From an uncultured SAR116 cluster alpha proteobacterium (GTDB lineage Bacteria > Pseudomonadota > Alphaproteobacteria > Puniceispirillales > Puniceispirillaceae): a stretch of 56,195 nt of DNA. The stretch covers positions 1 to 56,195 of the forward strand of contig CACOCY010000013.1 of the NCBI GenBank assembly GCA_902625725.1, read 5' to 3'. Positions 1-56,195 of this stretch are shown here, piece after piece; within the stretch, counting starts at the first letter, position 1; the number at the start of each line of letters is the position of its first letter. Position numbers and translations under genes: made by a program. The notes beneath the pieces were generated by a model. The model was not told where the DNA came from, did no database searches, and worked only from the letters and a program-made list of their open reading frames with translations.

Positions 1-295
1 CTGCGCTTCTTGCAGACTCTCCAATTTGCTGAAGAACTTCCATTCCTTCAGGCCCAAATTTTTCAAATAAGGCAACTTGGGGTTTTATAGCGGGAACCCG
101 GTTTTGTGCCGCTTCAATGCAAGATAACGAAAATGATTCTATTTTCTTTATTTGTTGTTTTTTATTAGAGCTTTTAAAAAAGTCTGGCATTAAGGACATA
201 TGGGGGTCTATGCCGACACACAAAGGTGTTTGAAATTTCTTTAATGCCAATGATAACCTATCCCCAAATGGCTCTTTATTTTTTGCCGCCTTCAT
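1..295 (-). CDS. pyrF: Orotidine 5'-phosphate decarboxylase, N-terminal part (cut by window edge)
   Basis: Decarboxylates orotidine monophosphate to UMP, the last step of de novo pyrimidine synthesis, in the cytoplasm. About 98 residues are visible. They read FGDRLSLALKKF, then CVGIDPH near residue 28, then AIKPQVALFEKFGPEGM near residues 72-88. These match the substrate-binding Asp and the KPQ-FE-G blocks of the longer PyrF type found in many Alphaproteobacteria. The ATG at 295-293 is the only possible start, because an in-frame stop lies three codons upstream. No strong ribosome binding site is visible. The rest of the gene, including the catalytic Lys/Asp cluster, lies beyond position 1. 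Confidence 0.85.
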   Translation of the reverse strand, partial: MKAAKNKEPFGDRLSLALKKFQTPLCVGIDPHMSLMPDFFKSSNKKQQIKKIESFSLSCIEAAQNRVPAIKPQVALFEKFGPEGMEVLQQIGESARSA

Positions 296-603
296 TGAAA
301 ATTAAATATCCTGCTCCGCATCTGATATCTTAATCATACTACTAGCTGCTCCATAACTTGATAACAAACTGCTTTGTTCTGTGAGCGCTTCCTTACCAAG
401 CCCCACTTTTTATTGATTTCAATCATAATCTGTGGCTCAAAACCGTTTGTATGAGCTTTAGAATACATATTGTGTATATGTGCCATATGCGCTCAGTTTT
501 ACTTTTTAGGCGTTTATTCGCTCAATAAATGGTGATAATTGATATGCAATTGTATTAGTAGATATTGTTAACAAAGACAAAGTAAAATAATCGCCTAATG
601 TTT
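296..603. other. Gene-poor stretch with possible decayed reading frames
   Basis: This 308-base spacer lies between pyrF and the DUF1244 gene. On the minus strand a 50-codon frame runs from an ATG at 486 to a stop at 334. A second, shifted frame from about 397 to 302 reads like protein (KVGLGKEALTEQSS..., ending SDAEQDI). One frame taking over from the other at about 385-395 would suit a small frameshifted gene, but I recognise no family. No RNA gene or terminator was seen. Confidence 0.25.
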
Positions 604-912
604 CTATAAATTTTTCTTTAGCTGACTCTGTTGATTGAGATTATTTTCGGTTTGATATTTTTTTTTCCATTCAGAATAGGGTATTCCATAAATTATCTCT
701 CTTGCTTCCTCTTGAGACATTGAAATTTCTTTTGCGTTAGCAGCATCTTGGTACCAACCCGAGAGGCAATTTCTGCAAAATCCTGCTATGTTCATTAAAT
801 CAATATTTTGAACATCTGTTCTATTTCTTAGATGAGACACAAGTCTTCGGAAAGCTGCTGCTTGGAATTCGATTTCCTCTGGGTTGTTTTTCTTTTTAAT
901 AGTCTTATTCAT
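604..912 (-). CDS. DUF1244 family protein
   Basis: A 102-residue conserved protein of unknown function. The core from about residue 16 (FQAAAFRRLVSHLRNRTDVQ) through DLMNIAGFCRNCLSGWY to AREIIYGIPYSEWK is the signature of the DUF1244 family. That family is widespread in Alpha- and Gammaproteobacteria and has two conserved cysteines in FCRNC. Those two cysteines are present here. The N-terminal stretch is lysine- and asparagine-rich and the C-terminal tail is low complexity. It is a single gene, divergent from mntR across about 200 bases. No function can be assigned beyond the family. Confidence 0.85.
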   Translation of the reverse strand: MNKTIKKKNNPEEIEFQAAAFRRLVSHLRNRTDVQNIDLMNIAGFCRNCLSGWYQDAANAKEISMSQEEAREIIYGIPYSEWKKKYQTENNLNQQSQLKKNL

Positions 913-1110
913 AGTATAATTCCCTAGTGTAATGTGCGCGTATTACTCATGTCCTGATATTATAATATCATGTTTTGATAAATAATGTGATTTTTTCATT
1001 TAAACTTGCTCTTCAATGTGAAAAAAGAAAATTTAAAAACTGTATTTAAAAATCTTTGCTTATGCTAATAAGTTTTAATATTATTACTTTTAAACAAACA
1101 AGAGTAACGA

Positions 1111-1542
1111 ATGAAAAAAGAGCCATTTATTTCTCAAGATCAAAGTGCGGATAAGTTTGAGCGTATAAGGCGTGCACACCAATCTGAGATTGCAGAGGAT
1201 TACGTAGAGATGATTTCAGATTTAATAGTTGAAACGGGCGAGGCGCGCGCGGTAGATTTAGCTTCCCGTTTTGGAGTAACTAGTCCTACTGTAAACGCAA
1301 CTATCCAAAGGCTACAAAGAGAAGGCTTGGTGGAGAGTAGGCCATATAGGTCTATATTTTTAACACAAGCGGGTAGAAAATTAGCTGAAGCAAGCCGTGA
1401 AAAGCATCAAGTTGTCCGTGATTTTTTGGTCGCTATTGGGGTTAATGAAGATGTGGCAGAGCAGGATGCAGAGGGTGTAGAACATCATGTAAGTGAGCAG
1501 ACGTTAAATAGATTTAAGGAGTTTTTGCGTTTAAAGTCATGA
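1111..1542 (+). CDS. mntR: Manganese-responsive transcriptional regulator, DtxR/MntR family
   Basis: A metal-dependent repressor that in this family senses Mn(II) and shuts off manganese uptake. The 143 residues carry an N-terminal winged helix from about residue 30 (EDYVEMISDLIVETGEARAVDLASRFGVTSPTVNATIQRL) and a C-terminal dimerisation and metal-binding helix bundle. The bundle includes EQDAEGVEHHVSEQTL near residues 116-130, where Glu and His ligands of MntR lie. There is no SH3-like third domain, which is as expected for MntR rather than DtxR/IdeR. The ATG is preceded only by a weak AGAG. No mntH or sitABCD transporter is within the window, so its target is not visible. Confidence 0.88.
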   Translation: MKKEPFISQDQSADKFERIRRAHQSEIAEDYVEMISDLIVETGEARAVDLASRFGVTSPTVNATIQRLQREGLVESRPYRSIFLTQAGRKLAEASREKHQVVRDFLVAIGVNEDVAEQDAEGVEHHVSEQTLNRFKEFLRLKS

Positions 1543-1592
1543 GACTCTGCAAATGATACATCAATGTTCTTTTGTTATGAAAAAATAGACAT

Positions 1593-3086
1593 TTAATTAT
1601 TTCCTAAGTAAATATAGTAATTTCGATACTTTTCTTTAGCAATTTCATGGTTGGATGTTCCTATCATGCCTACCCATTCAACGCCATCTATTGCTGGTAC
1701 TTCCTCTTTTTCACTTAGTGCTATAATAGGTGAGGGGGTGCTTTTATTATAGTTAAAATTCAACTCGAAGTGATTGCTTGGTTTGTTATCACTGTCATGA
1801 ACCACAATATGCACAGGCTCTTCATGGAAGTACCATTTTAAAATAGAGGCTGTAGCCCTTCTATCAGCGATAATTGTTTTTGCTTCATGTAAATTGACTT
1901 GCATCCCCAAGTCTTTCGCTAGGGAACCCCATCCTCTCACCCTTCTTAATGGGTCAGAGTCAGGTGTTAGTTCTCCTAAATGACCAACAATTACCACGCT
2001 AATAATGGTTATACTAAGCACTGCATTAATAAAAATAGTTACTGCACTAAATGTTTGTCTTGTAAAATTACCAAGCCACCCTGCAACTAACAAAGTTGCA
2101 GCGGGGTAAGCAGCAACTGCCCAATTTGCATTTGCTTCTTTAACATAAGCTTGAATTGATATAATTAGAAATATTGGAATAGAGAATACGAGCAGAAACA
2201 AACTATGTCTTTCCCGTTTAAATATTGCTGTAAAAAAACAAACAAGACTGAGCGGACCAAATACAAAAAATTGCCCCTGCCAAAATTCCTTCACTTCATT
2301 AAACGAATAAGACGGTTGAGATAAATTAGCATTTTCGGATAAATGTAGGATAGTAACTAAACCATTATTTAAATTCCAGATTAGATTAGGTGATATCACA
2401 ATTAAAACACCCACATTTAATGTGACGAAACACAAAAATCGTTTAGAATAGGAAGACACATGGGCGGTCATCAGCCAAAGGCTTACACACAGCATAAAGT
2501 ATATTCCTGCATATTTTGAGAGTAGAGCAAGACCCACTAATAAGCCTGCAATTAGATATATTCGAGCAGATAAATGCGTCACTGAATTAGATGGTAAAAT
2601 AAGATATAGTGCCAAGCACCAAAATAATAACATAGGAGTATCTGTTGAAATCACAGAGCTACCCAGACCCACTGCTGGCATTAGAGCCCATAATAATGCT
2701 GATATTCTGCCTATCCTTGATGCTTTTGGTGAGTCGTCATACAATTTGTATGCGCATCTCCACAAAATAAGAGTAATTAAAAAATGTATTAATGGGGCGA
2801 ATATTCTAACGCTAAAACTGCTGTGTCCAATAATACTATCGGAAACCCCTATTATCCATGCTATCAATGGCGGCTTTGAATAATATCCAAACGTCAGAGC
2901 CTGGCTCCAAACCCAATATTGTGCTTCATCCACCCCGAGTTCTAGTGGAGTTGTAAAAATGGCGAAAAGGCGAGCACCTAACAAGAATACTAAACTTGCT
3001 AAAGTAAAAATGTCTGCATTTGTCCAGCTATAAGATGCATGTCCTATACCCTGATGTGTAAAATGTCTCTGAAAACGATTGACCAT
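1593..3086 (-). CDS. ArnT/PMT-like glycosyltransferase family 39 membrane protein
   Basis: A polytopic inner-membrane enzyme of the GT-C fold that probably moves a sugar from a polyprenyl-phosphate donor onto a lipid or glycan in the periplasm. I start it at the ATG at 3086, giving 497 residues. The open frame continues to a TTG at 3206, but that extension is basic and not family-like. The first periplasmic loop holds LELGVDEAQYWVWSQ, containing the Asp-Glu pair of GT39/ArnT enzymes, and YYSKPPLIAW follows. About ten hydrophobic segments follow, then a soluble C-terminal domain from about residue 385. The exact acceptor is unknown. It is convergent with mntR and divergent from sufE. Confidence 0.8.
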   Translation of the reverse strand: MVNRFQRHFTHQGIGHASYSWTNADIFTLASLVFLLGARLFAIFTTPLELGVDEAQYWVWSQALTFGYYSKPPLIAWIIGVSDSIIGHSSFSVRIFAPLIHFLITLILWRCAYKLYDDSPKASRIGRISALLWALMPAVGLGSSVISTDTPMLLFWCLALYLILPSNSVTHLSARIYLIAGLLVGLALLSKYAGIYFMLCVSLWLMTAHVSSYSKRFLCFVTLNVGVLIVISPNLIWNLNNGLVTILHLSENANLSQPSYSFNEVKEFWQGQFFVFGPLSLVCFFTAIFKRERHSLFLLVFSIPIFLIISIQAYVKEANANWAVAAYPAATLLVAGWLGNFTRQTFSAVTIFINAVLSITIISVVIVGHLGELTPDSDPLRRVRGWGSLAKDLGMQVNLHEAKTIIADRRATASILKWYFHEEPVHIVVHDSDNKPSNHFELNFNYNKSTPSPIIALSEKEEVPAIDGVEWVGMIGTSNHEIAKEKYRNYYIYLGNN

Positions 3087-3272
3087 TATTATTTGTCTCA
3101 GTTTTTTTAGATGCGATGCAGTTTTAAAAAACTTTAAAAGATTTATATTGAGATTATGTTTTAAATTTATAATATCAATTTTCTCATGAAAATGAGATAA
3201 AATCAAATCTGCTTGTTAAATTGAAATGTTTTCATTTAAGTGTTTTTTTATTAATTGAATTGGTGAGTTCGT

Positions 3273-3692
3273 ATGGAAAAGGGTATTTTAGCAGAAATAG
3301 AGGAAATAATAGATGAGTTCTCATTTTTTGACGATTGGGCAGATAGATATCAACATTTAATTGACCTCGGTAGGAAGTTGCCAAGCATTCCAAATAAATA
3401 TAAAAACGAGTCCTATAAGTTATCTGGCTGCCAGTCCACTGTATTTTTTGTTGCCAAAAAGACAGAGGACGATTTAATTCAGTTTAAAGCACAATCCGAT
3501 GCTGCAATAGTTCAAGGTCTAGTCGCACTTATTCTTCGTGTTTACTCAGGACGGTCTGCAAATGAGATAATAGATACTAGTCCTGACTTTTTGACACAAA
3601 TTGGACTTGATAAGCATCTTTCTCCAACTAGAAAAAACGGTTTGGCGTCGATGATTTCAAAAATCAAATCGTCAGCTATGGAATTAAGGTAG
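3273..3692 (+). CDS. sufE: Cysteine desulfuration protein SufE
   Basis: Accepts persulfide sulfur from the cysteine desulfurase SufS and passes it to the SUF iron-sulfur cluster scaffold. The 139 residues match SufE throughout: EIIDEFSFFDDWADRYQHLIDLG at the start and YKLSGCQSTVFFV around residues 48-60. Cys53 in the GCQS motif is the sulfur-accepting residue. The tail DFLTQIGLDKHLSPTRKNGLASM is also typical. No suf operon lies beside it, so it stands alone as in many Alphaproteobacteria. The ATG lies nine bases after GGTGA, an acceptable ribosome binding site. Confidence 0.93.
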   Translation: MEKGILAEIEEIIDEFSFFDDWADRYQHLIDLGRKLPSIPNKYKNESYKLSGCQSTVFFVAKKTEDDLIQFKAQSDAAIVQGLVALILRVYSGRSANEIIDTSPDFLTQIGLDKHLSPTRKNGLASMISKIKSSAMELR

Positions 3693-3762
3693 ATAACTTT
3701 CTCTCTGGGTCTATATATATTTGGTTTGAAATTATTATGCTGCTTATTCATAGCATTTAGTG

Positions 3763-4752
3763 TTAATTTGCTTCCCGTTCAGCTCTTGGAGTGCATCCAT
3801 AAGTTTCACGATAGCATTTTGAAAAATGAGAAGCAGAAATGAAACCACATGCAAGGGCTACTGATAAAATTGACATCGACGTTTGACGGAGTAAATAGCG
3901 TGCTCTAGCTAGTCGCAAATTCAAATAATGTCTGGTAGGTGTAACTTGCATATATTTTTTAAAAAGTCTTTCCAATTGTCTAGTGGATAATTCAGCCTGG
4001 TCTGCAAGTTCTGTTTGGGATAAAGGTTCCTCTAAATTAGCCTCCATATTAGCAACTACCATTAATAGCTTTGGGTGTGATACACCAAGGCGGGAGCGCA
4101 ATTCAATTCGCTGCCGGTCATGACTATCTCTGATTCTGTCGTGAATAAAAGTTTCAGAAATTTCTGCTGCTAATTTAGCTCCATGCGCTTGCGAAATCAA
4201 ATGCAACATCATATCAAGTGCAGCTGTTCCTCCACAACAGGTTACGATAGAGCCGTCAATTTCAAACAAATTGTTAGTGATTTCTAAATGTGGAAACTCT
4301 TCACGCATTGCATCTATGTTTTCCCAATGAATCGTGCACTTTCTATTATCTAGCATTCCTGCTTTTGCTAGAACATAAGTTCCACTGCAAATAGCGCCCA
4401 CTATGATACCATTTCGGGATAATTTCCTGACTATTGAGAGGGTTGCTTTGTCCACATGCTTTTCGACGTTAGTTCCACTACATATTAGTATAAGCCTACA
4501 GCCAAATAGTGCATCAACATCATCGGTTACGGATACCTTGAAACCATTTGAAGCCTTTGCACTTATATCGGATTTATGCACAGTAACCCAATTAAAAATT
4601 GGCCGCTCTCTAAGGCGGTTTGCTGCCCTCAAAGGCTCTATAGCAGCGGAAAAAGCAAGTAGTGAAAAGTCATTTAATATTAAAAATCCAATCCTGACTG
4701 GTTCAGACTCGGAATATGGTTTTAAAATATCTTTAATGGGGTCGCCTCTCAA
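3763..4752 (-). CDS. GlxA-type transcriptional regulator (DJ-1/PfpI domain plus AraC HTH)
   Basis: A 329-residue transcription factor in two parts. Residues about 18-190 form a DJ-1/PfpI-like sensing domain (RIGFLILNDFSLLAFSAAIEPLRAAN, then GAICSGTYVLAKAGML with the nucleophile-elbow Cys, then TCCGGTAALDMMLHLI). Residues about 225-325 are an AraC-type double helix-turn-helix (QTELADQAELSTRQLERLFKK and ACGFISASHFSKCYRETYG). Members such as GbdR and CdhR control glycine betaine and carnitine use. The gene is divergent from fhs, and a link to one-carbon flow from methylated amines is an inference from that position. A short dyad in the shared promoter region could be its site. Confidence 0.88.
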   Translation of the reverse strand: MRGDPIKDILKPYSESEPVRIGFLILNDFSLLAFSAAIEPLRAANRLRERPIFNWVTVHKSDISAKASNGFKVSVTDDVDALFGCRLILICSGTNVEKHVDKATLSIVRKLSRNGIIVGAICSGTYVLAKAGMLDNRKCTIHWENIDAMREEFPHLEITNNLFEIDGSIVTCCGGTAALDMMLHLISQAHGAKLAAEISETFIHDRIRDSHDRQRIELRSRLGVSHPKLLMVVANMEANLEEPLSQTELADQAELSTRQLERLFKKYMQVTPTRHYLNLRLARARYLLRQTSMSILSVALACGFISASHFSKCYRETYGCTPRAEREAN

Positions 4753-4880
4753 TGGGATTTCCTACTAGCAAGTTTATAGGTTGTACCAATATCTAATCTT
4801 TTATTAATATGAAACAAATATCTTAAATATTTATCATAATTAGATAAAGAAAAAGTTAAGGGCGGTTTTTGTTCACTTGA

Positions 4881-4893
4881 TGTCGAATAGACA
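4881..4893. promoter_or_regulatory. Candidate operator dyad between GlxA-type regulator and fhs
   Basis: TGTC-GAATA-GACA is a perfect 4-5-4 inverted repeat in the 246-base divergent region, about 105 bases before the fhs start. Divergent position next to a regulator gene is the main support. The dyad is short enough to arise by chance. Confidence 0.3.
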
Positions 4894-4998
4894 ACGTCAT
4901 AAAAAAAATCAGTCGTTTAAATCCATCTAAAAATCTAGCTTTAACTTGTCTTCAACTTGGTAATGCTGTTTAAAACTAATTTGATTAAAGGAAAAATA

Positions 4999-6666
4999 AT
5001 GAGTGATATAGATATTGCAAGGAATACCATAGTAAAGCCAATATCCGAAATAGCGAATAGTCTAAATATTCCGGAAAATGCGTTGGTACCTTTCGGACGT
5101 GATAAAGCAAAAATAGGACTTGAATGGTTAGAACAACAACCAAAACGCGATAACGCGAAACTTATATTGGTGACTGCAATTAACCCAACCCCAGCAGGAG
5201 AAGGGAAAACAACAACTTCGGTTGGCTTGGGAGATGGTTTAAATAGGATTGGGAAAGAAGCGATAATTTGCCTTCGAGAACCCTCACTTGGGCCATGCTT
5301 CGGTGTAAAAGGTGGCGCCGCTGGCGGCGGTTACTCTCAGGTTGTTCCGATGGAGGATATTAATCTTCATTTTACAGGAGACTTCCATGCCATTACATCC
5401 GCTCACAATTTGCTTTCAGCGATGATTGATAATCATATTTATTGGGGAAACAGCCTTAAAATTGATAGTAGGCGTATTGTTTGGCGGCGTGTTATTGACA
5501 TAAATGACCGAGCCTTGAGGCAAAATTTAGTTTCTCTGGGTGGTATTTCAAATGGATTTCCAAGAGAATCCGGGTTTGATATTACAGTTGCTTCTGAGAT
5601 AATGGCCATCTTGTGTCTTGCGAACGACATTAAAGATTTGCAAAAGAGACTAGGTAACATTATTATTGGATATCGTCGTGATCAATCCGCTGTTTACTGC
5701 AGGGATGTTAAAGCGGACGGTGCAATGACTGTTCTATTGAAGAGTGCCATTCAACCGAATTTAGTTCAAACATTAGAGTCCAACCCCGCTTTGATTCACG
5801 GGGGGCCTTTTGCAAATATAGCGCATGGATGTAATTCTGTAATAGCAACAAAAGCGGCGCTAAAGTTAGGGGATTATGTTGTTACTGAAGCAGGTTTTGG
5901 CGCTGATCTCGGCGCTGAGAAGTTTTTCGATATAAAATGTCGTAAAGCTGGTTTAAGCCCATCTTGCGTAGTGCTTGTTGCTACCCTGAGGGCCCTTAAA
6001 ATGAATGGAAATGTCAGTAAAGCTGATTTAGGTAATGAGAACCTGGGCGCTATTAGGAGAGGAAGCTCCAATCTTCTCAGGCATTTGGAGAATCTAAAAA
6101 AGTTTGGAGTTCCTGTGATAATTGCGATTAATCATTTTTTCACTGACACAGATGATGAAATAGAACTTTTAAAGGAAATCGTGGACCAAGCCGGTGCGAT
6201 AGCCGTGGAATGTAGACATTGGGCCCAAGGGTCAGAGGGAACAGAAGAACTTGCAAAAAAAGTGGTTGAAATATGTGATGAAGGGCAAGTAAATTTTAAA
6301 TACCTATATCCAAACTCGATACCACTTATCGAAAAGATAAATAAGATTGCAACTGAAATATATCGCGCAGCGAAGGTTGTTGCTGACAAAAAAATTCTTC
6401 AACAATTAGCTGAGTGGGAAAAAAATGGTTATGGAGACTTACCGGTCTGTATGGCAAAAACACAATATTCTTTCTCTTCTGATCCAACATTACTAGGTGC
6501 TCCGGAGGGCCATACTATGCCAATAAGAGAGGTTAAGCTGTCTGCAGGAGCTGGTTTTATAGTTGTAATTTGTGGAGATATTATGACTATGCCAGGATTA
6601 CCGCGTGCCCCCGCAGCAGAAATGATTGGCATAGGCGGTCAAGGTCAAGTTGAGGGACTTTTTTGA
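4999..6666 (+). CDS. fhs: Formate-tetrahydrofolate ligase
   Basis: ATP-dependent cytoplasmic enzyme that joins formate to tetrahydrofolate to give 10-formyl-THF, feeding purine synthesis and one-carbon metabolism. I start it at the ATG at 4999, which follows AAAGGAAAA closely. Upstream in-frame starts lack such a site. It has 555 residues, the usual length. The nucleotide-binding loop [18 protein letters not shown] lies near residues 64-80. [37 protein letters not shown] follows, then [13 protein letters not shown]. The end [27 protein letters not shown] is the conserved C-terminus. All family blocks are intact. In marine Alphaproteobacteria it often works with FolD in C1 oxidation; no folD is visible here. 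Confidence 0.95.
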
Positions 6667-6754
6667 AAAAGCAATATTTTTATAGTCAATTAATAATATT
6701 TTTCATACCAGCTAGGTAAGATTTGGTCTATGATCTGTTGGAGCTAAGGGTTTT

Positions 6755-7597
6755 ATGATAAACAATAAACACCAAACTGCTGTGATTACCTCATTCAGTA
6801 ACAACGAGATAAAAAAATTACGCTCATTGCATGAACGTAAGTATAGGAAACAGTCAGGTTGGTTTCTTGCAGAAGGTCTACGTATTTGTACAGAGGCATT
6901 AAAGCAGGGATTTGCTCCAAAGATGCTAATTTATGAAGAAGGTCGACAATCAGACCCTTTAATATCAGACTTAGTTTTTGAATGTGAAAAAGCCGGTGGG
7001 AGAGTTTTGCCTGTAAAACGCTCATTACTAGTAAAAGTAAGTAATAAGAATAATCCTCAAACTGTCATAGGCGCTTATGCACAATTTACAACAAACCTCT
7101 TAGACATTAAAACGGAAGATACAAGATGTTGGGTAGCGCTGGATAGGGTTCGTGATCCCGGAAATTTAGGCACAATTATGAGAACAATGGATGCTGTAGC
7201 AGCAGATGGACTTATTCTGATTGATGATTGCACAGATCCATTTTCCGTGGAGTCTGTGCGCGCCTCGATGGGAGCTATTTTTAGTTTAAAAATCACCTAT
7301 TGTACTAGCAACGAATTTTTTTCTTTTAAAAATTTTTTTAATGGACAAATAATTGGAACGGATCTTGAGTCAAAAGTTGATTATAGATCGGCTGAATGGA
7401 AAAGTCCTTGCGTCATCCTTATGGGAAATGAGCAATCAGGTTTGTCAGATCAGCTGAAAGAAACATGTGATCAGCTTATAAAAATGCCAATGCTTGGTAG
7501 TTCTGATAGTTTAAATCTTGCTGTTGCTTCTGGGATCAGTTTATATGAATTTCTTCGTCACCAAGCTGATTACAATGGATGTAAACAAAAGATATAA
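6755..7597 (+). CDS. TrmH/SpoU family RNA 2'-O-methyltransferase
   Basis: A SAM-dependent methyltransferase of the knotted SPOUT class acting on rRNA or tRNA ribose. The 280 residues start with a substrate-binding domain (IKKLRSLHERKYRKQSGWFLAEG, as in RlmB-type enzymes). The catalytic knot follows. Motif 1 is DRVRDPGNLGTIMRTMDAVAADGLIL near residues 130-155, motif 2 is LMGNEQSGLSD near 222-232, and motif 3 is MLGSSDSLNLAVASGISLYEFLR near 246-268. The exact target nucleotide cannot be read from the sequence. The start is supported by GGAGCTAAGGG seven bases upstream. It is convergent with the next methyltransferase gene, ending 15 bases from it. Confidence 0.88.
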   Translation: MINNKHQTAVITSFSNNEIKKLRSLHERKYRKQSGWFLAEGLRICTEALKQGFAPKMLIYEEGRQSDPLISDLVFECEKAGGRVLPVKRSLLVKVSNKNNPQTVIGAYAQFTTNLLDIKTEDTRCWVALDRVRDPGNLGTIMRTMDAVAADGLILIDDCTDPFSVESVRASMGAIFSLKITYCTSNEFFSFKNFFNGQIIGTDLESKVDYRSAEWKSPCVILMGNEQSGLSDQLKETCDQLIKMPMLGSSDSLNLAVASGISLYEFLRHQADYNGCKQKI

Positions 7598-7612
7598 ATC
7601 TGACTTTTTTGT

Positions 7613-8542
7613 CTATAACCCACACCACCTGACATATATCGCTTGTCCAATGGCCCTAGCCGGTTTGCCTGAAAGTGAATAATCCTCTTTAATTGCAATT
7701 TCCCCTGAGTTAATTTTGCCTCCAAGGGATGCAAAACTGTTTTCCACTGTAGAGTGAATCGAAATTATAGAAATCCTAATAGCATAGATAGTTGCAACCA
7801 AAAATAAGGGCGTGGTAGAAATCAGAATTTTGCAATCAGATAGTAAGCGTGGGAGATTCTCGTGAAGATGCCACACCTCTCCTCTTGGGCCTCTTCCATA
7901 TTTTGGAGGGTCTAATATAATACCATCATAAGTATTTTTCCTTCTAATTTCACGCTGAACAAATTGCGAAGCATCCTCCGTGATAAACCGAATTGGTGCT
8001 TTATCTAAGTCACTTAAAGCTCGATTATCAAAGGCCAACTGAATGGCTTTTTTGCTTGCATCAATGTGAGTAACCTCTGCTCCAGCATTTGCAGCGTGCA
8101 AGCTTGCAATTCCGGAATAGGCGAATAGATTTAAAATCTTCGGTGCGCGTTCATTAATTTTAATAAATTTTTTTATCTTTTTTTCACACCATTGCCAATG
8201 CACAGATTGTTCAGGAAAAAACCCTAAGTGCCTGAATGGGGTGGGCATAGCAAAAAAATGAATATCCTCAAATTGCATTTTCCATTTATCTGGTAGTGTG
8301 CTTTTTAAACTCCAGGTTCCACCTTTTTCGCTATCTTTTCCTGATGTGATGAAATGGCCATCAGCTGACTTCCATTCAGTATTACTGAGTTTTGGGGACC
8401 ATAAGGCTTGCGCTTCCGGTCTGACAAAACGATAAGAGCCAAATTGCTCTAATTTTTGACCATCACCAGAATCTATTAATTTATAATCCTGCCACCCAGA
8501 GGGGTATAAATGTTGTGAAATCTTTGGTTGCGAAATTTTCAT
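7613..8542 (-). CDS. Class I SAM-dependent methyltransferase, RlmI-like
   Basis: Probably a 23S rRNA cytosine methyltransferase related to RlmI/RlmK, but without the N-terminal PUA domain. The 309 residues open with a beta-rich region (QLWSPK-like, QALWSPKLSNTEWKSADG). The Rossmann methyltransferase core follows, with motif I LNLFAYSGIASLHAANAGAEVTHID near residues 140-165 and the catalytic-site motif IILDPPKYGRGPRGEVWHLHENL near 206-230. The C-terminus YVRWCGL is typical of this alphaproteobacterial group. It is convergent with the TrmH gene, so two RNA modification genes lie end to end. Substrate assignment is by family only. Confidence 0.82.
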   Translation of the reverse strand: MKISQPKISQHLYPSGWQDYKLIDSGDGQKLEQFGSYRFVRPEAQALWSPKLSNTEWKSADGHFITSGKDSEKGGTWSLKSTLPDKWKMQFEDIHFFAMPTPFRHLGFFPEQSVHWQWCEKKIKKFIKINERAPKILNLFAYSGIASLHAANAGAEVTHIDASKKAIQLAFDNRALSDLDKAPIRFITEDASQFVQREIRRKNTYDGIILDPPKYGRGPRGEVWHLHENLPRLLSDCKILISTTPLFLVATIYAIRISIISIHSTVENSFASLGGKINSGEIAIKEDYSLSGKPARAIGQAIYVRWCGL

Positions 8543-8684
8543 GATTTGTAGTTATGACGAACAATATTTAGGTAGACAACCCTCATATTCATGAAAAAAT
8601 TTGCTTTATCAAACCTTAATAGGATAAATTAATAAAATTTCACTTTTTGAGCCGATTTGCTAAATCAAAACATCAGAGACAAAA

Positions 8685-9143
8685 ATGGACAAGACTGACA
8701 AAAAAATCCTGACTTTATTACAGCAAGACTCAGCGCAACCTTTATCAGATATAGCTCGAAAGGTAGGTTTATCTGTAACACCATGTTGGAGGCGAATACA
8801 AAAGCTAGAAGAAGACGGTATAATTAGAGGTCGTGTTGCTTTACTTGATGCAGAGAAGCTAGGTCTTGGAATGTCCGTTTTTGTAGCGCTAAAAATAACG
8901 GAGCACTCCTCAGAATGGTTAAACAATTTTGCTTTAAAAATATCTGAATATGATGAAGTTGTGGAGTTTTATAGAATGTCGGGAGATGTTGATTATATGC
9001 TTAGAGTTGTGGTGAAAAATATGGCAGCATATGATACATTTTATAAAAAATTGATATCTGATGTATCCCTGAAAGATGTAAGCTCTTCTTTTGCAATGGA
9101 AGAAATTAAATACACTACAACGCTTCCTATAAATCGATTATAA
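8685..9143 (+). CDS. Lrp/AsnC family transcriptional regulator
   Basis: A 152-residue feast/famine regulator. It has an N-terminal helix-turn-helix (DKTDKKILTLLQQDSAQPLSDIARKVGLSVTPCWRRIQKLEEDGII, residues 2-47) and a C-terminal RAM ligand-binding and oligomerisation domain (VFVALKITEHS... then VVEFYRMSGDVDYMLRVVVKNM near residues 90-112). The VTPCWRRI recognition helix is a common variant in Proteobacteria. Members respond to amino acids and often control a neighbouring transporter or degradative gene. The convergent neighbour is a glycosyltransferase, so its own target is not evident here. Confidence 0.9.
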   Translation: MDKTDKKILTLLQQDSAQPLSDIARKVGLSVTPCWRRIQKLEEDGIIRGRVALLDAEKLGLGMSVFVALKITEHSSEWLNNFALKISEYDEVVEFYRMSGDVDYMLRVVVKNMAAYDTFYKKLISDVSLKDVSSSFAMEEIKYTTTLPINRL

Positions 9144-9158
9144 AAACTCTATTTTAAT

Positions 9159-10169
9159 TTACTTCTCCGCCCAGATAATAGAAGTGAGTTTTTCGACGAA
9201 AACCTGCTTTGAAAATCTTTTTTCTTTTATAACCTGTTTTGCCCTTTTCTGATATTTGTCCCTTTTCTCTGGATTTTGTATGAGTGTTTTTAAACAAATT
9301 AACATTTCATCATCGTTAGAGGGCTCAAAAAAAAGTGCATTTTGATTACCTTTGCAAATCCATAAAGGACCGTTTGTACTAGATGATACCACAGCAATAC
9401 CGTATTGCATCATTTCAGGTAATATATAACCAAAAGGCTCGTCGAGAGAGGGGAGGCAAAAAATATCTATTGAGGGCGCCAAAGTTTCTACATCTGTCCA
9501 ACCAGTAAATCGGACAGGATTTCCCCTGCTTTTTGAAAATGCTCGAAGACTTTTTGATAAAGGTCCATCACCAGCAAGAACAAAATCAATTTCAGGGAAT
9601 TCTTCTTTAATTCTTGCGGCTACATCGATAAATGTTTTAAATCCCTTTTTGTCAACAAACCGTCCAGCTGCTCCTATCGTCAGCTTTTGTTTTGTTTTAA
9701 TTTCATTTAAAGTTTTTTTCTGTGGTTCAAAATAATGAGGTAAGTGATAGATACTTTCTTCACATCTGCCAGATTTTTTGGCTTTCTCAACTGCGTTAGG
9801 TGATAAGCAAATTAGGCAGTCCGCATGTTTGAACTGTTCGGGTTTATCATTATGACAAATACCGATTACTTTATCACTATATTTCTTCATAATTTTGCAT
9901 ATAAAACCGTTATGGACAAAAGATATATTAAATGAGTGGTTTTGAAACTGTTTAATAGGCAACAAAAATCCCCTTCGAATAAGCGTTTTTTGTTGCCATG
10001 ACATCCTTATATGATGGGGGATGTCTTGGCCTTGGTTAAGATTTAATGGCAAAGGGGCAAAATAAAGATTTTCAAGTTGGGGTATAGGCACTAGAGCGGA
10101 AAGATACGCTTTAAAGGCTTTTTGAATGCCACCTGGTTTATCATCACTTGTAACATGTAATATTTTCAT
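9159..10169 (-). CDS. GT4-type glycosyltransferase
   Basis: A 336-residue GT-B fold enzyme of the GT4 family, probably adding a sugar to a lipopolysaccharide or other surface glycan at the cytoplasmic side. It starts MKILHVTSDDKPGGIQKAF, where the GG loop binds the acceptor or donor. The donor-binding half shows IGAAGRFVDKKGFKTFIDVAARIKEEFPEIDFVLAGDGPL near residues 164-204. The E-x7-E-type segment LPSLDEPFGYILPEMMQYGIAVVSSS follows near 235-265. No membrane segment is evident. It sits 18 bases downstream of the EamA transporter on the same strand and could be cotranscribed. The sugar and acceptor are unknown. Confidence 0.85.
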   Translation of the reverse strand: MKILHVTSDDKPGGIQKAFKAYLSALVPIPQLENLYFAPLPLNLNQGQDIPHHIRMSWQQKTLIRRGFLLPIKQFQNHSFNISFVHNGFICKIMKKYSDKVIGICHNDKPEQFKHADCLICLSPNAVEKAKKSGRCEESIYHLPHYFEPQKKTLNEIKTKQKLTIGAAGRFVDKKGFKTFIDVAARIKEEFPEIDFVLAGDGPLSKSLRAFSKSRGNPVRFTGWTDVETLAPSIDIFCLPSLDEPFGYILPEMMQYGIAVVSSSTNGPLWICKGNQNALFFEPSNDDEMLICLKTLIQNPEKRDKYQKRAKQVIKEKRFSKQVFVEKLTSIIWAEK

Positions 10170-10187
10170 AAAAACATCTTTTCTAAT

Positions 10188-11093
10188 TTAAGCATATAAC
10201 AATACAAGAATGATGGAAATACCAAGCACACCAATACCAATTACTTCAAGCAGAGTAATTTTCTCTTTTAGAAAAAGCCATGAAAACAAAATTGATATAA
10301 TTAACTCGATTTGACCGACAGCGCGAACCGCACCAAGATGAAAAATAGCGAATGCGAAAAACCAAGCCGCTGTCGAAATAGCTGCAGTTATCCCTATAAA
10401 AAAACCAGTCCTCCAATTCTGAAGGCAAAGCGTTAATTGAGTAGGCTGCTTAAAGATAAGATAGCTGCCAAGAATGGCTGTTTGCAGGGAAATTGCAATT
10501 GCAGCCGTAAAACTAGCATCTAGCATGAGTAGGTCACCGTTTAAAAGGATCGTTGCTTTGAAGTAAAAAATATTTGCCAACGCAAGACATGCTCCAGAAC
10601 CAAGTCCCAAAAAATGAGAAGATGAAAAAAACAAATGAGCTTTATTACCATCTGCGAACTCAACTTTTTGATAGCTTAAAAGCGCAATTCCAAATAAGCC
10701 CATGGCAATTGCAAAGATAGTCGAGTAGCTCGCAGCATAACCGATTAAAATGGACTCTAGTATAGCTGTTTGGAGAATCTCAGTTTTTGAAAGCGCAATT
10801 CCAATCGCATAATTTCGATGATTAAACATCATAATCAATAAAATCGTAAATGCGATTTGGAGAATAGCTGCGAAGGCAACAAAAACGAAAAATAAGAGGG
10901 ATGTTTCTGGAAGACTACTGCCAGTTTTTATACAAATATAGAGTGTCCATAGCCACGCGAATGGAATGCCGAAAATGAAACGGCTAAAACTAGCACCCAA
11001 CTCCCCTATCCGTGGGATTAACAACTTCTGACAAACAGTACGCAAGGATTGCGCAAGTGCAGCGATCAACGCAATAATTGCCCATGATTCCAT
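10188..11093 (-). CDS. EamA family (DMT superfamily) transporter
   Basis: An inner-membrane protein of 301 residues with about ten hydrophobic helices arranged as two EamA repeats, the drug/metabolite transporter layout. Each half ends with the typical pattern of a helix followed by KEKITLLEVIGIGVLGISIILV-like sequence (end of repeat 2). The first helix reads SWAIIALIAALAQSLRTVCQKLL. Substrates in this superfamily include amino acids, nucleotide sugars and small metabolites, and nothing here selects among them. Position before a GT4 glycosyltransferase on the same strand allows, but does not show, a role in glycan precursor movement. Confidence 0.82.
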   Translation of the reverse strand: MESWAIIALIAALAQSLRTVCQKLLIPRIGELGASFSRFIFGIPFAWLWTLYICIKTGSSLPETSLLFFVFVAFAAILQIAFTILLIMMFNHRNYAIGIALSKTEILQTAILESILIGYAASYSTIFAIAMGLFGIALLSYQKVEFADGNKAHLFFSSSHFLGLGSGACLALANIFYFKATILLNGDLLMLDASFTAAIAISLQTAILGSYLIFKQPTQLTLCLQNWRTGFFIGITAAISTAAWFFAFAIFHLGAVRAVGQIELIISILFSWLFLKEKITLLEVIGIGVLGISIILVLLYA

Positions 11094-11142
11094 TTTTGAC
11101 TTCTAAAGTATTATCTTAAATAAATCCAGCTTACTAAGATAT

Positions 11143-11733
11143 TTATGTGTTAGGTGTGATTTTGGGGGTAACACTTACATCACTAAGGTCGAGCACTTTA
11201 GATTTTTTTTCTTTTTTAACTTCTATCATCTCATTCAAAATGCTGTCGAGATCCTCTCTCAGAATTTTGTTCAGTATGTTTTCTATGTACAGTTTTATTT
11301 CTTGTGATAATTTGGTTTCGGAGAACAAATTTTCGCTTTTTTTAGTCAAAGAAACTTTTAATTCCTGGTTTTTATTTTTTGATATGTCTTCATTTGCGTC
11401 AGATACAGCCATTTTTATCTCGCGCATTACGCTGTTTACTTTAGTAAGCTCTAAAAAATTAGATTCAGAATTAATTTCGCTTTTTTCTTCGATTTTTCCT
11501 AACAAAACGGCTATTTCCGCGTCCTTCAGAAGTAGTTGAAGCTGATACAGTTGGTTAACAAATGCTGAACTTAAATCAAACTTATCAAAAGTTTTTCCCA
11601 AAGATGACCTTTCTGCATGTGGTACTTTGGATAAAATATTGCTTATAAAAGGTGCACTTGAGTTGAAAGCTTCTATTGAAGCGATTGTTTTCAAGGATTT
11701 CATATTATCAAAGATAAGTTCTTGTTTATTCAT
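11143..11733 (-). CDS. Hypothetical protein, lysine/glutamate-rich and helical
   Basis: A 196-residue protein that I do not recognise. It has no signal peptide, membrane segment or cysteine. Residues about 65-175 are rich in Lys, Glu, Leu and Asn with heptad-like spacing (QLQLLLKDAEIAVLLGKIEEKSE, LYIENILNKILREDLDSILNEMIEVKKEKKSK), so helical or coiled-coil structure is likely. It ends in a proline/threonine tail. Codon use and base composition resemble the neighbours. It is divergent from the STT3 homologue and tandem with the EamA gene, with 49 bases between. No function is proposed. Confidence 0.65.
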   Translation of the reverse strand: MNKQELIFDNMKSLKTIASIEAFNSSAPFISNILSKVPHAERSSLGKTFDKFDLSSAFVNQLYQLQLLLKDAEIAVLLGKIEEKSEINSESNFLELTKVNSVMREIKMAVSDANEDISKNKNQELKVSLTKKSENLFSETKLSQEIKLYIENILNKILREDLDSILNEMIEVKKEKKSKVLDLSDVSVTPKITPNT

Positions 11734-11903
11734 TAGGTGATCTCAAAATAAATATTAATTCTTATATTAGTATTATTCACTTTATTTGACTAGGCTAAAA
11801 ATTTATATCTTGGAGTGGTCTATCTCTTTTATTGTTAATAAGTCGAGGTTGATTTATAAATTTGCAAAAGATTTTAGTAAGAATGTGATTATAAGGAGTG
11901 TTT

Positions 11904-14015
11904 ATGTCATTATTTTACAGACTTTGTGAGCGGCACGAAAATTTTTTTCAGCACAGTCTCTTTAACCAGAAAACCACCTTACTTACTATAATCTTTTGTA
12001 TTATTCTGGGGTCCATAGCTTCATATATGAATTTTCATGCAAGGCACATAAATTGGCAAATCTGGGAACAAAACAAAGAAGAATTTTTTTATGAAAATAC
12101 TCCCTTATTTACAACTATGGATGCTGGTTATTTTCTTGGAATAGCTGGATACCTAAAATCAGGAAAAACCCTTGAAGAATATCAATCTTTACGTGTGTAT
12201 CCAAAAAACCAAAATAAGCAAACATCGTTAAAAATTTCAAAAAACGAGGCTCCATTATTGTCAAAAGTAATAGCCTTCTTTGCTAAAGATTCCTCCCCTC
12301 AAGAATTGTTAATAGCAGGAAATAAAATGCTTCCATATACAGCGGCCATTACAGCGATTGCTATTTTAATTGCTTTTGGGGTCACTGGGTATTGGATGGA
12401 GGGTTCAATTGCAGCTGCTGGAGGCGGGTTATCACTTGTCTATTATTGGAGGTCGGCTATCGGCAGAATAGATACTGACCAGTTAAACCTTGGGATGATG
12501 TATTTTATGTTTGCAATGGTTTTGTGTGCTGGAAGATCGCAACAATTAAAATGGGGCCTTTTCTTCACTTTAATTGCCTCAATAACAGCCAATTTATTTA
12601 TGAGTTGGTATGGTAAGTCAGAACTTATCATTATGGCTTTAATTGCTTTATGCTGGTTGCTCATAGTCATTACTAAAGATTGGCGAAGGCTTATTGGGTT
12701 TTCATTTGTATTTATCATGATTTCAGGTGTTGGTCTTATAAATCCATTTACCTCAATTTATGTTCAAACAGAGTTAGTTTTTCACGATTTCATCTTTAAT
12801 AATGTCTTATCTACAGTGACAGAAGTATCTAAATTATCATTTCCCGAAGCACTCAATCGTATAACAGGTTCCACGTTTGTTGGCAGTTTTTGTCTAATTG
12901 GTATCTTTTGTTGGGCAATCCGACATCCAGTATTAGCTGTAGCTTATGCGCCACTTGCTGGATTTGCAATGCTCTCAGTCATTCTAGGAAACCGCGCACT
13001 ATTTTATTCAGCACCATTTTTTTGGTTTGGTGGTGCCTATATAGTTGTGTTGGGCACAAGAGCCATTGTTTTTTTGTTTTTATCTAGATTTGAAGACTCA
13101 AGACAAATAATAAGTACTTCAACATCCGCATTTGCTTGCTCTATTTTGTTGATTTTGGTATGGGTTCAGGGTCCAGTCAATCAGACAGCAAAACCCTCAA
13201 TCCCCTCCCCCATTATTAAAGCAATGGCCGAATTGAAGTTTATAGCGGGCCAAGAAAAAAGCGTTTTAGCTACCTGGTGGGATTATGGTTACGCTTCAAT
13301 TCTTATGAATGGAATACCAACTTTCACGGATCCTGGATCACATTTAAGCAACTCCAATTACTTTGTTGCTGATTCATTACTATCAAATAACCAGAATTAT
13401 ACTGCAGACACACTTCGTTTTTTAGCACGTGGTGGGTTATTGAGTTTAAAAGAACCTGTTGAAGACAAGACTAATCTCATAAAAAAAATAAGTTTAGACA
13501 GGCATATTAAAACGCCAACCGTTTATTTAATGTTAACAGACCAAATGACAGGTTGGATGCCATCCATCTCAAAGATTGGAAGATGGGATATTGACACAGG
13601 CCTCCCTATCCTTGCAAAGGGTCAAAAACCTGGTCAACAATTGTCGTATGATTTTTTAAATTGTAAAGATACTAAAATTCAAGGAATAATTGAATGCAAT
13701 AATTCAAGAATCAATCTCAAAGAAGGAAAGATAGACGGAAAATCTGTTTTAAATTTATTTGCTGAGGCCCACGGAGGTAGATTAGTTGGAAGCATACGTT
13801 ACCAGCAGAGTCAATTGAATATGTTTCAAATTATGAAAGACAAAGACGGAAAATCACCAAAGGTGGCTATTCTTCATAAGGATTTATTTTTTAGTAGTTT
13901 CAATCAGATGTTTCATTTGGGGAGATTTGACACCAAGAAATTTAAATTAGTATATGATGGATACCCTGAAGTTCGAATATTTGAACTGCTTCCAGCTAAT
14001 TTTAAGAAAGAGTAA
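11904..14015 (+). CDS. STT3/PglB-type oligosaccharyltransferase family membrane protein
   Basis: A GT-C enzyme of the STT3 superfamily, which moves a lipid-linked glycan onto asparagine side chains at the periplasmic face. I start at the ATG at 11904, five bases after AAGGAG. The in-frame GTG at 11898 overlaps that site. It has 703 residues, close to PglB. The first outer loop has TTMDAGYFLGIA (about residue 72), the place of the metal-binding Asp. The second has GRIDTDQLN (about 187), a DxD-like motif. TVTE (about 303) fits the SVSE/TIxE position. WWDYG (about 457) is the diagnostic acceptor-binding motif, followed by LTDQMTGWMPSISKIG. About 11 membrane helices precede the periplasmic C-terminal domain. 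Bacterial members outside Campylobacterota and Desulfobacterota are uncommon. Its activity is unproven. Confidence 0.83.
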   Translation: MSLFYRLCERHENFFQHSLFNQKTTLLTIIFCIILGSIASYMNFHARHINWQIWEQNKEEFFYENTPLFTTMDAGYFLGIAGYLKSGKTLEEYQSLRVYPKNQNKQTSLKISKNEAPLLSKVIAFFAKDSSPQELLIAGNKMLPYTAAITAIAILIAFGVTGYWMEGSIAAAGGGLSLVYYWRSAIGRIDTDQLNLGMMYFMFAMVLCAGRSQQLKWGLFFTLIASITANLFMSWYGKSELIIMALIALCWLLIVITKDWRRLIGFSFVFIMISGVGLINPFTSIYVQTELVFHDFIFNNVLSTVTEVSKLSFPEALNRITGSTFVGSFCLIGIFCWAIRHPVLAVAYAPLAGFAMLSVILGNRALFYSAPFFWFGGAYIVVLGTRAIVFLFLSRFEDSRQIISTSTSAFACSILLILVWVQGPVNQTAKPSIPSPIIKAMAELKFIAGQEKSVLATWWDYGYASILMNGIPTFTDPGSHLSNSNYFVADSLLSNNQNYTADTLRFLARGGLLSLKEPVEDKTNLIKKISLDRHIKTPTVYLMLTDQMTGWMPSISKIGRWDIDTGLPILAKGQKPGQQLSYDFLNCKDTKIQGIIECNNSRINLKEGKIDGKSVLNLFAEAHGGRLVGSIRYQQSQLNMFQIMKDKDGKSPKVAILHKDLFFSSFNQMFHLGRFDTKKFKLVYDGYPEVRIFELLPANFKKE

Positions 14016-14101
14016 TTGCTTTACCATTAGCTTTTTGCTGCAATAAAATAAATAACTATGTTTGTTTTTAAAATAGTCTGTGAAATTGTATTTAGAAGTT
14101 T

Positions 14102-14178
14102 GGCCCCGTAGCTCATCAGGATAGAGCGCGAGATTCCTAATCCCGAGGCAACAGGTTCGAGTCCTGTCGGGGTCACCA
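14102..14178 (+). tRNA. tRNA-Arg (anticodon CCU)
   Basis: The gene is 77 nt including an encoded CCA. The acceptor stem is GGCCCCG/CGGGGTC with one G-T wobble, the D arm GCTC...GAGC, and the T arm ACAGG-TTCGAGT-CCTGT. The anticodon loop TTCCTAA gives CCU, for AGG codons. The anticodon stem CGAGA/TCCCG has an A-C mismatch at its centre pair. There is no intron, although this isoacceptor is a known host of group I introns in other Alphaproteobacteria. Confidence 0.93.
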
Positions 14179-14210
14179 TAAATAGAAAAAGTTATAAATG
14201 TGTTTGGAGC

Positions 14211-15068
14211 TTAGTTGCTTAGTGTTTTAGGATTCACATAAAAAACTTGTTGTCCATTAATTTTGAATTGTTTAATCGCTGATTGACCTCTTTTTGAGAT
14301 GAGCCAATCAATAAACAATTGACCTAGTTCTGACTTAACATTAGGGCATTTTTCTTTATCAATAAGCATTAACCCATAAGGGTTAAACAATTGGCTATCT
14401 CCTTCCAGAACAATTTGGTAATCAAGTTTGTTAGAAAATGAATGCCAACTGGCGCTATCGACAAGTGTATATGCGTTTAGCCCAATAGCTATATTTAGTG
14501 TCGTTCCCATACCTGAGCCAGTTTCAAGGTACCATTTTCCAGAACCAGTTTCCGGTTTCAAGCCAATTTTTTTCCAGATTGCGAGCTCTTTGTTATGTGT
14601 GCCTGAATTATCACTTCGAGATGCAAATTTGGCACCGGTGGTCATTATTTTTTTGAACGCTAAGCCTACATCTTGAACCCCAATTATTTCTGCTGGATCA
14701 TTATTTGATCCAACCAGCAGAAAGTAATTGTGCATTACATCATATCGTTTTTTTGCAAAGCCTTGCGCAACAAATTCTACCTCATGTTTTGGGCTATGAA
14801 CAAACAAAACATCACCGTCACAATTACGTGCATTCTTAATGGCGGCACCGGTTCCAACAGCGACTATGTTAACATTTACTCCTGTGTCTGACTCAAATAA
14901 TGGTAGAATGTAGTCATAAAAGCCAGAATTTTCGGTTGAAGTTGTTGATTGTACCAATATAGAATTTTCTGAAGCCAATACTGAGAATGAAACTAAAAGC
15001 GATAGTCCTAAATAGGGAAAAATGGTTATTTTCTTAAGTTTAATTTTAATATTATTAAACAGCTTCAT
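14211..15068 (-). CDS. tupA: Tungstate-type ABC transporter substrate-binding protein (TupA-like)
   Basis: A periplasmic binding protein for tungstate or a similar oxyanion. I start at the ATG at 15068 (285 residues), because MKLFNNIKIKLKKITIFPYLGLSLLVSFSVLASENS is a good Sec signal peptide with a basic start, hydrophobic core and ALA-like cleavage site. An ATG at 15131 would add 21 residues in front of it. The mature part shows LVQSTTSTENSGFYDYILPLFES, GTGAAIKNARNCDGDVLFVHSPKHEVEFVAQGF, and RSDNSGTHNKELAIWKK, which are the ligand-loop blocks of TupA. It ends VFYVNPKTLSN. No permease (TupB) or ATPase (TupC) gene is adjacent, which is unusual. Confidence 0.85.
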   Translation of the reverse strand: MKLFNNIKIKLKKITIFPYLGLSLLVSFSVLASENSILVQSTTSTENSGFYDYILPLFESDTGVNVNIVAVGTGAAIKNARNCDGDVLFVHSPKHEVEFVAQGFAKKRYDVMHNYFLLVGSNNDPAEIIGVQDVGLAFKKIMTTGAKFASRSDNSGTHNKELAIWKKIGLKPETGSGKWYLETGSGMGTTLNIAIGLNAYTLVDSASWHSFSNKLDYQIVLEGDSQLFNPYGLMLIDKEKCPNVKSELGQLFIDWLISKRGQSAIKQFKINGQQVFYVNPKTLSN

Positions 15069-15287
15069 AAAATTTTGGATAGAGTATACAAAGATAATGT
15101 TTAAACTTAATTTAGTAAGCATGTTATTCATAATCTCAATACAAAATGATAAAGTAAAAATTGTAAGGTTCGAAAAGTCAAAATTTATATTTTAGAAATT
15201 TTTTTCATATTACAACCTAAAATTAAAAGAAACATGACTGTTACATCCTAAAATTGATTTAATGTTGACCTGAAAAAGTGGAGTTAA

Positions 15288-16568
15288 ATGCAAAATAATA
15301 ATTTTTTAAATGCTAAGGCGGGTCTTGACTATATAGACCATATACAAGCAGGAATTTTTGACATGAATGGCATAATGCGAGGTAAAAGATTTCCAGTTAC
15401 TTCATATCAAAAATTGATTGATAACGGTATTCAAATCCCATTTTCAGCGCAAAATTTAGATATTTTTGGTAGTGATATAAGAAATAGCAGATTCGTTTTT
15501 AAAACAGGTGACAAAGATGGCTCTGCAATATGGCAGGGGGCACCGTTAGTTATTTTAAATCATTTGCCCAAGCCTATTCTTTTTATGCCATTAAGCTTTG
15601 CAATGAATAATGGCAACTTATTTGAGGGCTGCCCTAGAGCCTTTCTTAAATCCGTATTAAAAACGGCAAGCAATAAGGAATTTAATTTTAAATTTGGAAT
15701 AGAGTTAGAATTTTGCCTCTTTTCAGACGATAATTCTCCTTTAATATTTTCACAGCCTCAATTACTCTCGCTTTTGGCATTGGATTCGGTGGATCAATTG
15801 CTTCAAGATATTAGCCATTTAACGGAACAGCTTGATATTCAAACGGAATCAATATTGTCAGAATCAGGAATTGGTCAAATTGAGGTCGTATTTGCTCCCA
15901 GTGACGATTTATGTCATTTAGCAGATTGTATTCTAATTTTGAGACACTCTCTTACTGCTTATGCACTGTCAAAAGGTGTGTCTGTATCATTTCAGGCTAA
16001 GCCTAAAAAACATCTTGCAGGTAATGGATTGCACTGCCACATATCAATTGAAAATTTCGAATCTGAGAATCTGTTTGCAAAAGATGATGGTATCTTTAAA
16101 TCTGCTATTGGGTCGATTTTGTCATTGTTAGAGTCAGCAACATTAATTTTAGCCCCCTTTTCAAATTCTTATGAAAGATTTCAGGAAAATAGCCATGCTC
16201 CTATAAATATTGGTTGGGGTTTTGATAATAGGACAGTTGCTGTGCGGATTCCTAAGGCCTCTTTTTCGGCAAAAAGATTGGAGTTGAGAGTGGCTGGTGC
16301 TGACAGCAATCCATATTTGCTCTTTGCTGTATTAGTTTCTGCTATATTGGACGGAATTGATGAGATGGTAGTGCCGCCGTTACCGGTTTCTGGGAATGGA
16401 TATGCATCCGACTTAAAAAAATTGCCTTGTGATCTTAAAACAGCAATATCTAAATTTGAAAAATCACAAAAAATACGCAAATACTTACCAACAACATTGA
16501 GAGAAATGTTTATTGCAACCAAAAATCAGGAAATGCAAATAGCGACATCAGGAGATTTTGATGAGTAA
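15288..16568 (+). CDS. Glutamine synthetase family protein (gamma-glutamylpolyamine synthetase-like)
   Basis: A 426-residue ligase of the glutamine synthetase fold. Its company suggests that it glutamylates a polyamine rather than ammonia. The N-terminal beta-grasp domain shows YIDHIQAGIFDMNGIMRGKRFP. The catalytic domain has FGIELEFCLF (metal-binding Glu, about residue 131), SGIGQIEVVFAP, GNGLHCHISIEN (about residue 246), and the ATP and substrate loop NSYERFQENSHAPINIGWGFDNRTVAVRIP (about 287-317). A GGAG site precedes the ATG. Its last eight bases overlap the agmatinase start, so the two are translationally coupled. It is diverged from the second ligase of the cluster (20354-21694), and the two may use different amines. 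Confidence 0.82.
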   Translation: MQNNNFLNAKAGLDYIDHIQAGIFDMNGIMRGKRFPVTSYQKLIDNGIQIPFSAQNLDIFGSDIRNSRFVFKTGDKDGSAIWQGAPLVILNHLPKPILFMPLSFAMNNGNLFEGCPRAFLKSVLKTASNKEFNFKFGIELEFCLFSDDNSPLIFSQPQLLSLLALDSVDQLLQDISHLTEQLDIQTESILSESGIGQIEVVFAPSDDLCHLADCILILRHSLTAYALSKGVSVSFQAKPKKHLAGNGLHCHISIENFESENLFAKDDGIFKSAIGSILSLLESATLILAPFSNSYERFQENSHAPINIGWGFDNRTVAVRIPKASFSAKRLELRVAGADSNPYLLFAVLVSAILDGIDEMVVPPLPVSGNGYASDLKKLPCDLKTAISKFEKSQKIRKYLPTTLREMFIATKNQEMQIATSGDFDE

Positions 16569-17529
16569 AGATACAGAAAAAAACTCAATTCCTAGTCTTT
16601 TGTCTGATCAGTCTTGGAAAAATGATGACTTATATAGGCGTTTTCATGAACCAACTTATTCCGGCGCAACAAGTTTTTTACGGAGACCGTATTCTTTAGC
16701 TTATGACAAAGCTGATATTGTTATAGCGGGGATCCCTTTTGATTGTGCAACTACTTATCGTCCAGGATGTAGATTGGGGCCAAGAGCGGTGAGGAGTGCA
16801 TCCGTTCAATTAGCTGAATTACCATCTTTCCCCTTTGGTTTCGATCCATTTTCTATCCTAAGAGTAATTGACTCAGGCGATTTCATTCTAAATCCACACC
16901 AGCCCGAAACAATTATTTCAGGTATTTACGAACAATCCTCAGCCATAATCAATTCTGGAGCCTCTTTGCTTTCAATAGGTGGAGACCATTTCATAAGCTA
17001 TCCTTTGTTAAAAGCGCATGCAGAGGCTTTTGGCCCTATCTCTTTACTTCAGTTTGATGCACATTGCGATACTTGGCAGTCAATAGGTGAGTTTGACCAC
17101 GGCACAATGTTTCTTCGTGCCATTAACGAGGGTCTTATTAACGTTGAAAGTTCTATTCAGGTGGGCCTAAGAACGCATAATGATATCGATGTTGGAATAA
17201 AACAAATTACCTCTCCTCAGATACATGAAAAAGGGATTCCCGCAGTTTTGGAGCAGATACTGGCGCATCTCAAAGGCAATAAAGTCTATTTGAGTTTTGA
17301 TATAGATGTATTAGATCCCGCATACGCTCCTGGGACAGGGACACCTGTTTCTGGTGGATTAGCTTCCTGGCAAGTGCTAGAAATCTTGCGGGGTCTTACT
17401 TCTTTAAATATGATAGGATTTGATCTTGTAGAGGTAAGTCCGCCATTTGATCATGCGGAAATTACCTCTATTGTTGCCGCAACAATTATTCATGATTGGA
17501 TTTGTCTTAAAGCACTCCAAAAGAGTTAA
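16561..17529 (+). CDS. speB: Agmatinase / ureohydrolase family protein
   Basis: Hydrolyses agmatine, or a related guanidino compound, to putrescine and urea in the cytoplasm using a binuclear manganese centre. The start is the ATG at 16561, seven bases after AGGAG inside the end of the preceding gene. It has 322 residues. Metal ligands are all visible: GGDHF (about residue 141, where most members have GGDHS), DAHCD (about 164-168) and SFDIDVLDPAYAPGTGTP (about 245). The overlap with a polyamine ligase gene makes putrescine supply the likely role. Guanidinobutyrase is an alternative within the same family. It ends 4 bases into the convergent oxidase gene. Confidence 0.87.
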   Translation: MSKDTEKNSIPSLLSDQSWKNDDLYRRFHEPTYSGATSFLRRPYSLAYDKADIVIAGIPFDCATTYRPGCRLGPRAVRSASVQLAELPSFPFGFDPFSILRVIDSGDFILNPHQPETIISGIYEQSSAIINSGASLLSIGGDHFISYPLLKAHAEAFGPISLLQFDAHCDTWQSIGEFDHGTMFLRAINEGLINVESSIQVGLRTHNDIDVGIKQITSPQIHEKGIPAVLEQILAHLKGNKVYLSFDIDVLDPAYAPGTGTPVSGGLASWQVLEILRGLTSLNMIGFDLVEVSPPFDHAEITSIVAATIIHDWICLKALQKS

Positions 17530-18818
17530 ATTTTAAAATAATCTTTTAATTTAAACCAACTCATGCCAAGTGCAAGAACGGGAGTTCTTAAAGGGCCACC
17601 CGGAAAAGGGAGGTGCTGAATCTTGGTGAGTTGGTTAAATATTTTGTTTTTTCCAGTGACAGCGTCACTGAGAATATTCCCGGCCACTCCTGAAAATGCA
17701 ACACCGTGCCCAGAATAACCCTGAACATAAATTGCAGTATTAGAGATTCTGCCAAAATCTGGTAATCGGTTAACTGTAATACCAATTCGTCCAGACCATG
17801 CCTGCAAAATTTTTTTATTGTTAAGATTTGGAAATACTGCATTCATCCGTTTTTTTAAATCTGCTTCGACATTATTTGGATCTTTATTAAGATAGCTTGC
17901 TCGTCCCCCAAAAATCATTCTATTTTGTTTATCAATCCTAAAATAATTCAATGCTGTGTTTCCATCTGCAATCGCCGCCTTAGAGGGAATTGATGCCTTT
18001 ATTTCTGAATCATTAAGAGGTTCAGTTGCCATTACAGATGAAGTGACAGGAGCCATTCTTCTTCGAAGTTTTTTAGGAGAAACATTTCCGAGATAGGCAT
18101 TACCGCAGATAATAAGCTGTTCTGCTGTTATCTGATGCCCTTCTCGTGTGGTAAGTTTATTTTTATGGTTAGCAGTTTGTATAGAGCAAATATGGCTATT
18201 TGTATAAATATTAACGCCAGCATTTTCTGCCGCTTTTGAGATGCCAATCAAATATTTCAAAGGATGCAAATGTCCGCTGCCAGCATCATATAATCCTCCA
18301 ATGTACGCATCAGAGCGAATGTAATCAAACAAAGATTGTTTATTTTCTAAAGTGTGTAGCTGGGAATATCCATGTGCTTCAAAAATTTTTTGATATTCTT
18401 CCAGTTCTCGCATATGACCATTATGGATAGCGGTATGCACGTATCCCCATTGAACGTCACATTTAATTTTATATTTTTTTATTCTTTCATTAATAAGAGC
18501 AGGACCCTTAATACCCGCTTGCCACATTTCTTCTTTAAATTCAGGATCTATGTATTTTGATAGTTTTTCAAAACTTGATGACCAACCTTGGCAAATCTGT
18601 CCTCCATTTCGACCGGAACCACCGTCACCTATGTTCCCAGCCTCAAATAGGCAAATATTATAGCCTTTTTCTCCAAGCGATAAAGCGGCTGAAACCCCTG
18701 TAAGTCCCCCACCAATAATTGCAATATCACATTTGATATCTTGATTAATTTTGCCAAGAAATTTAGACGGAGTAATATCTAATTGATAGATTGATTTTGA
18801 TATGTGACTATTTGACAT
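17526..18818 (-). CDS. puuB: FAD-dependent oxidoreductase (gamma-glutamylputrescine oxidase-like)
   Basis: A 430-residue DAO/GlpO-type flavoenzyme. In the Puu pathway this enzyme oxidises gamma-glutamylputrescine to the aldehyde with release of ammonia and peroxide. The FAD dinucleotide fold is CDIAIIGGGLTGVSAALSLGEKGYNICLFEAGNIGDGGSGRNGGQICQGW (residues about 30-80). The SGRNGGQ covalent-loop type block is characteristic of PuuB/OrdL proteins. GYSGHGVAFSGVAGNILSDAV near residue 370 is the C-terminal FAD motif. It is transcribed opposite to the ligase/agmatinase pair but lies inside the same gene cluster. The substrate is inferred from those neighbours. Confidence 0.82.
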   Translation of the reverse strand: MSNSHISKSIYQLDITPSKFLGKINQDIKCDIAIIGGGLTGVSAALSLGEKGYNICLFEAGNIGDGGSGRNGGQICQGWSSSFEKLSKYIDPEFKEEMWQAGIKGPALINERIKKYKIKCDVQWGYVHTAIHNGHMRELEEYQKIFEAHGYSQLHTLENKQSLFDYIRSDAYIGGLYDAGSGHLHPLKYLIGISKAAENAGVNIYTNSHICSIQTANHKNKLTTREGHQITAEQLIICGNAYLGNVSPKKLRRRMAPVTSSVMATEPLNDSEIKASIPSKAAIADGNTALNYFRIDKQNRMIFGGRASYLNKDPNNVEADLKKRMNAVFPNLNNKKILQAWSGRIGITVNRLPDFGRISNTAIYVQGYSGHGVAFSGVAGNILSDAVTGKNKIFNQLTKIQHLPFPGGPLRTPVLALGMSWFKLKDYFKI

Positions 18819-18987
18819 TTTAGTGGACTTTTAATTTTTAACAATTCAATATCTTTTAAATCATTTTATAAGATGGTGTATACTGAATTTATAAATAATT
18901 ATCCCTATAAACATAATTTATTTTTTGTGGTAGTTAGTATTAATCTTATTGAAGAAGAATAAATGCTAACAAAAAATTGGGTGCCTT

Positions 18988-20343
18988 GTGCAAAATAAAA
19001 CAGATCTTCAATATTTTGAAGAACAACATCATCTACCGCCATTCTCTGATTTTAAATCTTTAAAAAAAGAGGGAACACGCATTATTACCCATGCCGACGG
19101 TCATATTATTTATGATAGTGATGGCAATGCTATTTTAGACGCAATGGCGGGTCTATGGTGCGTAAATGTAGGTTATGGTAGGGACGAGCTGGTAAATGCA
19201 GCTTCGCAACAGATGCAAAAGCTACCTTATTATAATAATTTTTTTAAAACGAGTAATGAGCCGGTAGCAAGGTTATCTGCAAAACTTGCTTCAATCGCCC
19301 CTGACCACCTCAATCACGTGATTTACGCCAACTCAGGATCAGAAGCAAACGATACTATCATTCGGCTTGTGCGACATTATTGGGGTTTAAGAGGACAACC
19401 CAGCAGAAGAGTGATTATTGGAAGGGAATATGGTTATCATGGGTCTACTATAATGGCAGCTAGTATGGGCGGAATGAGAGCAATGCATGAGCAATCCGCG
19501 AATGAGGCAGATTTTGAACACATAAGACCGCCCTATAGTTTTTTATACCAAGGAAACCAAACAGAGATACAATTTGCAGAGAGCTCGGCTCGCCTTTTAA
19601 AAGAAAAAATACAAGAAATTGGGGTCGATAAAGTCGCCGCCTTCGTCGCAGAACCAATACAGGGTGCTGGTGGAGTTATTATTCCACCTGAGGGTTATTT
19701 TGAGCATATCCAAAAAATTTGTGCTGAATTTGGTATATTATTCATTGCAGATGAAGTGATAACGGGCTTTGGTCGAACTGGTAATTGGTTTGCAAGTCAG
19801 ACAATGAATTTAGAGCCTGATCTGGTAACTTTGGCAAAGGGGCTTACATCTGGTTATATGCCAATGTCCGCTGTGCTTGTAAGCGACGAGATTGCTAGTC
19901 ATCTTATTGATGAAGGAGGTGAATTTTTTCATGGTTTCACCTATTCGGGACACCCTGTATCTGCGGCAGTTGCACTAGCTAACCTTGAGCTAATTGAAAA
20001 AGAGGGTCTTATTGAGCATGTTAGGGACGTTACAGCTCCTTATCTTGCAAAAGTTATCAAGCAGCTAGATAGCCACTCACTCGTGGGTGAAACACGCAGT
20101 TTTGGATTGCTGGCATGTGTTGAGCTGGTAAAAAACAAATCTGGACCAGTGCTTTTTGATCCTGTAGGTGAGGTAGGGATGAAGTGCCGTGACCATGCAA
20201 TCAATAGTGGTTTGATGGTTCGCGCAGTGCGCGATGGCATGATTTTATCACCGCCCTTAAGTTTTGAAAAACAGGATATAGATATGACGATCGAAAAATT
20301 GCAGCAGGCGTTAGATATCACTTATTCTGAACTTATGAAGTGA
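18988..20343 (+). CDS. Class III aminotransferase (putrescine/omega-amino acid-pyruvate type)
   Basis: A PLP-dependent aminotransferase of 451 residues resembling SpuC-type putrescine-pyruvate aminotransferases. It shows AGLWCVNVGYGRDEL, the phosphate-binding SGSEANDTIIRLVRHYW (about residues 116-132), REYGYHGST, AEPIQGAGGVIIPPEGYF, and FIADEVITGFGRTGNWFA with the PLP Asp. TLAKGLTSGYMPMSAV holds the Schiff-base Lys (about residue 287), and GFTYSGHPVSAAVALANL follows. The only in-frame start is a GTG with a weak ribosome site. An ATG 25 bases upstream is out of frame. It is followed after 10 bases by the second glutamine-synthetase-like ligase, so the two form an operon. It may deaminate putrescine directly, as a second route beside the ligase. 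Confidence 0.87.
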   Translation: MQNKTDLQYFEEQHHLPPFSDFKSLKKEGTRIITHADGHIIYDSDGNAILDAMAGLWCVNVGYGRDELVNAASQQMQKLPYYNNFFKTSNEPVARLSAKLASIAPDHLNHVIYANSGSEANDTIIRLVRHYWGLRGQPSRRVIIGREYGYHGSTIMAASMGGMRAMHEQSANEADFEHIRPPYSFLYQGNQTEIQFAESSARLLKEKIQEIGVDKVAAFVAEPIQGAGGVIIPPEGYFEHIQKICAEFGILFIADEVITGFGRTGNWFASQTMNLEPDLVTLAKGLTSGYMPMSAVLVSDEIASHLIDEGGEFFHGFTYSGHPVSAAVALANLELIEKEGLIEHVRDVTAPYLAKVIKQLDSHSLVGETRSFGLLACVELVKNKSGPVLFDPVGEVGMKCRDHAINSGLMVRAVRDGMILSPPLSFEKQDIDMTIEKLQQALDITYSELMK

Positions 20344-20353
20344 GTAGATTAAT

Positions 20354-21694
20354 ATGACTCAAAAATTAGATAAATGGTTGGCAGACCGAAGCATAACAGA
20401 AGTGGAGTGTTTGGTTCCAGATATTGCCGGTATCCCCAGAGGCAAGATTTTACCCGCAGAAAAATACAATAAAGTACTGCAAGGGAACGGACTTCGTCTT
20501 CCAGAATATGTATTTGGTCAGACAGTGACAGGTGATTATCATGACTCGGTAGTATTAAATGCAGCGGTCGGTGATGTGGTATTGAAACCGGATGAAAATG
20601 CAGCGTATCTTGTTCCATGGTACTCAGAGCCAACTGCACAGATTATTCATGACGCCTATTATCTTGATAACACTGAAGTAACTGTTGCTCCACGTTTTGT
20701 TCTCAAGCGTGTCATTCGTGCGCTTAACGATAGAGGGCTTTCAGCAGTAGTCGCACCCGAGCTTGAATTTTTTCTGGTATCCCAGAGCTCAGATCCTAAT
20801 CACCCTTTAAAAACACCCCCAGGAAGGTCGGGAAGAGCGGAGACAGGTAAGCAGGCCTACGGAATAGACGCCGTAAATGATTTTGACCCATTTTTCGAAG
20901 ATGTTTACGATCATTGTGAAAGTATGGGGCTTGATATAGATACACTGGTCCATGAGGGTGGAGCAGCTCAAATGGAAATAAACTTTAATCATGGAGAAGC
21001 GCTAACGCTTGCTGATCAGGCACTAATCTTCAAACGGACTGTAAGACAGACCGCACTAAATCATCATATACATGCAACTTTTATGGCTAAACCTATGCAA
21101 TATCAGCCCGGATCATCTATGCACTTGCATTGTTCTGTCTGTGACTCACAAAATGGTCAAAATATGTTTTCAAGTGTTACCGGCGAAGATACAGAGATGT
21201 TTCGACATGCGCTTGGGGGATTGCAGCGCTATTTGGCTGGCGGAATGGCATTAATGGCACCTTATGTAAATAGTTACAGGAGATTTTTAACAACCTATGA
21301 CGCACCAGCAAATGTTGCTTGGGGGATTGATAATAGAACAGTTGGGCTTAGGGTTCCTGCTGGTGATTATAAAAGCCGTCGTATTGAAAATAGGATCCCT
21401 GGCGCAGATACTAACCCTTATTTATCAATAGCCTTAACTTTTGCCTGTATCCTTATTGGTATAGAAGAAAAAATAGAACCTGCAAAGCCAATGGAAAAAG
21501 AGTCAGATAATTTATATACTCTACCAAGAAATCTTGATATGGCACTGGATAGTTTAGGTAAGGCCAAAAAATTGAAGTCAGTGCTCGGTCTAGATTTTAT
21601 ATCTGTTTTTAACGAAGTAAAACGTGCCGAGGCGGAGGCATTTTTGAAAGTTATTTCTCCATGGGAAAGAGAGTATCTTCTTTTAAATGTTTAG
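20354..21694 (+). CDS. puuA: Gamma-glutamylputrescine synthetase-like protein (glutamine synthetase family)
   Basis: A 446-residue ATP-dependent ligase expected to form gamma-glutamylputrescine, the entry step of the Puu pathway. It begins LDKWLADRSITEVECLVPDIAGIPRGKILPAEKY, the usual N-terminus of PuuA and the related GlnA group. The catalytic domain includes VVAPELEFFLV (about residue 133), VHEGGAAQMEINFNHG (about 198), GSSMHLHCSVCD (about 253) and the NSYRRFLTTYDAPANVAWGIDNRTVGLRVP loop (about 305-335). It lies ten bases after the aminotransferase. Together with agmatinase and the FAD oxidase this gives most of a Puu route. No aldehyde dehydrogenase (PuuC) or gamma-Glu-GABA hydrolase (PuuD) is present in the window. 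Confidence 0.87.
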   Translation: MTQKLDKWLADRSITEVECLVPDIAGIPRGKILPAEKYNKVLQGNGLRLPEYVFGQTVTGDYHDSVVLNAAVGDVVLKPDENAAYLVPWYSEPTAQIIHDAYYLDNTEVTVAPRFVLKRVIRALNDRGLSAVVAPELEFFLVSQSSDPNHPLKTPPGRSGRAETGKQAYGIDAVNDFDPFFEDVYDHCESMGLDIDTLVHEGGAAQMEINFNHGEALTLADQALIFKRTVRQTALNHHIHATFMAKPMQYQPGSSMHLHCSVCDSQNGQNMFSSVTGEDTEMFRHALGGLQRYLAGGMALMAPYVNSYRRFLTTYDAPANVAWGIDNRTVGLRVPAGDYKSRRIENRIPGADTNPYLSIALTFACILIGIEEKIEPAKPMEKESDNLYTLPRNLDMALDSLGKAKKLKSVLGLDFISVFNEVKRAEAEAFLKVISPWEREYLLLNV

Positions 21695-21708
21695 AAGATA
21701 CTTAGAAA

Positions 21709-23511
21709 TTAAGTGGTCTTTGATTTAATGGAAAGCGAATGTTTGTGCTGATATAATTGTTCTAACCTTTCTTTATATAACTGATTTATTTTCTGACGTT
21801 TTATGAGACCAGACGCTGTTAAACATTCGTTTTTTGTTGAAAAAGGTTCATCACTAAGCAGAAAGCTTCTTACTTTCTCAATACTGCTTAGTCTTGCATT
21901 TGCTGTTTTTATTGCTTCCGAAATAACATCTGATAGCTTATTGTGATTTTGCTCAAGTTCTCTAGCTAGTTTTTGATTAGGTGTGATAACAGCGGTGATA
22001 TATGAATGCTGATTACCATAAGCCATTGCTTGGTCTATATCAGGGTGTGCTTCTAAAACTGTTTCTATTTTTATTGGCGAGATATTGTCACCGCCTGAAT
22101 TAATGATAATGTCTTTTTTTCTTCCTGTTAGACTGATATATCCATCAGGATGAAATACGCCAATATCACCAGTCATTAGCCATCCGTCACGCAGTTTTTT
22201 TTTCGTAGCAACAGGATCATTCCAATATCCCTTCATTACAAGGTCGCCTCGAACACAAATTTCCCCTAGTTTCGTAAGCTTTGCTTCAACTCCTGTAAGT
22301 AATTTTCCAACTGTTTCTATTTTTATATTTTTAGGAGGGTTTGCTGTAATAACTGGAGATGCCTCTGTTTGTCCATATCCTTGCAAGATACGAATATTTA
22401 GTGAAAGGAAAAAATAACCAATATTAGGGTCCAAAGCAGCGCCTCCTGATACAAATGCTTTTAAACGTCCACCTAGCCGAGCATTTATATGACGTCGCAC
22501 CGTTAAGTCTAAATATCTATTCTCAATTCGCTCAAAAAGTGTTAAAGGTAATTTTTGTAAATCTTTACGTCCTAAATATACGGCTCTATCAAGCATTTTA
22601 CGATTTATAGCACCTTTATGCTGATAGGATGCATAAATCCTATCTTGCAAAATCTCATATAATCTTGGAACTGCAGTCATAATTGTTGGTTTGGTTTCTA
22701 ATATAGCCGAGCTCAGGGCCTCTAGCTTTTGCAACAAATAAATCTCAGCACGGATATGTATTGGAAAGAACAGACCAACTGAATGTTCGTAGGCGTGACT
22801 AAGAGGAAGCATCGATAAAAACGTTTCCTTCCCTGAAGTTAAATCAAGCAAAAGTCCTTCCGCCCCTGCTAAAACAGCCATGATCGAGCGATGTGTTAGC
22901 ATAGCTCCTTTTGGTTTTTCGTCCCCATCCGAACTATATATGATACAGCACACCTCATCTGCGGATATTTCAGGTAGTGCAAAAGCCGATTTAGCTATTG
23001 CTCTTTTTCCCTCTTTTTTTAGTTCTTCCCAACTTACAGTTGCTAGGTTAAGAGAATGGTGAAGCAGTTTACTTTGCTCTATAAAAACCATTAGATAACA
23101 GTCTGGTGAATCCTGAGCGGCTGTTTCAGCAAATGCTATAAGCTCAGAATTTGAGCAGATAATAGCTCTTGCACCTGAATGAGATAAAAGATACGTGATA
23201 TCAGTTTGAGTATAGGTAGTAAATAAGGGAACACAAATTCCGCCAATAGACATAATTGCCAGATCAGCTATTATCCATTCAATTCTATTTTCCGATAAAA
23301 TTGCTACCCTAGAACCAGCAGTTATGCCACGTTGGGAGAGAGCGCTTGCGATTACTCTAACCTGATCACTAATGTCCCCCCAGGTATGACTTATCCACTC
23401 GTGTTCCTTTTTCGTCCAGATGAAAGTTGTGTTAAGCTGCAATTTTGCACGATTAAAAAACATCTCGCAAAGGTTGTCTTCTTTTGGACCTAGTCCTTGA
23501 ATCTGAGGCAT
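21709..23511 (-). CDS. Long-chain acyl-CoA synthetase-like AMP-dependent ligase
   Basis: A 600-residue adenylate-forming enzyme of the FadD15/ACSL group that would activate fatty acids with ATP and CoA. Late motifs are intact: LPLSHAYEHSVG, RILQGYGQTEASPVI (A5), KGYWNDPVATKKKLRDGWLMTGDIGVFHPDGYISLTGRKKDIIINSGGDNISP (A7-A8), and a C-terminal lysine segment SGLIKRQKINQLY. The A3 phosphate loop is odd. Where the family has YTSGTTG-x-PKG, this protein has YSSDGDEKPKG (residues about 192-202), losing the glycines and threonines that hold ATP phosphates. It may be slow, altered in function or decaying. It is convergent with puuA. Confidence 0.85.
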   Translation of the reverse strand: MPQIQGLGPKEDNLCEMFFNRAKLQLNTTFIWTKKEHEWISHTWGDISDQVRVIASALSQRGITAGSRVAILSENRIEWIIADLAIMSIGGICVPLFTTYTQTDITYLLSHSGARAIICSNSELIAFAETAAQDSPDCYLMVFIEQSKLLHHSLNLATVSWEELKKEGKRAIAKSAFALPEISADEVCCIIYSSDGDEKPKGAMLTHRSIMAVLAGAEGLLLDLTSGKETFLSMLPLSHAYEHSVGLFFPIHIRAEIYLLQKLEALSSAILETKPTIMTAVPRLYEILQDRIYASYQHKGAINRKMLDRAVYLGRKDLQKLPLTLFERIENRYLDLTVRRHINARLGGRLKAFVSGGAALDPNIGYFFLSLNIRILQGYGQTEASPVITANPPKNIKIETVGKLLTGVEAKLTKLGEICVRGDLVMKGYWNDPVATKKKLRDGWLMTGDIGVFHPDGYISLTGRKKDIIINSGGDNISPIKIETVLEAHPDIDQAMAYGNQHSYITAVITPNQKLARELEQNHNKLSDVISEAIKTANARLSSIEKVRSFLLSDEPFSTKNECLTASGLIKRQKINQLYKERLEQLYQHKHSLSIKSKTT

Positions 23512-23693
23512 GTGCTTCTATTTATCTTATATAATTTATAAAAGAATTATGGCGGCTTTTGATAAAATTTGGCAAGGCAAATTATATAATTTATCGGCAA
23601 GATTTGAGCGTAAATTTATTGTTAAGGACCTTTTTAGGGAAAAGACCATTAGTTTTTTTGACGATTTTTAATATTTAAAAGGATGTGTTTGTG

Positions 23694-25460
23694 ATGGAAG
23701 AAATATTACCTGTGTGGTCGCTAACAGATTTTTATGACTCAATAAACTCTCAAAAGATCAAAGCAGATTTGAAAAAATGGTCTGATGCAGCTATCAGATT
23801 ACAAAAGGAATATGAGGGTAAAATCGCGAGCCTGAAAGGTAGTGAGCTTGGTAATGTCATAGCTTGTTTCGAGCAAATAATCAGCGGCATAGGTAAAATA
23901 ACGTCGCATGCAGACCTTTGCTTCGCTTCAGATACTGGCAATTCGGACTTTGCGCAGCATTCACAGAATATGAGTGAGGCTATAAATACTATTCAATCAA
24001 AACTTATTTTTTTGGAGCTTGAATTAGCCTCAATGACTGAAGAACAATATCTCACCGCGCTTAAAGATGAAGCTGTTGCACACTACCAGCCTTGGCTGAG
24101 GCTCGTAAGGGCATCTGCAGAGTATAATCTTGAGCCCAGACTGGAGAAATTACTGGTTGAACAAACGCCAACTAGTAGGCAGGCATGGGTCAGATTGTTT
24201 GACGAAACATTCTCCGACCTGCGATTTGATTTTGAGGGGGAACAGTTAACTGAAACTGAAATCTTGAATAAATTGACCAAGGCTGATCCCGTTACAAGAA
24301 AGATTGCCGCTACGTCCTTATCTAATGTTTTATCAAATAATTTACGTCTTTTCACTCTGGTGACAAATACAATTTCTAAGCAAAAAGAAACAGAGGAGAG
24401 GTGGAGAGGTTTTAAAGGCGTGATTTCTTCTCGCAATCTTGCGAATGATGTAGATGATAAGGTTGTAGACACACTGGTTAACACAGTTACACAAAGGATG
24501 CCAGAGTTGTCCCATCGATATTATAAATTGAAAGCTGGTTGGCTTGGCGGGGAAACGATGCAATGGTGGGACAGAAATGCCCCTGTTTCTGGCGATGAAG
24601 GGCGAAAATTTAGCTGGAAGGAAGCAACTCAAATTGTACAATCTTCTTTTGAGAGCTTTGACCCAGAAATGGGAGAACTCGCAAAACAGTTTTTTGATAA
24701 TCCGTGGATTGATGCAGAAATTAGAGATGGCAAAGCATCAGGAGCATTCTCACACCCTACTGTAACAACAGTTCATCCATACATCCTAATGAATTTTGAA
24801 GGCTATTCCAGAGACGTTATGACATTAGCGCATGAAATGGGTCACGGCATTCATCAGCTTCTCGCTGCAGAGCAAGGAGAGTTAATGGCAACAACCCCAT
24901 TGACTCTTGCAGAAACGGCCTCTGTTTTTTCAGAAATGCTGACCTTCAATGCAATTTTAAATGCAGAAACTTCAGACCATGCGAAACGTTTCATGTTGGC
25001 GGATAAAATTGAGGATATGCTAAATACAGTAGTTCGACAGGTAGCTTTTCATAACTTTGAGTATCTACTTCACACTCATCGCAGCCGAGGGGAGCTAAGT
25101 TCAGAGGAGATTTCTCAATTCTGGGTCGACACACAAAAACAAGCGCTTGGTCCTGCAATTATTATTGATGACAGCTTTAAGCCTTTATGGGCATACATAC
25201 CCCATTTTGTACATTCACCATTCTATGTTTATGCATATGCCTTTGGAGATTGTCTTGTAAATGCTTTATGGCAGGTTTATCAAGAAGGAACAGAACAAAA
25301 TTTTAACGTCTATTATAAGAATCTTTTAAGAGGCGGAGGAACAGTTAGATTTGATAGAGCACTAATGCCCTTTTCATTAAATCCATCTGAGCCGGAATTT
25401 TGGCATAAGGGATTGGATATGATTTCTTCTATGATTGATAGTTTGGAGGATTTACAATAA
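23694..25460 (+). CDS. pepF: Oligoendopeptidase F, M3 family metallopeptidase
   Basis: A cytoplasmic zinc peptidase that cleaves short peptides. I start at the ATG at 23694, ten bases after AAAGGA. In-frame GTG codons at 23685 and 23691 are possible starts, and the one at 23691 has better spacing. It has about 588 residues. The zinc motif HEMGHGIHQLL is near residue 380, with the third ligand in the downstream ETASVFSEML segment. Other family blocks are RWRGFKGVISSRNLANDVDDKVVD, GAFSHPTVTTVHPYILMNF and HSPFYVYAYAFGDCLVNALWQVY. This is the alphaproteobacterial PepF type with an N-terminal all-helical domain. The stop overlaps the ATG of the next gene by one base. Confidence 0.92.
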   Translation: MEEILPVWSLTDFYDSINSQKIKADLKKWSDAAIRLQKEYEGKIASLKGSELGNVIACFEQIISGIGKITSHADLCFASDTGNSDFAQHSQNMSEAINTIQSKLIFLELELASMTEEQYLTALKDEAVAHYQPWLRLVRASAEYNLEPRLEKLLVEQTPTSRQAWVRLFDETFSDLRFDFEGEQLTETEILNKLTKADPVTRKIAATSLSNVLSNNLRLFTLVTNTISKQKETEERWRGFKGVISSRNLANDVDDKVVDTLVNTVTQRMPELSHRYYKLKAGWLGGETMQWWDRNAPVSGDEGRKFSWKEATQIVQSSFESFDPEMGELAKQFFDNPWIDAEIRDGKASGAFSHPTVTTVHPYILMNFEGYSRDVMTLAHEMGHGIHQLLAAEQGELMATTPLTLAETASVFSEMLTFNAILNAETSDHAKRFMLADKIEDMLNTVVRQVAFHNFEYLLHTHRSRGELSSEEISQFWVDTQKQALGPAIIIDDSFKPLWAYIPHFVHSPFYVYAYAFGDCLVNALWQVYQEGTEQNFNVYYKNLLRGGGTVRFDRALMPFSLNPSEPEFWHKGLDMISSMIDSLEDLQ

Positions 25461-26821
25461 TGACGGGAAGTGAAGAACGCTCAACCGTTGGTGGAAGATT
25501 AAAAAGATATGCCCAAGTTACTGGAGCAATGTCTGGCCTAGCAGCTCGACTCGCGGGAGAGCGTTATCTTGGATTAGAGTTAGACCGAAGCCAACATGCA
25601 AATCAACTTCGTGAGGCACTAGGGAATTTGAAAGGCCCACTAATGAAAGTTGCGCAAATTTTATCTACCATTCCGGATGCTTTGCCTCAAGAATATTCAG
25701 AAGAACTCGCCACATTACAAGCGGATGCTCCCTCAATGGGATGGTTGTTCGTTAAGCGCCGCATGCGCTCTGAGTTGGGAAATAATTGGGAAAAGAAATT
25801 TGATGGTTTCGACAAAAATGCCTGTTCCGCCGCTTCTCTCGGTCAGGTTCATCAGGCGAGATATCGCAATGAAAAATTAGCCGTAAAATTACAATATCCA
25901 GATATGGACTCTGCTATTAACGCAGATTTAAATCAGCTGAAGCTAGTATTTTCTTTATATGAGCGGATTGACTCCGCCATCTCGACTAAAGACATTCATT
26001 CTGAATTATCTGAAAGATTGCGCGAAGAATTAGATTATAATAGAGAAGCGTTGAATATGCAACTATATCGGTTGATGCTTGCCGATGAAAGTGAAGTTAT
26101 TCTTCCAGAACCAATAGAAGAGCTCTCAACATCTCGTGTTTTGACTATGAGGTGGGTTGAAGGACAAAAACTAATGAAATATCTTAATGATGAACCATCG
26201 CAGGAACATAGAAATATAGTTGCCATTAACATGTTTCGTGCTTGGTATGTGCCTTTTTATTATTACGGTGTTATTCATGGTGATCCACATCTTGGAAATT
26301 ACTCCATAACTGAAGATTTAAAAATAAATTTAATGGATTTTGGCTCTATAAGGGTGTTCCGCCCCGAATTCGTCGGCGGTGTGATAGATCTATATAAGGC
26401 GCTGAGAGATGAAGATAACGAGCTCGCTGTTCATGCTTATTCTCAATGGGGTTTTAACGACCTAGATAAAGAAGCCATTGAAGTTCTAAACATGTGGGCG
26501 AAGTTTATTTATGGTCCTTTGTTAGAGGATAAAATAAGGCCTATCCAAGAGATAAGAGGTGGCAATTACGGTCGCGAGCTAGCTGGTAAAGTTCATCAGG
26601 AGCTGAAAAGGATAGGAGGTATCAAACCACCACGTGAATTTGTTTTAATGGATAGGGCAGCTGTCGGTTTAGGGTCAGTTTTTATGCATCTGAAGGCAAA
26701 AGTTAATTGGCACCAATTGTTTCACGGGCTAATTGATGATTTTACGCTCAGTGGTCTGCAAGAGCGCCAAAAAAATGCAATTAAACAAATTGGACTTCCA
26801 GAAAGTCTCCTGTCAAATTAA
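25460..26821 (+). CDS. ABC1/ADCK (UbiB-COQ8-like) atypical kinase
   Basis: A 453-residue protein of the ABC1 family, atypical kinases tied to ubiquinone synthesis and lipid homeostasis. It has the family's N-terminal helix with LKGPLMKVAQILSTIPDALPQEYSEELATLQADAP (residues about 54-90). Here the usual KxGQ reads KVAQ. The Ala-rich loop follows (CSAASLGQVHQARY, about 121-135), then a catalytic-type loop VIHGDPHLGNYSI (about 272-285) and the metal-binding LMDFGSIRVF (about 292-301). The C-terminal helical part is complete. It overlaps pepF by one base (TAATG), so the two are coupled. Whether it acts in ubiquinone synthesis, like COQ8, is plausible given the COQ9 homologue 4 kb away, but is an inference. 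Confidence 0.87.
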   Translation: MTGSEERSTVGGRLKRYAQVTGAMSGLAARLAGERYLGLELDRSQHANQLREALGNLKGPLMKVAQILSTIPDALPQEYSEELATLQADAPSMGWLFVKRRMRSELGNNWEKKFDGFDKNACSAASLGQVHQARYRNEKLAVKLQYPDMDSAINADLNQLKLVFSLYERIDSAISTKDIHSELSERLREELDYNREALNMQLYRLMLADESEVILPEPIEELSTSRVLTMRWVEGQKLMKYLNDEPSQEHRNIVAINMFRAWYVPFYYYGVIHGDPHLGNYSITEDLKINLMDFGSIRVFRPEFVGGVIDLYKALRDEDNELAVHAYSQWGFNDLDKEAIEVLNMWAKFIYGPLLEDKIRPIQEIRGGNYGRELAGKVHQELKRIGGIKPPREFVLMDRAAVGLGSVFMHLKAKVNWHQLFHGLIDDFTLSGLQERQKNAIKQIGLPESLLSN

Positions 26822-26837
26822 TCACATTTATATAAAT

Positions 26838-28220
26838 TTATTGTGCGGTTATCTGGGACAACAGCTTATCAAGTGTTTCTTTTGCATCACCATAAAGCAT
26901 TCGAGAATTATCTTTAAAGAAGAGCGGATTTTCTATCCCTGAATATCCACGACCTTGACCACGTTTTGAAATGATGACTTGTTCTGCTTTCCAAACTTCT
27001 AAAACAGGCATCCCGGCAATTGGGCTATTTGGATCATCTTGCGCAGCTGGGTTAACAATGTCATTGGCACCAAGAATTATTACCATATCAGTGTTAGGAA
27101 AATCTTCATTTATCTCATCCATTTCTAACACTATATCATAAGGAACTTTCGCTTCAGCTAAGAGCACATTCATGTGCCCAGGTAGTCTACCTGCAACTGG
27201 GTGAATCGCAAATCGAACAACTTTACCTTTGTCTCTCAAACGTCGGGTAATCTCTGAGACAGTACTTTGCGCCTGAGCGACAGCCATTCCATAGCCGGGG
27301 ACAATGATAATATTTTGTGCATCTGCTAAATCTGAGGCAACTGAGGAAATATCTGTTGGTATCATCTCTCCCTCAACTTCATTTTGAGAGCTAGTTGAAG
27401 TACCCCAGCCACCTAAAATCACAGAAATGAAGTTTCTATTCATCGCTTTACACATTATATATGATAAAATAGCGCCGGACGCTCCAACAAGAGCACCGGT
27501 AACAATTAGTAGGTCATTTCCAAGTAAAAACCCTGTTGCTGCGGCAGCCCAGCCCGAATAGGAATTTAACATTGAGACGACAACAGGCATATCTGCACCG
27601 CCAATTGCCATCACAAGATGCGCTCCAAAAATTAAAGCTATAATAGTCATCAGATAAAGTGTCCAAGAGCCGGCATGGTCCAAAAACAAACCTCCAAGCC
27701 ATAAACAGAATAGGACAGCAGCTAAGTTTAACCAGTTTCTAGCTGGAAGTAGCAATGCTTTTCCGTCAATAGCCCCAGATAATTTTCCATAAGCGACAAC
27801 TGAACCTGTTGCAGTTACAGCACCAATAAACACTCCTATAAAAATTTCAACATCATGTATAACTAGCTCCGCTCCAATAAGTCCGGATGGAGGGTCAATA
27901 TGTGAATTAATGCCAATAAAAACAGCAGCTACTCCAACAAAAGTATGCAACGCTGCAACAAGCTGAGGCATGCCTGTCATTTCAACGCGCTGAGCTACGT
28001 ATGCCCCTATGATGGAACCTAATATAATCATAGGAATAATCCAACCAAAGCCAGATACTTGTGGTCCAAATACAGTGCCAAAAACAGCCAAAAACATGCC
28101 GACGATACCAAACCATACAGCTCTTTTTGCTTTTTCCTGATTAGAAAGACCACCAAGCGATAGAATAAACAGCACACTTGAAGCAATATAGATAGCAGTT
28201 ACAATATTCGAACTAAGCAT
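26838..28220 (-). CDS. pntB: NAD(P) transhydrogenase, beta subunit
   Basis: Inner-membrane proton-driven hydride transfer from NADH to NADP, the beta part with membrane domain II and the NADP-binding domain III. The 460 residues show about eight membrane helices up to residue 275, including [10 protein letters not shown] and the conserved histidine region [18 protein letters not shown] soluble domain begins at about 290: [15 protein letters not shown] (the GxGxxA-type NADP loop), [39 protein letters not shown] and [18 protein letters not shown]. All family blocks are intact. It follows pntA by 11 bases on the same strand. Confidence 0.95.
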
Positions 28221-28231
28221 ATTTTGAGCCT

Positions 28232-29797
28232 TTAACTTTTTTGAAACATTGCGAGCATTCTTTTTGTTACCATGAATCCTCCGACAATATTAATGGTAGC
28301 AATCAGAACTGAAATACTTGCTAGTAACGTCACAATAAAACTGTTAGAACCTACCTGCAGTAAAGCACCAAGAATAATGATACCTGAAATAGCATTTGTT
28401 ACCGCCATTAATGGAGTGTGAAGCGCATGACTTACATTCCAGATAACCTGAAAGCCTACAAAGCAGGCTAACGCAAACACTATAAAATGTTGCATGAAAC
28501 TGGCTGGAGCATAATTACCAATCAGTAACATAAAAAGTCCGCCAACGATAAGAAGCGCTAATTGCTGTTGTCCAGATTTTCGTATAGCTGCCTGTTCTAA
28601 TATCGATAGCTCCTCTTTTGTAGGCCCCTTGTTTTCGGGAATAGATGTCTGTTTGCCAATGGCGGATACTTTCGGGGCTGGTGGTGGAAACATGGATGAG
28701 CCGTTATGGCATGCTAATGCGCCTCTTATAACATCATCTTTCAAATTTATATTGATTTTCCCGTCATTTTTGGGTGTTAGATCATCCAGCATATGGCGAA
28801 TGTTTGTTGCATATAATGTTGAGCTTTGAGCAGACATTCTACTTGGAAAGTCAGTGTATCCTATGATTTTAACGCCATTATTAGTTGTAACGACTTTGTT
28901 TGGTTTTGTTAGTTCACAGTTACCACCCTGTTCCGCAGCTAAGTCCACAATAACAGAACCTGGTTTCATTAAATTTACCATCTCTTCTGGCCATAATTTT
29001 GGAGCCGGTCTCCCAGGTATTAATGCAGTGGTGATAACAATATCAATTTCAGGAGCTTGTTCACGAAATAATGCCATTTCTTTTTCAATAAATTCTGGTG
29101 AGGCAGGTTTTGCATAGCCTCCTTCTCCTGAAATATCCTCATCAAACTCTAGCAATAGAAATTCAGCGCCCATAGACTCAATTTGTTCCGCTACTTCTGG
29201 ACGTACATCAAATGAGCGCACAACAGCACCTAGAGATTGTGCTGCACCAATTGCAGCGAGTCCGGCCACGCCTGCCCCGATTACAAGAACTTTTGCAGGG
29301 GGAACTTTTCCAGCTGCGGTTATCTGTCCAGTAAAGAACCTACCAAAATGGTTTCCTGCTTCTATTACAGCGCGATAGCCTGCTATGTTTGCCATTGAGG
29401 AAAGCGCATCCATTTTTTGTGCGCGACTTATTCTAGGAACCATATCCATGGCAATCTGATTACTACCAGACGCTATAACACGCTCCAACAACTCTTTATT
29501 TTGCGCAGGCCAAAAGAAGCTGATTATTGTCTTTCCCTTTTTGAGGTACTTCTCCTCAATTTGTTTTACTGCTTGCACTTTTATAATTATATCCGATTGT
29601 TTCCAAAGACTAGCAGCCGTTTTAACTATTTTAACGCCAACTGCTTTATAACTCGCGTCTGCAAATCCGGATTCAATTCCAGCACCTGTCTCAACGATGC
29701 ATTCAAAACCTAATTTTTGAAGCTGGACAGCACTATCTGGTGTCATTGCAACTCGCTTCTCACCAGTTTGAAGTTCTTTAGGTGCACCTATGATCAT
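28232..29797 (-). CDS. pntA: NAD(P) transhydrogenase, fused alpha subunit
   Basis: Carries the NAD-binding domain I and four membrane helices. I start at the ATG at 29797 (521 residues), which gives the family N-terminus [23 protein letters not shown] longer frame from 29833 is not family-like. The NAD site is [37 protein letters not shown] (about residues 164-200). The C-terminal part from about 420 has membrane helices ending [11 protein letters not shown]. This is the undivided E. coli-like alpha chain; many Alphaproteobacteria such as Rhodospirillum have it split in two (PntAA, PntAB). With pntB it forms an operon. Confidence 0.93.
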
Positions 29798-29956
29798 TTT
29801 ATAAAGTTCCGTTTCGAATATATTCCCAGCCAAGGGTTAAATGTAAACGTTTTAGACTGTTTACAACTACTAGTTTTTGCATCAATTTGGGAAAGTTTCA
29901 CAAACACTGTTTTGGAGAAGCTATTTTTTTAAAATTAATTTGATTTTATCGAAAAG

Positions 29957-29987
29957 AAAACCGCCCCATAAACTGAGGGACGGTTTT
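29957..29987 (-). terminator. Rho-independent terminator after rpsU
   Basis: Read on the minus strand, AAAACCG-T-CCC and GGG-C-GGTTTT form an 11-position stem with one mismatch around a 9-base loop. TTTTC repeats follow. It lies 30 bases past the rpsU stop. The stem is nearly symmetric, but the T-rich tail fits the minus strand best. Confidence 0.7.
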
Positions 29988-30017
29988 CATTTTCGCTAGC
30001 CCACTGCATATCAAGAA

Positions 30018-30221
30018 TTAATAACCTTCACGTTCCATTCTCTTTCGCATAAGTTTACGCACACGACGTGTTGATTCCGCTGCTTCACGGGCACGACGTT
30101 CAGAAGGTTTCTCAAAGTTACGCCTGTTCTTCATCTCGCGAAACATACCTTCGCGTTGCATCTTTTTTTTAAGTACCCTGAGTGCTTGATCTACATTATT
30201 TTCTCTTACAGCGACGTACAC
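30018..30221 (-). CDS. rpsU: 30S ribosomal protein S21
   Basis: A 67-residue basic protein of the small ribosomal subunit. The sequence [42 protein letters not shown] matches S21 over its full length, and the C-terminal Arg/Lys-rich helix binds 16S rRNA. The start codon is GTG, preceded at nine bases by AAGGA, and the family N-terminus confirms it. It is divergent from the COQ9 gene, a conserved alphaproteobacterial arrangement, and is followed by a clear terminator. Confidence 0.96.
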
Positions 30222-30292
30222 AGATTATTATCCTTATTATCTTTTCCATAATTGACTTTAAAAATTGAAGGCATGTCATATCATATTTATAA

Positions 30293-30308
30293 AATATTTG
30301 CAAATATT
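30293..30308. promoter_or_regulatory. 16-bp perfect palindrome in the rpsU/COQ9 divergent region
   Basis: AATATTTG-CAAATATT is a perfect inverted repeat with no spacer, 65 bases before the COQ9 start and 72 before rpsU. It could be an operator shared by both genes. Its AT richness lowers its weight. Confidence 0.35.
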
Positions 30309-30372
30309 GTCTTTGTTCAAGATTCACCATATGTTAACGAACAAGAAGAAAAACTAAATCTATGGATTCAAT

Positions 30373-31044
30373 ATGAATGAAACTACTAGTATAGACGATA
30401 CGAAACGCTCTAAATTCGTACGCGCTTGTTTAGTGCATGTACCTTTTGACGGCTGGAGCCAACGTAGCTTAGAACTTGCGGCTGAGGATTGTGGTTTAAC
30501 GAAAAGTGATGTTTCACGAATATTACCTCGCGGCGTTATTCAAGCTATAGAAATTTATGCAAATTTAGCAGATGACGATATGGTGTCAGCTTTTAATGCG
30601 AAAATGATTAACACTGATAGTTTTCCAAGAGGAATGACCGAAAAAATTAAATTTATGATTACTGAGCGATTAGAACAAGCTCTCCCTCAAAAAGAGGTGG
30701 TAAGAAAAACAATTCAGTATCTTTGCAATCCAAAACATTTTCAGCTCAGTCAAAGAATACTTTATAAAACAATTGACCGGATTTGGCTTGAAGCGGGTGA
30801 TGATTCAACAGACATTAATTTTTATACCAAACGTGGTTTATTAGGCGCTACATATAGTTCGACTTTACTTTTTTATCTCGCTGACAAGTCGGGTTCAATA
30901 GAGAATACATCTGCTTTTTTGGACCGGAGATTGAAAGAAATATCATTTATCCCTAAGGTAACTAAACCTATTGAAAAGCAAGCTAAATTTGTGTTTTCAG
31001 GTGTTGGTAGGATTGTCTCTAGGTTAGCTAAAAATCTCTCTTAG
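30373..31044 (+). CDS. COQ9 family protein
   Basis: A 223-residue homologue of COQ9, a lipid-binding, TetR-like protein that in mitochondria supports COQ7 hydroxylation during ubiquinone synthesis. It shows HVPFDGWSQRSLELAAEDCGL near residues 23-43. DDMVSAFN and MTEKIKFMITERLEQ follow, then the hallmark C-terminal block DDSTDINFYTKRGLLGATYSSTLLFYLADKSG near residues 148-180. TKRGLLGAVYSSTLLYWL-type sequence is the family signature. The C-terminus may be amphipathic and membrane-associating. The position beside rpsU is conserved in Alphaproteobacteria. Confidence 0.92.
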   Translation: MNETTSIDDTKRSKFVRACLVHVPFDGWSQRSLELAAEDCGLTKSDVSRILPRGVIQAIEIYANLADDDMVSAFNAKMINTDSFPRGMTEKIKFMITERLEQALPQKEVVRKTIQYLCNPKHFQLSQRILYKTIDRIWLEAGDDSTDINFYTKRGLLGATYSSTLLFYLADKSGSIENTSAFLDRRLKEISFIPKVTKPIEKQAKFVFSGVGRIVSRLAKNLS

Positions 31045-31187
31045 CAAATAAACAAACGTGGATAAAAGCACTTAGGCATAATTAAATCTGCTATTTTTTT
31101 CATATCTGATTTCAATTTTGCCTTAAACTTAAAAAAAGTTTATAGAAGAGCAGACAAAATCTGACTTGAATAAAAAGGATAAGTTAT

Positions 31188-32102
31188 ATGCCCATCAGGG
31201 TTCCAGACAATTTACCAGCTTTAGACGATTTAACTGCGGAAGGGGTGGATTTGATTGCCTCTGGGCAAGCCACCAAGCAAGATATTCGTCCTCTTAGATT
31301 AATAATGCTGAATTTAATGCCGACAAAAAAAACAACGGAAATTCAGTTTGCTAGACTATTCGGTTGCTCCCCTCTACAAGTTGAACTTATCCTAATGACC
31401 ACAGAAAGTTATACCCCTAAAAACACAGAGCCTGCTTATTTGCGACGGTTCTATAGGAGATTAAGTGATGTTGAAGGAGAGTTTTTCGACGCTTTAATCG
31501 TAACAGGCGCACCTATTGAAAAGAAACCATTTGAAGAGGTGAGTTACTGGCAAGAGTTAGTGGATATTTTGAATTGGTCAAAAACCCACTGCTTTAGGCG
31601 GTTGGGTATATGTTGGGGTGCGCAAGCACTCTTATATCACTTTTATGGCTTGCCTAAATATCAGATGAAGAAAAAATTGTTTGGTATTTTTGAACACTCT
31701 ATCACCTCTCATTCTGGCCGTCTTATGCATGGATTTACAACTACATTTCCTATGCCGGTTTCGCGTTATACAATGAACAAAAAGCAAGATTTGGTAGACC
31801 TGGAGTTAGATATTCTTGCTGAAAGTGCCGAGATTGGAGTGGGTATGGCTCGTGATAAATCTACAGGAGATCTTTTTGTGCTTAATCATTTGGAATATGA
31901 CGCAGAGACTCTTAATGCTGAATATTTACGTGATAAACGAGATGGTCTAAACACTCCAATGCCCCAAAATTATTTTCCTCAAAATAATTCAGAGTTAGAG
32001 CCTCAAAATTATTGGCGACCATTTGCTTATCTATTATGTGCAAATTGGCTTAATGATCTTTATCAAGATACTTTTTTCGATTTAAACAAGCTAGCTAATT
32101 AG
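31188..32102 (+). CDS. metA: Homoserine O-acyltransferase MetA (acetyl-CoA type predicted)
   Basis: Activates homoserine for methionine synthesis. The 304 residues match MetA throughout: MPIRVPDNLPA, LRLIMLNLMPTKKTTEIQFARLFG, and GICWGAQALLYHFYG with the catalytic Cys142. The His and Glu of the triad are expected in SVSRYTMN-like and HLEYDAETL blocks (PVSRYTMN and NHLEYDAETL here). Residue 111 in TGAPIE is Glu. In characterised MetA proteins Glu at this site goes with acetyl-CoA and Gly with succinyl-CoA, so this one is predicted to be an acetyltransferase. AAAGGATAAG precedes the ATG. The 143-base leader shows no clear SAM riboswitch. Confidence 0.93.
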   Translation: MPIRVPDNLPALDDLTAEGVDLIASGQATKQDIRPLRLIMLNLMPTKKTTEIQFARLFGCSPLQVELILMTTESYTPKNTEPAYLRRFYRRLSDVEGEFFDALIVTGAPIEKKPFEEVSYWQELVDILNWSKTHCFRRLGICWGAQALLYHFYGLPKYQMKKKLFGIFEHSITSHSGRLMHGFTTTFPMPVSRYTMNKKQDLVDLELDILAESAEIGVGMARDKSTGDLFVLNHLEYDAETLNAEYLRDKRDGLNTPMPQNYFPQNNSELEPQNYWRPFAYLLCANWLNDLYQDTFFDLNKLAN

Positions 32103-32159
32103 CTTTCCTAAGAATTTATCTATTTAATTAGTTTCTAAAGTATTAGCTTGATGGCTATT

Positions 32160-33215
32160 CTATTCTTTCCAAGTAATATGGCCCATTTTTCTGTTTGTTT
32201 TTGTCTCTGCTTTCCCATATTCATGAACGTAATTTCCTGAGGCATGATATCCACTTGATATTCTTGCTGCTGTTTGACCAAGAATATTTTCCATGTGCCA
32301 TCTACCATCTACACTTACATCTCCGAGCGGAAGACCACTCACACACCTAACAAGTTGATGAAATTGACTTGTCTTACACCCCTCGATTGTCCAATGAAAA
32401 GAATTATGAGGTCTTGGAGCAATCTCGTTGAAAACCAGGGTGTTTTCTTCTAGCAAAAATAATTCTATCGTCAGAAGACCAACTATTTCTAAATGATCAG
32501 CGATCAATTTGGCATAATTATATCCCGCCTCAATTATTCTGCTTGGCAAAATTGCGGGCGCTGTTGAATGAACTAAAATGCCGTTTTCATGATGATTAAT
32601 GGTAGGCGGAAAACATTTTATTGCACCCTCAATAGTCCGGGCAATTAGAATGCTAATTTCGTTTTTAAAATCAACTAAAGTCTCAAGAATTGCAAGTTCA
32701 GTATTTATCTGCTGCCATAAACTTTCAAAGTTATCACCCATATGAGCTCTTATTTGGCCTTTCCCATCATACCCGAACTTTGCTGTCTTAAGGATGGCCT
32801 CGCCATTCAATAAATTCATGGCATTGATTAAGTCGTCGGTTGATTTCACCCTCCAGTAAGGTGCAGTTGGTATACCTAAAAATCTTGCTGTGTCTTTTTC
32901 TTCTAGTCTATTTTGCGCCGTCGCAAGCGCCTTTATTCCAGGACTCACAAGAATTTTTTCTGGAGCCAATTCTAGTGCCGTTACAGGCACGTTTTCAAAT
33001 TCACACACTACCGCATCTACCATGCTATAAAATTCTCTAAGTGCCTTTTCGTCAGTATATTCTCCGGTTGTAAACGCGTTACAAACCTGGCCTGCAGGTG
33101 AGTTTTCTGTATCAGGTGAGAATATATGACAAGAGATGCCGTAGTCAGAGGCCGCCTGTACAGTCATTCTACCTAATTGGCCACTACCAATAATGCCTAG
33201 TTTAAGATTTGCCAT
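32160..33215 (-). CDS. purK: 5-(carboxyamino)imidazole ribonucleotide synthase
   Basis: An ATP-grasp enzyme that carboxylates AIR with bicarbonate in purine synthesis. The 351 residues start LKLGIIGSGQLGRMTVQAASDYGI. AILKTAKFGYDGKGQ near residues 139-153 is the ATP-grasp Lys/glycine loop. ETLVDFKNEISILIART and VFNEIAPRPHNSFHWTIEGCKTSQFHQLVRCVSGLPLGD (about 263-300) carry the metal ligands and substrate site. The ATG overlaps the purE stop by one base (TAATG), so purE and purK form a coupled operon. Confidence 0.95.
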   Translation of the reverse strand: MANLKLGIIGSGQLGRMTVQAASDYGISCHIFSPDTENSPAGQVCNAFTTGEYTDEKALREFYSMVDAVVCEFENVPVTALELAPEKILVSPGIKALATAQNRLEEKDTARFLGIPTAPYWRVKSTDDLINAMNLLNGEAILKTAKFGYDGKGQIRAHMGDNFESLWQQINTELAILETLVDFKNEISILIARTIEGAIKCFPPTINHHENGILVHSTAPAILPSRIIEAGYNYAKLIADHLEIVGLLTIELFLLEENTLVFNEIAPRPHNSFHWTIEGCKTSQFHQLVRCVSGLPLGDVSVDGRWHMENILGQTAARISSGYHASGNYVHEYGKAETKTNRKMGHITWKE

Positions 33216-33706
33216 TAATTACTCGGATATAACGCAACCTTTTCACTTTGGTTCTTTCTCCATTTTTTAAGTGAATTTGAGATGTTTTTATTTTCAAGTG
33301 AGAGAATTTTTGCAGCAAATAAGGCAGAATTTTTAGCACCAGCGTGGCCAATTGCGAAGGTAGCAACTGGAATTCCTGCAGGCATTTGAACAATAGAATA
33401 TAGGGAGTCTAATCCCTTTAAAGCTTGAGTTTCAATAGGTACCCCTAAAACTGGTATTTGGGTATAAGAAGCAACCATACCCGGAAGATGTGCCGCGCCT
33501 CCCGCACCTGCAATTATTACTTTAATACCATTCGAGGCAGCTGATTTCGCGAATTCTGACATTCTATCGGGAGTTCGATGTGCAGATATAATTTTTTTTT
33601 CGTGAGTGATATTAAGCTCATCTAAAACAAAAGATGCATCGGACATTACAGACCAGTCGGTTTGGCTGCCCATAATTATAGATACCTCTGCTACCATCTT
33701 TTTCAT
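33215..33706 (-). CDS. purE: N5-carboxyaminoimidazole ribonucleotide mutase
   Basis: Converts N5-CAIR to CAIR in purine synthesis, as an octamer. I start at the ATG at 33706 (163 residues), because GAGAGTGAT lies just before it and the family N-terminus follows. The open frame extends 12 codons further up without a clear site. It shows SIIMGSQTDWSVMSDA, the catalytic SAHRTPDRM near residues 43-51, and GAGGAAHLPGMVASYTQIPVLGVP near 67-90. This is the class I (bacterial mutase) form that works with PurK. It is the first gene of the purEK pair. Confidence 0.95.
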   Translation of the reverse strand: MKKMVAEVSIIMGSQTDWSVMSDASFVLDELNITHEKKIISAHRTPDRMSEFAKSAASNGIKVIIAGAGGAAHLPGMVASYTQIPVLGVPIETQALKGLDSLYSIVQMPAGIPVATFAIGHAGAKNSALFAAKILSLENKNISNSLKKWRKNQSEKVALYPSN

Positions 33707-33784
33707 AAATATCACTCTCTTAATAGTATGTGGGTGGTTCAAATTTTTAACATTTAATTATCATTATCTTATTTGCACAGCAAA

Positions 33785-33991
33785 TTAGGCTATAATGTCG
33801 GGGACAATTAGCGCTTTTAATTTAATGATCTCATCTTTCAATCCTAATTTTCTTTTCTTCAACCTTTGCAATTGAAGCTGATCAAATCCTTGTACACTGA
33901 CCATAGAATTTATAACAGCGTCTAAATCTCTATGTTCTGATAATAGCTCTTCAAGTTTTTTCTGTATATTATTTGCTTGTGAATCTTGCAT
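33785..33991 (-). CDS. DUF465 / YdcH family small protein
   Basis: A 68-residue protein of the DUF465 family, which forms small helical hairpins of unknown role. It shows EELLSEHRDLDAVINSM (about residues 14-30) and QLQRLKKRKLGLKDEIIKLK (about 40-59). The H-x-x-LD and LKKxKLxLKDEI patterns define the family. It stands alone upstream of purE on the same strand, 79 bases away. Confidence 0.85.
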   Translation of the reverse strand: MQDSQANNIQKKLEELLSEHRDLDAVINSMVSVQGFDQLQLQRLKKRKLGLKDEIIKLKALIVPDIIA

Positions 33992-34083
33992 AGCTTTTTA
34001 GCTTTTTGCGGAAAAAATTTCGTTAGTCTTTTTAAGTCAGTAATTTGAGAAAATTTCAAGACCGTTTGCAATATTAAACTTAT

Positions 34084-34650
34084 TTATGGGATCTCAGTTA
34101 ATCTTTCTATTTGTTCTTCATCTGCTTTAGGTTTTCCACCAGCTTTTTCAATTGCGGTATTTAAGTCAGTTTGCGTGCAAAGACCTAGCATTGCGGGGTG
34201 CTTTGCTGTAATATTTGAAATATTCCAGTGGGTGCGTTCTCTAATCTTTTTTATTGTTTCTTTTGTCGTACCAATAAGTTTTCCAATTTGGGCATCTGAT
34301 ATCTCTGGATGGTGTTTTACCACCCAAGCGATCGCATCTGGCTTATCCCCACGACGAGCAACTGGTACATATCGAGGTCCCTTGGTACGGGAAGTTGGCT
34401 GAGGAAGATTTGTTTTGCTTTGGACTAGTTTTGCTTCCCTATTGAGTTCACACCTATCGATTTCTGATTTGCTGAGTTGACCGTTGACAATAGGATCATA
34501 TCCTTGAATTCCTACAGCAACCTCACCGTCCGCGATTGCCTGAACCTCGAGAATATGTAGGTCACAAAATTCTCCAATTTGTTCGAAACTTAAACCAGTG
34601 TTGTCAATAAGCCAAACAGCGGTTGCTTTGGGCATAAGCAGTTGTGTCAT
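34084..34650 (-). CDS. trcR: DUF1013 / TrcR-type cell cycle transcriptional regulator
   Basis: A 188-residue DNA-binding protein of the DUF1013 family, restricted to Alphaproteobacteria. A member was named TrcR for binding RNA polymerase at cell-cycle promoters. It begins TQLLMPKATAVWLIDNTGLSFEQIGEFCDLHILEVQAIADGEVAVGIQGYDPI, the family signature with one HTH-like segment. A second HTH-like part is PDAIAWVVKHHPEISDAQIGKLIGTTKETIKKIRERTHWN (about residues 103-142). The tail is acidic and variable. It is a single gene with a long upstream spacer. Confidence 0.87.
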   Translation of the reverse strand: MTQLLMPKATAVWLIDNTGLSFEQIGEFCDLHILEVQAIADGEVAVGIQGYDPIVNGQLSKSEIDRCELNREAKLVQSKTNLPQPTSRTKGPRYVPVARRGDKPDAIAWVVKHHPEISDAQIGKLIGTTKETIKKIRERTHWNISNITAKHPAMLGLCTQTDLNTAIEKAGGKPKADEEQIERLTEIP

Positions 34651-35110
34651 TGAAATCTCTCTCTTTATCTAAGTTGATAATTTTAATACGCACTCAAAAC
34701 TTAAAAATGGGATGTACGCCCTCTTATATAGAGATGATTGCTAATTTTTCAAAGTTTGCTTTTATTATATCATAACATTTCAAACTATTTAAGTGTTAAG
34801 CTAAATTTACAATTTTTGTTTGCTGAACTGAATTCGGATAAATAGTTAAACATTAAGTCCACAGTGGCTGGCTAAAGTTCTTTTTTTAATAATACAGCAA
34901 TAATAATTGTAAAAAAATGATACGTTAAGTAATGCAAGGGCTGACAGAGCATCAAGCAAAAAATTTTTTATTTTATGCTAGGGAAGAACAAAAAAGATTG
35001 CTGATTTGGCCTCTTTTTTTTTACCTTCAATAACAATTGAAAGATCTAAGAGCATAATATTGTCATAGATCAAGGCTGGTGGTCAAAACCAAAATATCTG
35101 CCTAACGATG
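34651..35110. other. 460-base spacer between ygfZ and trcR
   Basis: No protein gene is seen. On the minus strand, about 85-125 bases past the ygfZ stop (34985-35025), AAAAAAGA and TCTTTTTT flank a 14-base loop and could end ygfZ transcription. TTCAAT-TGTT-ATTGAA (35028-35043) is a perfect 6-bp inverted repeat. The last 100 bases before trcR should hold its promoter. A small RNA is possible in a spacer this long, but I see no family signature. Confidence 0.35.
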
Positions 35111-36028
35111 TTATTTGTTTACAGTTTTGAGTTGGTACCAATGAGGTATTTCAATATTTATAGACCCCAAGTTTGATTTCAATGTTTTTTTTGCATTAAT
35201 ATTTGATTTTATAGCATCAAGTCGAAGAGTCGCAAGAGCCAGATAATTGCCATTTTCTAATTTAACAGAACTATGGCAAATACCAATTTCTTTCTCATCT
35301 TGAAAAATACGCATGTCTTTTTCAAGAACAGCTTCGGAAGAAATAGGGATGAGACTTTTTTTAACCAAACCGCGATATTTGGTTCTGGCTGTTACTTCCT
35401 GTCCGATAAAGCATCCTTTGTTAAAGTCAACTGCTGAAAAGATATCCAGATTAGCTTCTAATACCAGAGCGCGGTTTTGGGGCAAATCCGTTTTTCCTAA
35501 TGGAACCATATTACTAATTCGTATTTTTTCCCAGGCGGTTAGTTTAACCTCTTTCCAATTTCGTTTTGCTCCTTTGCTAATTTTATCATTTTTTATTAAA
35601 TGTAAACCTAAAGCGGAGCATCTTGGATCTTTAAAAATTAGCTCATTATCATTTAAGCTTGCTCTGATTTCTTTTATCTCCTTTGATGTAAAGGGTTTTT
35701 CATTCTTGTAAAAAAGATGACCAGAACACCACTTTTCTAAAATTTTAATTGTTATTATTTTTCTTAGCCTATACATTTCAAACCTTTTTTTGAGGTCCGA
35801 AATTTGGTCTTTATTGACCTCTATCCAAAAACGATTAGCCTGAATACGGAAGATAAGCATATCATGTAAAATTCTGCCCTGAGGCGAGAGGAGACAAGAC
35901 ATCTGCATTTCACCCACGGGTAATGTTATAACCTCTGCAGTGAGTAAATCATTTAGAAATGAGCAAACCTGTTCTCCTTTTAGTTCAATCGCAGCGCGTT
36001 CATGTTTTGGAGAATAAAAAAGGGTCAT
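35111..36028 (-). CDS. ygfZ: Folate-binding protein YgfZ (GcvT-like)
   Basis: A tetrahydrofolate-dependent helper of iron-sulfur cluster assembly, related to GcvT and mitochondrial IBA57. I start at the ATG at 36028 (305 residues); the open frame runs 11 codons further up. It shows ERAAIELKGEQVCSFLNDLLTAEV and CLLSPQGRILHDMLIFRI near residues 45-65. The diagnostic KGCFIGQEVTARTKYRGLVKKSLIP lies near 205-230, with its conserved Cys. The central domain is less conserved. With SufE in the same window it fits general iron-sulfur metabolism, but it is not in an operon with suf genes. Confidence 0.9.
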   Translation of the reverse strand: MTLFYSPKHERAAIELKGEQVCSFLNDLLTAEVITLPVGEMQMSCLLSPQGRILHDMLIFRIQANRFWIEVNKDQISDLKKRFEMYRLRKIITIKILEKWCSGHLFYKNEKPFTSKEIKEIRASLNDNELIFKDPRCSALGLHLIKNDKISKGAKRNWKEVKLTAWEKIRISNMVPLGKTDLPQNRALVLEANLDIFSAVDFNKGCFIGQEVTARTKYRGLVKKSLIPISSEAVLEKDMRIFQDEKEIGICHSSVKLENGNYLALATLRLDAIKSNINAKKTLKSNLGSINIEIPHWYQLKTVNK

Positions 36029-36131
36029 AATTATAATCCGTTTAAAATGTTGCTTTAGCAAATTTATATTAATTTAGTGAAAGTAATGTTGGTATAAAAA
36101 TATCAATAGTGGGTTTTAATTCAAACTCTTT

Positions 36132-37376
36132 TTATTTCTTAAGAAAGTTAAATCTTATAACAGAAGCTATTACGGGATAAGTGCTGACGAAAATGAGCAC
36201 CAACATTATGCCTGTTAAACCAAAGCCTTTATCAATCATTATACCAAGCAAAATTGGGGATATCGCACTTGAACCAACCGTAACAGGCTGAGCAGCCGCT
36301 TTAATTTCCCCAAGCCATTTCGTACCATACTTTTCTGCGAGAAGAGCATTCGTATTACTAATGATCATACCTGAAGCAAGCCCGAACAAGGAAAAAAACA
36401 AAATGAGTGTTATAGTTTTTTCTCCAAGCCATAGACTTACCAAACCAATCATTAATGCTGTGTGTCCAATAAAACTTGTTTTTCTAGCTGACACCCAATC
36501 AATCAAGAAACCTGATAAGACCGCACCTAATATGGCGGTTAATGCGTAAAAAGCATAATATTTAGACCAATCAAACAGGGTAACAGCTTTTTCACCCGCT
36601 AGAAAAATTTGATGAAATAATATCCCTGTTATTGCGAAAGAAGGAACAGCGATTATCGGAAGGATAACTATCCAAAACTCTACATTTTTGACGAGATCTC
36701 TCCGCTTAAGGTCTGGTATTTTTTTAGGTTTACTGAGAACATCATTTGATCCCATCATAATCTTCTCTTGAAAAGAGGTCTTTTGTGTAAGGCGAGATAG
36801 AAAAGGTGCAATTGATAGAAAGAAGATTAATGGAATAATTATCCAGACCTGTCGCCACCCCATACTATTTAGCATAAAAACTATCACCGGAGGACCAACA
36901 GACTCAGCTACATTTATCCCCATCCCTGTAATTGCGAGTGCTCTCCCTCTTGCGGCTTTGTAACGTCTTGCAATAGCAACACTATACACATGTGTCATCA
37001 TTCCTTGGCCAAACAGCCTCAATAAATACAGACCGCAAATAAGAGTAAAAATGCCTGACGTGAAAGAAAAAAATATTCCAGAAAATGTTAAAGAAATTAT
37101 GGTTATTAAGCTCAGATGAAAAACAGTAAGTTTATCAGCCTGTTTACCAAGCCAAAACAATGTTAATGCACTTATCATTGTAGCAATTGCGTAATAACTT
37201 CCGAACTCTCCATGGCTCAATGAGAGTTCCGTTCGGATCTCAAGTGAAAATAACGAAATGAAGAATGTTTGACCAATTGAAGACCAGAAAGACATCATTG
37301 CTCCATAGGTTAGAAAACGCCATTCGAGCTTGATTAATTTAGTTGTAGATATTTTTGCTGCTGAAGATTGCGGCAT
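36132..37376 (-). CDS. MFS transporter
   Basis: A 414-residue inner-membrane carrier of the major facilitator superfamily with 12 predicted helices in two halves separated by a charged central loop (SQKTSFQEKIMMGSNDVLSKPKKIPDLKRRD, about 197-227). The loop 2-3 motif appears as WLGKQADKL (about residues 76-84). MGINVAESVGPPVIVFML in helix 5 resembles motif C of antiporters. The group resembles monocarboxylate or oxalate/formate-type carriers, but no substrate is evident. It lies about 100 bases upstream of ygfZ on the same strand and is divergent from the DUF3833 gene. Confidence 0.85.
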   Translation of the reverse strand: MPQSSAAKISTTKLIKLEWRFLTYGAMMSFWSSIGQTFFISLFSLEIRTELSLSHGEFGSYYAIATMISALTLFWLGKQADKLTVFHLSLITIISLTFSGIFFSFTSGIFTLICGLYLLRLFGQGMMTHVYSVAIARRYKAARGRALAITGMGINVAESVGPPVIVFMLNSMGWRQVWIIIPLIFFLSIAPFLSRLTQKTSFQEKIMMGSNDVLSKPKKIPDLKRRDLVKNVEFWIVILPIIAVPSFAITGILFHQIFLAGEKAVTLFDWSKYYAFYALTAILGAVLSGFLIDWVSARKTSFIGHTALMIGLVSLWLGEKTITLILFFSLFGLASGMIISNTNALLAEKYGTKWLGEIKAAAQPVTVGSSAISPILLGIMIDKGFGLTGIMLVLIFVSTYPVIASVIRFNFLKK

Positions 37377-37450
37377 TTAAAATCGTTTCTCTCGAAATCC
37401 AAAGTTTAAATTTGATACGTAAATAATTAAAAACAATAATTGAGGTTCTT

Positions 37451-38071
37451 ATGAGACGACTATTAGCTTGTTTTGCCCTTCTGTCACTTCTTTTTTTTAT
37501 GAGTATTCTTCAGGCGTGCTCTCAGCAAAAATTATCATCTTTTGAAAAAACCCAACCGACGTTCTCTTTATTTGAATTCTTTGACGGATACAGCCTCGCC
37601 TATGGAATTTTTGAAGATAGATTTGGAAATCTTAAACGTCGTTTTAAGGTAAATATATTGGGGACGAGGTCACAAGAGATTTTAAACGGGAAAAGTTTTG
37701 AACAGATAACGCTTATAGAAGACTTTTTTTATGAAGATGGTGAAAAACAAGAGCGAATATGGATTATTGAAAAAGACTTTTCAGAAAATGGTTCTGAAAT
37801 TTATAAGGGAAAAGCCGAGGATGTGATTGGGATTGCGGAGGGTAGTACGTCAGGTAGTGCATTCTACTGGCAATATGCTATCGATTTAAAAATTTCAGAC
37901 AATAATTTTCGGGTTAAATTTAGTGACTGGATATATCAGATGGACGATTATATAGCCATAAATAAAGCAATAGTGAGCAAGTTTGGCGTTGAAATCGGGA
38001 CTGTAACGCTCGTTTTTGTTCGAGGTGCTCCCGCATCGGTAATCGGCCAATTTGATGTTTCAGGGTGGTGA
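37451..38071 (+). CDS. DUF3833 family lipoprotein
   Basis: A 206-residue predicted lipoprotein. The signal MRRLLACFALLSLLFFMSILQAC has a lipobox ending LQAC with the acylated Cys at about residue 23. The rest matches DUF3833: SLFEFFDGYSLAYGIFEDRFGNLKRRFKVNILG, then LIEDFFYEDGEKQERIWII, then GSAFYWQYAIDLKI and DDYIAINKAIVSKFGVEIGTVTLVF. Function is unknown. In other bacteria it sits near chalcone-isomerase-like and cyclopropane fatty acid synthase genes, which are not present here. Confidence 0.87.
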   Translation: MRRLLACFALLSLLFFMSILQACSQQKLSSFEKTQPTFSLFEFFDGYSLAYGIFEDRFGNLKRRFKVNILGTRSQEILNGKSFEQITLIEDFFYEDGEKQERIWIIEKDFSENGSEIYKGKAEDVIGIAEGSTSGSAFYWQYAIDLKISDNNFRVKFSDWIYQMDDYIAINKAIVSKFGVEIGTVTLVFVRGAPASVIGQFDVSGW

Positions 38072-38089
38072 TTAGAAAAGGCACAGTGA

Positions 38090-38458
38090 TTAAAGAGCTT
38101 CTACATCCCGTGTTTGCCAGTATTCCTCGCCATAATCGTGGAATATTTCACACCCTGATTTTATTTCACATATAGCTTTAAAGAGCACAAATCGGTTATC
38201 TGCGGGGTCTATTTCCCACTCACAATTACCGGGGCTTGAATGATTAAAAAGCATACCTGCGCCCATCATAACTAAGTAATCTGTATTACAATCAGGACTC
38301 GTAAAGAGATAATCATTTAACCTATTATTTTCCTTCAAATCATCGTCATCTATAACGATGTAGGCGCATCTTTCAATCAAATCACCCTTTCTCATATCTT
38401 GAGCGGCGAAAACACCAAGCCCATGTGTTTCAGAGTTCTTTATTACATATCTTTGCAT
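38090..38458 (-). CDS. SET domain protein
   Basis: A 122-residue protein made almost wholly of a SET fold, the lysine methyltransferase domain. It starts QRYVIKNSETHGLGVFAAQDMRKGDLIERCAYIVI, has the cofactor-site motif LFNHSSPGNCEWEID (NHS, about residues 71-73), and ends CEIKSGCEIFHDYGEEYW with the family's conserved Tyr (DYG). Single-domain SET proteins occur in bacteria, but their substrates are mostly unknown. It is convergent with the DUF3833 gene. The tRNA-Thr region lies just upstream of its start, so transcripts from the tRNA could read into it. Confidence 0.83.
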   Translation of the reverse strand: MQRYVIKNSETHGLGVFAAQDMRKGDLIERCAYIVIDDDDLKENNRLNDYLFTSPDCNTDYLVMMGAGMLFNHSSPGNCEWEIDPADNRFVLFKAICEIKSGCEIFHDYGEEYWQTRDVEAL

Positions 38459-38489
38459 AGATAAATCACTAATATTTTAATTTAATTGA

Positions 38490-38539
38490 TGGTGCTGCTG
38501 AATGGATTTGAACCATCGACCTCACCCTTACCAAAAGTG
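38490..38539 (-). repeat. tRNA-Thr-like 3' half (intronless; candidate attachment-site remnant or decayed tRNA)
   Basis: On the minus strand this holds an anticodon arm (CACTT-TTGGTAA-GGGTG, with two G-U pairs), a T arm (GATGG-TTCAAAT-CCATT) and an acceptor 3' strand CAGCAGC-A-CCA. It matches the 3' exon of the tRNA-Thr gene 116 bases upstream at 32 of 40 positions, and the anticodon loop TTGGTAA is unbroken. No D arm or acceptor 5' strand precedes it, so it is not a working tRNA. Confidence 0.75.
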
Positions 38540-38613
38540 TTCTCGTCAAATGCTGGTTTAAAAAACCCATATATGTCAGAGCGTTATTAGTTTTCATTTT
38601 ACCTTTATCCTCT

Positions 38614-38635
38614 GGTTGCCAAATGGTTGCCAAAT
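38614..38635. repeat. Tandem 11-bp direct repeat beside the tRNA-Thr 3' end
   Basis: GGTTGCCAAAT occurs twice in a row without a gap. It lies between the tRNA-Thr 3' end (38655) and the tRNA-like 3' half (38539). The position suggests integrase arm-type sites or the end of a lost integrase gene. Confidence 0.6.
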
Positions 38636-38654
38636 TTTAAAAGCCCTAAATAGA

Positions 38655-38942
38655 TGGTGCTGTCGGTGGGATTTGAACCCACGACCTCTCCCTTCAAACA
38701 GAATGAGACTTTCACCTCTGGCTATCTGCTTGGACTGTCCCTTAACCTTTGCAAACAGAGTTTGCTTTAGGTTGCCACCGTCCAGTCTCTACACCTTCTC
38801 CCTGAGGAGCTTGGCTCGGGATTGCCTTAATCTTTCGACCTTAGGTTTCCCCGAATTTGATGGCTGTTCATCTGAAGCTTTCACAACAGAGAGGCAGTTT
38901 TAAACGACCAAGGGAGTGCTACTACCACTGAGCCACGACAGC
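38655..38942 (-). tRNA. tRNA-Thr (anticodon GGU) interrupted by a group I intron
   Basis: The 5' exon is 38942-38907 (36 nt) and the 3' exon 38694-38655 (40 nt), giving a 76-nt tRNA with encoded CCA. The acceptor stem GCTGTCG/CGACAGC pairs perfectly. The T arm is GTGGG-TTCAAAT-CCCAC. The anticodon stem is CTCCC/GGGAG with loop TT-GGT-AA once the intron is removed. The D stem has only three clear pairs (GCT/AGC) and a C-T mismatch from one extra base in the D loop. The intron sits directly after the anticodon, between positions 36 and 37. The exon sequence is that of the standard alphaproteobacterial tRNA-Thr(GGU). Confidence 0.93.
38695..38906 (-). ncRNA. Group I self-splicing intron (Azoarcus-like) in tRNA-Thr
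   Basis: A 212-nt intron without an open reading frame. The 5' exon ends in U and the intron ends in G, as group I splicing requires. P1: anticodon GGU pairs with GCC (38895-38893), extended by GUU/AAC. P2: CUGUU/AACAG. P3: GCCAUC (38864-38859)/GGUGGC (38779-38774). P4: UUCGGG/CCCGAG. P5 is capped by GAAA. P6: CUCC/GGAG. P7: GACUG (38787-38783)/CAGUC (38737-38733). P8: AACCU/AGGUU enclosing GCAAAC/GUUUGC. P9: GAGGU-GAAA-GUCUC. Core strings such as CAAATTCGG, GAAACCTAAG, GAAGGTGTAGAGACT and AGTCCA match the Azoarcus tRNA-Ile intron as I recall it. Confidence 0.93.
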
Positions 38943-38972
38943 AACACATCTATGAAGCATTTTTTAACACAT

Positions 38973-38978
38973 ATTATA
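38973..38978 (-). promoter_or_regulatory. -10 box of the tRNA-Thr promoter
   Basis: A perfect TATAAT on the minus strand ends 30 bases before the tRNA 5' end, which would give a short leader. No good -35 box is seen at 17 bases (CCAAAA). Confidence 0.5.
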
Positions 38979-39210
38979 CCAAGTATCCAAGAGCGTTTTG
39001 GAGTAAGGCAAATAAAGCTCGTCAATTTTCAGAGTGAATATTTACAGTAATAATGCGAGATGGTATTGATTAGGAAGAAAGTTGGGATTTGTTGATGAAG
39101 TATATATCTTTTTTATTGTTTTTTATTAGTTACCATAATTACTAAGCTATTTTAATATATTTTAAATTTGCAGTGGCTTTTTTGACAAATAGAGAAATAG
39201 GGAGCTGGTG

Positions 39211-39543
39211 ATGATTAGAATAAAAGTTTTAGAAAAGATGCTTTATATTTGTTGTTTGATAATATTGTCTGGTTGCAGTCAAACATTCCACAAAACATTA
39301 ATGAATAGTGATACACAAAGGTATTTACTAGTTTGGGGAAATGATTTTGCTCATATGAACGAAGTGGAACTAGAGTTTAAAAAGCAAGCTTTCTACTACT
39401 GTCCTGAAGGTTACGAAATTACTGCCTACAACAAAGCCGTTGGTGGAATGGATTTAAATTTTCTTTTTGGTCAGCCATATTTTTCTACCAGTGAAGGTCT
39501 TGAAGGAAAGCATAGAATTGAGGGTACAATTAAGTGTTTTTAA
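39211..39543 (+). CDS. Small predicted lipoprotein of unknown function
   Basis: A 110-residue protein with a lipoprotein signal: basic start, hydrophobic MLYICCLIILSGC, and acylation Cys at about residue 22 (lipobox LSGC). The mature part has two more cysteines (YYCPEGYE and the C-terminal KCF) and is otherwise unrecognised. I start at the ATG at 39211, six bases after AGGGAG. A GTG lies one codon earlier. It is in a mosaic region between the tRNA-Thr gene and the oxidoreductase pair, beside another orphan gene. Confidence 0.65.
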   Translation: MIRIKVLEKMLYICCLIILSGCSQTFHKTLMNSDTQRYLLVWGNDFAHMNEVELEFKKQAFYYCPEGYEITAYNKAVGGMDLNFLFGQPYFSTSEGLEGKHRIEGTIKCF

Positions 39544-39597
39544 TATAATAGGGTTTGACGAAAAGAGAGAAAAACTCAAGACATAGGAGTATTAAAA

Positions 39598-39996
39598 ATG
39601 AGATCGCTTGCAGAACTTTTTAGATTTTCATTATTTTTTGCTCTTTTTCTTGCAATTGCGATTGTCTTTGTAGGTGTTTATTTAGCAAATGATTGGAGTT
39701 CAAGCGAACGACTTTTAGGTTGGATATTAATTGGCACTGGTGTTTCATATGTGATTTTAATTTCTCCAAGTGCAGTCTTGCTTGTCATAATGGATGACTT
39801 GCGTGAAATCCGAAATCATTTAATTCCAAACGATAAGTCTGAAGATGAAGCTCGTAAATCTTCATATAAAATTAGCCAAGAACAAATGGATTTGTCTGCT
39901 GGTGCTTATGCTCGAGCAAATAAAACAAACTCAGAAGAAAGTAAAAACACAAAAACTCCTAAGATGTCTGAGCGAAAAACACCTCGGCTGAAGTGA
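39598..39996 (+). CDS. Hypothetical membrane protein
   Basis: A 132-residue protein with two hydrophobic segments (FSLFFALFLAIAIVFVGVYLA, about 10-30, and LLGWILIGTGVSYVILISPSAVLLVI, about 38-63). A charged, soluble C-terminal tail rich in Lys, Ser and Glu follows. I recognise no family. The start follows AGGAG at about 10 bases. It lies 54 bases downstream of the small lipoprotein gene and may share its transcript. The tail from residue 95 looks disordered. Confidence 0.6.
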   Translation: MRSLAELFRFSLFFALFLAIAIVFVGVYLANDWSSSERLLGWILIGTGVSYVILISPSAVLLVIMDDLREIRNHLIPNDKSEDEARKSSYKISQEQMDLSAGAYARANKTNSEESKNTKTPKMSERKTPRLK

Positions 39997-40014
39997 AAAA
40001 TTAAAAGAAACGCT

Positions 40015-40158
40015 CTAAGCTTTTAACATTCTATAAATGAAGTCTTGTTGGTAAGGCTTACCAGCGCCTGTCATGTATCCTAATTCATAAAGTTGATTAG
40101 CAACCTTTTGATAGGATAATCGTTTCCCAGATACAGGGTTTTTGCGACTACCAAGAGA
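40015..40158 (-). pseudogene. C-terminal fragment resembling a site-specific recombinase
   Basis: A 47-codon open stretch bounded by an upstream stop (40161-40159) and ending in TAG. It reads like a protein tail: SRKNPVSGKRLSYQKVANQL, then YELGYMTGAGKPYQQDFIYR, then MLKA. The pattern of a helix followed by a 'GxxTxxGKP' turn and a final helix resembles the end of serine recombinases of the large resolvase group. There is no start codon and no upstream part. It lies at the 3' end of the disulfide oxidoreductase gene. Confidence 0.4.
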
Positions 40159-40181
40159 CTATTGTGAGTTAATTGCTGATT

Positions 40182-41603
40182 TCAGGGTAGAAGCTTGAAA
40201 CGTAATTTCACAAGCCAATTCATTTTAGCGCCAAATAGGGTTTTCGAATAAAATGTGCTAGCTGCCTGTTTTATAGTCTCTCCATATGAAGGATATGGAA
40301 AATTTAATCTTGCTAATGCGCTAAGTTTAAGTTTTAGTGTGATCGCAAAAGTGCAGGTTTGAATTAACTCGCCAGCGTTTGGCGCAAAAATAGTTGCGCC
40401 TATAAGACTTCCGTTTTTCTTTGCTATTAGTTGAACCAATCCATTAACATTGCCCTCAGTAACAGACCTATCATTTGTCTCGAATTTTTTCTTAATACAG
40501 ATTATATTTTGAATTCCAAATTTTAACTCTGCAGCTTCTTTAGTGTAACCAACTTGCGAAAGTTCAGGCTCTGTGTAAATTGTGTTTGGAACAATTTTAG
40601 TATTTATTCTTGCTGGAAACTTAAGCAAAATATTTTTTAGAGCAACTGATGCATGTTCAGAAGCCATATTAGTATGCCTCTTTGAAGTTACAACATCACC
40701 AATAGCATAAATACGTTTGTTGTTGGTCCGAAGATGATGATTAGTCTCAATTAATCCATTATTAACGACTAAACCCGCTTTTTCGATGCCGAGCCTATAT
40801 ATATTAGTTATTCGTCCTACCGCAATTAGAACGTGAGAGCCGGAAATAAAATGTTTTTTTGTCTTTACAAATATTTCTTCGTTTTTAGAGGTAATGTTTT
40901 TTATGGATGACTGTTCAAAAAAAGTTATTCCCTCTGACACTAGTGTTTCTCGGACAATTTGTGTAATTTCTTTGTCGTGATTTGAGAGAATAAAATTAGA
41001 CTCAATTATGCTCACTTCTGAGCCAAGCCTTTTAAAGGCCTGTGCTAACTCTATGCCAATTGCACCGCCTCCAATAATAATCAAATGTAAAGGAAGCTCT
41101 GACAAAGTGAATATAGTCTCATTTGTAAGATAGGGTATATCTTTAAGACCAGGTATTTTGGGAATCAATGGTTCGGTCCCAGTTGCGATTACCGCATATT
41201 TAAAATTAATTTTTGTTGAGTCTGAACTAACTTGATGTTTGCCTGTAAATTTTGCACGTTCACGAATGACTTTCACACCTAGTTCTTCAAATCTTTCTGT
41301 TGAATCATGAGGTGCAATTTTATCAATAACACTTAATATGTCTCTCTTGATCTCGCCGAAATTTACCTTTGGTTTTGAAGATATTAAGATGCTTTTCTTT
41401 TTTAGATTCTGCACTTGAAAAGCAGTTTTGGCATTTGCAATAAATGTTTTAGAGGGAATGCAGCCATAATTGAGACAGTCGCCTCCCATTTTTCCATCTT
41501 CAAATAACACCGTATTTGCCCCCATTTGTGCAGCACCAGCTGCCATGGATAAACCAGCTGCACCACCCCCAATTATACAAATGTCAGTTTCAATTTCTTT
41601 CAT
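40182..41603 (-). CDS. FAD-dependent pyridine nucleotide-disulfide oxidoreductase (mercuric reductase-like)
   Basis: A 473-residue flavoprotein with the dihydrolipoamide dehydrogenase/MerA layout. It has an FAD fold IETDICIIGGGAAGLSMAAGAAQMGANTVLFE (residues 3-35) and the redox-active disulfide GGDCLNYGCIPSK (about 40-52). An NAD(P) fold HLIIIGGGAIGIELAQAFKRLGSEVSIIE follows (about 173-201), then a second FAD motif NKRIYAIGDV (about 291-300) and a C-terminal dimer domain. The final PYPSYGE replaces the HPTxSE of true lipoamide dehydrogenase, and no MerA HMA or C-terminal Cys pair is present. It overlaps the TVP38 gene by 14 bases, a pairing common in Proteobacteria. The substrate is unknown. 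Confidence 0.87.
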   Translation of the reverse strand: MKEIETDICIIGGGAAGLSMAAGAAQMGANTVLFEDGKMGGDCLNYGCIPSKTFIANAKTAFQVQNLKKKSILISSKPKVNFGEIKRDILSVIDKIAPHDSTERFEELGVKVIRERAKFTGKHQVSSDSTKINFKYAVIATGTEPLIPKIPGLKDIPYLTNETIFTLSELPLHLIIIGGGAIGIELAQAFKRLGSEVSIIESNFILSNHDKEITQIVRETLVSEGITFFEQSSIKNITSKNEEIFVKTKKHFISGSHVLIAVGRITNIYRLGIEKAGLVVNNGLIETNHHLRTNNKRIYAIGDVVTSKRHTNMASEHASVALKNILLKFPARINTKIVPNTIYTEPELSQVGYTKEAAELKFGIQNIICIKKKFETNDRSVTEGNVNGLVQLIAKKNGSLIGATIFAPNAGELIQTCTFAITLKLKLSALARLNFPYPSYGETIKQAASTFYSKTLFGAKMNWLVKLRFKLLP

Positions 41604-42336
41604 AATTGTCCGTTTTTCTTATAAATTTTCGTTCTAATAGGCGAAAAGTTGCTGTTGCCAATATTAGGAGACCCAATCCGGCAAGGGGCATCCATATTTT
41701 GCTATCTATAAGATTTATCATATTTGGCCACTCACCTCTCGATAATAGATCATCTATTCTATTTCCAAGCCAGACATACAACATAGTTCCCGGCATAATC
41801 CCAACAAAAGTTGCAGAGAAGAAGCTTGTTAAAGAAATAGTCGTAAACGCAGGTAGGATGTTAACTATCCAAAATGGCGCTATGGGTATTAAGCGCAAGC
41901 CAAGTAAAAGAAAAAAAGCGTTTTCCTTAAAGTTTGGCCGGATAATTGATTTATGACTATGTGTTTTCCTGTAAAGCCAATCAGATAAAATTGTGCGTGC
42001 GGCTAAGAATGGAACGCAAGCTCCAATACTTGCAGAAAACAATATAATTAATAGTGCTTTCCATCCAAACAGAGCAGACCCGACAATGGTCAAAAAGGAC
42101 GCAAATGGCATAGAGAAAGTTACAATAAAAAGATATAAGAGGAAAAAAATTAGATGGGCTTTTTGTGTATCTTTTTGTATTGAATCTTTTAACTCATTAT
42201 ATTGTATTAACGCATTTTCATAATTAAGATAAACATGACCATTATTGGTAAAAAAAATTGATATACCAGCAAAAAATATGACTATCAAAAGCCAAGAACG
42301 GTATCTTAAAATAATGTTATTGAGTGATAGTCGCAT
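41590..42336 (-). CDS. TVP38/TMEM64 family membrane protein
   Basis: A 248-residue inner-membrane protein of the VTT/DedA-like superfamily. After an N-terminal helix (SWLLIVIFFAGISIFF) it shows SMPFASFLTIVGSALFGWKALLIILFSASIGACVPFLAARTIL. The F-G motif and re-entrant loop are typical of the family. ENAFFLLLGLRLIPIAPFWIVNILPAFTTISLTSFFSATFVGIMPGTMLYVWLG follows, including the conserved R-x-x-P. Related eukaryotic proteins are scramblases. The overlap with the disulfide oxidoreductase suggests a joint role in membrane or redox homeostasis, but none is established. Confidence 0.87.
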   Translation of the reverse strand: MRLSLNNIILRYRSWLLIVIFFAGISIFFTNNGHVYLNYENALIQYNELKDSIQKDTQKAHLIFFLLYLFIVTFSMPFASFLTIVGSALFGWKALLIILFSASIGACVPFLAARTILSDWLYRKTHSHKSIIRPNFKENAFFLLLGLRLIPIAPFWIVNILPAFTTISLTSFFSATFVGIMPGTMLYVWLGNRIDDLLSRGEWPNMINLIDSKIWMPLAGLGLLILATATFRLLERKFIRKTDNYERN

Positions 42337-42588
42337 AATTAAATTTTGATCATTTAATATTTTTCTGTTGGGCTAGGATTTGTCACAGTAACTACAATGA
42401 TAAATTTAATTCGAACATTAAAATTTGCCAGTCATTAAATTGCTAACTTAAGAATATTTATTTTTTTGATTATGTTCAATAACGGATTTCTTGGGTTGCT
42501 ATAAAATAACTCTTTGTAACTTAAAGGGTATTGAAAAAACGAATTTTTGCTTTTAAGAGTTTATATCCTCTTAAAAAAAGGAAACTTT

Positions 42589-42744
42589 ATGGCTAAATCG
42601 TCAAAAAATTTAAGTTTTAAACCAAATGATAAGCATGAAAGATCAGCAAGAGCGCTAAGAGCTAATTTACTAAAGCGAAAATCACAATCAAGAAGTAGAT
42701 TAGAACTAGGAAAAGATAAAAATAAGGACAAACTAGATGGATAA
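42589..42744 (+). CDS. Small basic protein upstream of murA
   Basis: A 51-residue Lys/Arg-rich protein starting at the ATG at 42589, which follows AAAGGAAAC closely. The frame is open 14 codons further up, but that part lacks a start site. The pattern HERSARALRANLLKRKSQSRSR resembles the tiny ARALRANLxRRKxQxRAR proteins found before murA in other Alphaproteobacteria, so it is probably real. Its last eight bases overlap murA, giving translational coupling. Function is unknown; the charge suggests RNA or ribosome contact. Confidence 0.65.
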   Translation: MAKSSKNLSFKPNDKHERSARALRANLLKRKSQSRSRLELGKDKNKDKLDG

Positions 42745-43990
42745 GCTAGTTATTGACGGAGGACATAGGTTATCCGGAACAATAAAAGTAAGTGGCGCAA
42801 AAAATGCTGCATTGCCACTTATTGCGTCTAGTTTGATGTGTGGTGGCACTCTGAGACTGACTAATGTTCCTTGGCTTGCAGATACTTTATCTATGATAAC
42901 ACTCGTAAAACATTTGGGCGTTCAACCACAAATAAAAGGTGATGAAATTAGTATCACGGGTGAGGCAAACGTATTAGACGCTCCTTACGAGCAGGTCCGT
43001 AAAATGCGTGCCTCTATTCTTGTGCTCGGCCCGTTGTTGGCACGATATGGAAGAGTTAAAGTCTCGTTGCCAGGCGGTTGTGCAATTGGCACGAGGCCTG
43101 TCGATTTACATATTTGGGCAATGCAACAATTAGGCGCAATTGTTGAGGTGGCTGACGGATATATAGAGGCTAGATGCAGAAGGGGCTTAATTGGTGCTAA
43201 AATTGTATTTCCTTTTGTATCGGTTGGAGCGACCGAAAATACTATGATGGCTGCGGCCCTAGCAACCGGAATAACGCAGATAATTAACGCGGCCAGAGAA
43301 CCAGAGGTAGTTGACCTTGGAAATTGTCTTAATGCGATGGGAGCAAAAATTTCTGGTCACGGCACTGATAATATTGTTATCGAAGGGGTAAAGAATTTAT
43401 CATCGGCAAATCATCATGTTATTGCTGACAGGATTGAGGCAGGAACTTTTGCAATTGCAGCGGCAATTACGCAGGGTGATCTGACTTTAACTAATATGGA
43501 CCCAGTTTATCTTGATGCACTATTTGCGGTGCTTGAGCGGACCGGCGCAACCATACAAATGGGTGAAAATTGGGTAAGAGTATTAAGTTCTTCTCGTTCT
43601 AAACCTATAGACATTGCTACCCAGCCATATCCAGGTTTTCCAACAGATCTGCAGGCTCAATACATGTCTTTGATGGCAGTTGCAGATGGAAGCTCAAAAA
43701 TTTCAGAGACAATTTTTGAGAATAGATTTATGCATGTGCCAGAATTAATGAGAATGAGTAGTGACATCCAAATTGATGGCAGAAGTTGTATCGTCCACGG
43801 TAAAGCTAGTTTGAAGCCAGCACCTGTGATGGCTACTGATTTGCGAGCTTCTGTTTGTTTAGTTTTAGCAGCATTAGCTACTAAAGGAAAAACAACAATT
43901 AGTCGTATTTATCATTTAGATAGGGGATATGCAAATCTTGAAGAGAAGTTAAACAAGTGTGGCGCAAAAATTCAAAGACAAATTGGGTGA
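42737..43990 (+). CDS. murA: UDP-N-acetylglucosamine 1-carboxyvinyltransferase
   Basis: First committed step of peptidoglycan synthesis, transferring enolpyruvate from PEP to UDP-GlcNAc in the cytoplasm; target of fosfomycin. The 417 residues are full length. It shows SGAKNAALPLIASSL near residues 19-33 with the catalytic-site Lys22 and Asn23. The mobile loop LPGGCAIGTRPVDLH carries the active Cys115. DRIEAGTFAIAAAIT and the GFPTDLQAQYM block with the conserved Asp follow. It opens the conserved murA-yacG block and is coupled to the small upstream gene. Confidence 0.96.
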   Translation: MDKLVIDGGHRLSGTIKVSGAKNAALPLIASSLMCGGTLRLTNVPWLADTLSMITLVKHLGVQPQIKGDEISITGEANVLDAPYEQVRKMRASILVLGPLLARYGRVKVSLPGGCAIGTRPVDLHIWAMQQLGAIVEVADGYIEARCRRGLIGAKIVFPFVSVGATENTMMAAALATGITQIINAAREPEVVDLGNCLNAMGAKISGHGTDNIVIEGVKNLSSANHHVIADRIEAGTFAIAAAITQGDLTLTNMDPVYLDALFAVLERTGATIQMGENWVRVLSSSRSKPIDIATQPYPGFPTDLQAQYMSLMAVADGSSKISETIFENRFMHVPELMRMSSDIQIDGRSCIVHGKASLKPAPVMATDLRASVCLVLAALATKGKTTISRIYHLDRGYANLEEKLNKCGAKIQRQIG

Positions 43991-43993
43991 AAA

Positions 43994-44479
43994 ATGAGGG
44001 AAGGTTCAAATTCAGATATAGAAAAGCATTCAGCATCAAGAGACGAAACACTTTTCCTTAGGTGCAAGAACGAACAGGATTTAAAAGTTTTTTCAAGTTT
44101 GTTACAAGATGCTTTAATTAATAATATGGATTTTCATTTCTTTAAAAAGGAAAAGAACTTTTTGTTTGTTGCAAATCGATTTTGCTGGGAAAATGTTTTC
44201 ACAAAATCGATGGAAAAGACCTTTAAACGTGTGTTATGTGGTGTTAACATACAAAATGTAATTTCAGTTAAGCACAAAAATTTATCATTTAAAAATGATA
44301 ATCAAACAGCATTATTTTACAATTTACTCACAGTTGAGTATTACTGCGAAAAAAATGAGATTACGCTGGTATTCTCACAAAATGCAAGTTTAAAACTAAA
44401 AGTGTCCAAATTAGATATTTTTTTTAAAGATATACAAGAATCCTATCCAACCAAAAAAGTGCCAGATCATTTTAAGTAA
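43994..44479 (+). CDS. DUF2948 family protein
   Basis: A 161-residue protein matching the alphaproteobacterial DUF2948 family in position and layout. It shows LFLRCKNEQDLKVFSSLLQDALINNMDFHFFKKEKNFLFVANRFCWEN, then KRVLCGVNIQNVISVKHKNL, then LLTVEY and ITLVFSQNASLKLKVSKLDIFFKDI. The family normally sits directly after murA, as here (3-base gap). Sequence conservation is low, and identification rests partly on that position. No function is known. Confidence 0.78.
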   Translation: MREGSNSDIEKHSASRDETLFLRCKNEQDLKVFSSLLQDALINNMDFHFFKKEKNFLFVANRFCWENVFTKSMEKTFKRVLCGVNIQNVISVKHKNLSFKNDNQTALFYNLLTVEYYCEKNEITLVFSQNASLKLKVSKLDIFFKDIQESYPTKKVPDHFK

Positions 44480-44503
44480 GTAAAAATTAAACCAGATTAC
44501 TTT

Positions 44504-44555
44504 ATGAGTGATAACGATGAATAGTCAGAATGAGTGATAACGATGAATAGTCAGA
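44504..44555 (+). repeat. Perfect 26-bp tandem duplication of the hisG start region
   Basis: Two exact copies lie at 44504-44529 and 44530-44555. Each copy carries ATGAGTGATAACG followed by ATGAATAGTCAGA. Copy 2 supplies the real hisG start at 44543. Copy 1 gives only two overlapping six-codon reading frames (MSDNDE and MNSQNE) that end in stops, so it forms short upstream reading frames. Confidence 0.95.
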
Positions 44556-45235
44556 ATAATACAAAAAAAATCATTTTGGCAGTTCCTAAAGGGAGAGTGC
44601 TTGAAGAAGCCATACCAATTTTGAAAAATGCTGGAATTGAGCCTGAGCAGGCTTTTTTTGAGCCATCTGAAAGACGATTGCGCTTTACTTCTAATCATAA
44701 CAACATTGATATCATTCGAGTTAGGAGCTTTGACGTGGCTACTTTCCTAGCATATGGTGCAGCCCACATGGCAATCGCAGGCTCTGACGTATTGGAGGAA
44801 TTTAATCACCAAGAGATATATGCTCCCGTCGACCTACGAATAGGTAAATGTAGGATGGTAGTTGCAGAAAAAAAGGACACTTTATGTTTATCTAAACACC
44901 GGCAATTATCTCATCTTCGTGTCGCCACAAAATACCCAAAGACTACAAAACGTTTTTTTCAAAAGAAAGGAGTGCAAGTGGATTGTATAAAGCTGAACGG
45001 GGCAATGGAAATTGCACCAAATTTGGGTTTATGTAGGCGAATTGTTGACTTAGTTGAGACAGGCTCAACGTTAAGTGCAAACGGATTAGTTGAGATTGAA
45101 GAAGTCATGAATGTTTCATCAAAACTTGCTGTAAATAGGGCTGCATGGAAAATGAATCCTGAAATAATTTGCGAATGGATTGATAAAATAAGAGAAGCAG
45201 CTCATTTAAGTATAAAATTAGAATCAATTGATTAA
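44543..45235 (+). CDS. hisG: ATP phosphoribosyltransferase, short form
   Basis: First enzyme of histidine synthesis, joining ATP and PRPP. It is 230 residues from the ATG at 44543, inside the second copy of a 26-bp duplication; a GTG three codons earlier is possible. It shows IILAVPKGRVLEEAIPILKNAGIEPEQA, IIRVRSFDVATFLAYGAAHMAIAGSDVLEE, and the PRPP-loop DLVETGSTLSANGLVEIEEVM near residues 167-190. It lacks the regulatory C-terminal domain, so it is the short HisG that needs HisZ. No hisZ is in the window. hisD, which commonly follows hisG in this block in related genomes, is also absent. Confidence 0.93.
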   Translation: MNSQNNTKKIILAVPKGRVLEEAIPILKNAGIEPEQAFFEPSERRLRFTSNHNNIDIIRVRSFDVATFLAYGAAHMAIAGSDVLEEFNHQEIYAPVDLRIGKCRMVVAEKKDTLCLSKHRQLSHLRVATKYPKTTKRFFQKKGVQVDCIKLNGAMEIAPNLGLCRRIVDLVETGSTLSANGLVEIEEVMNVSSKLAVNRAAWKMNPEIICEWIDKIREAAHLSIKLESID

Positions 45236-45252
45236 TTGTGGATGGTTGATTA

Positions 45253-45759
45253 ATGAATGAGTCACCATCAGAAGATAAGGCGGTTAAGCTAGTCAATAAG
45301 GATACAATCGGCCAGCTTAAGGTTGAATTGGATCCAAATAAACGAATAACAACAGAACAGCAGCACGAACAATCGGTTGCAATATATGATATTTTAGACG
45401 AAAACTATTTTGCTTTAGAACACCATGATGGGCCCTATTGTTTGCATATGCGCACCGACTCACGACATATTTACTTTGATGTCCGTGATAGTCAAGAGCA
45501 TCCACTAACAGGGTTTGTGATGGCCTTAGGCCCATTTCGACGTATAATTAAAGATTATTTTGAGGTTTGTGAGACATATTATGATGCCATAAGAACTAAG
45601 TCCCCATCGCAAATTCAGGCAATTGATATGGGTAGACGTGCCTTACATAACGAAGGAGCTGAACTTCTAATAAGTAGAATACAAAAGTACATTGATACAG
45701 ATAAACCAACATCACGGCGAATGTTCACTTTGATATGTGTAATGATTGCGCGCAAATGA
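45253..45759 (+). CDS. UPF0262 family protein
   Basis: A 168-residue conserved alphaproteobacterial protein of unknown function. The matching blocks are VELDPNKRITTEQQHEQSVAIYDILDEN, GPYCLHMRTDSRHIYFDVRDSQEHPLTGFVMALGPFRRIIKDYFEVCETYYDAIRT and SQIQAIDMGRRALHNEGAELL (about residues 120-141). The family is found between the his genes and the phosphatase gene in this block, as here. Its stop overlaps an ATG of the next frame. Confidence 0.9.
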   Translation: MNESPSEDKAVKLVNKDTIGQLKVELDPNKRITTEQQHEQSVAIYDILDENYFALEHHDGPYCLHMRTDSRHIYFDVRDSQEHPLTGFVMALGPFRRIIKDYFEVCETYYDAIRTKSPSQIQAIDMGRRALHNEGAELLISRIQKYIDTDKPTSRRMFTLICVMIARK

Positions 45760-45770
45760 AGGTCAAAGAT

Positions 45771-46208
45771 ATGAAAAATCAAGTTGGGCAGATATTGTTT
45801 TCTTGTACATTAAATGCTGTGCGTTCCGTGATGGCAGAAGCTTTTTTCAACAGAATGGCTCCTGCTGGTTGGATAAGCGTTTCTTGCGGTGTTATTGCAG
45901 GACCCGCAGATGGTTTCACTTTAGCTGTCATGGAGGAAAAACAAATTTCAATTGACATCAATAGAAAGTCAAAAATTTTTTCAGATTTTGATTCAAACCA
46001 AATTGATTATGCTATCTCTTTATCTGTGGAAGCTCAATATCATCTCGATAATTGGGACAAATCAGTCCCACAAGAACATTGGCTTGTAAAAGAGCCGTTT
46101 TCGACGGATGAAAGTAGAGAAGCTCAGCTTGTTCATTATAGGCTAATTCGCGACGAAATTAAGACACATGTAGATGAACTGATCAAACGAATTGGCAATA
46201 ATGCTTGA
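45771..46208 (+). CDS. Low molecular weight phosphotyrosine phosphatase family protein
   Basis: A 145-residue protein with the P-loop of the LMW-PTP/arsenate reductase family at its start: QILFSCTLNAVRSVMAEAFF, with Cys12 and Arg18 of the CX5R motif. I chose the ATG at 45771, eight bases after AAGG. The frame is open to 45735, and an ATG at 45756 overlaps the previous stop. The second conserved Asp is expected in the C-terminal third (VKEPFSTDESREAQLVHYRLIRDEI), where classic LMW-PTPs have DP; DP is not present here. The substrate is unknown; the gene is a fixed member of the infA block. Confidence 0.83.
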   Translation: MKNQVGQILFSCTLNAVRSVMAEAFFNRMAPAGWISVSCGVIAGPADGFTLAVMEEKQISIDINRKSKIFSDFDSNQIDYAISLSVEAQYHLDNWDKSVPQEHWLVKEPFSTDESREAQLVHYRLIRDEIKTHVDELIKRIGNNA

Positions 46209-46262
46209 CATTCTCACTTTAAGCTTCATTTTGGGTTAATCGTAATTGATAGGGATATTTAT

Positions 46263-46481
46263 ATGGCAAAAGAAGGCGTAATTGAATTTTCTGGTACTGT
46301 TGCTGAATTACTACCGAATGCAATGTTTCGTGTGAAGTTAGACAACGAACATGAGGTTTTAGCTCACACCAGTGGAAAAATGCGAAAAAACAGGATACGT
46401 GTTCTAGCAGGAGATAGGGTAAATGTTGAGATGACCCCCTATGATCTTACTAAAGGAAGAATAACTTTTAGATTTAAATAG
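46263..46481 (+). CDS. infA: Translation initiation factor IF-1
   Basis: A 72-residue OB-fold protein that binds the A site of the 30S subunit during initiation. The whole sequence matches: [72 protein letters not shown]. Met1 follows AGGGATATTT. It ends seven bases before maf. Confidence 0.97.
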
Positions 46482-46488
46482 ATGCATT

Positions 46489-47070
46489 ATGGCACCAAAT
46501 ATGTTGATATTGGCATCTGCGTCTCCAAGAAGGGAAAAATTGCTTGGGCAAATAGGTGTAAAGCCATCACTTATAATAGCTGCAAACATTGAAGAAATAC
46601 CCGAGAAAGCAGAGCGTCCGTCTGATTTTGCAAAACGTATGGCTTTTGCCAAAGCCCTCCAAGTTTCTATTTCAAACCAAGATAGGTACATCCTAGCAGC
46701 TGACACAGTCGTCGCCATTGGCAGAACAATAATTCCCAAAGCAGAAACAGAAGATGATGTTCGCGATTTTATAAAACGGTTAGGTGGAAGAAATCATCGT
46801 GTTTACGGAGGAATTTGTCTAATAAAGCCCGGGGGTAGGGTGCTCCAAAGACTGATTGAAACAAGAGTTTTTATGCGCCGATTATCTAATGACGAACTTT
46901 CTTCATATATAGCCTTCGGTGATTGGAGGGGGAAAGCGGGTGGTTACGCAATTCAGGGTAGAGCAGCAAAATACATCAAGAAGATTTCTGGCTCTTATAG
47001 TAATGTTGTTGGCCTTGATATATACACGACTGCAAAACTCTTAAGAGGTTGTGGCCTAGTTGTAGGATAA
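46489..47070 (+). CDS. maf: Maf-like nucleoside triphosphate pyrophosphatase
   Basis: A 193-residue house-cleaning enzyme that hydrolyses non-canonical or modified nucleotides such as dTTP, UTP or m7GTP to monophosphates. It shows LILASASPRREKLLGQIGVKPSLI near residues 5-28 (the S-x-S-P-R-R motif), ADTVVAIGRTIIPKAETEDDV near 70-90 with the catalytic Asp, and GGYAIQGRAAKYIKKISGSYSNVVGLDIY near 146-175. Which Maf subgroup it belongs to is not certain. It lies between infA and the RNase E/G gene, as in other Alphaproteobacteria. Confidence 0.93.
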   Translation: MAPNMLILASASPRREKLLGQIGVKPSLIIAANIEEIPEKAERPSDFAKRMAFAKALQVSISNQDRYILAADTVVAIGRTIIPKAETEDDVRDFIKRLGGRNHRVYGGICLIKPGGRVLQRLIETRVFMRRLSNDELSSYIAFGDWRGKAGGYAIQGRAAKYIKKISGSYSNVVGLDIYTTAKLLRGCGLVVG

Positions 47071-47073
47071 AAA

Positions 47074-48156
47074 ATGGACAGACATGTGAGCAATAGTTGC
47101 CTTGAAGAGATTTTCACAGATGATGAGTTTAGTCCAAGTAAAGTGGCAATTCTAAAAAATGGAAAATTAGTTGAGTTTCTGTGTTTATTAAGTCCAGATG
47201 TGCCAAAATTAGGTTCCATTCATATTGCCAGAATACAACAGGTTTTTAAGCAGCATCGTCTCGCAACTGCAGAAATTGAAAATGGGTCAAAAATTAGCGT
47301 ACGTTTGTCAACCGAAAAACTACAGTCAGGTGATCTTGCTGTCGTTACTATCAGCACGGAGCCTTGGGGGTTAAAACCTGCAAGAGCAATATTGGGGGCA
47401 CAAATTGCTGGCAGATACGTGAATTTGTTGCCAGGAAGACCCAATATAAGCCGAATGAGCAACCTCAGTATTTCCGACGAGACACCTACTTTTTCTTTAA
47501 TACGCGAGTTGAAAAAACTAATGCCCAAAGATTTTGGAATTATCCTAAGACGTCGAGCCACTTTAGAAGAAAAAAGACTTATTGTAAAAGAAATTGAAAT
47601 TCTTTTGGATGACCTTCAAAAAAATTCAGATTTTCCTAAAAATTTAGGGACAATCACAAATCCAAAAAAAATATATCCTGGGATGTCCCTTATTAAGACT
47701 GCTGCTATAATTTCTCCTAACGCAACATTCAGGACACTAAAAAATGATTCCGACTGGCAAATAGTAAATGAACAGTTGGATATAGCTTGCGATGCTAAAT
47801 TTACTACAGAAAAGAATGTTGTTATTTGGTTTCAGTCTACTAAGGCTCTAACGGCTATTGATATTGACTCTGCAGACTCGAAAATGGGCGCCCTGGAATT
47901 ATCTTCTCATGTCTCAGAAGTTATTATGAGACAGATTAGGCTCCGTCAAATATCAGGAATAGTTGTTATTGACACGCCACGCCTTTCAAAAACTGGCAGA
48001 AAAATATTTAGCGAATCTTGCCAAGATCATGCCTTGTCTGATATTCGTCATCCTGATATTTATGGTGTTGGTCCTGCAGGTTTACTTGAGATGACGGTGC
48101 GACACAGATATATGCCCTTATCCGAAAGAATGAAAGCAATGTCATTCTTAAATTAA
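47074..48156 (+). CDS. Ribonuclease E/G family protein, short and diverged
   Basis: A 360-residue endoribonuclease-like protein in the position of the RNase G paralogue. N-terminal parts retain the family layout: KVAILKNGKLVEFLC, GSIHIARIQQVFKQHRLATAEIENG, then PWGLKPARAILGAQIAGRYVNLLPGRPNISRM. The catalytic DNase I-like subdomain has TAIDIDSADSKMGALELSSHVSEVIMRQIRLRQISGIVVIDTPRL (about residues 267-311), holding the two expected Asp residues. It stops soon after, with no zinc-link CxxC and no scaffold tail. Length and divergence from full RNase E suggest a specialised role, perhaps in rRNA processing. Confidence 0.82.
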   Translation: MDRHVSNSCLEEIFTDDEFSPSKVAILKNGKLVEFLCLLSPDVPKLGSIHIARIQQVFKQHRLATAEIENGSKISVRLSTEKLQSGDLAVVTISTEPWGLKPARAILGAQIAGRYVNLLPGRPNISRMSNLSISDETPTFSLIRELKKLMPKDFGIILRRRATLEEKRLIVKEIEILLDDLQKNSDFPKNLGTITNPKKIYPGMSLIKTAAIISPNATFRTLKNDSDWQIVNEQLDIACDAKFTTEKNVVIWFQSTKALTAIDIDSADSKMGALELSSHVSEVIMRQIRLRQISGIVVIDTPRLSKTGRKIFSESCQDHALSDIRHPDIYGVGPAGLLEMTVRHRYMPLSERMKAMSFLN

Positions 48157-48169
48157 GAAAGATTGTTTA

Positions 48170-48394
48170 ATGAGCACCAAAGTTACATCAATACACATTA
48201 AAAAAACAAAAATGACAGACTGTCCTACTTGTGGAAAAAATCCTGTGTCGCCACATATTCCATTTTGTTCAAGAAGATGTTCCCAACTAGATCTTAGTAA
48301 TTGGTTGAATGAAGCTTATTTCATACCCACATATGACTTGCAAGATGATAACGACACAGAAAAACTTCTGGAAGAGATAGAAAAAGAAGTTTAG
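48170..48394 (+). CDS. yacG: DNA gyrase inhibitor YacG family zinc protein
   Basis: A 74-residue protein with a four-cysteine zinc site, CPTCGKNP (about residues 18-25) and FCSRRCSQLDLSNWLNEAYFIP (about 32-53). This is the YacG signature. In E. coli YacG binds GyrB and inhibits gyrase. The N-terminal 14 residues before MTDCPTCG are not family-like, so translation may start at the inner ATG at 48212. It ends the murA-yacG block before tRNA-Phe. Confidence 0.9.
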   Translation: MSTKVTSIHIKKTKMTDCPTCGKNPVSPHIPFCSRRCSQLDLSNWLNEAYFIPTYDLQDDNDTEKLLEEIEKEV

Positions 48395-48518
48395 TTAGAA
48401 TGTTTCATTCAAATTAGAAAGAAAATCTGTTTATAGTTTCTGACTAGACAATATATTTATCGATGATTATAAATTTCCACAGATACTTTTTAGTTAGGAA
48501 TGTAACAAAATATTTTAT

Positions 48519-48594
<76 letters not shown>

Positions 48595-48679
48595 CTTTTC
48601 AAGTTCAAAGGTCCGTGGACCGAGTTGCAAGTGACTGTTTCTAAACGATTAACGTTCTAGAACAGGAGTTTGATGTACC

Positions 48680-48886
48680 ATGGTGTGGGTAAGGTCTCCG
48701 GTATACATTTACAAAAGAAACGAAACTTTTTACTTCTCGAGGTCAGTACCATCTGACCTTCGTCATCGCTTCAATAAGAGGAAAATTGAAGTATCTTATG
48801 GCACAAATGAATGTCCTGCAGACATTATAGATGCTATTATTAACTGGGCAGCTGAAGCAATTGTGCATCGTTATTGCAAAGGCTAA
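48680..48886 (+). pseudogene. Truncated tyrosine integrase (N-terminal part only)
   Basis: A 68-codon frame whose first half, SPVYIYKRNETFYFSRSVPSDLRHRFNKRKIEVSYGTN, matches the N-terminal arm-binding (DUF6538-like) region of phage and island integrases of the 'Y-x-R-x-x-x-Y-F-R-R-x-V-P-x-D-L' type. The second half no longer fits, and no core-binding or catalytic domain (R-H-R-Y) follows. It starts 86 bases after tRNA-Phe and points away from it. It is best read as the decayed integrase of an element inserted at that tRNA. Confidence 0.7.
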
Positions 48887-48894
48887 GAGCCAGA

Positions 48895-49305
48895 TTATTT
48901 AAATTTCCATCTAATTCCATCTTCATTTACTCGCCATTCATCTAATTCATTCAATAGCATTTGGTAATTTTCAATTATTTGTTTTTTGGTAAACCAGCCC
49001 TCTATCTTTAAGTGAACGAACCCTTCTTTTCTTTCGTGAAAAATTCTTTGAAAATTATTCGTTCGATCATTTAAAAAATCATTTTCAATTTCTTTCAATA
49101 TTTCTCCGTGAAAGACTTCATTAGGTTCACAGCTAAAAATTTCTGATAATTTCTTTATGTGCTTATTTGCGCTGGTCTCACCCTTTTCAATTCTTGAATA
49201 TTGAGATTGAGTGATACCAAGAAGGCTAGACAACTCTTGTTGACTGTAGCCCAGATTAACCCGTCTTCTTTCGAGAGGGTTTGATATTCTTCGTTTTGCA
49301 TTCAT
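48895..49305 (-). CDS. XRE family transcriptional regulator
   Basis: A 136-residue protein with one Cro/CI-type helix-turn-helix at its start: RRRVNLGYSQQELSSLLGITQSQYSRIEKGETSANKHIKKLSEIFSC (residues about 12-60). The C-terminal part (FVHLKIEGWFTKKQIIENYQMLLNELDEWRVNEDGI) is not recognised. It contains Trp/Phe-rich amphipathic helices, perhaps for dimer formation. It lies 8 bases from the end of the integrase remnant, in the tRNA-Phe island, and probably belongs to the inserted element. No phage genes remain nearby. Confidence 0.82.
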   Translation of the reverse strand: MNAKRRISNPLERRRVNLGYSQQELSSLLGITQSQYSRIEKGETSANKHIKKLSEIFSCEPNEVFHGEILKEIENDFLNDRTNNFQRIFHERKEGFVHLKIEGWFTKKQIIENYQMLLNELDEWRVNEDGIRWKFK

Positions 49306-49401
49306 AAATATAAATATTATGTAATTTTATGAAATTATCAAGTAATATTTTTAGTTTTCCGCTTTTAGTTTCCTGCGCCAACTTAACGATTGCTGATTTA
49401 G

Positions 49402-49686
49402 TCAGTTTAGGTTTGCCTTACCATTTATAATATCTTCGCAAAGATCTGCTGCGAGTTTTGATTGTTCATACTTAAGATGCTTGTAAGCCGGGCGTTTCAT
49501 ATGGTCATACCAAACACCCTCACATATTGTATCTAATACAATTCGTTGAAAACAGTGGTCTTCATACACTGGCCAATCAGAGCTTTTCTTTTTAGCTAAA
49601 GATGGAAGCACCTTTTTAGTGAGGTGAATGTAGACTTGGATTATGTCTTGCGGTTCTTTTATTTCTTCACCCATCACAGAAGCCAT
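49402..49686 (-). CDS. Hypothetical small protein of the tRNA-Phe island
   Basis: A 94-residue protein without signal or membrane segment. The middle part HCFQRIVLDTICEGVWYDHMKRPAYKHLKYEQSKLAADLCEDIING has well-spaced aromatic and charged residues, and I have a weak impression that this HCFxRIxLD...W...PAY pattern recurs in other bacteria, but I cannot name a family. It lies upstream of the XRE gene on the same strand, with 96 bases between, and may be its partner. Translation could begin at Met1 or Met5. Confidence 0.55.
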   Translation of the reverse strand: MASVMGEEIKEPQDIIQVYIHLTKKVLPSLAKKKSSDWPVYEDHCFQRIVLDTICEGVWYDHMKRPAYKHLKYEQSKLAADLCEDIINGKANLN

Positions 49687-50151
49687 TTTAAGGTATATTT
49701 TTTTATTAATACCTAGTTTTTAAATGTTGGGCATTCATTAAAAATAAAATTTAAATGGCTTGAAATCGCCGTCGTTTGTCCCTCTAAAAAAGTTTGAGAA
49801 ATGCGTTATTTCTTTTGCTACTATGCAAACTCGTTTTAAATCAGCAAATTAAACCATCTTACAGTTTTGTGTCAAATATTTACGTGTAATCTCATTTATC
49901 AAGTAAAAGATGTCTCGCTAAATTGATGTATTTATTATGTCTTAAACCGCTCGTTACGCATCATGCCTTAAAATACATATAAATTATCTTGAAGGTTGTG
50001 CTTATAAATTTGTTATTATAGAGGATAGAAGAACGTTTAAATTAAAACACCTTTGAGTTAGCTCTTATTTTTGAGTGTTTTTTTAGTAAACGATTTATTT
50101 TATTCTAAATCACAACAACATATTCAGTTATATTTTTTTAGTGGTAGTGTT
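49687..50151. other. 465-base leader/spacer before the surface-glycan locus
   Basis: No protein or RNA gene was recognised. It joins the tRNA-Phe island to the ABC flippase gene and should hold the promoter of that gene. A TTGAAG...TATTAT pair (about 49989-50019) is a weak promoter candidate, followed by the hairpin listed separately. AT content is very high, as for many glycan-locus leaders. Confidence 0.4.
50044..50084 (+). terminator. Terminator-like hairpin in the flippase leader
   Basis: AAAACAC (50044-50050) pairs with GTGTTTT (50075-50081), enclosing a 24-base loop with an inner GAG/CTC, and is followed by more T. It lies 68 bases before the flippase start. It could attenuate transcription, or end a transcript reading in from upstream. 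Confidence 0.35.
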
Positions 50152-51909
50152 ATGTCAAAAAATAAAATGTCAATTCCATATACAAAAAAGTTATATTTCC
50201 TTTGGTCACTACTTCCAAATAATTTGCAGAGACAAACGTTTATTATGTTTTTTCTTATTTTGCTGGGGACAATTTTTGAAACATTAGGAATCGGTATGGT
50301 TATTCCTTTAATCGCTATTATGATAGATGACAATATAACTGATAAGCTTCCATTAATTGCTCCTATTATGGATTGGTTAGGTAACCCAACACAGAACATT
50401 CTCATGATTTATGGAATGTTATGTCTTGCATTTATTTATTGTCTTAAGGCTCTTTTCCTTTCTTTTTTAGCCTACATACAGGCAAAATATGTTTTTAATA
50501 TTAAAGCTTTTGTTACAAACAAATTATTTGAAACATATTTAGATGAACCATATAAATTTCATATTTCTAACAACTCGAGCCAATTAATCAGAAATTTGAC
50601 CACGGAAACTCAGCAGCTTATATCAAATGTAGTGATACCATGCTTAATTCTGACATCAGAATTAGTTCTTATACTTCTATTAATGATTTTATTAACGTTT
50701 TTCCAACCAGTTGGATTTGCAATAGTTTTTTTTATTTGCGGTGTAGCAATATTCATTTTCAATAGGTTTACAAAAAGTTTCCTAAAGAATTGGGGACAAG
50801 AAAGACAAGTTCATGAGGGTTGCCGGATTAAGTCTGCTCAGGAAAGCTTGGGCGCAATTAAAGACATAAAATTGCTAGGGAGAGAAAATGCTTTTAAAAA
50901 AGACTATATGTTTCATACGGTGAAGACAACGAGCGTTGAGAGAAAACAGTTTTTTCTGAGAAATTTACCAAGGTTATATCTAGAAACTCTAGCTATAATT
51001 GGGGCTTCTATCTTAGTAATATTCGTCGTCTACAGAACTGGTTCGGTGACAGATGTTTTAACAACTGTTGCTTTATTCTCTGCTGCGGCGTTTCGTATGT
51101 TACCGTCTGCTAACCGCGTTCTTACGTCAACTCAATCACTGCGTTACGCAGAGACAGTCATTGATTTAGTGGCTAAGGAACTGTCAAAAGCAGTCAAAAA
51201 AAGGCGAAGTGTGGATTTTAAAATAAAAAAAATTGGCTTACAAAAATCCATTGAGGTTCGTGATTTATCATTCTCATATTCTAATTCAAAAAAAATAATA
51301 TTAAAAAATATTAACTTAAAAATAAACAGAGGAGAATGTATCGGTATAATTGGAAAAAGCGGTTCTGGAAAAACAACGCTTGTAGACCTGATTCTCGGTC
51401 TACTTAAGCCAACCAACGGGACTATATTTGTAGATGGTATTGATATTGAAGATAACATACGCGGTTGGCAAAATTCAATAGGTTATGTTCAGCAGAACAT
51501 ATTTCTTACTGATGATACAATCAGAAAAAATATAGCACTCGGGGTAGAGGAAAGTGAGGTTAATGAGGAATTAGTTGATTATGCTATTAAGTCTTCTCAA
51601 CTGAACGATTTTGCATCTAACCTATCCAATGGGAAAAATACAAGAGTAGGGGAAATGGGTGTTCAATTATCGGGCGGCCAACGCCAAAGAATTGGAATAG
51701 CAAGAGCTTTATATCATAATCCACCAATTTTAGTTTTTGACGAAGCGACGAGTTCTCTCGACAATGAAACTGAATATGAGATACTTGAAGAGATAAGGTC
51801 GCTCAAACGAGTTAAAACCATGATAATTGTTGCTCATCGAATGTCCACAATTAAAGCTTGCGATAAAATAATTAAGATAGAACATAACCATTTAACTCAG
51901 CTAGACTAG
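50152..51909 (+). CDS. ABC transporter, fused permease/ATPase (PglK-like flippase)
   Basis: A 585-residue half-transporter that would work as a homodimer to export or flip a lipid-linked glycan across the inner membrane. I start at the ATG at 50152; the frame is open to a TTG at 50071. The N-terminal six-helix domain begins PYTKKLYFLWSLLPNNLQRQTFIMFFLILLGTIFETLGIGMVIPLIAIM, the opening typical of PglK/WlaB-like exporters. The ATPase has Walker A GIIGKSGSGKTTLVDLILGLL (about residue 400), Q-loop GYVQQNIFLTD, signature LSGGQRQRIGIARAL (about 503) and Walker B PILVFDEATSSLD (about 525), then the switch His in VAHRMST. It is the first gene of the glycan locus. Confidence 0.88.
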   Translation: MSKNKMSIPYTKKLYFLWSLLPNNLQRQTFIMFFLILLGTIFETLGIGMVIPLIAIMIDDNITDKLPLIAPIMDWLGNPTQNILMIYGMLCLAFIYCLKALFLSFLAYIQAKYVFNIKAFVTNKLFETYLDEPYKFHISNNSSQLIRNLTTETQQLISNVVIPCLILTSELVLILLLMILLTFFQPVGFAIVFFICGVAIFIFNRFTKSFLKNWGQERQVHEGCRIKSAQESLGAIKDIKLLGRENAFKKDYMFHTVKTTSVERKQFFLRNLPRLYLETLAIIGASILVIFVVYRTGSVTDVLTTVALFSAAAFRMLPSANRVLTSTQSLRYAETVIDLVAKELSKAVKKRRSVDFKIKKIGLQKSIEVRDLSFSYSNSKKIILKNINLKINRGECIGIIGKSGSGKTTLVDLILGLLKPTNGTIFVDGIDIEDNIRGWQNSIGYVQQNIFLTDDTIRKNIALGVEESEVNEELVDYAIKSSQLNDFASNLSNGKNTRVGEMGVQLSGGQRQRIGIARALYHNPPILVFDEATSSLDNETEYEILEEIRSLKRVKTMIIVAHRMSTIKACDKIIKIEHNHLTQLD

Positions 51910-52037
51910 CGAGATGTATTTTAGACCGTTAAGGAATAAATTTATAAAAAAGATATTACACGAAAAAGGGGAAAAGATTTTCCTAAGTTTTTGATTTAAA
52001 CATTCAGTTAGCACACAAAAATTAAGTTTGGAAAAAT

Positions 52038-52053
52038 AATATAAGCTTATATT
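52038..52053. terminator. Perfect AT palindrome between convergent genes
   Basis: AATATAAG-CTTATATT is a 16-base perfect inverted repeat followed by TTTT on the plus strand and flanked by AAAAA, so it could act in both directions. It lies between the ends of the flippase gene and the convergent glycan gene. Confidence 0.35.
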
Positions 52054-52070
52054 TTTTGACCGATGTAATT

Positions 52071-53216
52071 TCAGTGCATTGTTTTTTTGACTTTATTTTC
52101 TAATATTCTATTCAACAAAATTTCAAATTCTTTTTTAACGTAATTTCTTGGAAATCGCTTTTGGTAATTTATTCTTAATTCACCTATTATCTTTTTATTT
52201 GAAGGTGAAAAACCGAGCCTATCAATTACCTTACTTGGTTTTTGCTCTTTATAATTATACACAACATTTCTATTTAGGCTTCCTGTAATAGGCCTATATT
52301 GTGGATAATCGTCTATTATGGGAATACAGCCATTATAAATAGCTAAAGTAAACCTTTCATTTAAAATACTCGTATGCATTGGTGTTTGGACGATAACATA
52401 TTTCGTGTTTTCCATTAGGTTGCAGATTTTTGTTACAGATGGATCTGAAAAAACATCAATATTTTTATTTTGTTTTATACGTTTTGCTCCATTTGCGTCT
52501 GTTATGATACACAATTTCTTTCCAGAATTCGAGTAAGAAATTGCGTCCTCAAAAATAATATCTCTCCTTTTGTTGCGGAGTACATGGCACAAGTGCCATA
52601 AAACTTTATAATAAATATGCAAAAAATTAAATATCTTACTTATATAAAAAAAAATTCCTAAAAAGATGTTTGCACTATTTATTAGTTTCATAAATTCTGG
52701 AACTGACACCACTTTATCTATTGAACTTTCAATATTTTTACCAAATAGTAACTTTATAAAATAGTTCCCTTCATTCTTATTTTTGATGTATCGTCCCAGC
52801 ACTAATATATCGTAAGAGCGATTTGTCCATTCTTTCATTTCTGTGAACTTAGAAATAACGGATGTAGTAGCGCTGGACCCATTTGGATAAAATTTCAAAA
52901 GAGACTTATCTGTAATCACGCACATATCTCTATCTAGATATTTATAAATATTTATTAGCATTTCATTTTGAATCAGCACTGGCTTTTTTATTTTCTTTAC
53001 TAGTGAATTATTAAATGCGGGTCTCATAAAAACAGCGTCATATTGTTCATTGATTTTCTCTAGAAGTTTTTCGTTTAAGTCTTCTAAATTGAAAACCGAT
53101 AAATTGTTATTAACACATTGGGATAATTGGTTCATTTGCCATCCAACAACTCTTTCTCTGTTGAATTTTGTTACCAAAAACATGATACGTAGTTTTTTAT
53201 TTACTGTCTTAGGCAT
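52071..53216 (-). CDS. Putative glycosyltransferase of the surface-glycan locus
   Basis: A 381-residue protein that I cannot place firmly. It starts LRIMFLVTKFNRERVVGWQMNQL, like a GT-B N-terminal strand. KYVIVQTPMHTSILNERFTLAIYNGCIPIIDDYPQY (about residues 270-310) recalls the donor-site 'E-x-x-x-AL-x-x-G-C-x-P-I' region of GT-B enzymes or of CgeB-like proteins. A hydrophobic stretch NIFLGIFFYISKIFNFLHIYY (about 187-207) is unusual between such domains and may be a membrane contact. Its start overlaps the aminotransferase by 16 bases, so it is the last gene of the operon. Glycosyl transfer is inferred from context. Confidence 0.55.
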   Translation of the reverse strand: MPKTVNKKLRIMFLVTKFNRERVVGWQMNQLSQCVNNNLSVFNLEDLNEKLLEKINEQYDAVFMRPAFNNSLVKKIKKPVLIQNEMLINIYKYLDRDMCVITDKSLLKFYPNGSSATTSVISKFTEMKEWTNRSYDILVLGRYIKNKNEGNYFIKLLFGKNIESSIDKVVSVPEFMKLINSANIFLGIFFYISKIFNFLHIYYKVLWHLCHVLRNKRRDIIFEDAISYSNSGKKLCIITDANGAKRIKQNKNIDVFSDPSVTKICNLMENTKYVIVQTPMHTSILNERFTLAIYNGCIPIIDDYPQYRPITGSLNRNVVYNYKEQKPSKVIDRLGFSPSNKKIIGELRINYQKRFPRNYVKKEFEILLNRILENKVKKTMH

Positions 53217-54283
53217 TCGATTACTGCTTCTTGGTCTTTTTCTTCAAGAGTGTGATATAGAGGAAGACATAGAATGCGGTTTGAAATGCTCTCTGAAATG
53301 GGACAGCTTTGAACTGCTGAGATCGTCTTCATTTTATTTAAAGAGGGATAAAAATATCTTCTGGGAAAAATCCCTCTCGAGTTAAATTTAGAAAGATTTT
53401 TCAATAATTCAGCTTCTGTCTGAAAAATTACTGGAAAATAGGAGTAATTGGATCCAGGTATTTTTATTTTTTGTAAAGTTAAATGTTTAAAATCTCTTAG
53501 ATGTTCTGCATAAAATTCATATTGTTTTTTCCGCTGAATTTGAATTTCATAAAAATACTCTATGTTTGCAATCCCAAGTGCAGCACTAATTTCAGACATC
53601 TTTCCATTGAAACCAATTTGAGCTACCTCTTTTTGCTCATTAAAACCGAAAAACCTTATCTTTTTCAAATTTTCTTGAACTGCAGTCGATTTTGCTATAC
53701 ATCCACCACCTTCACCAGTATTCAAAAGCTTGGTTGCATGCAAACTAATGGCGGATACATCACCCCAGTTTAATATACTCTCCCCCTTAAATAAGGTTCC
53801 GACCGCGTGAGCGGCGTCATAAATGACTGGAATATTGTGTTTTGTTGATATTTCAGCAATTTTTTCAACATCGCATGGATTCCCGAATGTATGTACCGGC
53901 AAGATTGCTTTTATCTCTTTATCTATCAAACTCTCAAGTTTCTCTACATCGAGGTTTAAACTTTTAGGGTCTATATCACAAAAAACAGCTTCACAATTAG
54001 CTTTTTGGATAGCTGAAAGAGTTGCAATCCAGCTAAAAGCCGGAGTAATTACTTTGCCTTCAATATTCAGAGATCTTAGTGCAGCTTCAATAGCGACAGT
54101 TCCATTGCTCATTGCAATGAAGGAGTTAACATTCAAAGTTGACCGGAATGCTTCTTCAAAAGCTCGAAGTAGAGGACCGTTGTGCGTTAGAATTCCAGTT
54201 TCCCAGATTTTCTCTAAATGTACAATAAAATTTTCTATAGGTGCTAGGTAAGGTTTTGTAACTGGTAACTGTTTATTATTCAT
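53201..54283 (-). CDS. DegT/DnrJ/EryC1/StrS family sugar aminotransferase
   Basis: A 360-residue PLP enzyme that aminates a keto sugar nucleotide, usually at C3 or C4. It shows LTHNGPLLRAFEEAF, the PLP-phosphate loop MSNGTVAIEAAL, KVITPAFSWIATLSAIQKANCEAVFCDID (about residues 77-105), LPVHTFGNPCDVEKI and VIYDAAHAVGT (Asp156). Lys185 in LHATKLLNTGEGG is the Schiff-base lysine. The end LPLYHTLEEKDQEAVIECL is typical. With the 2,3-dehydratase and Gfo/Idh genes upstream it probably makes a deoxy amino sugar. It overlaps both neighbours (16 bases and 1 base). Confidence 0.9.
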   Translation of the reverse strand: MNNKQLPVTKPYLAPIENFIVHLEKIWETGILTHNGPLLRAFEEAFRSTLNVNSFIAMSNGTVAIEAALRSLNIEGKVITPAFSWIATLSAIQKANCEAVFCDIDPKSLNLDVEKLESLIDKEIKAILPVHTFGNPCDVEKIAEISTKHNIPVIYDAAHAVGTLFKGESILNWGDVSAISLHATKLLNTGEGGGCIAKSTAVQENLKKIRFFGFNEQKEVAQIGFNGKMSEISAALGIANIEYFYEIQIQRKKQYEFYAEHLRDFKHLTLQKIKIPGSNYSYFPVIFQTEAELLKNLSKFNSRGIFPRRYFYPSLNKMKTISAVQSCPISESISNRILCLPLYHTLEEKDQEAVIECLRQ

Positions 54284-55254
54284 TATAGGCTTTTTTCTCT
54301 TATTTCTGATATTATTCTTGCTTGCTCATTGTTTTCAGCGTACTCACTCTCTTTTTTGTCGTCGTCCATGATGGATGTATAAAAATAGTCTAACATTCCC
54401 TTAAAATGATTATCTCTGGGCAGATTATGAATTGTTTTCACATCATTTTTCTCAATAATTATTGATGGATCGACATCTGGACTAGCAGTAAAAACTCGTG
54501 AGCATTTTAAGTTTCCAAGAGATCCCCATATTTGTAATTCATTTTGATAAAAATTTTCGAATCCAAAAGAAATCTGTGATGTGACCGCGCTACCCATCTG
54601 TTTTAAATAAGCACTTCCCCATGTATCTATTTTTTGCTCTTTGTTAATATTAAGAGAACTACTAGCCACAAAAATTTTATTTTTAAGGAAAAGCTGTGAG
54701 ATTTTTACAGTGTAAGCGCCGGCGTCAAGTAGAGCGCCACCTCCTAACAATTTATTATACCGGATATTATCTTTATCTCTAAATGGTGGAAAACCAAAAC
54801 TACTTCGTACTTGTCTGATATCTCCAATTTCGCCTTTATCAACGAGCGAGTAAATAATTTTTAATTGGTTATGAAATCTAAATTGAAAATTTTCTACTAA
54901 CGAAAGATTTTTCTTTTTGGCTATTTTATTTAGTTCAAAAACATCATTAAAAGTGCATGCGAGAGACTTTTCCACTAATACATGCAAGCCTTTTTCAAGA
55001 GCAAGTTTTGCCCATTTGTAGTGTAGACCATTAGGTAATGGTATATAAACACAATCAATATTACTATTTATAAGATCCAAATAATTTGCATAATATTTTG
55101 TGGAGAAAGTATTTGCAAGATTGTTTCCTTTTTCTGTGTCTCGGCTTGCTATACCATGCAGAACAAATTTGTCATGGTTTTTAATGTTGGGCAAAAGATG
55201 TCTTTTTGCTATATCCGCACCCCCTATTACCCCAAGTTTGATTTTGTCATCCAT
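54283..55254 (-). CDS. Gfo/Idh/MocA family oxidoreductase (NDP-3-ketohexose reductase candidate)
   Basis: A 323-residue NAD(P)-dependent oxidoreductase. The Rossmann start is IKLGVIGGADIAKRHLLPNI. LHVLVEKSLACTF (about residues 88-100) holds the family's E-K motif (usually EKP). LLGGGALLDAGAYTVKISQLFL (about 168-189) is the substrate-site block with the conserved Asp, here with Tyr where the catalytic His usually sits. In deoxysugar pathways this family supplies the C3-ketoreductase acting right after an EvaA-type 2,3-dehydratase (SpnN, OleW, KijD10), and the dehydratase gene indeed overlaps it by 8 bases. The role is inferred from that pairing. Confidence 0.87.
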   Translation of the reverse strand: MDDKIKLGVIGGADIAKRHLLPNIKNHDKFVLHGIASRDTEKGNNLANTFSTKYYANYLDLINSNIDCVYIPLPNGLHYKWAKLALEKGLHVLVEKSLACTFNDVFELNKIAKKKNLSLVENFQFRFHNQLKIIYSLVDKGEIGDIRQVRSSFGFPPFRDKDNIRYNKLLGGGALLDAGAYTVKISQLFLKNKIFVASSSLNINKEQKIDTWGSAYLKQMGSAVTSQISFGFENFYQNELQIWGSLGNLKCSRVFTASPDVDPSIIIEKNDVKTIHNLPRDNHFKGMLDYFYTSIMDDDKKESEYAENNEQARIISEIREKSL

Positions 55255-56026
55255 GTGCTAATATTCCACGTATATGTGGGTTAATCCAGCTATCTTCATG
55301 AAGAAGTATTTTTATTTGATATAAGCTTAGCCATATAAAATTATCATTTGGTATTTCAATTTTCGTACCTTCTGGAGCTTCAAGCAATAATCCTTTATTC
55401 CTTTTATTGTAAAGTCTTCCTCCGTCTTCGGAAAGCCAAGCTTCATATAAAACTTGCCAGTTTTCATATTTATTTGTATTTAAAAACATATCTACGAAGT
55501 GAGGCTTTCGTCCGCCATGTTTTTGATTAATGTTAGAAAAGGTTGCTTGCAGCGTTGGGCTTATTTGCACAAGACCATGGTTTCCGGGCTCAGCTTTAGC
55601 TTCACATAAATAATGGGGCACTTCGTCAAAACGTTGTCTAATTAAGCCCAAAATGCCTCCGTCGAAACCAATTTGACGTATCATTGGTTGATCCCAGCCT
55701 TTACTATTTTCTCGATCTTTATATTTTACACGCAAACTGCATATTTCGAAAAAATCATCGGAAAGATGTTTAATTGTCCCAGTTTTATATTCAAAATACC
55801 AGTCCCTCGCCTCTAATAATGGGATTTCCTCTATTTTCATTTGACAATTTTTTCTTTTTTCTAAAAACCATTTTTTCACATCATTTAGTGAATGATATCT
55901 TGACCAATCCTGTAATCTCTCGAACATAAATTCAATTTTGTATGCATCCAAGTTGGGTTGTTGATATTTTGCTGTAAAGTCTGTAAATTCAGAAAGTAAT
56001 TTTGAATAATTTTTTTTTGGTTTCAT
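55247..56026 (-). CDS. NDP-hexose 2,3-dehydratase family protein (half length, EvaA-like)
   Basis: A 259-residue protein matching one repeat of the NDP-hexose 2,3-dehydratase family, which removes the C2 hydroxyl from dTDP-4-keto-6-deoxyglucose on the way to 2-deoxysugars. Signature blocks are IEEIPLLEARDWYFEYKTGTIKHLSDDFFEI, GWDQPMIRQIGFDGGILGLIRQRFDEVPHYLCEAKAEPGNHGLVQISPTLQATFSNI (about residues 109-168), and FIWLSLYQIKILLHEDSWINPHIRGILA at the end. Characterised members (EvaA, TylX3, SpnO) are about 450-490 residues with two such repeats, so this single-repeat form is short. Its ATG overlaps the rmlA stop (ATGA). The N-terminal 45 residues are complete and there is no sign of a frameshift. 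Confidence 0.85.
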   Translation of the reverse strand: MKPKKNYSKLLSEFTDFTAKYQQPNLDAYKIEFMFERLQDWSRYHSLNDVKKWFLEKRKNCQMKIEEIPLLEARDWYFEYKTGTIKHLSDDFFEICSLRVKYKDRENSKGWDQPMIRQIGFDGGILGLIRQRFDEVPHYLCEAKAEPGNHGLVQISPTLQATFSNINQKHGGRKPHFVDMFLNTNKYENWQVLYEAWLSEDGGRLYNKRNKGLLLEAPEGTKIEIPNDNFIWLSLYQIKILLHEDSWINPHIRGILAHG

Positions 56027-56195
56027 TGTTTTTCAACATCCTGCAACAGACGGATTAAATAGTTTCCGTAATCAGAGTTGTGATAATTCTTAACATTTCT
56101 TTCTATCTGTTCACTTTCAATCCAACCCTTCCTCCATGCAATTTCTTCTAAACAGGCTATTTTCAGCCCTTGGCGCTTTTCGATAGAATTTACAA
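56023..56195 (-). CDS. rmlA: Glucose-1-phosphate thymidylyltransferase, C-terminal end (cut by window edge)
   Basis: Only the last 56 or so codons are visible. They read VNSIEKRQGLKIACLEEIAW, then RKGWIESEQIERNV, then DYGNYLIRLLQDVEKQ and a stop. EKRQGLKIACPEEIAWR and GYGxYLLxLL are the conserved C-terminal blocks of RmlA/RfbA, which makes dTDP-glucose from glucose-1-phosphate and dTTP. The stop overlaps the start of the 2,3-dehydratase gene by four bases. It marks the sugar in this locus as dTDP-linked; rmlB should lie beyond the window. Confidence 0.88.
   Translation of the reverse strand, partial: VNSIEKRQGLKIACLEEIAWRKGWIESEQIERNVKNYHNSDYGNYLIRLLQDVEKQ

Follow-up and report, generated by a model that had tools for sequence, protein, structure and literature searches.

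It has long been asked why self-splicing introns have persisted in a small number of bacterial tRNA genes. The question is raised anew by a 56,195-nt stretch of DNA from an uncultured SAR116 cluster alphaproteobacterium (hereafter the window), in which a tRNA-Thr(GGU) gene is interrupted by a group I intron directly after the anticodon: how did the intron come to lie in this gene, and does the cell depend on its removal? The classical bacterial tRNA group I introns are of the Azoarcus type and belong to subgroup IC3.

The interrupted tRNA-Thr(GGU) gene

The gene consists of four parts:

38907-38942, minus strand: 5' exon of tRNA-Thr(GGU), 36 nt, ending ...CUUGGU (U36)
38695-38906, minus strand: group I intron, 212 nt, with a P1 IGS GCC that pairs with exon GGU, a P3-P8 core and a final nucleotide G
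38658-38694, minus strand: 3' exon (AAGGGAG...GACAGCA), 37 nt
38655-38657, minus strand: encoded CCA of the split tRNA-Thr(GGU)

A preliminary description of the window had placed a group I intron in a tRNA-Thr(GGU) gene at 38655-38942, with 212 nt separating positions 36 and 37, and had proposed a covariance search as a check. Both claims are borne out. The Rfam model Intron_gpI (RF00028) matches 38913..38686 of the minus strand with 51.7 bits, over its cut-off of 50 (E 2.8e-10), and the exons of 36 and 37 nt, once joined, are read by ARAGORN as a 76-nt tRNA-Thr(ggt) with a cloverleaf and the anticodon GGU (CCA was appended for the run and is also encoded by the gene). The tRNA body has the pairs G1-C72 and C2-G71, which we take to be of the Thr identity type. 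Its acceptor, anticodon and T stems are intact, and the D-stem has three pairs in the intron mode of ARAGORN. The D-arm contains one extra U, absent from all 22 other Thr(GGU) exon pairs, which may reflect weak function or an assembly error.

In the same intron mode, ARAGORN calls the gene tRNA-Gln(TTG), split at 32/33, because two joints satisfy the rule of an exon U ahead and an intron G at the end. A tRNA-Gln(UUG) is hardly credible, and the call was rejected: the conserved IGS pairs with GGU and not with CCCU, an intact tRNA-Gln(TTG) is present elsewhere in the genome (L024), and the homologues are tRNA-Thr. The tRNA-Thr reading is preferred since the joined exons form tRNA-Thr(GGT), all 23 introns aligned below retain the GGU|GCC pairing between exon and IGS, and the homologues are tRNA-Thr(GGT); the SAR116 relatives are called Thr(GGT), with the intron after position 36.

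Splicing would matter to the cell if no other tRNA could take the place of this one. ACC and ACT account for 261 of the 555 Thr codons in 25 ORFs of the window. A second tRNA-Thr(GGU), for which the preliminary description had suggested a search, was not found among the 33 intact tRNAs of the genome assembly, and the native copy is reduced to a 3' half (see below). The dependence argued in that description is thus supported as far as the assembly reaches, which is 90.5% complete and could lack another tRNA-Thr(GGU). Because it is the only GGU tRNA found, the split copy would carry the decoding of ACC and ACU, and the cell would depend on it.

Run with default settings on the window, ARAGORN reports tRNA-Arg(CCT) and tRNA-Phe only and misses the split gene, and it finds a GGT tRNA in 0 of 23 loci with a Thr(GGU) intron. 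At the gathering score, Rfam reported one of seven sources; six of the seven hold such introns (L102, L126, L110, L040, L078 and L111), and one of these six was reported in this test. In a separate run, the window and three SAR116 Thr introns were over the cut-off. Interrupted tRNA genes are easily missed, and genomes therefore look as though they were without an essential tRNA.

Conservation of the intron structure

The window intron was aligned with 22 introns of the same site, each with 10 nt of exon on either side (23 rows), and a structure of 37 pairs was tested, comprising the anticodon stem, P1, P2, P3, P4, P5, P6, P7 (pseudoknot) and P8, with P9 outside the count. Cells were paired in 97.5% of cases against a mean of 85.6 in 500 shuffles, a measure favoured by the definition of the structure from the window sequence. 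Changes on both sides were found at 20 pairs (shuffled mean 10.9) and in 93 cells (24 in shuffles). None of the 500 shuffles reached the real value on any of five measures, and six of six controls slid by 1-3 columns were far worse (29-55% paired). The conserved structure of the intron is not due to chance.

Both-side changes are seen in P3, P5, P7 and P8, and all cells of P3, P4, P5 and P7 are paired; P3, for instance, is GCCATC/GGTGGC in the window and CCGCCC/GGGCGG or GCTCTC/GGGAGC in others. P8 is the weakest helix (87.8% paired), with a last pair that fails in 14 of 23 rows, and P1 and P4 are uninformative by covariation because they are invariant across the 23 rows. In the window sequence, pairing holds in each of the helices tested (P1 to P8). 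The preliminary description had also noted an exon U ahead of the intron, a terminal intron G and a core that could be folded by hand: the U-G pair at the 5' splice site and the G preceding A37 occur in 23 of 23 rows, and the alignment with the 22 same-site introns upholds the fold for P1-P8.

From this structure, the intron would be expected to splice by the two-step reaction that is standard for group I. In the transcript, the IGS GCC would pair with exon GGU and an external G would cut after U36; the terminal G of the intron would then be used and U36 joined to A37, giving the loop UUGGUAA in mature tRNA-Thr.

A truncated native gene and an insert

In all 7 readable relatives within the genus, an intact, intronless tRNA-Thr(GGU) lies between an oxidoreductase gene and a SET gene, so that the site is empty; two other members without a tRNA match were left out (G005, whose SET gene lies on a contig stretch without any tRNA, and G008, which has no SET match). 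In the window, about 1.6 kb between the two genes replaces the intact native tRNA:

40182-41603, minus strand: pyridine-nucleotide oxidoreductase gene, the chromosomal left flank, ahead of native tRNA-Thr in 7/7 relatives
40018-40158, minus strand: 47-aa frame on the far edge of the insert, beside the oxidoreductase stop, weakly like PF07508 Recombinase
39598-39996, plus strand: 132-aa ORF of the insert, judged by eye to be apparently membrane-associated; Pfam gave no family at E 0.001
39208-39543, plus strand: 111-aa ORF of the insert, resembling a lipoprotein by eye; without a Pfam family
38535-38654, minus strand: spacer of 120 nt from the split tRNA to the orphan half, with a tandem TTTGGCAACCA repeat at 38613-38634
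38490-38534, minus strand: orphan 3' half of native tRNA-Thr(GGU), 45 nt, TTGGTAA to CCA, an exact match to the relatives' gene
38090-38458, minus strand: SET-domain gene, the chromosomal right flank, after native tRNA-Thr in 7/7 relatives

The orphan half begins exactly at the 7-nt anticodon loop TTGGTAA (38528-38534), and the bases that precede it are non-native. TTGGTAA is presumed to be a 7-bp att core, and the orphan half would then read as attR. The native 5' half is absent from the genome when searched with a 30-nt probe and up to 3 mismatches, and the window contains one attR-like junction only. Both exons of the interrupted tRNA differ from the native gene of the genus, and the interrupted tRNA is therefore taken as foreign. 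Within the spacer, GCAAC occurs 2 times against 0.13 expected, and the tandem TTTGGCAACCA repeat appears to resemble integrase arm sites. On the orphan native half, the insert of about 1.6 kb and the halves that recur beside other intron-bearing tRNAs, the preliminary description had been silent.

The gap between oxidoreductase and tRNA in the relatives is too short for the ORF at 39208-39543. Both inserted ORFs gave weak PHROG matches only, and 24 pattern matches to relatives of the 39598-39996 ORF in viral contigs yielded none that was confirmed. The 47-aa frame reached 14.3 bits against PF07508, below the cut-off of 21.1 (E 0.049). Beyond this sub-threshold recombinase trace, Pfam recognised no integrase gene in the insert, which we therefore call a remnant and not a member of the tRNA-targeting elements. 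In another part of the same genome (G000:C9), two partial integrase matches are found at 12224-12427 and 16235-16390, the second about 140 nt from a tRNA-Ser(GCT); these are probably traces of another decayed tRNA-targeting element.

Occurrence of tRNA-Thr introns

A contig collection of named genomes was scanned with a pattern that combines TTGGT with the P4-P6 core. The pattern is strict, so the counts are lower bounds, and it is blind to other insertion sites within tRNA-Thr. It matched 54 stretches, which were assigned by ARAGORN and exon matching: 23 tRNA-Thr(GGU) (22 complete, and L116 cut by the locus end), 4 tRNA-Thr(UGU) from betaproteobacteria, 13 tRNA-Leu(UAA) and 8 other or unclear, with 6 further matches labelled Phe by ARAGORN and Leu-like by eye. 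All 22 complete Thr(GGU) introns are inserted at the very position seen in the window, the pattern itself being anchored on TTGGT. Hosts of the 23 Thr(GGU) introns are Alphaproteobacteria or less precisely named proteobacteria, including Roseicella, Alkalilacustris, Pseudaestuariivita, Hyphomicrobium and Pseudorhodoplanes. Three SAR116 genomes are also among the hosts, and their introns are the same as those in G065, G068 and G071 of the window's order. Matches were obtained in 4 of 136 genomes of that order; viral contigs gave 3, with no tRNA-Thr(GGU) among them.

A tree was built from 53 of 61 extracted cores, leaving out 8 that were poor, truncated or from other contexts; 2 more loci gave no core. 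The window intron clusters with the three SAR116 Thr(GGU) introns (99/100) on a long branch. Monophyly of the Thr(GGU) introns is unsupported, since the tree needs 4 label changes.

The preliminary description had suggested a new host site, and in one respect this can be kept. The open literature searched, which excluded subscription papers and preprints, yielded no bacterial tRNA-Thr group I intron, and none is named in the accessible text of eight papers (PMC3984707, PMC8450103, PMC5733544, PMC4033280, PMC11408192, PMC3293823, PMC4390854 and PMC9897764). These include a review of bacterial group I introns (PMC3984707), a study of cyanobacterial tRNAs (PMC5733544) and the tRNAscan-SE 2.0 paper (PMC8450103), which names fMet and Ile2 introns. 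The site is not, on the other hand, specific to the window, given that 23 of the 54 matches are Thr(GGU) and 4 more are Thr(UGU).

Orphan halves beside other intron-bearing tRNAs

An orphan half was defined as a half-length copy of the same tRNA, of at least 25 nt and at least 85%, within 1.5 kb and outside intact tRNAs. Such halves accompany 11 of 55 intron-bearing tRNAs, some of which are near-copies (Kiloniella tRNA-Leu), against 1 of 77 intronless ones (Fisher p 2.8e-4); the controls came from fetched loci, many of them of the window's genome or order, were unmatched, and alone were required to have 300-nt flanks. Intronless Thr loci taken alone gave 0 of 24. By host, the halves were found in Thr(GGU) (6/23), Thr(UGU) (2/4), Leu(UAA) (2/13), Arg(CCU) (1/3) and the rest (0/12). 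The break point lies in the anticodon arm or loop in 11 of 11 intron cases and at position 55 in the sole control case, and the distance from orphan half to intron-bearing tRNA is 95-176 nt in ten cases and 1376 nt in one. No orphan half is present within 1.5 kb of the other 44 tRNAs, 17 of the 23 Thr(GGU) cases included, and delivery by an element is therefore unsupported for those; at L120 a 5' half lies 10.5 kb away.

In Roseicella (G101), the 5' half, ...CCC TTGGTAA CAAAG, is found 108 nt ahead of the interrupted tRNA and the 3' half, ...GATTC TTGGTAA GGGAG, on another contig. Both junctions are thus seen, on two contigs, and the seven bases common to the two halves are the anticodon loop. 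The layout of the window recurs in two betaproteobacterial tRNA-Thr(UGU) loci (L102 and L126), where the interrupted tRNA is followed by 97-98 nt with three GCAAC and then by an orphan 3' half; GCAAC repeats are absent from the spacers of L095, L124, L111 and L040, and that of L130 has one GCAAC. At L110/L161 (G152, Paraburkholderia), an interrupted tRNA-Thr(UGU) precedes a 3' fragment whose loop, CTGGTAA, is Thr GGU-like by eye. In G015, a single-contig genome of the SAR116 order (L040/L165), a tRNA-Arg(CCU) intron lies 128 nt from an orphan tRNA-Arg 5' half on the opposite strand, with the core TTCCTAA; in the window itself, tRNA-Arg(CCT) (14102-14178) is unbroken.

Recombinases occur close to several of these genes. 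In Roseicella (L154), a tyrosine integrase lies 1.4 kb beyond the interrupted tRNA and is followed by a MobA-type relaxase, and in G105 (L155) a tyrosine integrase (32.8 bits) lies 177 nt ahead of it. Paraburkholderia (L161) has three tandem tyrosine recombinases, two over the cut-off and one at 25.1 bits against 27.1, together with an ORF of 155 aa whose end lies about 70 nt ahead of the interrupted tRNA. In Sphingobium (L163), a tyrosine recombinase (26.7 bits, cut-off 27.1) stands between the orphan half and the interrupted tRNA. An integrase is present within 10 kb in at least 5 of 14 intron genomes (G101, G105, G152, G153 and G103), where 0.88 would be expected (Poisson p 0.002, post hoc); G105 entered this count from the search of its locus described above. 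Among the ORFs tested at L102, L124, L126, L130 and L162, no integrase family was recognised.

Origin of the split gene

We consider it probable that an integrative element cut the native gene, brought an intron-bearing tRNA as a replacement and has since decayed, splicing now restoring the only tRNA-Thr(GGU) detected. The 7-nt anticodon loop of the native tRNA-Thr(GGU) would have been the point at which the element entered and split the gene. The element would have carried a complete intron-bearing tRNA, and the native gene itself would never have been invaded by an intron. Decay would then have left the foreign tRNA, the arm-site-like spacer, two small ORFs and the orphan 3' half, with loss of the native 5' half. 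We infer delivery of the split copy by an integrase acting at the anticodon loop because of the exact junction, the empty sites in relatives, the foreign exons and the recurrence of the arrangement.

Alternatively, the intron alone could have spread by homing or reverse splicing, the orphan halves being unrelated scars of ordinary tRNA-targeting islands. That most intron-bearing tRNAs (44/55) have no orphan half within 1.5 kb would agree with this, as would the site that the window shares with all 22 complete Thr(GGU) cases, allowing for a pattern anchored on TTGGT, and the tRNA fragments that ordinary islands leave behind according to the accessible parts of PMC9897764 and PMC4383910. We nevertheless judge it unlikely: the window has two foreign exons with a truncated native gene alongside, orphan halves are found at 11 of 55 against 1 of 77, and the spacing, near 100 nt in most cases, is too short for an ordinary island. 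It is also improbable, in our opinion, that the interrupted tRNA is a target regenerated at the end of an ordinary island, with the orphan half as the displaced fragment and the intron as a later arrival. Such regeneration is the rule for islands in the part of PMC4383910 available, and the exons of L111 equal both orphan halves across their overlap, but regeneration keeps one native half, whereas the window gene has neither, and in L040 the tRNA-Arg with the intron is on the strand opposite the orphan half.

There is little to recommend the view of the interrupted gene as a decaying pseudogene, with ACC and ACU read by another tRNA outside the assembly. The extra D-arm U, the D-stem of 3 pairs and a genome that is 90.5% complete would fit such a view; against it, all the helices tested pair (P1 to P8), the acceptor, anticodon and T stems are intact, no other GGT tRNA exists among the 33, and the native copy is broken.

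Delivery by an integrative element leads to a wider and more tentative proposal, which we put at somewhat below even chances: bacterial tRNA group I introns may travel largely in replacement tRNAs on elements that cut anticodon loops, and the ribozyme may guard first the tRNA of the element and subsequently the host against integrases of the same family, an immunity by att-site interruption. The intron lies inside the 7-bp core (TTGGT|AA), and the replacement tRNA would therefore be unrecognisable as attB DNA and functional only after splicing. The shielding of the replacement copy from the integrase is speculative. If the proposal is true, the site, patchy spread and transfer of these introns would be explained jointly, and the archaeal tRNA intron proposal of Randau and Soll, as cited in the portions seen of PMC3293823 and PMC4390854, would become testable in bacteria. 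In their accessible text, the eight papers listed above make no tie between bacterial tRNA introns and replacement tRNAs on integrative elements.

Relation to known systems

With the classical introns of tRNA-Leu(UAA), tRNA-Ile(CAU), tRNA-Arg(CCU) and initiator tRNA-Met, the window intron shares an anticodon-loop site after an exon U, a short length, the lack of an ORF and the same core motifs. It differs, as far as the accessible literature describes them, in its host, tRNA-Thr(GGU), and in adjoining a displaced native half. Introns in tRNA-Arg(CCU) occur in the family of the window organism.

In Caldiarchaeum subterraneum, a disrupted tRNA-Thr(GGU), with gain of an intron and a scattered tRNA fragment, has been attributed to integration of a mobile element, and the blocking of further invasion was proposed as the advantage (PMC3293823, in the part available). 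The tRNA is the same, and intron gain is likewise accompanied by a tRNA fragment. By that partial account, however, the archaeal case concerns an archaeal intron in one natural population, whereas here a bacterial group I ribozyme is found in many lineages and several tRNAs. The tRNA-targeting islands catalogued by Islander, as presented in the accessible part of PMC4383910, share a displaced tRNA fragment that marks the end, a tRNA target and a tyrosine integrase; they differ in that the arrangement described here provides a complete interrupted tRNA, at about 100 nt from the core, and does not rebuild the target from native parts.

Related introns in other settings

Group I introns of this kind were also met outside tRNA-Thr. 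A relative in a Vibrio phage, one of 21 records, lies just ahead of a ribonucleotide reductase gene and outside any tRNA. The TTGGT-anchored pattern also matched two genomes of Patescibacteria type and a viral contig of 543 kb (L101, L119 and L132), in which ARAGORN called introns in tRNA-Met, tRNA-Phe and tRNA-Tyr; tRNA group I introns seem to have hosts beyond those on the classical list.

In the best 20 of 1260 PLSDB records, the part of the insert DNA that matches plasmids is the intron core (query 1331-1460). One record examined, NC_004464.2, has an unannotated group I intron-like stretch at 61870-62067 (L159), which resembles these introns at about 75-77% and has an AAA-ATPase gene and aac(3)-IId nearby. 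Rfam made no report of the stretch at the cut-off. It lies inside a tRNA-like gene (ARAGORN 1423-1721, intron 221) and occurs in many enterobacterial plasmids, with 1260 and 1288 PLSDB records matched. Within the window's order, L031 (G062) and L032 (G015) gave strong group I intron matches of 89.9 and 73.8 bits at places where ARAGORN finds no tRNA; these introns possibly lie in protein genes.
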